A stretch of DNA of 37,086 nt. Origin: Acidobacteriota bacterium. GTDB taxonomy: Bacteria; Acidobacteriota; Terriglobia; Acidiferrales; UBA7541. Position numbers and translations under genes: made by a program. Below are positions 1 through 37,086 of the stretch, one piece after another. Position 1 is the first letter of the stretch. Every line of letters begins with the position of its first letter. The notes under the pieces were generated by a model. It was not told where the DNA came from. It did no database searches and saw only the letters and a list, made by a program, of their open reading frames with translations. The DNA is taken from the NCBI GenBank assembly GCA_003224145.1, contig QHYN01000214.1, positions 1 to 37,086 on the forward strand, given 5' to 3'.

Positions 1-2
1 AA

Positions 3-551
3 AATGGCGTTCACGTCGACGTCGCATTTGAATTCGGGACCGGTGTCCTCGGCTTTGCGGACCGCCGCCATTTCGGCCGCGTGCATGCCTGGGAATCCAT
101 CGAAAACAGCACCGGACTTTCCTCTCTCGGCGTCGATGGGCTCTCAAAAGACTTCACCGTCGCGCGTTTCCGCGAATTACTCTCCGCCTCCGTGCGTCCA
201 CTGAAAGATTTTCTTATGGACCAGAACCGCGTTGCAGGTCTTGGCAACATCTACTCTTGCGAGTCACTCTGGCACGCCCGCCTCAATCCTCGTCGCCGCG
301 CCGGCTCCTTAAAACCGCACGAGTCCCGCCGCCTCCACAAAGCAATTGTGTCCGTTCTCGCGCGTGCCTTAGAATGCTGTTTGCATCCCGCGCCCGACTT
401 TCGCGACTCGGCGTGGTGGTTTCAGGGCCTCGAAAAGATTCTTCGCGTTTATGGCCGCGAAGGCAAACCCTGCCGCCGCTGCAGAGCCCCGATACAGCGC
501 GTCGTGCGGGGCGGCCGCTCCACGTATTATTGCCGCCGGTGCCAAAAATGA
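3..551 (+). CDS. mutM: Formamidopyrimidine-DNA glycosylase, C-terminal part (5' end outside window)
   Basis: Base-excision-repair glycosylase/AP lyase that removes oxidised purines such as 8-oxoguanine. The frame is open from the window edge, so the N-terminal catalytic proline is not visible. The visible part starts at the end of the first domain with the D-R-R-x-F-G segment typical of Fpg. It continues through the helix-two-turn-helix segment (QNRVAGLGNIYSCE, the family's DNA-binding and lesion-recognition loop) and ends in a zinc finger of the form C-x2-C-x16-C-x2-C (CRRC ... CRRC). The finger and stop at 549-551 agree with a complete C-terminus. The next gene, xseB, starts 28 bases downstream, so co-transcription is plausible. 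Family assignment is secure; only the start is missing. Confidence 0.93.
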   Translation, partial: NGVHVDVAFEFGTGVLGFADRRHFGRVHAWESIENSTGLSSLGVDGLSKDFTVARFRELLSASVRPLKDFLMDQNRVAGLGNIYSCESLWHARLNPRRRAGSLKPHESRRLHKAIVSVLARALECCLHPAPDFRDSAWWFQGLEKILRVYGREGKPCRRCRAPIQRVVRGGRSTYYCRRCQK

Positions 552-579
552 CCGCAGTAAGAGGACAAAGGCCCATCGC

Positions 580-852
580 GTGAATTCACCTGCTCCCAAA
601 AGACCCGAACCGCCGAAGAAGCCCGATTTCGAGCGTTCCCTGGCGCGCCTCGAAGAGGTGGTCCGCCGGCTCGAAAGCCCCCAGCTTTCGCTGGACGATG
701 CGATGAAGCTCTTCGAAGAAGGCGTGGCGCTCTCCCGCGAATGCCAGAAACAACTCGAAGAGGCAGAAGGCCGCGTCGAAATTCTTCTAAAAAAAGCGGA
801 TGGCAAGCTTGCTGCCGAGGCCTTCGACCCCGAGCGGGAGCCCGAATCGTGA
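580..852 (+). CDS. xseB: Exodeoxyribonuclease VII small subunit
   Basis: Small subunit of exonuclease VII, which degrades single-stranded DNA together with XseA. From a GTG start at 580 the product is 90 residues, close to the usual 70-90. It carries the family core FERSLARLEEVVRRLE followed by L-D-x-A-M-x-L-F-E-E-G and a charged helical tail. An upstream ATG at 451 is in frame but would overlap mutM by about 100 bases and add a low-complexity N-terminus, so I prefer GTG 580. An AAGAGGA sequence lies about 15 bases upstream, which is rather far. xseA is not in the window. ispA begins 40 bases downstream, the common xseB-ispA order. Confidence 0.88.
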   Translation: MNSPAPKRPEPPKKPDFERSLARLEEVVRRLESPQLSLDDAMKLFEEGVALSRECQKQLEEAEGRVEILLKKADGKLAAEAFDPEREPES

Positions 853-892
853 TTCCTCCCAACTGCTGTATGGCAACCGTTTCTCTCGCGCG

Positions 893-1774
893 ATGAAACT
901 CTCTGCTTTCTTCGAAGAGGACCGTCTCGCCGTTGACGCTGCTCTCGAGCGCCTCCTTCCAGCAGAATCCACCCCACCGTCTTCTATCCATACGGCCATG
1001 CGTTACAGCGTCTTCGCTGGCGGAAAACGCATGCGTCCCATCCTCTGTCTGGAAGCAGCCCGCATTTTCTCCAGCGACATCACTCCCGCGTTGCACCCCG
1101 CCTGCGCCCTCGAATTCATCCACACCTACTCTTTGATCCACGATGACTTGCCAGCCCTCGATAATGACGACCTCCGCCGCGGCAAACCCACTTGCCACAA
1201 AAAATTCGGTGAGGCCCTTGCCATCCTTGCCGGTGACGCGCTGCTTACTCTCGCGTTCGAGATCATTGGCGCGACCCCCGTCGCCGCCGAACGCCGCGTC
1301 GCTGTCCTTGCCGAAATCGCCGCCGCCGCCGGTACCATCAATGGCATGGTCGGTGGCCAGGTCGCCGACATCGAAGCCGAGCGCAAATCCGTCGACGCGC
1401 AGATGCTCGAATACATTCACCGCTCGAAAACAGCTGCGCTCATTCGCGCGTCGGTCACAGCTGGCGCTTTGTGTGCCGGCGCAAGTCCCGAGGACGTCGC
1501 GCGCCTCCGTCGATTCGGTGAAACCATCGGCTGGGCCTTTCAGGTAACCGACGATATTCTGGATGTCGAGGAATCTTCCGCCGCTCTCGGCAAAACCGCC
1601 GGAAAAGATCTTGCTCAACAGAAGGCTACCTATCCCGCGGTTTACGGCCTCGAACGCTCTCACCAGATTGCCAGCGACCTCGCGAACAAAGCCATTGCCG
1701 AACTCTCGCCGTTTGCCGATCGCTCTTCCCGCCTCCGCGAAATTGCCGAATTCCTCGTCCTGCGCCGCACTTGA
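893..1774 (+). CDS. ispA: Polyprenyl diphosphate synthase (farnesyl/geranylgeranyl type)
   Basis: Trans-isoprenyl diphosphate synthase that condenses IPP with allylic diphosphates to give C15 or C20 precursors for quinones, undecaprenyl phosphate and hopanoids. The 293-residue protein has the GGKRMRP substrate-binding motif. It has a first aspartate-rich motif DDLPALDNDD near residue 84 with the two-residue insertion typical of bacterial FPP synthases, and a second motif DDILD at about 220. The start at ATG 893 gives the normal N-terminus; the frame is open further upstream to 800 but that would run into xseB. It sits between xseB and tlyA, a conserved neighbourhood, although dxs, often found here, is absent. 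Chain length cannot be decided from the sequence alone. Confidence 0.92.
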   Translation: MKLSAFFEEDRLAVDAALERLLPAESTPPSSIHTAMRYSVFAGGKRMRPILCLEAARIFSSDITPALHPACALEFIHTYSLIHDDLPALDNDDLRRGKPTCHKKFGEALAILAGDALLTLAFEIIGATPVAAERRVAVLAEIAAAAGTINGMVGGQVADIEAERKSVDAQMLEYIHRSKTAALIRASVTAGALCAGASPEDVARLRRFGETIGWAFQVTDDILDVEESSAALGKTAGKDLAQQKATYPAVYGLERSHQIASDLANKAIAELSPFADRSSRLREIAEFLVLRRT

Positions 1775-1790
1775 CGGGCGCCCCCTTGCC

Positions 1791-2543
1791 ATGAAACGCA
1801 AGCCAGCTCGCCGGCGGCTCGATGATCTTCTCGTCGAGCGCGGGCTCGCTGAATCTCTCCAAAAGGCCGCGGCCATGATCCTTGCGGGGGAAGTTCAAGT
1901 GGACGGCAAGCGCGTGGAAAAAGCCGGCCTGCCGGTGGCCAGTAACGCCGAAGTTAAAGTCACCAGCAGGCTGCAGAAATATGTCAGCCGCGGCGGCTTC
2001 AAACTCGAAGGCGCGCTTCAAGATTTTTCAATCCATCCAGAACATCGCATCTGTCTGGACATCGGCTCCTCGCACGGCGGCTTCACCGATTGTCTGCTGC
2101 AACACGGCGCGGCTCGCGTCTACGCCGTCGACGTGAGCGTCGAACAGCTCGACTGGAAACTCCGCCAGGACGGCCGTGTCATCCCCGTGCAGCGCAACGC
2201 GCGCGAACTGCGCGCTGAAGATGTTCCCGAACAAATTGATCTCGTAACCATCGACGTCTCTTTTATCTCCGTCAGAAAAGTGATTGCCCCGGCCGCAAGA
2301 GTGGCGAAATCCGGCGCTATCTTCCTCATCCTTGTTAAGCCCCAATTCGAATTGCGCCGCGAAGAAATCGGCCATAGCGGCATCGTGAAGGATGAAAAGC
2401 TTCACGAAAAAGCGGTTCTGTCCGTGCGCAAATACGTGGGATCTCTCGGCTTAAAGTGTCTCGGAACTTGCCCCAGCCGTCTTGCCGGCGCCGAAGGCAA
2501 TCAGGAGTATTTTCTCCACGCGCGAAAAAAATCACTGGAGTAG
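1791..2543 (+). CDS. tlyA: TlyA family rRNA (cytidine-2'-O)-methyltransferase
   Basis: SAM-dependent 2'-O-methyltransferase of the TlyA/haemolysin A family, which in other bacteria methylates cytidines of 16S and 23S rRNA. From ATG 1791 the product is 250 residues. An N-terminal S4 RNA-binding domain (about 8-65, starting RRRLDDLLVERGLAESL) leads into a FtsJ-like Rossmann domain with the SAM motif LDIGSSHGGFTDCLL. KPQFE and GNQEYF near the end are TlyA signatures. The frame is open upstream to 1563, but that stretch overlaps ispA. It begins 16 bases after ispA and 13 bases before nadK, so it is probably in one operon. Confidence 0.93.
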   Translation: MKRKPARRRLDDLLVERGLAESLQKAAAMILAGEVQVDGKRVEKAGLPVASNAEVKVTSRLQKYVSRGGFKLEGALQDFSIHPEHRICLDIGSSHGGFTDCLLQHGAARVYAVDVSVEQLDWKLRQDGRVIPVQRNARELRAEDVPEQIDLVTIDVSFISVRKVIAPAARVAKSGAIFLILVKPQFELRREEIGHSGIVKDEKLHEKAVLSVRKYVGSLGLKCLGTCPSRLAGAEGNQEYFLHARKKSLE

Positions 2544-2556
2544 AATCGCAAGACCC

Positions 2557-3432
2557 ATGCAGCCCAGACAAACTTTCCATGCCATCGGCATTCTGTCCCG
2601 CCCACGCCGCGAACAACTCTCCGTCGTCGTTCCTCCTTTGTTGAAATGGCTCGAAGCTCATGGCGTCAAGCCTGTTCTCGACGAAGAGACGGCGGCTGCC
2701 CTGCCCGGTAACTCCAAAGGCCGCTCCCGTTCCCTCGTGGCGGATGCTTCGCAGCTCCTGCTCGTTCTCGGGGGCGACGGCACCATGCTCGCCGCCGCGC
2801 GTCTGGCAGCGCCGCGTCGAATCCCCATCTTGCCGATCAACATGGGCAGCCTTGGCTTTCTTACCAGCTTCACCCTGGACGAACTCTATCCCGCACTGGA
2901 AGAAACTCTCGCCGGCCTTGCGTCCGTTAGCCAGCGTGTTATGCTTCAGGCCGATTTGGTGCGTGCCGGCTCGGTGATTGATAGCCAGTGCGCCCTCAAT
3001 GACGCGGTCATTCACAAGGGCGCGCTTGCTCGCATGATTCAACTGGAGCTGCATATCAATTCCGATTTTGTCTGCCGCTATCGTGCCGATGGTTTGATCG
3101 TGTCCAGCCCCACCGGTTCGACCGCTTATTCCCTTTCCGCCGGCGGGCCCATCGTGCATCCGTCCGTCGAAGCGTTCGTCATCACTCCTATCTGTCCGCA
3201 CATGCTGAGCGACCGCCCGCTGGTGATTCAAGATTCCTCTTGCATTGAAGTGAGACTCAATGGCGATGTCGAGTCCGTTTACCTGACGCTCGACGGACAA
3301 CGCGGAATTCCCATGCAGCCGACGGACATTCTTCGGGTTCGCCGCGCCGAGGAATTATTGAAACTCATCCAACCGCCACAGAAGCCCTATTTCGAGATTC
3401 TGCGCAGCAAGCTGAAATGGGGCGAAGCTTGA
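2557..3432 (+). CDS. nadK: NAD kinase
   Basis: ATP-NAD kinase, making NADP+ from NAD+ in the cytoplasm. The 291-residue product has the GGDGT diacylglycerol-kinase-like motif at residues 72-76. It also has the N-D-A-V and S-P-T-G-S-T-A-Y-S-L-S-A-G-G-P blocks that form the NAD site. Start ATG 2557 gives the usual short lead-in to the first beta strand. A weak CTGGAG ribosome site lies at the end of tlyA. The tlyA-nadK pair is conserved in many phyla and is usually followed by recN; here recN is absent and an unrelated amidohydrolase follows after 55 bases. Confidence 0.94.
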   Translation: MQPRQTFHAIGILSRPRREQLSVVVPPLLKWLEAHGVKPVLDEETAAALPGNSKGRSRSLVADASQLLLVLGGDGTMLAAARLAAPRRIPILPINMGSLGFLTSFTLDELYPALEETLAGLASVSQRVMLQADLVRAGSVIDSQCALNDAVIHKGALARMIQLELHINSDFVCRYRADGLIVSSPTGSTAYSLSAGGPIVHPSVEAFVITPICPHMLSDRPLVIQDSSCIEVRLNGDVESVYLTLDGQRGIPMQPTDILRVRRAEELLKLIQPPQKPYFEILRSKLKWGEA

Positions 3433-3487
3433 TTGTTCGGCCGCACTGTCCTTTTCGATTCTAGTGTCGATTCATCTGGAGTGATTC

Positions 3488-5167
3488 ATGCGACTCGTTT
3501 TCTTGGCGGCGTTTATCTTGCTATTTGCTGGCGTGAGTGCCCACTCCCAGCAACCCTCCTTCGCCGACGTGGTCATCCTTCACGGGCATGTCTGGACGGT
3601 AGACCGCGAGCACCCACAGGCCGAGACCCTTGCCATCCATGGCAGCCGCATCATCGCCGTGGGCTCCGATGCCGACATTGCGAAGTGGGTTGGACCATCT
3701 ACCAGGAAGATCGATGCCCAGGGCAAAAGCGTCCTTCCCGGTTTTATTGACTCCCACGTTCATTTCAGCAGCGGCGGCGGCGAGATCAGCGGCGTTCAAT
3801 TGCGCGACGCAAACACGCCCACGGAATTTGCCAGGCGCATCGGAGAACATGCGAAAAAACTAACCAAAGGCGAATGGATGCTCGGCGGCACGTGGGACCA
3901 TGAGCTCTGGGGCGGAACGCCTCTCCCGTCGCATGATTGGATTGACTCCGTCACCCCGGACACGCCCGTTCTCGTCAGCCGCTATGACGGACACATGGCC
4001 CTCGCTAACGGCGTCGTGCTGCGGCTCGCCGGTATCACCCGCGAAACCAAAGACCCTCCCGGTGGGACCATCGTTCGCGACAAAGACGGTAATCCCACCG
4101 GCCTCTTGAAAGACGCGGCCATGGATCTCGTCTACCGCGTCGTCCCACCCCCCTCGGAGGAACAGCTCCTGCGCATGATTCATGCCGCAATGAACGAAGC
4201 CCGCCGCTTCGGCGTGACCAGCATTCACGACATCAGTTCGACCGAAGACGTCCGCGCTTACCAGACCCTCGCCACCCGCGGCGAGTTGACTCTGCGCATC
4301 TACTGCATCACTCCGCTCCCGCAGTGGGAGGCCCCGGCCACCGCCGGCATCCGTGCCGCCTTCGGAAACGATTGGATTCACCTCGGCGCGCTCAAGGGTT
4401 TTGCGGACGGCTCCCTAGGCTCGACCACGGCGCTCTTCGAGCAGCCGTACAACGACGCCCCGGAAACTTCCGGCCTGCCCAACGAAATGATGCTGCCCGA
4501 AGGCAATATGCTCAAGATGGCTCTCGGCGCCGACAAAGCGGGCCTGCAATTGGCCGTTCATGCTATCGGTGACAAGGCGAACCGCATCATGCTGGATGTT
4601 TATACCGAAGTGGCCAAGCGAAACGGCGCGCGCGCCGACCGTCGCTGGCGCATCGAACACGCGCAGCATCTTCGTCCTGAGGATTTCGCGCGTTTTGCGC
4701 AACTCGGCGTCATTGCCTCGGTGCAGCCCTATCACGCGATTGACGACGGCCGCTGGGCGGAGAAGCGCATCGGCCATGAACGCGCCAAAACGACGTACGC
4801 GTTTCGAACCTTCCTTGACCACGGCGTTCGGCTGGCCTTCGGCAGTGACTGGACCGTCGCCCCATTGAACCCTATGATCGGTCTTTACGCCGCCGTGACC
4901 CGCGCCACGCTCGATGGGAAAAACCCGAATGGCTGGTTCCCCGAACAGAAACTGACGCTCAAGGAAGCCATCGAGGCCTACACAATGGGCTCTGCCTTTG
5001 CGGAATTTCGCGAAAAGAAAAAGGGTTCCCTTACGCCCGGCAAACTCGCCGACGTGGTTGTTCTCGATACCGATTTATTTTCGGTCGCACCGGAGAAAGT
5101 CAAGGACGCGGCCGTGCGCTACACGATTGTCGGTGGAAAAGTCGTTTACGAAGCGGGAAAGAACTAA
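3488..5167 (+). CDS. Exported amidohydrolase (YtcJ/Amidohydrolase_3 family)
   Basis: Metal-dependent hydrolase of the amidohydrolase superfamily; substrate unknown. The 559-residue product starts with a signal peptide (residues 1 to about 20, ending A-H-S-Q), so it acts in the periplasm or beyond. The family pattern is present: a small beta-sandwich N-terminus, the metal motif DSHVHF after LPGFI, the GFADGSLGS block, the HAIGDKANR histidine motif, the HAQH histidine, and FGSDWTV near the end. A GGAG sequence 6 bases before ATG 3488 supports the start. The stop overlaps the stop of the convergent lysA by 4 bases. Members act on varied amides or N-substituted compounds, so I give no substrate. 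Confidence 0.88.
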   Translation: MRLVFLAAFILLFAGVSAHSQQPSFADVVILHGHVWTVDREHPQAETLAIHGSRIIAVGSDADIAKWVGPSTRKIDAQGKSVLPGFIDSHVHFSSGGGEISGVQLRDANTPTEFARRIGEHAKKLTKGEWMLGGTWDHELWGGTPLPSHDWIDSVTPDTPVLVSRYDGHMALANGVVLRLAGITRETKDPPGGTIVRDKDGNPTGLLKDAAMDLVYRVVPPPSEEQLLRMIHAAMNEARRFGVTSIHDISSTEDVRAYQTLATRGELTLRIYCITPLPQWEAPATAGIRAAFGNDWIHLGALKGFADGSLGSTTALFEQPYNDAPETSGLPNEMMLPEGNMLKMALGADKAGLQLAVHAIGDKANRIMLDVYTEVAKRNGARADRRWRIEHAQHLRPEDFARFAQLGVIASVQPYHAIDDGRWAEKRIGHERAKTTYAFRTFLDHGVRLAFGSDWTVAPLNPMIGLYAAVTRATLDGKNPNGWFPEQKLTLKEAIEAYTMGSAFAEFREKKKGSLTPGKLADVVVLDTDLFSVAPEKVKDAAVRYTIVGGKVVYEAGKN

Positions 5168-6543
5168 GCCAAAACATCCGTTCGAACCAAGTCTTCCTGC
5201 GTTTCACGCCGGCGGATCAGCCGGAAGCGGTCCTTTTCCACCAGGACTTCCGCTGGGCGACATCGCGCATTGTAATTGGAGGCTTGCACCATTCCGTACG
5301 CTCCCGCTCCCCAGATTGCCAGTAAGTCGCCGGATTGGACTTCTTCCAAGGGCCAATCCCTCAAAAAACAATCTCCCGTCTCGCACACCGGGCCTACAAT
5401 GTCGGCTCGTTCCCGCTTCCTATTCCTCTCTCTTCCCACCCGGGTCACTTTCGTGATGGGATGGACCGCTCCGTAGAGTACGGGCCGCATCAAATCGTTC
5501 ATCGCGCCATCCACAATCACAAATCTCTTGCCCCGAGTTGTTTTTGTATAGGCGACCCGAGTGAGAAGCACTCCCGCCTGCGCGATGATCGAGCGGCCCG
5601 GTTCCAGCAAAAGCTTCACATCCAGTCCGCTCAGCAATTGCCGGATCAGCCGCGCATATTCCGTGCGTCTCGGCGGCTTTTGATCTACATAGCGCACTCC
5701 CAACCCGCCGCCGACGTCCAGACAACGCAAATGAATTCCCTCGCTGCACAATTCTTCGACATACCCCACCAGCCGCTTCACCGCGCGGCGGAACGGTTCG
5801 AGCGAGGTGATTTGCGAGCCAATGTGCGCGCTCAGTCCCTCCCAGCGAATCCATTTCGAATTAAGATGAGCCAGGTACAGTCGCTTCGCCTCTGTCCAAA
5901 CCAGCCCAAACTTGTGTTCGTGCCTGCCTGTCGCAATGTGGGGATGGCCACCGGCCTGCACGTCCGGATTCACTCGAATCGCCGCCGCAGGTGGCCTCCC
6001 GCCTTTCTCCACCACTCGTGCGGCTTCCTCTGTCAAGATTTCTAGTTCAGCTTCCGATTCCGCATTGAACAGCAGAATCCCCGAAGACGTTTCCTGCCCG
6101 CGGACCCGATAGTTCAACGCTTCCCGAATCTCCTCCCGGGTCTTTCCCACTCCGGAAAATACGACGCGGTCACCTTTGATGCCAATGTGCTGCAATAATC
6201 GCAGCTCACCTCCGGACACAATGTCGAATCCACTTCCCAACTTGCCGAGTTGCTCCAGAAGGGAAAGGTTTCCATTAGACTTCACCGCAAAACACAGTGT
6301 GTAGTCTATCCCTCGCAGGCCTGCTCCGAGCTCGCGGTAAGCCCCTTCAATGGCGGCGCTGCTGTAAAGATACGTTGGTGTTCCAAATTCTTCCGCAATC
6401 GATGTAAGCGCCACTTCCTCGCAGAAAACTTCCTCTCTCGACCCCTCGCGCGAGGCATTTCTCTTCCAGGCAAAATGTGGCGTGAACTCAACGGGATCGA
6501 CGTATTTCAGCTTGCGCTGAGGCCCATCCGTCGAATGGCTCAT
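5164..6543 (-). CDS. lysA: Diaminopimelate decarboxylase
   Basis: PLP enzyme converting meso-diaminopimelate to L-lysine, the last lysine step. The 459-residue product is of normal length and has the fold-III decarboxylase motifs in order: FAVKSN with the PLP lysine, GFDIVSGGEL, HIGSQ, LDVGGGLG, LLEPGRS, the active-site Cys in VCETGDCF, and GAYGMVQASNYN. The start ATG (6543-6541) overlaps the TGA of the upstream phosphatase gene as ATGA, so translation is probably coupled. The functional link between the two genes is unclear. No other lysine gene is nearby. The 3' end overlaps the convergent amidohydrolase by 4 bases. Confidence 0.95.
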   Translation of the reverse strand: MSHSTDGPQRKLKYVDPVEFTPHFAWKRNASREGSREEVFCEEVALTSIAEEFGTPTYLYSSAAIEGAYRELGAGLRGIDYTLCFAVKSNGNLSLLEQLGKLGSGFDIVSGGELRLLQHIGIKGDRVVFSGVGKTREEIREALNYRVRGQETSSGILLFNAESEAELEILTEEAARVVEKGGRPPAAAIRVNPDVQAGGHPHIATGRHEHKFGLVWTEAKRLYLAHLNSKWIRWEGLSAHIGSQITSLEPFRRAVKRLVGYVEELCSEGIHLRCLDVGGGLGVRYVDQKPPRRTEYARLIRQLLSGLDVKLLLEPGRSIIAQAGVLLTRVAYTKTTRGKRFVIVDGAMNDLMRPVLYGAVHPITKVTRVGRERNRKRERADIVGPVCETGDCFLRDWPLEEVQSGDLLAIWGAGAYGMVQASNYNARCRPAEVLVEKDRFRLIRRRETQEDLVRTDVLA

Positions 6544-8312
6544 CGGACTTTCATCACCACCAGTGTCCGATCATCAGACAGCGGAGCGCTTTGTGTGAAC
6601 CAGTCCACTTCGTTCAGGATCGTGTCGGCCAGTTCCGCGGCCGTCAGCTCGTGGTGTCTCTCAATCAATTCGCGCAGCCGCGTGTTGCCGAAAAATTGAC
6701 CTTCGCCGTTCATCGATTCCGCGATCCCGTCGGAGTGAAACACCAAAATATTTCCCGGCTCCAGCGTCACTCCCCATTCGTCGTAAGTTGCTTCTTCGAA
6801 GATGCCCAGTGGAAACCCCGTCAATTCGATTTTCCCACAGCGTCCATCCTTGTAGAGCAATGGCTGGGACTGGCCCGCATTCGCCACGCGCAGCTTTTGC
6901 CTGCCTTTTTGCCACGTCGCAAAACACGCCGTCATGAATCGCCCTTCGATCCGCCGCTCTCCCACCAATTGATTCATTTGCTTCAACATTGCCGCCGGCT
7001 GCAGCTTTTGTGGTGCAAGGCTGCGCATGATTCCGATCGCCACCGCTCCATAAAGCGCGGCCGCCGTCCCTTTTCCGCTCACGTCTCCCAGCGCGACCCC
7101 CAGTTGCTGGGGCCCGTAGCGCAGAAACTCGTACAGGTCGCCGCAAACTTCGCGCGCGGAGAGGTACCGCGCCGCCAAGTCCACTCCGTAGTCTTCTGAC
7201 GGCACCGGCCGCAGCAGCGCGCCTTGAATCCTTTTCGCTGCGTGCAGGTCCCGCTCCAGCCGCGCCTCTTCCTTCGCCAGTTGCTCATACAACCGCGCAT
7301 TCTCCAGTGAAACCGCCAGATTCCCCGCCAGGATCGAAAGTGTTTGCACATGATCCTCAGTAAAGTAATTCGCAATCGGGCTTTCCAGGTCGAGCACGCC
7401 GATCACTTTTCCCTTGTGCATCATCGGAATCGCCAGTTCCGACCGCGTCTCCGGATTCACCATCAGGTACCTGGGATCCACCGTTACATCTGGCACAAGG
7501 ACCGGCTCTTTCAGCGTCGCTGCCGCGCCCACAATGCCCTCGCTCGCCGTCGCACGCAGCTTTCCCTGCACTCGCTGGCCGTGTTTCACGTCCACGCGGT
7601 GCCGGAAAACCTTCTGTTCTTCGTCGTACAGCATGATGCTCAGAATCTGGTAATCAATCACACGCTTGGTCTGCTCCGCTGCGCGCCTCAGCAATTCCTC
7701 CACTTCCAGAATCGCGCTCGTCTCGCGGCTCACTTCACTCAGCAACAGCAGCGTATCCGCCTGCGCCCTCACCTTTTCGAACAGCCGCGCATTCTCGATG
7801 GCGATTGCCAGCCGGCTCCCCACCATCGTCAAAATATTTTGCTGATCGCGGGTGAAGTAATCGAGGTGCCGGCTCTGGATGTCCAGCACGCCCAGGCATT
7901 TCCCCTGCAACATCAGCGGCACGGCCAGCTCCGACCGCACGCTGTCAATCGCGTTGATGTAGCGCGGGTCTTTCGAGGTGTCGCTCACCCGCACGGAATG
8001 CCCGGTGGCCGCTGCTGTTCCCGTGATCCCTTGCCCCATCGGTATGCGCAAGTTCTCGGCTAGCTCTCTCGTATAGCCGATGGCAAACCGGTGCCGGAGA
8101 TAACTTCCGTTTCCTTCGACCAGCAGCACGCCAAAAATCTCATAGTCGATATGCCGCTTGATCAGCGCCGCCGCCCGCGCCAGTACTTCATCCAGGTCCA
8201 GCGAGGCGTTCACTTCCTCGCCGATTTCTGCCAGTGTCGCAAGAACGTCCGCAGACACTTCCGCGGGGCCGTTCAAGGCAGTCGTTGCGATATGTTCGTC
8301 TGTAGGATTCAT
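6540..8312 (-). CDS. GAF-GAF-SpoIIE (PP2C-type) serine phosphatase
   Basis: Putative signalling phosphatase of the RsbU/SpoIIE type, a class that usually dephosphorylates anti-anti-sigma factors. The 590-residue protein has two GAF domains (about 35-175 and 205-345). Both contain the typical G-x-G-I-x-G block and a closing stretch rich in IAIENARLF. A short charged helix follows, then a PP2C domain (about 385-588) with metal-binding positions visible in EVCGDLYEF, GDVSGKG, FHSDGIAES and SDDRTLVVM. No membrane segment is seen, so it is cytoplasmic. The GAF ligand is unknown, and no partner anti-sigma or STAS gene is in the window. No Shine-Dalgarno sequence precedes the ATG at 8312; see the -10 candidate just upstream. 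Confidence 0.9.
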   Translation of the reverse strand: MNPTDEHIATTALNGPAEVSADVLATLAEIGEEVNASLDLDEVLARAAALIKRHIDYEIFGVLLVEGNGSYLRHRFAIGYTRELAENLRIPMGQGITGTAAATGHSVRVSDTSKDPRYINAIDSVRSELAVPLMLQGKCLGVLDIQSRHLDYFTRDQQNILTMVGSRLAIAIENARLFEKVRAQADTLLLLSEVSRETSAILEVEELLRRAAEQTKRVIDYQILSIMLYDEEQKVFRHRVDVKHGQRVQGKLRATASEGIVGAAATLKEPVLVPDVTVDPRYLMVNPETRSELAIPMMHKGKVIGVLDLESPIANYFTEDHVQTLSILAGNLAVSLENARLYEQLAKEEARLERDLHAAKRIQGALLRPVPSEDYGVDLAARYLSAREVCGDLYEFLRYGPQQLGVALGDVSGKGTAAALYGAVAIGIMRSLAPQKLQPAAMLKQMNQLVGERRIEGRFMTACFATWQKGRQKLRVANAGQSQPLLYKDGRCGKIELTGFPLGIFEEATYDEWGVTLEPGNILVFHSDGIAESMNGEGQFFGNTRLRELIERHHELTAAELADTILNEVDWFTQSAPLSDDRTLVVMKVR

Positions 8313-8323
8313 GGAATGCGAAT

Positions 8324-8329
8324 AGTATA
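8324..8329 (-). promoter_or_regulatory. Candidate -10 box for the GAF phosphatase-lysA unit
   Basis: On the minus strand TATACT lies 11 bases upstream of the ATG at 8312, with no good -35 hexamer at 16-18 bases. If used, transcription would begin about 5 bases before the ATG and give a nearly leaderless message. That would agree with the absence of a ribosome-binding site there. This is inferred from sequence only. Confidence 0.35.
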
Positions 8330-8450
8330 GCAGGTGGTACTGGGAGGACCGTTCGAAGGCTTCGGAATCAGTAGCTCACCTTGCAGTCCGTATTGGTCTG
8401 CGTGGAGTTTCCGCAATCCCATCGAGGCGCAAGCCAGCGCATCGCCCTCT

Positions 8451-9041
8451 TCACTTTTCCGGTCTTTTCTTTTTCGCTCCCAGTGTCAGAGCGCCCACAT
8501 ATGGCAAATTACGGTACCGTTCTGAATAGTCCAGCCCGTATCCCACCGCAAATTCGTTGGGGATGGTAAAGCCCACGTAATCGGCCCGCACCGCGGCGAT
8601 GCGCCGGGCCGGCTTGTCCAGCAGCACCGCCACTCTCAGATGCTTCGGGTTCCGGTGCTGGAAAAGCCGCAATAAATATTGCAATGTCATCCCCGTATCC
8701 AGGATGTCTTCCACCACAATCACAGTTCTTCCCTCGATGCTCGAATCCAGGTCTCGTGTCAGCCGCACTTGCCCCGAGGAATGTGTGTCCTGCCCGTAAC
8801 TCGACACCGCGATGAAATCAAAAGAAACTTTCCCCGTAAGGTTTCGCGCCAAATCCGTTAGAAAAAAGACTCCGCCTTTCAGAACACTCACCAAATGCAG
8901 CGGTTCATGCGGAAAATCTCGGCGGATCTCTTTCGCCAGTGCTTGAATCCTTCGCTGAATCCTTGCTCGCGTGATCAGCACGCGGACGCGCTCTTTTGGT
9001 CCCTGCCTGACTTTCCGCTTCGTTGCTTTTGCCCTTGCCAT
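8451..9041 (-). CDS. hpt: Hypoxanthine phosphoribosyltransferase
   Basis: Purine-salvage enzyme that joins PRPP to hypoxanthine or guanine. The 196-residue product shows the type I PRTase PRPP-binding loop VVEDILDTGMT at residues 109-119, the VLKGG loop at 53-57, and the flexible loop region around SSYG. The end (VGFTIPNEFAVGYGLDY) carries the purine-contact segment. The first 18 residues are very basic (MARAKATKRK...), an extension not needed for catalysis; a later start cannot be excluded. A purine-rich GGGGAAAAA sequence precedes ATG 9041. It is separated from the phosphatase gene by 138 bases and may be transcribed on its own. Confidence 0.94.
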   Translation of the reverse strand: MARAKATKRKVRQGPKERVRVLITRARIQRRIQALAKEIRRDFPHEPLHLVSVLKGGVFFLTDLARNLTGKVSFDFIAVSSYGQDTHSSGQVRLTRDLDSSIEGRTVIVVEDILDTGMTLQYLLRLFQHRNPKHLRVAVLLDKPARRIAAVRADYVGFTIPNEFAVGYGLDYSERYRNLPYVGALTLGAKKKRPEK

Positions 9042-9444
9042 GCTTTTTCCCCGCCTACGGAACCGAGACTCTACCCCACGCTCCGCAGCAAGGCAATCCT
9101 CAATCCTTTATGAACCAGTCCTAAAACATTCATCCATCAGCAATCTGCGCCGATTAAGTTTGACGGCAGCGATTATGGATGATTCGGTTCGGTCTCGGCG
9201 TCCATCGAAATCTCTAATCCTTGGGATGCGAGGTTTTCCACAGACCTCCCTTCAACCTGCAACCGATTTCTATGATAAAAGTCACCTTAACTAAACGATT
9301 GCATCTTGCTGTTGGAAGCCGGTGCCCGGGGGCGTTGTTATCGCTCCGAATAGGAAGAAGGCCTCGATTCCACCCCTGGAAGCTTCTCGCTGTTTGTTCC
9401 CTGCGCAAAGCGCGGAGATAGATTGTCTAGGAGGGAGAATTTCC
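9042..9444. other. Divergent intergenic region, hpt / TonB receptor
   Basis: About 400 bases without a convincing gene on either strand; short frames here have no recognisable protein character. It must hold the promoters of hpt (leftward) and of the TonB-dependent receptor (rightward). A TTGACG hexamer occurs at 9160-9165 on the + strand but no good -10 follows at the right distance. The only firm signal is the TAGGAGGGAG ribosome-binding site at 9428-9437. Confidence 0.5.
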
Positions 9445-12400
9445 ATGAAAAAGACTCAGCCGGGAAGCTTTACCTGCAGGTGTTCCTTCGCCTCGCTGCT
9501 AATCGTTTTGGGGATGGTCTTGCATGCTCCTCGTGTCTTAGCGCAATCCACGACCGATGGCGCCATTGGCGGCGTCGTCACCGATCAGTCTGGGGCCATG
9601 GTGCCTGGAGCGAGTGTCACCGCTCACAATCTTGGCACCTCTGGAACCGCCACCGTGACGACCGATGGAAGCGGCCGGTACATCGTCGGTCATCTTCAGC
9701 CCGGCACGTATTCCCTCGAGATTTCCGCCAAAGGCTTCGCAGGATTTAAGGCCACCAGTATCACTGTCGAGGTCGGTCGCGTTACCTTCATCGACGCCAC
9801 CCTTGGCGTCCAGGCTCAAGTCGAGACGATTGAGGCTACCGCTGAAGCACCTGTTATGGTCACCGACCGCGCCGATTTCTCCACCAATATCAATTCCACG
9901 ACCATCGAAAATCTTCCCATTAACGGCAGGCGGTGGTCTTTCTTCGCTCTCAGCACTCCGGGCGCCGTCCCTGACGGCGGCTTCGGCCTTGTCAGCTTCC
10001 GCGGCATCTCCGGCCTTTTGAATAACAACACCGTCGATGGCGCCGACAACAACCAAGCCTTCTTCAGTGAGGAGCGGGGCCGCACACGCATCAGCTATTC
10101 CACCAGCGAAGCTTCCATCCAGGAATTCCAGATTAACACTTCCAACTACTCCGCCGAATATGGCCGCGCCGCCGGCGGCGTCGTCAACGCCGTGACCAAG
10201 AGCGGTTCCAACCGCCTTCACGGTGAGGCTTTCTGGTATTTTCGCAACAGTGATTGGGGCGCCATCAATCCTTTCTCCTTCCATAAGGTTCCCGTCACTA
10301 GCGTCCTTACTAACGTGCCTTTTCTCCCTGAGGACAAGCGCCATCAGTTTGGCGGGAGCGTCGGCGGCCCTATCCTGAAGGACAAACTTTTTTTCTTCTT
10401 CAGCGCAGATCAGCAACTTCGCCCATTCCCGGCAGCTGCCAACTCTGGCACTCCCAATGCAATTTTTGCTCCGCTTAGCGCCGCCGAAACCGCTTCGCTA
10501 ACCAGCAGCGGAATATTGCCAGGCAAAGCCACGGAGGTGGCCAACGCATTGACCTTGCTGACCAATCTTACAGGCACCGTGCCCAGGAGGGGCGACCAGC
10601 TTATTCTTCTTCCCAAAATCGATTGGAATATCACTTCTAAGCACCATGCATCGTTCACTTATAACCGCCTGCGGTGGAACTCGCCGGCAGGCATCCAGTC
10701 CGCCGCAACCGTTCAGCGTGGAGTCGAAAGCTTCGGCAATGACTTCGTGAAGGACGACTGGGGCATCGCTCGTCTCACCTCTACTGTGTCTGCGACGGTG
10801 ACCAACGAACTGCGCTACCAGTACGGGCGCGATTTCGAGTTCGAGAATGGGCAGAGTTCCATACCGGGTGAACCCGTCTCGCAATTCGGAGTTTCTGCTC
10901 AGGTTTTCATTGGCGGGGTTGGCAACTTCACGTTTGGCATGCCCAGTTTCCTCAACCGCCCGGCCTTCCCCGATGAACGTCGCAATCAAGTCGCCGACAC
11001 CGTGAGTTGGAGCCACAATACTCACCTCTTCAGGTTCGGCTTCGATTTCAATCACGTCAATGACAACGACACCAACCTCTTCGAGCAGTTTGGCGCCTAT
11101 TCTTACAACACTCGCGTGGATTACATCAGCGATTTCGTGGCCGCCACAACCACTGTTGCCCCGTTTGGACCCTTCTGCGGCACTTCTACGGCCCCCCTCG
11201 ATTGCTACGCCAGCTTCGTGCAAGGGTTTGGTACTCCCGGCTTCGTTTTCTCGACGAATGATGTCGCTTTCTTTGCCCAGGACGATTGGCGCATAAAACC
11301 ACGCCTTACCCTCAATCTCGGTTTGCGCTGGGAAACGGAAATCATGCCTTCACCTCAGATTCCTAATTCCAATCTCCCCGCCACCAACGTGTTTCCTTCC
11401 GACCGCACGGATTTCGGTCCGCGGCTCGGCTTCGCTTGGGACATCACCGGCGGCGCTAAGAACATTCTCCGCGGTGGTTACGGCATTTTTTACGGCCGCA
11501 TCATCAATTCCACGATCTTCAACGCCATTAGCAATACCGCAGTGGCTGCAGGCCAAAACACAATTCCTTCTCTCAAGCCGAGCGACCCGGGTTCGCCCCT
11601 CTATCCAAATGTCATCGTTTCGGGCACCGCCCCGGCAGGATCGACCGCTGTCCAGTTTGCCCCAGACACAAACCTTCCGATGATCCACGAATTCGACCTC
11701 GAGTTTGAGCGGGAAATTGCCACCAACACGGTTGTATCGGCTTCTTATATCGGCAGCCTTGGCCGCCGTCTACCCCGCTTCGTAGACACAAACCTCGCTG
11801 CTCCAACGCTTCAGACCAGCTACGACGTTGTACAGGGAGCTGGCACCGTCAGCAGTCCGTTTGTCAACGGCGCCATGATTGGACAGACATTCGCGGTTCC
11901 GTTTTTCGGTGTGCTGGCCGACTCTACTGGAAAGAATCCGGCAAGCGGTGGCACGGGCCGGCCCAACATCGCGTTCGGACCAATCACAAACGTTTCTCAT
12001 AGCGTGAATTCCGCCTATAACTCTCTTGTGGTTGCCCTAAACCGTCGCTTTCATCGAGGTTTCCAGATCCAGAGTTCCTTCACCTTCTCCCATGCCAATG
12101 ACTTTGGACAGAGTTCTCAGACCTTTACCGCCACCAACAACGTGCTCAATCCCTTCGCCTTGGGCGCCGAGTATGGCCGGTCTAATTTTGACATCCGCAA
12201 GCGGTTTACATTTGGCGCCGTCTGGACACCCGACTACTACAAGGGAGCGAACAAAACCCTGCAGCATCTTGCAAATGGATTCACCATTTCACCGCTGATT
12301 ACAATCTCCTCAGGCGCGCCCTTCACACCATTGATTCAGGGCAATGCTCCCGGACAGCCCGGGTTCGTTACCGTTAAGGGTGGAAATGGTGTCCTCGCTG

Positions 12401-12747
12401 ACGGTGGGACCAACCGCCCTCCATTCCTTCCGCCAAACGCCTTCCAAATGCCGCGGACAGCTTTGGTGGACCTGCGCCTACAGAAAGTCTTCAATATCTG
12501 GGAACAGGTGAAGTTTACGCTTTCAGGCGATGCCTTTAATCTCTTCAACCACAACAACGTCACAGGAGTGGATACCCAGATGTACACAATCTGTGCCGCC
12601 AGTACTACAAAGATCTGTCCTAGCACTGGCGTAATTGAACTGACAAACATACTCGCCTTTAACCCCCACTTCGGTGTCCCGACGGCGTCGAGCAACTCAC
12701 TGATTCGGCAACGCGAAATCCAGATCGGCGCCAAGCTCACGTTCTAG
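9445..12747 (+). CDS. TonB-dependent receptor, Oar-like, with N-terminal carboxypeptidase-regulatory domain
   Basis: Large outer-membrane transporter of the type greatly expanded in Acidobacteriota; substrate unknown. From ATG 9445, with an ideal TAGGAGGGAG site 7 bases upstream, the product is 1100 residues. A signal peptide (about 1-31, ending V-L-A-Q) is followed by a CarboxypepD_reg-like beta-sandwich (about 35-115; GAIGGVVTDQSGAMVPGASV). Then come a plug-like region with LPINGRRW and the VDGADNNQAFF and GGVVNAVTKSGSN blocks seen in this family, and a long beta-barrel ending in K-L-T-F with a terminal phenylalanine. The frame is open upstream to 9322 but without a ribosome site. It appears to be a single-gene unit closed by the terminator just downstream. 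Confidence 0.93.
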   Translation: MKKTQPGSFTCRCSFASLLIVLGMVLHAPRVLAQSTTDGAIGGVVTDQSGAMVPGASVTAHNLGTSGTATVTTDGSGRYIVGHLQPGTYSLEISAKGFAGFKATSITVEVGRVTFIDATLGVQAQVETIEATAEAPVMVTDRADFSTNINSTTIENLPINGRRWSFFALSTPGAVPDGGFGLVSFRGISGLLNNNTVDGADNNQAFFSEERGRTRISYSTSEASIQEFQINTSNYSAEYGRAAGGVVNAVTKSGSNRLHGEAFWYFRNSDWGAINPFSFHKVPVTSVLTNVPFLPEDKRHQFGGSVGGPILKDKLFFFFSADQQLRPFPAAANSGTPNAIFAPLSAAETASLTSSGILPGKATEVANALTLLTNLTGTVPRRGDQLILLPKIDWNITSKHHASFTYNRLRWNSPAGIQSAATVQRGVESFGNDFVKDDWGIARLTSTVSATVTNELRYQYGRDFEFENGQSSIPGEPVSQFGVSAQVFIGGVGNFTFGMPSFLNRPAFPDERRNQVADTVSWSHNTHLFRFGFDFNHVNDNDTNLFEQFGAYSYNTRVDYISDFVAATTTVAPFGPFCGTSTAPLDCYASFVQGFGTPGFVFSTNDVAFFAQDDWRIKPRLTLNLGLRWETEIMPSPQIPNSNLPATNVFPSDRTDFGPRLGFAWDITGGAKNILRGGYGIFYGRIINSTIFNAISNTAVAAGQNTIPSLKPSDPGSPLYPNVIVSGTAPAGSTAVQFAPDTNLPMIHEFDLEFEREIATNTVVSASYIGSLGRRLPRFVDTNLAAPTLQTSYDVVQGAGTVSSPFVNGAMIGQTFAVPFFGVLADSTGKNPASGGTGRPNIAFGPITNVSHSVNSAYNSLVVALNRRFHRGFQIQSSFTFSHANDFGQSSQTFTATNNVLNPFALGAEYGRSNFDIRKRFTFGAVWTPDYYKGANKTLQHLANGFTISPLITISSGAPFTPLIQGNAPGQPGFVTVKGGNGVLADGGTNRPPFLPPNAFQMPRTALVDLRLQKVFNIWEQVKFTLSGDAFNLFNHNNVTGVDTQMYTICAASTTKICPSTGVIELTNILAFNPHFGVPTASSNSLIRQREIQIGAKLTF

Positions 12748-12768
12748 GCCCTTTTCCTCCCATCGCCC

Positions 12769-12819
12769 AAACGCGGCGGGCCGCCCAGGGTTTCTTGGGC
12801 TCCCGCCGCGTTTCTTTTT
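12769..12819 (+). terminator. Intrinsic terminator after the TonB receptor
   Basis: A perfect 12-base stem (AAACGCGGCGGG at 12769-12780 with CCCGCCGCGTTT at 12802-12813) encloses a second stem, GCCCA/TGGGC (12783-12787 with 12796-12800). It is followed by TTTCTTTTT. It begins 22 bases after the receptor stop codon. A very strong rho-independent terminator. Confidence 0.93.
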
Positions 12820-12974
12820 AGCCCGCAGTAGACCGAGATTCAGATCTTTGGCGGCCATTCCCAACCCCCAGCCCGCGCCCGCCTTCGGCGCAACTGCACA
12901 TGGACGTAGCAACGAAAAGAGAGTACTGTTCGCCCCATCCGCTCCCAAGAAAATTTTCCTTCAGGAGAAAATCC

Positions 12975-13418
12975 ATGCCGCGACGGCGATTTCTGGCGCA
13001 ACTCGTCTCCTTGCCATTTCTCGGTTTGAGTTCTCAGGCCGAGGAACCCAAAAAGCCATTGAAGATTCTAATGAAAAGTGACTGGGGCTCGGATGACCCC
13101 ACCCGCGCGTCCTTCCCTTTCCTGCATGGAATCGCCCTTGCCGAAGCCGGTCACGAGGTGCGAATCTTCCTTCTTGGCGAAGCCACCTCCCTCATGCGCA
13201 AAGCTACCGCCAATGCCATCGTTCCCGTCGGCTGGCCACCCCTCAGCGAAACCCTCGAAAGAGTGGTCGCTAAACGCATTCCCGTCTTTTCTTGAGGGTT
13301 CTGTTCCCGGGCCCGCGGGATCACGGAAACCGACTTGAATCAGTGGGGAGCAAAGTTCGGCAGGCCGACAATTTTTGTGGGCCTTGTCGAATGGGCCGGC
13401 CGCATCATCGTCGAATAG
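12975..13418 (+). CDS. Exported DsrE-family protein with in-frame TGA at a conserved Cys position (candidate selenoprotein)
   Basis: From ATG 12975 (CAGGAG 8 bases upstream) the frame encodes a signal peptide with a twin-arginine-like start (PRRRFLAQL), then a DsrE-like domain beginning KPLKILMKSDWGSDDPTRA. At 13293-13295 a TGA interrupts codon 107. The same frame then continues without a shift to TAG 13416-13418 with clearly homologous sequence (GFCSRARG, TETDLNQWGAKFG, TIFVGLVEWAG). I recall relatives carrying a CGxCxRARG motif at this place, so the TGA falls on the first Cys and would give U-G-F-C, a Sec version of CxxC. The full product would be 147 residues, a normal length; stopping at TGA would give 106 and lose the redox motif. 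Alternatives are a nonsense mutation or a sequencing error (TGC/TGT to TGA). A stem-loop starts just after the TGA. Domain family is fairly secure; the selenocysteine reading is an inference. Confidence 0.75.
13297..13331 (+). promoter_or_regulatory. SECIS-like stem-loop just downstream of the in-frame TGA
   Basis: A hairpin starting one base after the TGA: outer stem GGTT (13297-13300) with AACC (13328-13331), then TG/CA (13302-13303 with 13322-13323), a T-T mismatch, and an upper stem TCCCG (13305-13309) with CGGGA (13316-13320). The six-base loop is GGCCCG. Bacterial SECIS elements lie inside the coding region shortly after UGA and usually have a G in the first two loop positions, as here. 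The loop begins 14 bases after the TGA, slightly closer than typical. Local GC richness could produce such a hairpin by chance. Confidence 0.4.
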
Positions 13419-13572
13419 GACTCAACGTCTCCGATCGTGTCCCGCCGCGCTTTCGCAGCTTGCGCCCGGCGCGCTTTGCAGGGAAACCGGCATCTCGCGC
13501 TTGCTTCCGAAAAACTCCACGATTCTTCGCTCTGCTGCTTCTCGGCTATACTTGCCCAACCGGAGGAACTCG

Positions 13573-14238
13573 TTGCTCGAAGCCGGCAAAAGCATTTTGC
13601 TTATCCTGAGCGCGCTTTTTCCCATCGTGAATCCGCTCGGCGGCAGTCCCATTTTTCTCTCGTTGACTCGCCATTACCCGGCCGCAGCGCGCCGGGCCTT
13701 GGCGCGCCAGGTGGCGGTGAACAGCTTTTTCTTGCTCGTCGCATCTTTCTTGATCGGCACGCACATTCTGAACTTCTTCGGAATTTCCATTCCTGTAGTG
13801 CAGGTCGGCGGCGGCCTGGTGGTCATCTCGAACGGGTGGGCGATGTTGAAGCAAAAAGAAGAACCCGACCGTGACCGCGACGTCCAGAAAAAAATGCACC
13901 CGAAAGATATTTTTCGGAATGCTTTTTATCCCTTGACCCTGCCTCTCACGGTGGGCCCGGGTTCAATCTCCATCGCCATCACGCTGGGTGCCAACCTACC
14001 GCGCCATCTGGGAGCTAACCTGCTGGCGATTCTTGCCACGGTGATCGGTTCCGCGATCGTCGCTATCAGCATTTATCTTTGCTATGGCTTTGCCGACCGC
14101 CTGGCCGCCATTGTTGGTGAAAGCGGGATGAGTATCATTCTGCGGCTTTCTTCATTTCTCCTGCTTTGCATTGGCGTGCAAATCATGTGGAACGGCGTCA
14201 GCGCTCTTTTTCGTACGCTCCATATTGCGGGGATGTGA
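13573..14238 (+). CDS. MarC family integral membrane protein
   Basis: Inner-membrane protein of the MarC/YhcE family; biochemical role unknown (it is not a proven drug-resistance protein). A TTG start at 13573 is chosen because GGAGG lies at 13562-13566, 6 bases upstream, and it gives the normal MarC N-terminus (LLILSALFPIVNPLGG). The product is 221 residues with about six membrane segments and the family motifs PIVNPLG and FYPLTLPLTVGPGSIS. The open frame extends upstream to 13375, but that part overlaps the region after the DsrE gene and has no membrane-protein character. It is separated from the methyltransferase gene by 45 bases. Confidence 0.9.
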   Translation: MLEAGKSILLILSALFPIVNPLGGSPIFLSLTRHYPAAARRALARQVAVNSFFLLVASFLIGTHILNFFGISIPVVQVGGGLVVISNGWAMLKQKEEPDRDRDVQKKMHPKDIFRNAFYPLTLPLTVGPGSISIAITLGANLPRHLGANLLAILATVIGSAIVAISIYLCYGFADRLAAIVGESGMSIILRLSSFLLLCIGVQIMWNGVSALFRTLHIAGM

Positions 14239-14283
14239 CGGAGCCCTTGCGGGTTCTGTTGTCTCTGGAATTTCGCGACTGAG

Positions 14284-15306
14284 ATGAGAAGAGAAGCCCT
14301 GAATTTCTTGATTTGCCCCAATTGTGGGGGCCAATTGGCGCTGGGTAGCGACGCGCTGCCCGCAGAGAGCGACGGCCAAATCATGGCCGGCGAGCTTATG
14401 TGCACGACATGTACATCAAAATTTGGGATTCGAGACGGCGTACCGGTTTTGCTGCCTGCGAATCTCGCCAGCGTAAAACTCGAGACGGCTTCACGGTTTG
14501 CGGAGGAGTGGACACGCTGGAGCGATCTGCGCGATTACTACGAGAAGGAATTCTTCGACTGGGTGGCCCCGTTGACTCCCAAGGATTTCAAAGACCAGTT
14601 GGTATTCGAAGGAGGATGCGGGAAGGGGCGGCACACGGCAATCGTTGCAGGGCACGGCGCGAAGGCGATTGTCTCCCTGGACCTGGGGGAGAGCGCGTTC
14701 GTCGCTTTTGCTCACACGCGCAAATTCCCCAATGCGCATGTCGTTATCGGCGACTTGCTCCATCCGCCTGTCCGTCCAGTATTCGATCTGGCATTCTCCG
14801 TCGGGGTCCTGCATCATCTGCCGGACCCGGCAGCCGGTTTCGCAAGCCTGGCCTCTCGCGTGCGAGACGGCGGGCGGGCAGCATTCTGGGTGTATGGCTA
14901 TGAAGGAAACGAATGGATTACACGGTACGTTGACCCGATTCGGAAGGCGCTCACTTCGCGTTTGCCGGCATGGTTCTTAAGGCTGGCGTGCATTCCGCCG
15001 GCGATTTTCCTTTGGGCCGTGATCAAGCTTTTTTATCGTCCCGGCCCCGACGGGAAAGGACCCCATCGCCTACCCTACGGGGATTATTTTGCGGCCCAGT
15101 ATCACTACCCATTTGACGAGATTCATGCCAACGTGTTCGATCAACTGGTGACGCCGGTCGCCCACTATTTGCGCGAGGACGAGGTGCGCCCATGGATGGC
15201 GACAGACTTCCGGGATGCAGCGGTGCGCTCGCACCGAGGGTACAGTTGGGCGGGGCTTGGCACGGTCTGCCGGGAGAATGGCGCTGCCGCGGAATCCCAG
15301 AGGTAA
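14284..15306 (+). CDS. Class I SAM-dependent methyltransferase with N-terminal zinc ribbon
   Basis: Methyltransferase of unknown substrate. The 340-residue product begins with a Trm112-like zinc ribbon: CPNC near residue 11 and CTTC near residue 40, followed by FGIRDGVPVLL. A Rossmann domain follows, with motif I as FEGGCGKGRHT, an acidic LDLGES at the end of beta 2, and FSVGVLHHLPDP around motif IV. A C-terminal region contains a hydrophobic helix (LACIPPAIFLWAVIKLF) that may touch the membrane. This architecture is common in surface-glycan and lipid-modification loci, which fits the asnB, GT39 and sqdB genes downstream. The ATG at 14284 has only a weak ribosome site (GACTGAG). Confidence 0.82.
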   Translation: MRREALNFLICPNCGGQLALGSDALPAESDGQIMAGELMCTTCTSKFGIRDGVPVLLPANLASVKLETASRFAEEWTRWSDLRDYYEKEFFDWVAPLTPKDFKDQLVFEGGCGKGRHTAIVAGHGAKAIVSLDLGESAFVAFAHTRKFPNAHVVIGDLLHPPVRPVFDLAFSVGVLHHLPDPAAGFASLASRVRDGGRAAFWVYGYEGNEWITRYVDPIRKALTSRLPAWFLRLACIPPAIFLWAVIKLFYRPGPDGKGPHRLPYGDYFAAQYHYPFDEIHANVFDQLVTPVAHYLREDEVRPWMATDFRDAAVRSHRGYSWAGLGTVCRENGAAAESQR

Positions 15307-15562
15307 TTGCTGCGATTCACAGCGCACACGAAAGTTGCGCGAGTTTCATCACTGCCGCTACAATCAAGTTTGGAGCGAATTGCTTCCTACCGTTTGGCGG
15401 GGCCAGGTCGCGGGCGATCCAGTTATTTTTGCAGCTTCGTGGGGCCATGCTTCCAGCAATGTAGTGCTGGAGGTGGCAAAGGCCGAGAAACGCGGGTCTC
15501 CTGAATTCCAGAGGGACAAGAGCGCCGAAGATCTCAAAAGGCGCCAAGCGAGGTAAAGAGCG

Positions 15563-17488
15563 TTGTGCGGAATTGTAGGCTACACCCATAAAGACTGGAG
15601 TCCTCCCCCGCAGCGGATTCGGGAGGCCACAGACACGCTGTTCCACCGGGGCCCGGACCAACAAGGCGTGCATCAGTCCAGCTTTTTTTCCGTCGGCGCG
15701 ACACGCTTGAAAATCATCGATCTCGCAGCCGGCGATCAGCCGATCCTTTCTGCGGACGGCGACTTCGGAGTTGCCTTTAACGGCGAAATTTATAATTACC
15801 TGGAATTACGGAATGAACTCGAAGAACTGGGCCACCGGTTCGAATCGCACTCCGATACGGAAACCGTACTCCACGCGTTCATGCAGTGGGACAAGGATTG
15901 CTTTGCGAAGCTACGCGGGATGTTCGCGGTTGCCTTATGGAAAAAATCGGCAAGACGCCTAGTTTTGGCGCGCGACCGCATGGGCATCAAACCGCTGTAC
16001 GTCAAGCGCCAGGGAGCGGACCTTTTCTTCGGCTCCGAGCTGAAGGCCATCTTTATTCATCCGGAGATCGACCGCCGATTGAGCCTTGCGGGACTTGATT
16101 GCTACCTTTCGCTGAATTATGTGCCGTGCCCGTGGACGCTGGTGGAAGGCATCGAGAAGCTTCCCCCAGGGCAGTGGCTGGAATGGCACGATGGCCAAGT
16201 CTCCTCCGGCACGTATTGGAAATTGCCGTTCACACATGCGGAGAATTACACACTGGAATCCGCAAAGGAAGAGCTGGACGACCTTCTGAAACAATCCGTG
16301 CGCGAGCACATGATTTCCGATGTACCGCTGGGAATTTGGCTGAGCGGTGGAATGGATTCGACCACCATCCTGCACTACGCTTCGAAAGCCACGACGGCGC
16401 AATTGAAAACGTTTTCGATTTCGTTTCGCGGGCGGAGCTTTGATGAGACAAAGTTCATTCACCGTGCGGTGCGCCAGTACGGAACGGATCACCAAGAATT
16501 AGACCTTACGCCAGAGCAGGATTTATGCGGTGCGATCGAAGAGTTTGCCTACTACTCCGACGAACCGAGCGCGGATGCCGGGTCCTTACCCGTTTGGTTT
16601 CTCTCGAAATTGTGCAAGACAAAAACCACCGTCGCGCTGAGCGGCGAAGGCGCAGACGAACTGTTCGGGGGCTATATTACTTGCCGCGCCGACCTACTAG
16701 CCAAGTGGGCGCGCCTGGTGCCTTCGGCGCTGCGGAAGGCGATGCTGGCGGGGGCACAGTATTGGCCCGCGTCGGATGAAAAAATCAGCTTTGAATACAA
16801 GCTAAAGCGGTTTCTAGAAGGCAGTTTCCTTAAACCAGGTCATGCACACATCTACTGGAATGGAAGCTTTTCCGAAAAAGAAAAACAAGCGCTCTTGCGG
16901 GAACCACTTCCTGGTGCTTTCCATCGGCTCCTGGAGGAGATGGAGGAGTTACCGCCGACAAGCGACGAACTGGCGCAATTCTTGTGGTTTGACCAGAGCT
17001 ATTACCTCGCGGACGACATTCTGGTGAAGAGCGACCGCATGAGCATGGCGCATGCGGTCGAGGTGCGCCCGCCGTTTCTGGATCACCGCCTGGTGGAATT
17101 TGCGGCAAAACTTCCCGCGCGGCTGAAGATTCGCGGCGCCCAACAGAAACTGGTGTTGAGCGAGTTGCGCAAGGACAAGCTGCCGCGCTCCATTCTGCAG
17201 GGCAAGAAGACGGGATTCGACATTCCGGCGCACGAATGGCTGCGCGGTCCGCTCCGGCCGATGCTTCAGGACAGCCTGCGCGAGGGGATTGCGGAGTATG
17301 GAGAGGTTTTCCGCAAGGAAACCGTCGAGGGGTTTGTAAGCAGGCATTTGGAAAGAAAAGCTAACGTAGGATATCACCTCTGGGGACTGATGATCCTCTT
17401 TCAATGGATGAAGAGATGGCAAATTCAAGCAGCGAGGGAAGCGACGCCGCAGACCTTCTTACAAGTAAAAGCTGGATCCTATACCTAA
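15563..17488 (+). CDS. asnB: Asparagine synthase (glutamine-hydrolysing) type amidotransferase
   Basis: Two-domain enzyme that moves glutamine-derived ammonia to an ATP-activated carboxylate: aspartate in true AsnB, or a sugar acid in some surface-polysaccharide loci. A TTG start at 15563 directly precedes TGC, placing the nucleophile Cys at position 2 (M-C-G-I-V-G-Y); GCGAGG is about 9 bases upstream. The glutaminase domain fills about 1-210 (FNGEIYNY, SDTETVLHAF, RDRMGIKPLY). The synthase domain has the PP-loop LSGGMDSTT and GEGADELFGGY. The length, 641 residues, is usual for this subfamily. Its 3' end overlaps the GT39 gene by up to 85 bases. Being inside a glycan gene run suggests it could modify a sugar acid rather than serve asparagine supply. 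Confidence 0.9.
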   Translation: MCGIVGYTHKDWSPPPQRIREATDTLFHRGPDQQGVHQSSFFSVGATRLKIIDLAAGDQPILSADGDFGVAFNGEIYNYLELRNELEELGHRFESHSDTETVLHAFMQWDKDCFAKLRGMFAVALWKKSARRLVLARDRMGIKPLYVKRQGADLFFGSELKAIFIHPEIDRRLSLAGLDCYLSLNYVPCPWTLVEGIEKLPPGQWLEWHDGQVSSGTYWKLPFTHAENYTLESAKEELDDLLKQSVREHMISDVPLGIWLSGGMDSTTILHYASKATTAQLKTFSISFRGRSFDETKFIHRAVRQYGTDHQELDLTPEQDLCGAIEEFAYYSDEPSADAGSLPVWFLSKLCKTKTTVALSGEGADELFGGYITCRADLLAKWARLVPSALRKAMLAGAQYWPASDEKISFEYKLKRFLEGSFLKPGHAHIYWNGSFSEKEKQALLREPLPGAFHRLLEEMEELPPTSDELAQFLWFDQSYYLADDILVKSDRMSMAHAVEVRPPFLDHRLVEFAAKLPARLKIRGAQQKLVLSELRKDKLPRSILQGKKTGFDIPAHEWLRGPLRPMLQDSLREGIAEYGEVFRKETVEGFVSRHLERKANVGYHLWGLMILFQWMKRWQIQAAREATPQTFLQVKAGSYT

Positions 17489-19263
17489 CCGTTGCGCTGG
17501 TAGCCGGAGCGATCTACCTGGGCTGCATTGTTTCGCCACCATCCCTGATGGACGACAGCGACGCGGTCTTGGCGCAAGCTGCGCGCAATATGCTGACCTC
17601 GGGCGACTGGGTCACGCCGCGCCTGGATGAAGTGGTATACCTCGAAAAGCCCGCACTCTACTACTGGCCTCTGGCGGTCTCCTACAAAGTCTTCGGAGTG
17701 CACGATTGGGCGGCGCGCATTCCCATTACCCTGTCCGTCATCGGTCTCGCATTGCTCACGGCAGCATTTGGCATCTGGGCCTTTGGCAGACGCGCAGGGT
17801 TTTACGCGGGCCTGTGCATGGCCACTTGCGTCGGGCTCTTCCTATTCACGCGAATTCTGATTCCGGATGTCTTGCTGACGTTCACGATTGCGCTGGCCAT
17901 GTGGGCGTTCCTCCGTGCGCTCGATGAAGAAGAAGCACATCCACGGTTCTGGGCATTAGTGCTGGCGGCGAGCCTGGGTACGGGACTGCTGGTGAAAAGC
18001 TTAGTTGCCATCGTGTTCCCCATTGCGGGGGCGCTGATCTATCTTTTGCCTACGAAGCAGCTCTTCTTGCGGCGCACGTGGCAACGGCTCCGGCCCATCA
18101 GCGGCTTTTTCATTGCCCTGCTTATCGCCGCGCCGTGGCACATTCTGGCCACGCTGCGCAACCCGCCCTATTTTTATTTTTCTCTGCACAGCGGCCGGGG
18201 CGAGTATCACGGGTTCTTGTGGTTTTTTTTCATCAACGAGCAGCTTTTGCGCTTTTTGAATCTGCGCTATCCGCGCGACTACAATACGGTTTCGCGGCTG
18301 TGGTTCTGGCTATTTCATTCCCTGTGGCTCTTTCCCTGGAGCGTGTACTTCCCTGCCCTCGCCAAACTTTCTTATAAGCCCGTGGACCGCGCCGGGCGAA
18401 CGCGCCTGCTGGCCCTTTGCTGGACGGGATTTCTGCTGATTTTCTTCACGTTTTCGACGACGCAGGAATACTATTCCATGCCCTGTTATCCGGCGCTGGC
18501 GCTGCTATTGGGTAGCGCGATGGTGATGGGCGGAGATTGGGTCCGCAGAGGTACGCGGATACTTTGCGGGATTGCCCTCCTCGCGGCCATCACGACGTTC
18601 GGAATATTTGTGGCGGTGCGCCACTTTCCTGCCCCGGGCGACATTTCCCAAGCCCTCAGCCATCATCCGGGCGCATATAAACTCTCCCTCGGCCACATGT
18701 TGGACCTTACGTTTGATTCCTTCGCCTATTTGCGGTTGCCCCTGGTGATTGCCTCCGTTGCATTTCTGGCGGGTGCTGTTGGGACTTTCCGGTGGCTCGG
18801 GCGTCGCGCGTTTTTGGCCACAGCGCTGATGATGGTTGTGTTCTTTCATGCGGCGCGGCTGGCGCTCGTGGTGTTCGACCCTTTTCTGAGCTCTCGCCCA
18901 CTGGCCGAGGCGATCTTGCGGTCCCCAGGCGGCAAGCTGATCAACAACCGCCACTACTATTCATTTTCTTCCGTAACGTTTTATACCAACCGCGACGCGT
19001 TAATTCTCAACGGGCGGTATTTCAACCTGGAATATGGCTCCTACGCGCCTGGTGCGCCTGCCGTGTTCATCGACAGCGAACGCTTCAAAGAGCTGTGGCT
19101 TGAACCGCAGCGTTATTATTTGCTGGCTTACGCGGATCGCTTTGGGGATTTTGAAAAATTAGTGGGACCGGAGCGCCTTATCACCGTGACTTCGAGCGGA
19201 GGCAAAGTCGTGCTCACGAATCACCCGCTGGCGGATTCCAGCCCAGTCCGCGGATCGCCGTAA
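17404..19263 (+). CDS. ArnT-like glycosyltransferase family 39 membrane protein
   Basis: Polytopic transferase of the GT39/PMT/ArnT type, which uses a polyprenyl-phosphate-linked sugar and acts on the periplasmic face. The product is 619 residues (615 if ATG 17416 is used; no clear ribosome site decides). After a short polar N-terminus and first membrane helix comes the catalytic loop with D-D-S-D and SGDWVTPRLD...EKPALYYW, the classic ArnT pattern. About 10-12 membrane helices and a C-terminal periplasmic domain (about 500-619) follow. The start overlaps asnB by 73-85 bases, so the genes are probably co-translated. Sugar and acceptor are unknown; two ArnE/F-like genes 5 kb away could supply the flipped donor. 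Confidence 0.87.
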   Translation: MDEEMANSSSEGSDAADLLTSKSWILYLTVALVAGAIYLGCIVSPPSLMDDSDAVLAQAARNMLTSGDWVTPRLDEVVYLEKPALYYWPLAVSYKVFGVHDWAARIPITLSVIGLALLTAAFGIWAFGRRAGFYAGLCMATCVGLFLFTRILIPDVLLTFTIALAMWAFLRALDEEEAHPRFWALVLAASLGTGLLVKSLVAIVFPIAGALIYLLPTKQLFLRRTWQRLRPISGFFIALLIAAPWHILATLRNPPYFYFSLHSGRGEYHGFLWFFFINEQLLRFLNLRYPRDYNTVSRLWFWLFHSLWLFPWSVYFPALAKLSYKPVDRAGRTRLLALCWTGFLLIFFTFSTTQEYYSMPCYPALALLLGSAMVMGGDWVRRGTRILCGIALLAAITTFGIFVAVRHFPAPGDISQALSHHPGAYKLSLGHMLDLTFDSFAYLRLPLVIASVAFLAGAVGTFRWLGRRAFLATALMMVVFFHAARLALVVFDPFLSSRPLAEAILRSPGGKLINNRHYYSFSSVTFYTNRDALILNGRYFNLEYGSYAPGAPAVFIDSERFKELWLEPQRYYLLAYADRFGDFEKLVGPERLITVTSSGGKVVLTNHPLADSSPVRGSP

Positions 19264-19495
19264 GAGCAGGCGGGTCGAGCCAGGAATGCGGCGGGCGCTG
19301 GGAAAACCGGACTCCCCAGAAGGACAGAACTGGGCTGGTGGGACCTGCATTTTTGTGAGCATGAAGCAAAAACCAGCTTGCAAAGACAACGGTATACAGG
19401 TAAAAAAAGAAGTCCCCGGTCGATGCGGTCAATTCCCGCTCTTTTGGCCATAAAGAAGCAACCGGAGAAGACTTTCGCGGTTCCCATTGCCGTAG

Positions 19496-20767
<1,272 letters not shown>

Positions 20768-20772
20768 GCCAA

Positions 20773-21546
20773 TTACGCTGAGCGCCGCGCCTTGCACGCG
20801 TTGAGTTGATTTGCAACTCGCAGGGCAAATTCCAGATCGAAAGGAAAGGCCGCGCCACCTAGCGCGGCCTCTACTTTTTTCATGAAGTTCTGAATGATGC
20901 GCTGGCTCCCTTGCAAGAGGTCGATGCTGGAGATTCGCTGGCCAGCCTTCTCGATCCAGACGAGGCGTTCGTCCGGGCGTTCATAAGCGCACTGAATCTC
21001 GGAAATCTCAGAGGCTGGCACTGCAAATTCGCGAATCGCCAGCAGATGGCAGCCGAGATTGTCGATAGCGGGAAGACCGCTTCGGTCGGGGTGGCCCAGG
21101 AAAAAATGGCCGCCGAAGCGCAGCCCTGAGCCGGGATGAAAACTCTTTCTCCAATTCTCGACTTCGCGGTGAACGAGGTACTCGAAGTGAACGGCAAGCA
21201 ACCGGCACCTGGCGCGAGAGAGAGATTGTAATCGTTGCGTGTCCTCGGTTGAACCGTACCAAGGTTTTTCCACGATGATGTGCAGACCAGCGTCGAGCGC
21301 GGCTTGAATCATCAGCGTGACGTGTGGACCCGGCGGGACGCAGAGCCAGGCGATCTGCGTGCTACTCGCTTTCGTCGCTTCCGCGAGGCGGGCGACGTAA
21401 GCGGACTCGCTCTCGGAAGGCCGCTGGCGCGTTTCCTCGATGGTTGCGACGGTTCTGTTCTCGTCGGCGATGATCGGACGCATTCGTTGCGCCCAGTGTC
21501 CACGGCCAAGAATGACATACGCAGGCGCTTCAGCCATTGCGGGCAA
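20773..21546 (-). CDS. Gfo/Idh/MocA family oxidoreductase, short form
   Basis: NAD(P)-dependent oxidoreductase-like protein, substrate unknown. The 257-residue product begins with a Rossmann motif (VILGRGHWAQRM), has the family's E-K-P motif as IIVEKPWYGS near residue 95, and D-N-L-G-C-H near 165, matching the D-x-G-x-H site where the catalytic His sits. The family is usually 330-380 residues, so part of the C-terminal sheet domain is missing or reduced. The start overlaps the end of the FAD oxidoreductase gene by 17 bases (or 8 if the Met at 21537 is used), so the genes are co-transcribed. It converges with sqdB, 5 bases from its stop. A role in modifying a nucleotide sugar is likely but unproven. 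Confidence 0.78.
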   Translation of the reverse strand: MPAMAEAPAYVILGRGHWAQRMRPIIADENRTVATIEETRQRPSESESAYVARLAEATKASSTQIAWLCVPPGPHVTLMIQAALDAGLHIIVEKPWYGSTEDTQRLQSLSRARCRLLAVHFEYLVHREVENWRKSFHPGSGLRFGGHFFLGHPDRSGLPAIDNLGCHLLAIREFAVPASEISEIQCAYERPDERLVWIEKAGQRISSIDLLQGSQRIIQNFMKKVEAALGGAAFPFDLEFALRVANQLNACKARRSA

Positions 21547-22588
21547 TCCTTTCGCATACGAGCCGCGCAGCTTTCAGGGCGCTTACGACTTTTCCCGAAA
21601 AAATATGGATCTCGTCGGGCGCGCCTTCCTGCACGTAGAGAATGCGGCGGTCGTGCTCCGGATTGTCTTCGACCACGCGGATGGTGAAGCGCGAGCCCAG
21701 ATACCTCGCGTCTTTCGCGCCGGGAACGGTGTCGCAGCAGTCCTGACGCATAGCCTCAAAGCGTGTGAAGGACACGGGACGGAATTCCGCCTCATTCAGG
21801 ATTGTGGCGTACGGCGGCGGAACCGGCTCGCCGGGGTCGGTGGTGGTCCAGTGATTGGTGTTCTTCGCGGAGCCGAACAGCGAGCGGCTCGAGCTGCCAT
21901 ACGGATCGAACGCGGTGAAGGGGCCGTCCACCACGACGAGCGCGATGTGTTGCAGCGCCGGGGGCAGTTCGATTAACATTTTCTCCGCAACTTGAAATTT
22001 CGCGATTTTGAAAACGCCGCGACTGGGGCCCAGGGCGTACGTGGCCCAAACTACAAAATCAAAATCGGAGCGCATTTCGCCGGTGAATGCTTTGCGTTCG
22101 AACGGGATGTTCAGCGACCGGATGCGCGCCTCGACTAATTCCCGCAGAACTTCGGGATCATAGACGTGTTCCGCAACTTCGTAACAGCGGTCGATGAAGC
22201 CGAAATTCATCCAATCCGGCCGGCAAGGCTTGAGGGGAAGTCCGTGATCCTTCATCACTTTTTCGTACACATCAGGAGGCGTGCGCGAACCCTGCTTCGG
22301 AATGGCGTAGTGATGCCGGCTGTTTCGAACGATGGCCGGCTCGAATGCACGGATGAACTCCGCGCGGGCTTCCAAGGTTTCCTGAATGGTTTCCGGGCTG
22401 CGCGGATAGTGATATCCGGCATGAACGCGATACTGATTGATGGCCGAAGCGGCGCGCATGATGCCGAGCGGGTCGAACAGGCGCACAGCGTGGCCCTGCT
22501 CGGCCAGGCGAATGGCCACCGTCCCGCCGTAGATTCCCGCTCCTGCCACTGCAATTTTCGCGCGCATATCACCCTGTCTGAGATTCAT
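21530..22588 (-). CDS. FAD-dependent oxidoreductase (DAO family)
   Basis: Flavin enzyme of the D-amino-acid-oxidase/glycerol-3-phosphate-dehydrogenase fold; substrate unknown. The 352-residue product opens with the dinucleotide motif KIAVAGAGIYGGTVAIRLAE followed by the acidic end of beta 2 (VRLFD). Downstream blocks such as YRVHAGYHYPRS and FDFVVWATYAL are consistent with DAO proteins that oxidise hydroxy or amino acids and sugars. A second Met at 22567 lies immediately before the Rossmann strand and has AGGGTG upstream, so the true start may be there. It lies 14 bases after the GT21 gene and overlaps the Gfo/Idh/MocA gene, forming a three-gene minus-strand unit. Confidence 0.8.
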   Translation of the reverse strand: MNLRQGDMRAKIAVAGAGIYGGTVAIRLAEQGHAVRLFDPLGIMRAASAINQYRVHAGYHYPRSPETIQETLEARAEFIRAFEPAIVRNSRHHYAIPKQGSRTPPDVYEKVMKDHGLPLKPCRPDWMNFGFIDRCYEVAEHVYDPEVLRELVEARIRSLNIPFERKAFTGEMRSDFDFVVWATYALGPSRGVFKIAKFQVAEKMLIELPPALQHIALVVVDGPFTAFDPYGSSSRSLFGSAKNTNHWTTTDPGEPVPPPYATILNEAEFRPVSFTRFEAMRQDCCDTVPGAKDARYLGSRFTIRVVEDNPEHDRRILYVQEGAPDEIHIFSGKVVSALKAARLVCERIARNG

Positions 22589-22602
22589 TCACGGAACTCT
22601 TG

Positions 22603-23784
22603 TTATCGCGCAGAATTCGAAGCCGGATGCGACGGAACTGGAACAAGCATGCCGTCGCGAATCCGGTAATCCACGTTGCGCCAGCGAATGCGTCTGCGCC
22701 CGAAGGTCAGCAGCCAGATGACAAGCGCCGTGGCATCCCAGACGAAAATCAACGGCATTTTCTTCCAAAGGCCGCGCTGCTTCAAACCCCACCCACCGAC
22801 AAGCCACGTGATTCCCGACCGAAAGACCAAATACGCACCCAAATACGCGATGCCAATTCCATCGAACGGATGTACGAGAAGCGCCGCCAAGCACCAGGGC
22901 AAACCTTGCGTAAAGGTGAGACCCACGTGCCCCCAGGGACGCATATGACGCATCACAGTCAACCAACGGAGCCGCTTGATGAAAAGACCCATGAATGAAT
23001 CGTAGTCGGGAACGGTCTTGACGGCGTACGGCAGCAATTCGACTCGGTAACCTTGCTGCGCGATATACCGCCCGACCAAGAGGTCATCCGCGGGCCGGTT
23101 TTCAATGGCTTCGTAGCCGCCAAATGCCTTGAGGCGGGAGCGCGTGGTAACAATGGTCTGGCCGAATGCAAACTTGATTCCGTCGAGCTGCCGCGCCACG
23201 AAAATCCCAGGGAAGAAATCGCAAATCATGCCGATGGATTGCAAATGCTGGGTGAAAGTTTTGTCCTCGGTAGAAACGTAGAGGCAGGTCACGCCGCCGA
23301 CTTTCGAGTCGCCGAGCGGTGCAACGACGGTGCGCAAATAGTTGGGCGCCACGCGAACGTCGCTGTCGTTGATGACCAGAACCTCGTGCTGGGCCTCGTT
23401 CACCATGCGCACGAGCTTGGCGACTTTGTCGTTGATGGCGTTGCGCCCGGAGCCAATGAGGATTCGAATCTGGCGCTCCGGAAAATCCTGCTTCAGCTTT
23501 TCGAGAACCGGAACGGAGGGATCGTTCTCATCGCCGACGCAAAAAATCAGCTCATATTCCGGATAGTCCTGCCGGCAATAGCTGGCGAGGTTTTCGTACG
23601 CCTCCGGATCGAGGCCGCGAAGCGGCTTCAGGTTGCTGACGGGCGGCGTAAAACCGGAATCCGGAGACAAGCGATCCTGAGCGGGCCAGAAAAAACGGAA
23701 AGTGCTGTAAAGAACGAGCAAATAATAGAGAAACGGTGTGGCTGCGAGCGCAAGAAATAGGTCATCGGCGGCTGACGAAATCAT
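22603..23784 (-). CDS. GT21-type glycosyltransferase (ceramide glucosyltransferase / HpnI-like)
   Basis: Membrane-bound inverting family 2/21 glycosyltransferase that moves a sugar from a nucleotide donor to a lipid. The 393-residue product has an N-terminal membrane helix and then a GT-A domain with SNLKPLRGLDPE and YELIFCVGDENDPS. It has the D-x-D-like NDSDVRV, the acidic ADDLLVGR and the (Q/R)xxRW motif as KRLRW. Two to four membrane helices follow (ALLVHPFDGIGIAYLGAYL, IFVWDATALVIWLLTF). This layout matches glucosylceramide synthases and HpnI, which adds an amino sugar to bacteriohopanetetrol. Which lipid is used here is unknown. Being across from sqdB, sulfoquinovose is a candidate donor sugar (inference). 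Confidence 0.85.
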   Translation of the reverse strand: MISSAADDLFLALAATPFLYYLLVLYSTFRFFWPAQDRLSPDSGFTPPVSNLKPLRGLDPEAYENLASYCRQDYPEYELIFCVGDENDPSVPVLEKLKQDFPERQIRILIGSGRNAINDKVAKLVRMVNEAQHEVLVINDSDVRVAPNYLRTVVAPLGDSKVGGVTCLYVSTEDKTFTQHLQSIGMICDFFPGIFVARQLDGIKFAFGQTIVTTRSRLKAFGGYEAIENRPADDLLVGRYIAQQGYRVELLPYAVKTVPDYDSFMGLFIKRLRWLTVMRHMRPWGHVGLTFTQGLPWCLAALLVHPFDGIGIAYLGAYLVFRSGITWLVGGWGLKQRGLWKKMPLIFVWDATALVIWLLTFGRRRIRWRNVDYRIRDGMLVPVPSHPASNSAR

Positions 23785-24074
23785 TGCACCACTCGCGCGC
23801 GCAAGTTCCCGCGCTGTTTCCTCAAACGGAATGGACTGGCTCCAGAAAGAAAAAGAATAGCAAAAAGCGAACGATTTCGCCGCGCCGCGCTTTGGACGGC
23901 GCCCTCACATCAAGTAAGATGAAAGTTGCTGCGAATCCAGGGCGGTACAAATACTCTGCGCGGAATTTGGCGCGGCTCCAGATTTGGCAGGCTTCCGCAC
24001 GGCAACCGTTGCCGGGAGTCGCACTGAAAACCGCCATCTTCGCAGTCGACACAAGGAGTAAGCTGCAAATCCGC

Positions 24075-24491
24075 ATGAAAGATTCTTCGGCGCTGCACAT
24101 AAAAACCTATATTTTCATTCTGTTAATGGTTTTGTTTGCTCCGCTCGGCAATATTCTGCTCGGCAAGGGGATGAAAAGCATCGGATCCGCGAAAGACTGG
24201 GCGCCCCAAGATCTCTTTTCTATTTTCGTTCGCGTGCTAAGTTCGGGCTACATCTGGCTGGGCATCGCCTGTTTGCTGGCCTTTTTCGTGGCTTACATGC
24301 TGGTTCTGACGTGGGCAGATTACAGCTATGTTCAGCCCGCCTCGGCCTTTTCCTATGCCGTGGTGGCGATCCTGGGGTATTTTCTTCTCGGCGAACAGGT
24401 GAACCTGCTGCGCTGGACCGGCATCGCGGTGATTTGCGTTGGGGTGTTTATTGTCGGCCACACACATCCGCGCACTACGGAGAAGACTTAG
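24075..24491 (+). CDS. 4-TM DMT/EamA-type half transporter, first of a pair (ArnE/ArnF-like)
   Basis: Small inner-membrane protein of 138 residues with four predicted helices: IFILLMVLFAPLGNILLG, YIWLGIACLLAFFVAYMLVL, SAFSYAVVAILGYFLLG and WTGIAVICVGVFIVG. The last two end in the G-E-Q ... W-x-G-I-x-x-I-x-x-G pattern of EamA/SMR proteins. ArnE/ArnF, the flippase for undecaprenyl-phosphate-aminoarabinose, and EmrE have this size. The frame is open upstream to 23736 but only the part from ATG 24075 looks like protein; AAGGAG lies about 16 bases upstream, rather far. A sister gene starts 2 bases after the stop. Substrate is not known; a polyprenyl-linked sugar is suggested by nearby GT39 and GT21 genes. 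Confidence 0.78.
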   Translation: MKDSSALHIKTYIFILLMVLFAPLGNILLGKGMKSIGSAKDWAPQDLFSIFVRVLSSGYIWLGIACLLAFFVAYMLVLTWADYSYVQPASAFSYAVVAILGYFLLGEQVNLLRWTGIAVICVGVFIVGHTHPRTTEKT

Positions 24492-24493
24492 GC

Positions 24494-24868
24494 GTGCGCG
24501 AACTTTTCCTTCTTTTCCTCGTCATTGCGGCAGGGACCGGCGGGGAGCTGTGCGTCTCTCGGGCGATGAAATCAGTGGGCGAAGTTCACGATTTCCGCCC
24601 GGCTGAACTGGCCCGATTCGTGTCGCGAGTCGTGCGCGTCGGCTGGATGTGGATCGGAATCGCGCAGATGACGCTGGCATTTTTCTCATTGCTGGCCATG
24701 CTCTCGATGGAAAACGTGACTTTCGTCGTGCCTATAACCGCGCTTAGTTATGCTGCGGGTTCCATCGGGGCAACGCTTTTTTTGCGAGAACACATCAGCA
24801 GGCAGCGCTGGGTGGGAGTGCTCATCGTTTGCCTCGGCGTTACCCTCGTTTGGCTTAGCCGCCTGTAA
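24494..24868 (+). CDS. 4-TM DMT/EamA-type half transporter, second of a pair
   Basis: From a GTG at 24494, only 2 bases after the previous stop, a 124-residue protein with four hydrophobic segments: LFLLFLVIAAGTGGELCV, WMWIGIAQMTLAFFSLLAML, VVPITALSYAAGSIGATLF and WVGVLIVCLGVTLVWL. The motif FLREHISRQRWVGVLIVCLGV aligns with the G-E-Q ... W-x-G-I-x-x-I-x-x-G end of its partner. The spacing implies coupled translation and probably a heterodimer. A longer frame upstream (to 24311) would overlap the partner gene and lacks membrane character. It converges with the secreted LolA-like gene 21 bases further on. Confidence 0.77.
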   Translation: MRELFLLFLVIAAGTGGELCVSRAMKSVGEVHDFRPAELARFVSRVVRVGWMWIGIAQMTLAFFSLLAMLSMENVTFVVPITALSYAAGSIGATLFLREHISRQRWVGVLIVCLGVTLVWLSRL

Positions 24869-24889
24869 GACCCTTTTCCACCGCAACGC

Positions 24890-25810
24890 TTACGGCTTCG
24901 GGGGATCGATCTGCGTGGCATTCCCGATTTTGATCGTGGTGGTGAAACGCTTGTAGTTTTTGTAGTGAACGGCCACGCGAATGTGCACATCGTCCCCCGT
25001 TTTGAAGTGCAGCATATCATCGGCGCGCGTGTACGTAGGGAACCAGTAGTGGCCTTCGATATTCTCGCGAAAGTTTTCGAAATGCGGGAAGGCCTGGTCT
25101 TCCTTTTTCTTGAGCAAACCTGTGGATGTCCCCGAGGTCTTCACAATCTGTAGATCCCGGTCATCCACCCACACCCGGCCGCGAAAGTAGCGCTCCCCTT
25201 TCTCCAGTTTTTTGGGCTCTAGATCAAACACGTAGGTGCCAAGTTCATCCACGCGCTCACGGCCCACGTATTTGACGTCATACTTGGGCAGTTCCGCCGG
25301 GGTCATGACGAATGGCCACACCTTTTCGATGTCGTCATAATCCTGTTGGGTCATAATGACGCGCTTGATGGTGGTGACCGGGGCGAAAGTGACTTTATCG
25401 TAGCGTTTGCCGTCCGGGGTAAACAGGATGTCGCGAACTTCCCGGAACTCGCCGTCCACCTGGCCATCTTCGTCGATGGTCTGAAACACTACGTCCTGCG
25501 TATAGGTGAAATGGTCGCGCTCTTTGCGAAACTCTTCTTCGCGCTGCGTGAATTTTTGGATGATTTCGTCGATGGGCATCGACGGAGGCTCATTGGTGAT
25601 GTGCGAGACACGCTCCTGAGGCCCGGCATTCGATTTGGGGGGGGGGCCGGACGGAATTACCGTTCCTGGAGGAGGAGGCGGCAGGGGCCCGCGCTGCTGC
25701 GCAGACAGCGGCAGCACAAGAAAAAGGAACCCCGCCGCAATGAGGGAAAATGGGCCGACGCCGAAATTTTGTCTGAGAATGCCGACTGTTCTTGCTGGGC
25801 GTCTCAACAT
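24890..25810 (-). CDS. Exported LolA-like/outer-membrane lipoprotein-sorting-type protein of unknown function
   Basis: A 306-residue protein with a signal peptide (about 1-38, hydrophobic SLIAAGFLFLVLPLSAQ) followed by a proline-rich stretch (PLPPPPPG, SGPPPKS). The mature part has beta-rich repeats reminiscent of LolA/LolB-like lipid-binding folds: RDHFTYTQDVVFQTID, YVFDLEPKKLEKGERYF, GRVWVDDRDLQIVKTSG, EGHYWFPTYTRADD. The assignment to that fold is an inference. Start 25810 is preferred because GAGGAG lies 9 bases upstream; the frame extends to an ATG at 25840 without a ribosome site. A run of ten C residues lies in the proline-rich part. Similar secreted proteins are frequent in Acidobacteriota. 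I assign no function. Confidence 0.72.
   Translation of the reverse strand: MLRRPARTVGILRQNFGVGPFSLIAAGFLFLVLPLSAQQRGPLPPPPPGTVIPSGPPPKSNAGPQERVSHITNEPPSMPIDEIIQKFTQREEEFRKERDHFTYTQDVVFQTIDEDGQVDGEFREVRDILFTPDGKRYDKVTFAPVTTIKRVIMTQQDYDDIEKVWPFVMTPAELPKYDVKYVGRERVDELGTYVFDLEPKKLEKGERYFRGRVWVDDRDLQIVKTSGTSTGLLKKKEDQAFPHFENFRENIEGHYWFPTYTRADDMLHFKTGDDVHIRVAVHYKNYKRFTTTIKIGNATQIDPPKP
25637..25646. repeat. Homopolymeric G10/C10 tract inside a coding region
   Basis: Ten consecutive G on the + strand (ten C on the coding strand) encode part of SGPPPKS in the secreted LolA-like protein, 55-58 codons after its start. Such tracts are prone to slippage during replication and sequencing. The present length keeps the frame open. 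Confidence 0.9.
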
Positions 25811-25842
25811 TCTCGAGCTCTCCTCACAACGCTCCCTCATCC

Positions 25843-25869
25843 ATTGTACTGTAAGGTTCGATGCGTCAA
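25843..25869 (-). promoter_or_regulatory. Candidate promoter of the LolA-like gene
   Basis: On the minus strand TTGACG (25864-25869) and TACAAT (25843-25848) are both good hexamers but only 15 bases apart, shorter than ideal. They lie about 35 bases upstream of the preferred ATG at 25810. Confidence 0.4.
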
Positions 25870-26024
25870 CCGCGCGATTTGCCGCCAGTCACGCAATCCA
25901 GAAAAAGAGACACGGTGAGAACCGCGCCGCGCCTGCGGCTCCAGTTCAGCGCACCGCGCCTTTGGTTCCCGGATTGGTAAGTATGCCGTACTGGTGATCC
26001 CCACGCTTTTTCTTTTTTGCTACC

Positions 26025-26054
26025 TTGATTCTAGGGGGAGCAATGGTATATATA
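26025..26054 (+). promoter_or_regulatory. Candidate promoter of the small secreted protein gene at 26137
   Basis: TTGATT at 26025-26030 is followed after 16-18 bases by TATATA (26047-26052 or 26049-26054). The 5' leader of about 75 bases then has a hairpin TGGGC-AAAA-GCCCA (26097-26110) followed by a T-rich stretch and the AAAAGGAGGAGG ribosome site. The hairpin could act as a weak attenuator. Confidence 0.5.
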
Positions 26055-26136
26055 CTTCGACGCTTGCACGCTTACGCCCTATGGACTATTCTCCCTTGGG
26101 CAAAAGCCCATCTTTCCTTTAAAAGGAGGAGGTTAA

Positions 26137-26517
26137 ATGGTGAAGAAACTGCTCGCTCTGGTGTTTACGTCCTTGCTCGTCTTCTCGGCGTCGGCTCCGC
26201 TGTTCGCCCAAGAAGCCGCCAAGGAAGAGAAGGCGGCCAAGCCGAAAAAAACAGAGCAGGCCCGCTGGGAAGGTATCGTCGTCAGAAGTAGTTCTGAAAA
26301 ATCCACCTTGGACGTCCGCAAGAGGGGCGGAAACATCGAAAAGACCATTCACTACGACAGTTCGACGAAATGGACCAGCCAGGAACACGGCAGCAAAACA
26401 GTCAACAATATAACTGCTGCCGATGTTAAGGATGGTGATCGGGTGATCTGCGTGGGGACATATGACGAGAAAGGCGACTTCCACGCCACTCTAATCTCCA
26501 AGCGGCTCACGAAGTAG
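26137..26517 (+). CDS. Small secreted protein, paralogue of the gene at 31043-31420
   Basis: A 126-residue exported protein with a clear signal peptide (MVKKLLALVFTSLLVF, cleavage likely after LFAQ), a lysine/alanine-rich linker (about 25-42), and a beta-rich domain resembling DUF5666-type OB folds. Its pattern is W-E-G-I-V-V-R, a serine-rich turn, STLDVRKRGG, HYDSSTKWT, and VKDGDRVICVGTYDEKG ending in HATLISKRL. An excellent AAAAGGAGGAGG site precedes ATG 26137. About half of the domain positions match the second copy at 31043. Function is unknown; OB-like secreted domains often bind ions or carbohydrate, but no binding residue can be picked out here. Confidence 0.8.
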   Translation: MVKKLLALVFTSLLVFSASAPLFAQEAAKEEKAAKPKKTEQARWEGIVVRSSSEKSTLDVRKRGGNIEKTIHYDSSTKWTSQEHGSKTVNNITAADVKDGDRVICVGTYDEKGDFHATLISKRLTK

Positions 26518-26796
26518 ACGAGCGCTGGGTGCTGTTCCTGTTTCCACGACGGTCTTAGCCCGCAAGCTCTTATTTGCATGGAGCGGCTTCCATCGCGGAG
26601 ATGGGCAGCGAGAACCTATTTGTGTGTCCAGGGCAGCGGCAATCAGGGGTCCTTGTGCCCCGCGGAGGGCCACTTGCTTTGTTGACTTGCCCGCTGGGAG
26701 CGGCCTAACATGCATGGTCAACAGCGGTGGCCTATCTGCACTTTATCGAAGCAGACACAAGATAACCCGGCGAACTGCTGGTACAAAAGGCGGCGA

Positions 26797-28041
26797 ATGT
26801 ATCGACTTTCTGTTCGTGTTTTCCAGCCTGCATGTTTCTTAGCTGTATCGCTTTTAGCTTTGGCCTACCCGCCACATGCGGGAGCCGCGACCCCGCCGGA
26901 CTCCGCACCATCACTGATAGCCATCGGCGACGTTCACGGGGACTACAACGACTTCGTTGCTATCCTGCAGCGGACTGGGCTCATAGACGAGCAGCACCAC
27001 TGGGCCGGTGGCAAAACAACTTTGGTCCAAACGGGCGATCTGATTGACCGAGGTCCGCAGCCGCGCGAGGTCATGGACCTGATGATTTCCCTGGAACAAG
27101 AGGCGCCGAAGTCCGGCGGCCGGGTCGTAGCCTTGATGGGCAACCATGAAATGATGAATCTCATGGGCGATCTGCGCTACGTCACCCCGGAGAACTACGC
27201 TAGTTTCTCCGATGGCGAGTCCGAGAAGCGCAGAAAGGCTGCCTATCAGGAATACGCCGGATGGCGCAAGGGTCATTCGCAGCTGCTAGCAGAGCTGGAA
27301 CAGCCGGTCCTGGCCGTTACCGAAGAAGAGTGGATGACCCGGCACCCCCTGGGATTCATCGAGCAGCGCGAGGCCTTTAGTCCGAACGGAGTCTACGGCA
27401 AGTGGCTGCGACAGCGGTTTGCTCTTGCAAAAATCGGCGGCGTCATTTTCTTGCACGGTGGAATAAGTCCTAAAGTGGCTTCCATGAAACTGGATGATAT
27501 CAACGCGCACATTCACAGCGAGATCAAGGACTTTGATGACAGCAAGCAATCTTTCGTTGCCGAAAAATTGATTCTGCCTTTTTTTACGCTTCAGGAAACG
27601 GTTGCAGTAGTTCGAGCAGAGTTAATAGCCGAGCGCAAGTCACACGTATCAACGAACGAGTTGCGCCAAGCCAAGCTCGAACGATTTCTAGCTCTGGGGA
27701 CCTGGGTCAGCGTGCGGGAGGATGGCCCACTGTGGTTTCGCGGTTATGACCAATGGGGCGAGGGAGACGGCGCGCCGCAAGTAGAGAAGATCCTAGCCGC
27801 TTATCACGCTACGAACATTGTCGTAGGGCATACGGTTCAGAAGACAGCGCACATTCGGACTCGCTTTGGCGGAAAAGTCTTTCTCATTGATACCGGCATG
27901 TTGGCGAGCTACTACCCCGGCGGTAAAGCTTCGGCGCTGGAAATCCACGAAGATGATCGGTATACGGCCATGTATTTGGACCAGCAGGAGGTGTTGCTCG
28001 AGGGAAAATCCGCGCAGTCCGGGCAAAAGGATAACAAGTGA
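26797..28041 (+). CDS. Secreted calcineurin-like (PPP-family) metallophosphoesterase
   Basis: Exported phosphatase resembling Shewanella-like (SLP) PPP phosphatases. From ATG 26797 (AAGGCGG 5 bases upstream) the product is 414 residues with a signal peptide ending about residue 33 (AGAAT). The dinuclear metal motifs are all present: GDVHGD at 44-49, GDLIDRG at 80-86, GNHE at 115-118, a histidine in IFLHGG, and VVGHTVQ further on. A long helical insertion (about 125-200) separates GNHE from the fourth motif, as in SLP proteins. The open frame begins at 26710, but there is no ribosome site there and the signal peptide would be buried. The substrate is probably a phosphoprotein or small phosphate ester outside the cytoplasm. 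Confidence 0.87.
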   Translation: MYRLSVRVFQPACFLAVSLLALAYPPHAGAATPPDSAPSLIAIGDVHGDYNDFVAILQRTGLIDEQHHWAGGKTTLVQTGDLIDRGPQPREVMDLMISLEQEAPKSGGRVVALMGNHEMMNLMGDLRYVTPENYASFSDGESEKRRKAAYQEYAGWRKGHSQLLAELEQPVLAVTEEEWMTRHPLGFIEQREAFSPNGVYGKWLRQRFALAKIGGVIFLHGGISPKVASMKLDDINAHIHSEIKDFDDSKQSFVAEKLILPFFTLQETVAVVRAELIAERKSHVSTNELRQAKLERFLALGTWVSVREDGPLWFRGYDQWGEGDGAPQVEKILAAYHATNIVVGHTVQKTAHIRTRFGGKVFLIDTGMLASYYPGGKASALEIHEDDRYTAMYLDQQEVLLEGKSAQSGQKDNK

Positions 28042-28181
28042 TAGCGTCAAGAAACTCGTCTGCGCGCCATATGACAGGGACGTGAGCGTTCGAACGACGC
28101 AGCTCATCGCTGCGTTGCAAAGGGATCGCGGCGGATTCGGTGGGTTTGCCGCAATAGTGTCACAAGCAGGGAGTTCTGCGA

Positions 28182-30953
28182 ATGAAACGCTGGATTGAGC
28201 GCGCTCTGAACATCCGCCCCGGAGATTTGGGGCGTGGCGTCCTTCTGAGTTCCTGTCTGTTTCTGGTCATGTGCAGCTACAAAATCGGTGGCGTGGCGGG
28301 GAATGCCTTATTCCTTTCACGGTTCCAGGCGAGGCAACTTGGCTATGTGCAAATTGCCTGTACAGTTCTGGTGATGCTGGTCGTAGCGGGCTACATGCTC
28401 ATTGCGCGGCGCGTTCTTCTCCGCGATCTGCTCGTGGGCAGCATGATGTTTTTCTCCACGACTTGGGCTTTGTTCTGGGGGCTGGCGCATTACTACTCCC
28501 ACCTCATCTGGGTTTTTCCTGCATTCTACATCTGGGTAAAAGTTTTCGGCGTGCTCGGAGCTACGCAGATTTGGACATTGGCCAATTACGTCCTGACAAC
28601 CCGCGAGGCCAAGCGCGTGTTCGGGATGGTGGGTGGGGCTGCTATTGCGGGAGCGATTTTTTCCGGTCTCCTCGCCAAGACCATGGCCAAGAGGTTCGGA
28701 ACGGAAAGCCTGCTGCTGGCCATGACACTGTTCGTTTTGATCTGCGCTGGGCTGATAATCGCGGTCTGGCGCAGCGGGCGAGCGTCGGTCGGTGACGCGC
28801 AAGAAGCGCCGGGGGGATCCGCCGACACAACCGAACGGAACCCGCTCGCAAGCATGCGGCTACTGTTCTCCTCACCCTATTTGCGGGCCATCGCGGCGGT
28901 GATCTGCATTGGGTCCCTCGTGACTACCTTAACAGACTGGCAATTCCTGGCTATTGGCCAGCAGGTCCTGGTCAAGAAAGACGTAATGGCCATTTTTTTC
29001 GGCAACTTCAATTTTTATACATTCACGCTCGGACTACTGTTTCAGTTGCTGTTGACCGCAAGATTTTTGCGCCGATTTGGCATTGGCACGGCGCTGTTCG
29101 TACTTCCTGTCATTGTGTTCCTGGGTTCGACCGGGCTGCTAGTTCTTGGCACGCTGGCTTCCGCAGTGGCGCTGAAAGGCGGCGACCAAACGCTGCGTTA
29201 TTCGCTTGACAAATCAACAGCGGAGTTGCTCTACCTGCCGATTTCCGCCCGCGTGAAGTTACAAGTCAAATGGTTCATCGATACAGTGATCTGGCGCCTG
29301 GGCGATGGGCTGTCCGGCCTTATCGTCTTGATCTTTGCCACCTGGCTGCACTTACCCGCGCGTCAAATCAGCTGGGTCGTGCTCGTGCTGGTTGGCGGCT
29401 GGTTGGTGGCGGCCTCCGTTGCTCGCCGACAATACGTTGCTACCCTCAGGGAAAGCATAAGCCAGCATCGCCTCGATGTAGAAAATGCCAGCACGCCAGT
29501 GCTGGACCGGTCGACTGCGGAGCTCCTGGCCACCAACCTTTCCACATCCGATCCCAAGGACATCCTTTATGCACTGAGCCTATTTGAGGTAGAGCAACAG
29601 AGAGCTGCCCATCCGGTGATACGCGCTTTGCTGAGTCATTCCGCACCCGAAGTGCGGCAGAAGGCGATCGCCATTCTCTCATCCGCGGGCGACAAGGCCG
29701 CCGTTCCGGAGGTGCAACAATTACTGCGAGACCCGGAACTCGGTGTGCGTACCGAAGCTCTGCTCTTTCTCAGCCACCATGGGCATGTCGATCCTTTGAC
29801 GGCCATTGAGCAACTTGGCGATTTTCCGGACTTCTCGGTCCGGTCGGCAGTCGTCGCCTTTCTGGCACAGCCCGGCGAGGCTCAGAACCTGGAAGCCGCG
29901 CGGAACATCCTCGACTCTATGGTTAACGAGGCAGGAGAAGAAGGTCTGCGTAACCGCGTGGAAGCCGCTCGGCTGCTTGGCGAGTTGCCGGATTGTTTCG
30001 ATCCGTTGCTCTCTAAGCTGCTTGCCGATTCCGACACTCAGGTAGTGTGCGAGGCCATCCGCTCCGTCGGAATACTACGCAAGCGCCGGCTGGTCCCTGA
30101 GTTATTGGACCGACTCGCGGACCATAAACTGGCTCCCGCGGCGGCGCAAGCACTGGGCAACTTTGGGGACTCCATTGTAGGGGGGTTACGCGACCACCTC
30201 TGTGATCCCTCCATTCCTATCCAAGCACGCAGAGAAATTCCTAGCGTGTTGGTGGCTCTCGGAACTCCATCCGCTGCAAGCGTGCTGCTCGACAACCTCC
30301 TGGAAGGTGATACCACCCTGCGCTTTCGGACGATTGCCGCTCTCAACAAACTTTGCCGGATGAATCCCCAGATCGAGCTGGACGTTCAGATGCTGGAGAC
30401 CGTATTGGCCGCGGAGATCCTGGGGCATTACCGGTCCTACCAGATTTTGGCTACCATCGGCGCCATACCAGACAGCGTCGACCCACTGGCTCGAGCGCTG
30501 AAGGAGTCCATGCAACAGGAAATCGAGCGCATCTTTCGTCTGCTGAACCTCCTGCATCCTCACCTCGACTTACACAGCGCCTATGTCGGTCTGCAATCCA
30601 CGAGCGTCGCTGTGCACGACAATGCCTTGGAATTCCTCGACAACGTCCTGAAATCGCAAATGCGGGACATGCTCGTGCCGTTGCTGGATAGCAAGATCAC
30701 CGTGGCAGAACGCGCCCAGCTGGCGCAACGGCTAGTGCACACAAATATCGAAAGCCAGGAACAAGCCGTGGCGGAACTGGTTGCTAGCGAGGATCCGTGG
30801 TTGAAGTCCTGCGGGGCATACGCCATCGGGACTCTGGGGATAAAATCCTTGGAAGACCAATTAGACCGCTGCCTGAACGAATCCGACCCTTTGCTGCGGG
30901 AAACCGCACGGGCTGCTAAATTGCGCCTGCAGGGAAACCCGGCAAAAGCCTGA
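28182..30953 (+). CDS. NTT-type nucleotide carrier-like membrane protein fused to HEAT repeats
   Basis: A 923-residue two-part protein. Residues 1 to about 430 form 10-12 membrane helices like those of the ATP/ADP (NTP/NDP) translocase/MFS group. Typical stretches are LGYVQIACTVLVMLVVAGYML, the K-V-F-G-V-L-G-A-T-Q-I-W region, REAKRVFGMVGGAAIAGAI, and SLDKSTAELLYLPIS. About 430-920 is a series of helical HEAT-like repeats (PEVRQKAIAILSSAG, PELGVRTEALLFLSHHG, VRSAVVAFLA and so on), presumably cytoplasmic. GGGAG precedes ATG 28182 at good spacing. Nucleotide transport is known for some plastid and parasite members; for free-living bacterial members with repeats it is not established. It sits 140 bases after the phosphatase gene. 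Confidence 0.82.
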   Translation: MKRWIERALNIRPGDLGRGVLLSSCLFLVMCSYKIGGVAGNALFLSRFQARQLGYVQIACTVLVMLVVAGYMLIARRVLLRDLLVGSMMFFSTTWALFWGLAHYYSHLIWVFPAFYIWVKVFGVLGATQIWTLANYVLTTREAKRVFGMVGGAAIAGAIFSGLLAKTMAKRFGTESLLLAMTLFVLICAGLIIAVWRSGRASVGDAQEAPGGSADTTERNPLASMRLLFSSPYLRAIAAVICIGSLVTTLTDWQFLAIGQQVLVKKDVMAIFFGNFNFYTFTLGLLFQLLLTARFLRRFGIGTALFVLPVIVFLGSTGLLVLGTLASAVALKGGDQTLRYSLDKSTAELLYLPISARVKLQVKWFIDTVIWRLGDGLSGLIVLIFATWLHLPARQISWVVLVLVGGWLVAASVARRQYVATLRESISQHRLDVENASTPVLDRSTAELLATNLSTSDPKDILYALSLFEVEQQRAAHPVIRALLSHSAPEVRQKAIAILSSAGDKAAVPEVQQLLRDPELGVRTEALLFLSHHGHVDPLTAIEQLGDFPDFSVRSAVVAFLAQPGEAQNLEAARNILDSMVNEAGEEGLRNRVEAARLLGELPDCFDPLLSKLLADSDTQVVCEAIRSVGILRKRRLVPELLDRLADHKLAPAAAQALGNFGDSIVGGLRDHLCDPSIPIQARREIPSVLVALGTPSAASVLLDNLLEGDTTLRFRTIAALNKLCRMNPQIELDVQMLETVLAAEILGHYRSYQILATIGAIPDSVDPLARALKESMQQEIERIFRLLNLLHPHLDLHSAYVGLQSTSVAVHDNALEFLDNVLKSQMRDMLVPLLDSKITVAERAQLAQRLVHTNIESQEQAVAELVASEDPWLKSCGAYAIGTLGIKSLEDQLDRCLNESDPLLRETARAAKLRLQGNPAKA

Positions 30954-31042
30954 GCTCAAGCGTCCGGGCACATCGGCCATTTCTAGTTTGCGTTGACAGC
31001 CCTCGAAACCCTCAACCGTTCCTTGGAAATATCTACCGATAC

Positions 31043-31420
31043 CTATCGGGGAAGTCGCAAATCGATGCGACTCGCGTGCAACACGCCTTTGTCGTCGACA
31101 TGGCCGAGCACGATAATAAATGAGCCTTCCTTGAATTCGCTCTCCTCGGCTGGCTTTCCCAGCTTGGTCCAATGGGTTGAGCTATCGTAGGCGATCTTCT
31201 TCTGATCACTGTCCATATTTTTCAGCCCACCACGGAGGTCTATCGTTGATTCTTCTTTATTGATCCGAACAATATGGCCCTGCCACTTCGTCTCTTTTGC
31301 CTCCTTCGCCTCTTTCGTTGCTGGTTTCTTCTCCTCCTGGCTACCGTGGCCAGAGATTGGGTAACCAGCTATCGCCACCCCTGCGAGTACGAGGGTCGAC
31401 AAAACTAATGAACGCTTCAT
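31043..31420 (-). CDS. Small secreted protein, paralogue of the gene at 26137-26517
   Basis: A 125-residue exported protein: signal peptide (SLVLSTLVLAGVAIAG), a charged K/E/A linker, then W-Q-G-H-I-V-R, E-E-S-T-I-D-L-R-G-G, YDSSTHWT, FKEGSFIIVLGHVDDKG, HASRIDLRL. These line up with the copy 4.5 kb away in the same order and spacing, so the two derive from a duplication. ATG 31420 is preferred over the one at 31432 because GGAGG ends 5 bases before it. It diverges from the kinase-like gene (260 bases between starts). Function is unknown. Confidence 0.8.
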   Translation of the reverse strand: MKRSLVLSTLVLAGVAIAGYPISGHGSQEEKKPATKEAKEAKETKWQGHIVRINKEESTIDLRGGLKNMDSDQKKIAYDSSTHWTKLGKPAEESEFKEGSFIIVLGHVDDKGVLHASRIDLRLPR

Positions 31421-31679
31421 AGCATCCTCCATGTTTGAGCAACGACTAACGCCGTTGTACGGTTACCAACGGTAGGTTTACGCGGGAGAGCATAGTCCGA
31501 GCATGGAAAAGAGTAAAGTCAAATGTGTACGATCCCCCCCTGCGGAATCGTTACCGGCGACAGTGGCGACAGTGTGGCCGTTTCACACCTTAGCGTGCCT
31601 CGCGCCAAACAATTATGGCTTGTCGAATCGGTTGAGTGGGAGTAGAGTTGGCCGCAACGGTTCAAGGGAGGTTACTTCG

Positions 31680-32504
31680 ATGCACAGATTCCGGCTACCT
31701 TGGCTAAGACTAGTTGTTATCGTGGCGGCTTATTCCCTTTTCCCAGTCACGTTGACCGCCACAGACGACCCACCCCTCAGCAAGGAGCAGATTAGGCAAT
31801 TCCTTCTGACAGCGAAGGTCGTAGCTAAACACGGAGGCAAAAAAGGAATCACCAGCCCTCCTCGACTTACGCTGAGTGACGGCACCATAACACACGATGC
31901 CTCCTTCCAAGATGTTGATGAGCACAAACCCGTCATGAAGTTTGCGGACGGCCGCACCGAAGTGAACTTTGTGGATTCTTACAAGTACAATCTCGCCGCC
32001 TATGCCCTGGCGGAGCTGATTGGTTTTGATGACATGATGCCCGTGTATGTCGAACGCAAGGTGGATGGCAAGACAGGCTCGCTCAGCTGGTGGTTGCCCG
32101 TCAAGATGGATGACGTGGAACGCATGAGCAAGAAAATAGAACCACCTGATAAAGACTCTTGGAACAACCAAATGTACAAAATACGGGTCTTTGACAACCT
32201 GGTTTACGATACCGATCCCAATCTCACAAATGTCCTGATTGGCGAGGATTGGAAACTTTGGCGCGTCGATTTCTCCCGCGGATTCCGGACCTTCAAAGAG
32301 GTAAAAGACCCCAAGGATCTGGTCCGCTGCGACCGCCAGCTACTGGAGAAGCTGAAGGCGCTGAACGCAAACGACCTGACGGAAAAAACCAAAGGGTATC
32401 TCACCAAAGACGAAGTGAAAGGCGTGATGGCGCGTCGGGACAAGATCGTCGAGCGCTTCCAGAAACTGATCGCTGAAAAAGGTGAGAACGAGGTGCTGTA
32501 CTAA
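31680..32504 (+). CDS. Exported protein with HipA/FAM20-like kinase motifs
   Basis: A 274-residue protein with an N-terminal signal or anchor (LPWLRLVVIVAAYSLFPVTL). Start ATG 31680 is supported by GGGAGG 8 bases upstream; the frame is open back to 31503. The mature part shows a pattern I associate with HipA/PI3K/FAM20-type kinases. A possible nucleotide lysine lies in PVMKFADG; a helix SYKYNLAAYALAELIGF precedes MPVYVERK; the catalytic-loop-like YDTDPNLTNVL (Asp177, Asn184) compares with N-x-D-R-H-x-x-N; and the metal-site-like WRVDFSRGF (Asp197) compares with LDNGRGF. The glutamate usual in the helix is replaced by Asn. Activity, substrate and even ATP binding are unproven; I am moderately confident of the fold. 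Confidence 0.6.
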   Translation: MHRFRLPWLRLVVIVAAYSLFPVTLTATDDPPLSKEQIRQFLLTAKVVAKHGGKKGITSPPRLTLSDGTITHDASFQDVDEHKPVMKFADGRTEVNFVDSYKYNLAAYALAELIGFDDMMPVYVERKVDGKTGSLSWWLPVKMDDVERMSKKIEPPDKDSWNNQMYKIRVFDNLVYDTDPNLTNVLIGEDWKLWRVDFSRGFRTFKEVKDPKDLVRCDRQLLEKLKALNANDLTEKTKGYLTKDEVKGVMARRDKIVERFQKLIAEKGENEVLY

Positions 32505-32562
32505 TAGGTAGCTGTTCCACTAACGAGTGTGCGGTTCGTTCTACCCGTTTCCTGCCCATGCT

Positions 32563-32579
32563 GCCTCCTGTTCGGAGGC
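32563..32579 (+). terminator. Hairpin after the kinase-like gene
   Basis: GCCTCC-TGTTC-GGAGGC forms a perfect six-base-pair stem with a five-base loop 59 bases after the stop codon. There is no T-run, so it is at best a weak or factor-dependent terminator. Confidence 0.3.
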
Positions 32580-32706
32580 CACTGATTCTACCCAGGTAGG
32601 CTGTCCAGTTTTAGCGGGGAGCACTACACCCCTTTGAGACGCGATGAAGGGGAAATTTCTGTGATGCCTACGGAAGCCGCGCCGTCCGATCGCGTTGTTG
32701 ACTTGC

Positions 32707-33450
32707 CTAAGTCAAACGCACATCAAAGAGTGCTAGCCAGTATTGAAGGGATTGCAGGGTAAAACCGCAAAGGATGAGGCCAATGCCGAATACTCCGAGC
32801 CGTCGCTCCGGGAGATTGTCGGCGTAGTATTCGATGTAAGGATTGACCGTCACTCCGACGCCGGTGACAATGCCCGTCACCAACCCTACGCGAATGGCAA
32901 AAGACCAGGCGTGATCCACGTGATGGATGAAGGCGCTGCAGACCAGGGCGGTGACCATGTAGCCGACCGTACGGATCACAGTTCCCCAAAACTGACGACG
33001 CGTAAGGCGTGGACGGCGAGACGCTGCATAGTCCATGGCAGGACGCATACCGCGAGAGTAGGCGAACACTTGGCCGACGGTGATGAGAATGGCAAAAGCG
33101 AGTGCGAATCCGAAGCCCAAAATCCTGTACAGTCCGGCCCCGAAACCGAACCCCCGGATGGCGGAAAACAGTCCTTCCCAAGGTAAAGAGTAATGATCCA
33201 GCCCACGGGCTGCTCGACTGAATTCAATCGACAGAGTGATACCGGTCGCGATACCGGAAGCCAGGCCAAAGAAAAGACCAAGGCCAAGGCCGTAGCCGAC
33301 GCCGAAGACAACAGAGTACGTTACCGCGCGGGTAAGCAGCCGTAACGGACCGTGTTGTCCACCCAATAAGTCGTAGGCCAGATAGAGACTGCCCAGCACA
33401 TCGAGACAGGTACCCGTAATGCTGACGATTGCGACGGTATGGTGGTCCAC
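32707..33450 (-). CDS. Multi-pass membrane protein of unknown function
   Basis: A 247-residue protein with about six hydrophobic segments (VAIVSITGTCLDVLGSLYLAY, VVFGVGYGLGLGLFFGLASG, GFGFALAFAILITVGQVFAY, VGYMVTALVCSAFI, VGLVTGIVTGVGVTV, FGIGLILCGFTLQSL), many glycine-rich. A small cytoplasmic or periplasmic loop is rich in arginine (RRPRLTRRQFW). I recognise no family. The ATG at 33450 lacks a clear ribosome site. It stands alone between the kinase-like gene and pirin, transcribed leftward. Confidence 0.68.
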   Translation of the reverse strand: MDHHTVAIVSITGTCLDVLGSLYLAYDLLGGQHGPLRLLTRAVTYSVVFGVGYGLGLGLFFGLASGIATGITLSIEFSRAARGLDHYSLPWEGLFSAIRGFGFGAGLYRILGFGFALAFAILITVGQVFAYSRGMRPAMDYAASRRPRLTRRQFWGTVIRTVGYMVTALVCSAFIHHVDHAWSFAIRVGLVTGIVTGVGVTVNPYIEYYADNLPERRLGVFGIGLILCGFTLQSLQYWLALFDVRLT

Positions 33451-33554
33451 GGAACGATTGTAAGCCTAAAATTTTGCTGATCATGCCCGGATGACGCGGA
33501 TGCGGAAGTAACCGAATGACTTCCGGCTGGCCGACAATACGCCCGGCATTGTCT

Positions 33555-33579
33555 CAGTACTTCAACTGAGAGAGTACTG
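33555..33579. repeat. Inverted repeat between the membrane-protein gene and pirin
   Basis: CAGTACT (33555-33561) and AGTACTG (33573-33579) form a perfect 7-base inverted repeat with an 11-base loop. It lies between the 3' end of pirin and the 5' end of the membrane-protein gene. It could be a terminator hairpin or an operator; no T-tract follows on either strand. Confidence 0.35.
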
Positions 33580-33644
33580 GGCTAAACAACGATCATCCTC
33601 TCAGCAGGCTGATCAGCACAGCGTTACTCGACTTTAGCGCTGAT

Positions 33645-34550
33645 TCAGCGGTGTTTGATGAAAGCACCTCTTTGCAGCTCGGCTATTGCTTCGCGTAGCT
33701 GTTCCTGCGTGTTCATCACGATCGGGCCATACCAAGCGACCGGTTCCTCGATCGGCTTTCCAGACACCAACAGGAACCGAATACCCTCAGGCCCGGCCTG
33801 CACTGTCAACTCATCACCGCGGTCGAACAGCACCAATGAGTGGTTACTGACGTCGTATACGGGCGGCGCGTCGGGTCTCGCGACTTGTTCAGTTAGAACC
33901 GCGCGGGGGTCCGAGGCGTCGTGGAACGTGCCGGACCCCGCGAACACGTAGGCAAAGGCGTTGCGCGTAGTTTCGACTTTGAGCCGCTTCCGCTGACCCG
34001 GCGGAACGGAAATGTCGAGGTACTCTGGATCGGCGGCCACGCCTTCCACTGGCCCCTTTTTGCCCCAGAATTCGCCACAGATGACGCGCACCCGGGTGCC
34101 ATCATCGTCCGCGACTTCGGGGATCGCGCTCGACGGAATATCCTGATACCGCGGGTCGGTCATCTTCAACGATGAAGGCAGGTTCGCCCACAGTTGGAAC
34201 CCGTGCATGCGGCCCTGCGTATCGCCCTTGGGCATCTCCTGGTGCAGGATGCCGCTGCCGGCGGTCATCCACTGCACGTCGCCAGCGGTCATCTTGCCCT
34301 TGTTGCCCAGGCTGTCGCCGTGCTCGACAGAGCCGGCGAGTACGTAGGTGATCGTCTCAATCCCTCGGTGCGGATGCCACGGAAATCCGGCCAGGTAATC
34401 CTCCGGGTTGTCGTTGCGAAAATCATCCAGCAGCAGAAACGGATCGAAATCCTTCGTCTTGCCGAAGCCAAAGGCGCGCTGCAGCTTCACGCCAGCGCCT
34501 TCGATGGTGGGCTTCGTTTGAATAATCTGCTTGATTGGGCGGAGTGACAT
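33645..34550 (-). CDS. Pirin family protein
   Basis: Bicupin protein of 301 residues; some pirins are quercetin dioxygenases, others bind regulators, so the role is open. The N-terminal cupin has the full metal site: WHPHRG...ETITYVL, a third histidine in EHGDS, and HQEMP. The C-terminal half (about 180-290) is the usual second cupin (GSGTFHDA, LVLFDRGDE) ending with GPIVMNTQEQL. ATG 34550 is chosen over 34574 because AAGGGGAAAG lies just upstream and it gives the standard MSLRPIKQI start. It follows the YceI remnant by 57 bases and is presumably controlled from the promoter near 34790. Pirin genes often pair with yceI. Confidence 0.92.
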   Translation of the reverse strand: MSLRPIKQIIQTKPTIEGAGVKLQRAFGFGKTKDFDPFLLLDDFRNDNPEDYLAGFPWHPHRGIETITYVLAGSVEHGDSLGNKGKMTAGDVQWMTAGSGILHQEMPKGDTQGRMHGFQLWANLPSSLKMTDPRYQDIPSSAIPEVADDDGTRVRVICGEFWGKKGPVEGVAADPEYLDISVPPGQRKRLKVETTRNAFAYVFAGSGTFHDASDPRAVLTEQVARPDAPPVYDVSNHSLVLFDRGDELTVQAGPEGIRFLLVSGKPIEEPVAWYGPIVMNTQEQLREAIAELQRGAFIKHR

Positions 34551-34607
34551 AACTTTCCCCTTTCTGCGGCACACAGCACTTTCGATGCGCGCCGGGCGCC
34601 AAATGAT

Positions 34608-34727
34608 TCAGGCTTTCACAAACTGGACGTCGAGGGTGACCTTGAATTCCGCTGCGGAATGGACTGGATCGAGATTCCAGGTGCTGGTTGCGGTTTGCGG
34701 TACGGCCAGTGTGCTCATAGTTGCCAT
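34608..34727 (-). pseudogene. Collapsed YceI-family gene: N- and C-terminus joined, middle deleted
   Basis: A 39-codon frame preceded by a good AAAGGGGAAAGG site. Its first part (STWNLDPVHSAAEFKV) is the start of a YceI domain, and its end (KVTLDVQFVKA, stop) looks like the last strand of a YceI protein. Full members are about 170-190 residues, so roughly 130-150 codons are missing without loss of frame. The junction falls at F-K-V/K-V-T, consistent with recombination between short similar sequences at both ends. It keeps its promoter and leads into pirin. It cannot form the lipocalin-like barrel, so I call it a pseudogene, although a short peptide may still be made. Confidence 0.65.
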
Positions 34728-34752
34728 CCTTTCCCCTTTGTCAGATGCGTTA

Positions 34753-34767
34753 TAACGATAATCGTTA
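34753..34767. promoter_or_regulatory. Operator-like palindrome O1
   Basis: TAACGAT-A-ATCGTTA, a 15-base palindrome perfect except for the centre, 26 bases upstream of the YceI-remnant ATG and just downstream of the predicted -10 box. An 11-base core (AACGATAATCG) recurs at 34804-34814. The position fits a repressor site. The regulator is not identified; MarR-, Rrf2- and Fur-type proteins bind sites of this kind. Confidence 0.55.
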
Positions 34768-34772
34768 CACCA

Positions 34773-34802
34773 AGTGTATCGCAGGCGCAAGGACGAATGC
34801 AA
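34773..34802 (-). promoter_or_regulatory. Promoter of the YceI remnant-pirin unit
   Basis: On the minus strand TTGCAT (34797-34802) and TACACT (34773-34778) are 18 bases apart. Transcription would start near 34766, inside palindrome O1, which favours repression when O1 is occupied. Confidence 0.5.
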
Positions 34803-34803
34803 C

Positions 34804-34814
34804 AACGATAATCG
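34804..34814. promoter_or_regulatory. Operator-like repeat O2
   Basis: AACGATAATCG, identical to the core of O1, directly upstream of the -35 box. Centres of the two sites are 50 bases apart, close to five helical turns, which would suit cooperative binding of one protein dimer pair around the promoter. Confidence 0.5.
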
Positions 34815-34831
34815 ACAGGAGAGAGAAACGA

Positions 34832-34870
34832 GCGGGCGTAGTTCAGTGGCAGAGCGGATGGTCCCCAAGC
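34832..34870 (+). pseudogene. tRNA-Gly 5'-half fragment
   Basis: GCGGGCG (acceptor strand), TA, then the D-arm GTTC-AGTGGCA-GAGC and an anticodon-arm start GATGG-TCCCCAA, resembling tRNA-Gly(CCC). The sequence then departs from any tRNA: no anticodon-stem complement, T-arm or acceptor 3' strand is found. It is therefore a broken tRNA gene, possibly left at an element integration site. Confidence 0.6.
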
Positions 34871-34875
34871 TTCTC

Positions 34876-35019
34876 CTAGCAAACCCCTAAGTCGGTGGAA
34901 CGGCGGCACTTATACACGATAGAGCAACCGTGTCCGGCGACTAGATAAAGGAAACGAGCCTCGTCCTCGGTGTAGCCGAACGAGCCCAGAGCGATGGTGT
35001 ACATGCGTGCGACGTTCAT
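34876..35019 (-). CDS. Truncated small gene coupled to the winged-helix gene
   Basis: A 47-residue frame whose ATG (35019-35017) overlaps the TGA of the upstream gene as ATGA. The first 30 residues (including LGSFGYTEDEARFLYLVA) look like a real protein start. I recall similar openings in replication-relaxation-type proteins of integrative elements, but cannot confirm it. After LVA the sequence becomes rich in Cys and Arg and stops 6 bases from the tRNA-Gly fragment. This suggests that a larger gene was cut by recombination at that boundary. Alternatively it is an intact short peptide gene. Confidence 0.5.
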   Translation of the reverse strand: MNVARMYTIALGSFGYTEDEARFLYLVAGHGCSIVYKCRRSTDLGVC

Positions 35020-35933
35020 AGGGCAAAGATCTCCGCAGTGATCTCGTGAGTGTCGAGAACGCGCCGCAATTTGGAATGGTCTTGTGGCCTGGCGAACAGA
35101 TGGAATCCAGCCTTGGCTTTCTCTGCTAGCCCGTGAGGCCGGTAATCACGAGTAGCGATTTCGAGGTCCAGGCGATGGATGTCTCTGCACTCATCCTCAT
35201 ACTCAATACGAAGGTCCGGCACAGGAATTTTGTCTTTTACGACGTTGAGGTCGTATTCGCTTGCGAGCCGGATTCGTTCGTAGGCCAGTTTCTTATTCGG
35301 GTCGACCTGAGAAAGCTTCCCGTACAGCTCCCGTTTGAGTTCGTAGTGGAGGACAACCCCACGCACCTTGCCGCCGACGCGGTCAACTTCTTTGGCGACT
35401 TTGTGGTAGAGCCGGTAAAGGTCAGCATCATGGCGGGCTTCCTTAGCCTTGACGAACCCGTGATAGATCGCCTTTCGATCTGGAATCAGATTTTGTCGTG
35501 AAAGAAGGTTGTGTCCCTCTTTCGTGAGGGTAAAGACTTGTTTCGAGTAAGATTCGTGCCCCTCAATGCTCCGCTGCTCGATGAGTCCTTGACGGTGAAG
35601 ATTCTGGACGTCGCTCTCCATCCGCGAGCGGTCACCTCGATAACCCAGCCGCGTGAGGTCGTCGGCTGGAATTACACGAAACTTGCCTACCTCGCTGAGC
35701 GTTTGGACCTCGGACTCCCGCAAGGAATATTCGCGGTTGCGGACACGATAGATTGCTCGCCAGCGGTCATGTCCATTTTGCGGCTGTCTGAATCCTTGAT
35801 TCGTGCCGCGATCCGGTCGGCTGCTCCGATTGTCATCCCGCGCGGACTCTTCCTGGTCTCCGCGGTCACGCCCTGCGTCGCCACACTTCCTGAGAAACGC
35901 CCCGAAATCAGAAATGTGATAGGTCCGGGACAT
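35016..35933 (-). CDS. Winged-helix DNA-binding protein, probably from a mobile element
   Basis: A 305-residue protein of no family that I can name surely. A polar, Arg/Asp-rich N-terminus (about 1-65) is followed by a predicted winged-helix region (YSLRESEVQTLSEVGKFRVI, DDLTRLGYRGDRSRMESDVQNLHRQGLI, then a wing with SKQVFTLTKEG). A basic helical segment and a C-terminal alpha/beta part follow, with DLRIEYEDE and DLEIATRDYR, resembling nuclease-like or replication-relaxation proteins. The start is secure: GGAGGGAG lies 7 bases before ATG 35933. The stop overlaps the start of the truncated gene downstream. Location next to a broken tRNA gene supports a mobile origin. Confidence 0.62.
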   Translation of the reverse strand: MSRTYHISDFGAFLRKCGDAGRDRGDQEESARDDNRSSRPDRGTNQGFRQPQNGHDRWRAIYRVRNREYSLRESEVQTLSEVGKFRVIPADDLTRLGYRGDRSRMESDVQNLHRQGLIEQRSIEGHESYSKQVFTLTKEGHNLLSRQNLIPDRKAIYHGFVKAKEARHDADLYRLYHKVAKEVDRVGGKVRGVVLHYELKRELYGKLSQVDPNKKLAYERIRLASEYDLNVVKDKIPVPDLRIEYEDECRDIHRLDLEIATRDYRPHGLAEKAKAGFHLFARPQDHSKLRRVLDTHEITAEIFAL

Positions 35934-36047
35934 TGAAAGACTCCCTCCGATTCACCTGAAGTGGCGGACGGGAATAGTCTTCGAGCGTCGTCTGGGAAGA
36001 ATCACAATATGGGGTGAACTGCAGTACGTCATCATTCTCGGATTCAA

Positions 36048-36278
36048 CTAATAGTCAGTGTCTGCGGCCGGCGCTGCCAGTTCGCTTTCGTCATAAAGAA
36101 ATACTTCTTCGACGTGCTTACCGAAAAGCCGCGCGATCTTGATAGCTAACGGAAGGCTCGGGTCATACCGACCCGTTTCAATCGAGTTGATGGTCTGACG
36201 AGTAACACCGACCGCAGTCGCCAACTCCGCCTGAGACCATTCCCGCTCGGCGCGCAGAACGCGAAGTCGTGTTTTCAT
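36048..36278 (-). CDS. XRE-family helix-turn-helix regulator
   Basis: A 76-residue single-domain repressor-like protein. It opens MKTRLRVLRAEREWSQAELA and continues VGVTRQTINSIETGRYDPSL, the helix-turn-helix with the usual SQ and RQTIN residues. It ends with an acidic tail (EVFLYDESE). ATG 36278 overlaps the TGA of the upstream membrane-protein gene as ATGA; the frame extends to 36317 but the shorter start is typical of this subfamily. Such regulators are often encoded with a small membrane protein and control their own operon. Confidence 0.9.
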   Translation of the reverse strand: MKTRLRVLRAEREWSQAELATAVGVTRQTINSIETGRYDPSLPLAIKIARLFGKHVEEVFLYDESELAAPAADTDY

Positions 36279-36661
36279 TGATGCCGCCAAGAATAGAGAA
36301 TCAAACCGAAACTCCACGGGATGAGCTGAAGCCCGAGGACACCAATCCAGGAGACATGAAGAACGCCAAACCCTTGCACAAAGCCTCCAAAGAGGGAAAG
36401 CACTAGACCAACAACAAAGGCGAAGCGCAAAGCTCGGAAATTGATTCGCCGTTGGCGTTCGTCGGCCACTCTAAGAAAGCGAAGCAAAGCCCACACAGCA
36501 AAACCAGCGATGGCGATCATTGCGACGCGCAGTATTTCTCGCCAGGGCGATGTCGAATACTCCCTGAGAATAAATGCGCCCGTGAAAGCCAGGGCGCAAA
36601 GATAGAATTCGAGAAGAGGGCTCAGTTGTTTCTTATCGAGAGCGCTGGACTTAGAATGCAT
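36275..36661 (-). CDS. Small membrane protein paired with the XRE regulator
   Basis: A 128-residue protein with about four hydrophobic segments: FYLCALAFTGAFIL, ILRVAMIAIAGFAVWALLRFL, FAFVVGLVLSLFGGFV and WIGVLGLQLIPWSFGLILYSW. ATG 36661 is supported by GGAGG 9 bases upstream; the frame is open to 36691. The stop overlaps the XRE start, so the two are translated together. Function is unknown; it may sense membrane state for the regulator or be its target. Confidence 0.75.
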   Translation of the reverse strand: MHSKSSALDKKQLSPLLEFYLCALAFTGAFILREYSTSPWREILRVAMIAIAGFAVWALLRFLRVADERQRRINFRALRFAFVVGLVLSLFGGFVQGFGVLHVSWIGVLGLQLIPWSFGLILYSWRHQ

Positions 36662-36712
36662 CGTCAAGGACCTCCGACAGAAAGAACCCAAGAGTACAGC
36701 ATGAGCGACTAG

Positions 36713-36725
36713 ATGTAAAGTACAT
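36713..36725. promoter_or_regulatory. Candidate operator upstream of the membrane protein-XRE pair
   Basis: ATGTA-AAG-TACAT, an inverted repeat with 5-base arms, 52 bases upstream of the ATG at 36661 and in AT-rich DNA likely to hold the promoter. XRE repressors of this size often bind such short palindromes. Not tested. Confidence 0.35.
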
Positions 36726-37086
36726 TATTCTTATTAGACAGCATCCTTATCTATGCAGCTAAGCCACTGAAATGATGGGACATACAGGCACGCTCGCCTT
36801 TCCCGCAGCTCTTGGAATGTTTTGTATTGAAGGATTCTATTGTTGGGCTAGCAGAGCAACGAAGAGAGGATTCGGAAGAATCCTGCGGAAGTAGTGGTGC
36901 GCAGGCCCGTCCGCTTTGCTACAGCCTGGATGAAATGCTTGGTGTTGTGCGTTAACGACCAGTCCGGCTTGCTGGTCATAGCAGAAAGAAATATGGGGAC
37001 GTCCGCGGCAAATATCCGAGATATGCTAGGTAGTTCGTACCGTAGCTAGGATTACTATAACTATTGATTCTACAAGGGTTATATAT
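36726..37086. other. Gene-free, AT-richer region with hairpins
   Basis: No convincing coding sequence on either strand. Two hairpins stand out: AGGATTC-GGAA-GAATCCT (36867-36884), a 7-base stem with a GNRA-type tetraloop, and GACCAG/CTGGTC (36957-36962 with 36972-36977) with a 9-base loop. Their function is unknown. The region may be non-coding RNA, remnant DNA of a mobile element, or spacer before a gene outside the window. Confidence 0.4.

Follow-up and report, generated by a model that had tools for sequence, protein, structure and literature searches.

An in-frame TGA very probably read as selenocysteine in a putatively exported DsrE-fold protein of a soil acidobacterium

The window, by which we mean the whole stretch of 37,086 nucleotides analysed here (contig QHYN01000214.1 of assembly GCA_003224145.1, from an Acidobacteriota bacterium), carries on its forward strand a gene of the DsrE family (12975..13418) whose reading frame raises a simple question: is the TGA codon lying within it a stop, a fault, or a signal for selenocysteine (Sec)?

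The interrupted frame and its motif column

The frame running from the ATG at 12975 to the TAG at 13416-13418 holds a single in-frame TGA (13293-13295, plus strand). With this codon read as Sec107 it yields a product of 147 residues, in which a U-x-x-C motif, U107-G-F-C110, is completed by the TGT codon of Cys110 (13302..13304, plus strand). A Shine-Dalgarno-like AGGAG (12963..12967, plus strand), seen in the sequence itself, lies 7 nt ahead of the ATG. A gene caller treating the TGA as a stop would end the protein at residue 106. In the Pfam search, where Sec was written as Cys by the tool, the DsrE family (PF02635) matched the read-through product with 36.4 bits against a cut-off of 22.7 over residues 52-145, and the match therefore spans the TGA. 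The DsrE-like domain as a whole covers residues 28-147 (13056..13415, plus strand), as delineated by Pfam, by an AlphaFold2 model and by Foldseek and VIA-align matches to YchN, DsrE and TusD. The sequence-only reading of this DNA had described a DsrE-family frame broken by exactly one TGA and resuming as DsrE sequence up to the TAG; its coordinates proved exact and its family assignment is backed by the Pfam score.

Downstream of the TGA the frame is conserved in the orthologues, with changes falling mostly on third positions; over the 39 codons compared between the window and the homologue at locus L048, the differences number 4, 4 and 17 at codon positions 1, 2 and 3, respectively. When 50 rows were aligned, with the tool rendering TGA as C, Arg114 and the two motif positions did not vary. 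The part downstream of the TGA, which holds C110 and R114 and evolves under protein constraint, argues against the TGA being a true stop, under which the locus would make a truncated exported protein of 106 residues and its 3' part would be a relic or the product of leaky read-through. Members of this gene family do use TGA as an ordinary stop, and no stop is wholly free of read-through, yet the genome also contains the Sec-decoding genes described below, and we regard this explanation as highly improbable.

The TGA falls in a column otherwise occupied by cysteine. We compared 79 homologue rows (75 loci from a scan of named genomes together with the window, L032, L033 and L039) using a pattern that demanded C or TGA at the position, and the 70 rows readable at the motif carried TGA in 22 cases, TGC in 31 and TGT in 17. 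No row of the 79 has another in-frame residue in this column, because in all nine unreadable rows a truncation or frameshift falls ahead of it or in its vicinity. With cysteine codons in 48 of the 70 readable rows and TGA-bearing orthologues beside them, the alignment bears out the earlier proposal that the TGA stands at an expected cysteine to give U-G-F-C. Two distant plasmid homologues (34-37% identity) were found in Microvirga and Deinococcus, and that of Microvirga (37% identity) has serine at both motif positions as read by eye.

We searched the genome of the window and those of 120 relatives, 121 in all, and with the window counted in obtained 11 full-length copies of at least 66% identity, nine having TGA and two Cys. 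The eight other TGA copies (67-77% identity) are distributed over seven other genomes of the window's family, the Cys copies show 74% and 66% identity, and two TGA copies lie in genome G003. The 89 genomes that we searched for the family yielded 12 full-length TGA copies, from 10 genomes, and four Cys copies. An error in a single assembly is very unlikely to lie behind the TGA, because other assemblies show the same TGA. Seventeen of the 19 named Sec rows come from records titled MAG, and the codon is also present in two records not so titled (L104 and L114).

A nonsense mutation, sequencing error or mark of pseudogene decay that struck the motif by chance might be suspected from the 359 contigs of the assembly and from broken remnants of the gene in the genus (L035 and L045). 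Against it stand the TGA found at this very position in orthologues of many different assemblies and in the two records not titled MAG, the retained downstream frame with its third-position bias and the selectively frozen synonymous sites discussed below, and we consider such an accident extremely improbable. As for the remnants themselves, L035 (genome G026) is without the N-terminus and the whole Sec segment, and what is left in L045 (genome G018) is an N-terminal fragment, with an intact Sec copy about 3.6 kb downstream of it.

Twelve of the 19 named TGA rows close their own frame with a TGA stop, and therefore the code has not simply been reassigned. Reassignment of TGA in the lineage to another residue, for example Trp, would by construction leave the frame open, but all other readable rows have Cys at this position and a tRNA-Sec with anticodon tca is present, which leaves reassignment a practically negligible possibility.

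Decoding genes and a candidate SECIS element

The genome to which the window belongs (95% complete, 4% contamination, 359 contigs) encodes selA (565 bits), selB (366 bits) and selD (344 bits), all over curated cut-offs, along with a tRNA-Sec (selC) of 66.4 bits, over its cut-off, that ARAGORN calls as SeC with anticodon tca; a check for these genes, suggested together with the selenoprotein proposal, thus found them all. A tRNA-Trp of the same genome, scoring 47.6, likewise lies just over the tRNA-Sec cut-off of 47, which shows that the tRNA-Sec model is not fully specific, and so it is the ARAGORN anticodon call that carries this point. In 14 well-known genomes used as controls, selA, selB, selD and tRNA-Sec were over cut-off in 1, 2, 2 and 5, respectively. 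Within the set of 121 genomes, all nine with a full-length TGA copy or L033 have selA, a count that leaves out L039 (genome G058, 59% complete, with no selA match) and L042 (genome G077, with TAG as well); since selA is over cut-off in 103 of the 121, this co-occurrence says little.

Apart from the present gene, selD itself (L012) has one in-frame TGA at its Sec position (motif AAGUAAK), and a formate dehydrogenase-like protein (L161), scoring below the TIGR01591 cut-off, has one in RVUHG behind the Tat-like signal TRRDFLK, bringing the number of genes with such a codon in this genome to at least three. This formate dehydrogenase (G000:C355; FdnG-type as assigned by eye) shares both the TGA and a Tat-like signal with our protein, although it belongs to a large molybdo-enzyme family unrelated to DsrE.

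The nucleotides following the TGA appear to be constrained beyond their coding role. Synonymous sites in codons +4 to +11 are the most frozen of the compared stretch in TGA members. Synonymous codon identity over codons +4..+9 reaches 0.84 in the 16 exported Sec-clade rows, rank 3 of 109 six-codon windows with a mean of 0.465 and a standard deviation of 0.124, where ranks 1 and 2 belong to the windows starting at +6 and +5 (0.85). The same +4..+9 window in 42 Cys rows stands at 0.27 and is the freest of all (rank 109 of 109). The run GGGCCCGTG(G/C)GGTC is found in 16 of 21 TGA rows of acidobacterial, alphaproteobacterial and Eremiobacterota origin, and the rows departing from it are the window, L033, L051, L053 and L062.

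The hairpin that we propose as a SECIS element would join nucleotides 12-19 with 23-31 after the UGA in eight pairs, with one bulge and a loop of three. In the window it is placed at 13307..13326 (plus strand), with a stem of 13307-13314 against 13318-13326, the loop at 13315-13317 and the bulge at 13323, and seven of the eight pairs can form, 13312-13320 being a C-A mismatch. Over 20 distinct TGA rows 90% of the cells are paired, a value reached by one of 500 shuffles (mean 87.0%), and three pairs are changed on both sides, as in two of 500 shuffles. On sliding the hairpin by one column, pairing falls to 62% and 54%; the slide by -1 also gives three doubly changed pairs, with more pair types (5 versus 4) and half the covariation score (0.045 versus 0.087). 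At the same positions 44 Cys rows, from which the frameshifted L106 and L107, the duplicate L084 and L032 were omitted, have 59.4% of cells paired versus 61.2% in shuffles. The loop, 20-22 nt after the UGA, falls within the 16-37 nt that passages of PMC10778597 give for the apical loop of the bacterial SECIS.

As a consensus of the 21 TGA rows, RNAalifold returned a different pair of hairpins; a rival hairpin with 83% of cells paired scored lower than the chosen one. Folding of the window's own 48-73 nt after the TGA in isolation gave no stability beyond that of shuffles (z -0.9 to +0.7); the argument for a SECIS is therefore a comparative one and does not come from energy. An Rfam scan of the window gave no family at gathering score. 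That some recoding element is under selection here is well supported by the sequence comparison, and the exact fold of the SECIS element is uncertain.

We therefore answer the opening question with high confidence: the TGA very probably specifies Sec, within an exported redox protein of the DsrE fold. The comparative sequence evidence covers the Sec codon, the decoding machinery of the genome, selection on the SECIS-like element and the fold, and Tat export, the exact SECIS structure and the chemistry are the parts that we infer. The sequence-only reading had offered the gene as a candidate selenoprotein, a proposal now strongly supported by the Cys/TGA column, the TGA orthologues, the sel genes and the frozen synonymous sites. 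In the mechanism that we propose, the hairpin lying about 12-31 nt past the UGA would recruit SelB loaded with Sec-tRNA-Sec, and the codon would then be read as Sec and not as a stop.

Fold, predicted export and possible role

The AlphaFold2 model, made with Cys at position 107, has a mean pLDDT of 90.4 and is weak only at the N-terminus, where the first 20 residues have 55-56. Residue 107 closes a strand (104-107) and precedes a helix (108-113). The top matches among solved structures are DsrE-family chains, namely YchN, a Sulfolobus DsrE/F-like protein, DsrE, TusD and others. A profile of 50 rows found matches among solved sequences, one of 12 rows found none, and the best of these profile matches was E. 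coli YchN (PDB 1jx7; E 2.8e-9), for which the Foldseek E is 1.5e-7 and Z is 16.2. The 117-residue chain of YchN aligns with residues 28-147 only and is without the N-terminal extension of our protein, and its CxxC aligns with the U-x-x-C, YchN having Cys where Sec is proposed here. The fold is shared by DsrE of DsrEFH (2hy5; Z 14.2) and TusD of TusBCD (2d1p; Z 14.7). In the alignment made with the profile, Sec shares its column with the first Cys of the YchN CxxC and with a TusD Cys, which is Cys78 by residue count. The corresponding DsrE-Cys78 is described in passages of PMC3397948 as binding sulfur and passing it to DsrC, and as the proposed active site of the superfamily.

According to the same passages, DsrEFH and TusBCD are heterohexamers that have Cys and are cytoplasmic in A. 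vinosum (PMC3397948), whereas no partner was found in the genome studied here. One DsrE-family (PF02635) match exists in this whole genome, so the gene does not belong to any DsrEFH or TusBCD set, and the DsrF/TusC and DsrH/TusB partners looked for nearby were not found.

At the N-terminus of the window's protein, RRRFL is followed by a hydrophobic stretch with a hydropathy of up to 1.79 over 12 residues. A Tat-type signal peptide, MPRRRFLAQLVSLPFLGLSSQA, is predicted at 12975..13040 (plus strand), cleavage after residue 22 being a guess. By the simple pattern RRx(F/L/A/M), a twin-arginine motif precedes the domain in all Sec rows but the four with UTAC (16 of 20) and in all Cys rows but L098 (44 of 45), and the genome's tatC scores 196 bits. 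On these sequence features the protein appears to be exported by the Tat route. The twin-arginine-like signal noted by the sequence-only reading stands, with a Tat-like motif and tatC present; its remark that a Sec redox protein outside the cytoplasm would be unusual does not, as the Tat-like formate dehydrogenase of the same genome has a TGA in RVUHG. Elsewhere in the window, two small putatively exported proteins (26137-26517, plus strand, and 31043-31432, minus strand) have the common core STLDVR/STIDLR ... YDSSTxWT and are likely paralogues.

The gene surroundings gave few clues. The neighbours in the window, named by eye from their translations, are what we take to be a TonB-type receptor and a MarC-like protein. 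Over 59 loci of at least 7 kb, and with the gene itself and ORFs overlapping it excluded, no neighbour among the 25 largest ORF clusters listed covers more than three Sec-clade loci, and none of the neighbour clusters at those loci indicates a substrate; PADLOC reported none. In five Cys relatives (L088, L099, L100, L102 and L108), a gene that by eye we presume to encode a CcdA-like membrane protein lies about 2-4 kb downstream, and this could hint at a possible electron source or thiol-reduction pathway.

The most likely role, held with moderate to low confidence, is that of a stand-alone periplasmic thiol or sulfane-sulfur redox carrier. After leaving by the Tat route, the protein would present Sec107 and Cys110 as a U-x-x-C pair at the strand-to-helix junction, at the site of the sulfur-carrying DsrE/TusD Cys78. 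The most likely chemistry would be a Sec-accelerated thiol or sulfane-sulfur redox step or a sulfur-carrier step on the periplasmic side, cycling between selenol/thiol and selenenylsulfide. The chances are about evenly balanced that the protein is a selenoprotein whose Sec serves instead as a peroxidase, a disulfide isomerase or a metal(loid)/selenium ligand, exported perhaps through the general secretory route and not Tat. This would agree with the lack of a conserved neighbour fixing the pathway, with the single DsrE-family match and no DsrEFH/TusBCD partner set seen in the genome, and with the presumed CcdA-like gene near the five Cys relatives. Our preference for a periplasmic sulfur or thiol redox carrier over other redox roles is tentative and falls somewhat short of an even chance; it draws on the alignment of Sec with the TusD/YchN Cys, to which the sulfur-binding DsrE-Cys78 corresponds in passages of PMC3397948.

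Sec and Cys forms across the family

A tree built from 72 rows, of which 66 are different, places the exported Sec rows in one group of 26 (19 Sec and 7 Cys; SH-aLRT 91), and the Sec/Cys states need seven changes over the whole tree versus about 20 in shuffles; 33 of the 63 inner branches are weak. The tree suggests repeated reversion of Sec to Cys, because Cys rows are nested within the Sec group. Acidobacteria bacterium AB60 carries a Cys copy (L064) and a Sec copy (L104) on one contig (VANK01000006.1). Besides, L111, L114, L115 and L116 from Alphaproteobacteria and Eremiobacterota form a separate signal-less Sec lineage with the motif UTAC and the same SECIS-like run, and L130 (genome G453) has its TGA in UGAC with the same run downstream. 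The copy L039, from the 59% complete genome without a selA match, belongs to a different DsrE subfamily, YchN-like by eye, and has its TGA in UTGC. The motif reads CGSC in L036 and CGTC in L043.

A distant relative in another family of the phylum, L134 (G209:C43:155208-155552, minus strand), has TGA at both motif positions (UGAU) and no further TGA elsewhere in the matched frame. Two strong hairpins follow its TGA codons (z -2.7; one of 200 shuffles as stable), the second having a stem of 7 bp and, roughly 21 nt past the second TGA by hand count, a GGUC loop. From its sequence L134 is a possible double-Sec DsrE protein; a second copy of the UxxU form was not found in 199 genomes around and including G209.

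DsrE-like selenoproteins as a kind are already known. Passages of PMC1088965 describe two UxxC sequences from the Sargasso Sea metagenome in 2005, passages of PMC1794560 describe one from Desulfovibrio vulgaris, and a 2026 review lists the DsrE-like family with UxxC in its table (part of PMC13188914). As far as these passages go, our protein resembles the published ones in its DsrE domain, in Sec as the first residue of U-x-x-C, in having Cys homologues and in a SECIS downstream of the UGA. It differs in the twin-arginine N-terminus, found in 60 of the 65 named or window rows, a point on which the passages are silent for the published members, and in a distribution of the Sec form mostly among soil Acidobacteriota. 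In the part of the review table available, UxxU belongs to a thiol:disulfide oxidoreductase (PF00578; PMC13188914), and judged against that part UxxU would be a new motif for DsrE proteins. Among open-licence papers, taken without supplements, we found none joining DsrE, selenoprotein and twin-arginine, and among those on acidobacterial selenoproteins no title concerned the present protein. The export, the Sec/Cys mosaic and the UxxU relative look new.

A wider picture, which we put forward as doubtful, is that of an extracytoplasmic selenium-based sulfur-relay or thiol-redox carrier, in which a Tat-exported DsrE-fold family spanning Acidobacteriota, Verrucomicrobiota and Proteobacteria would have acidobacterial Sec and Cys forms interchanging repeatedly, sometimes within one genome, and a distant signal-less relative (L134 of G209) with a diselenide-capable UxxU.

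Annotations of many Acidobacteriota probably misrepresent this conserved exported redox protein. Within the family the TGA codon is accompanied by the footprint of a recoding element, and Sec and Cys forms can be compared as they occur in nature, down to paralogues in one genome. The family would thus lend itself well to studying why soil bacteria retain selenium in an exported thiol protein.
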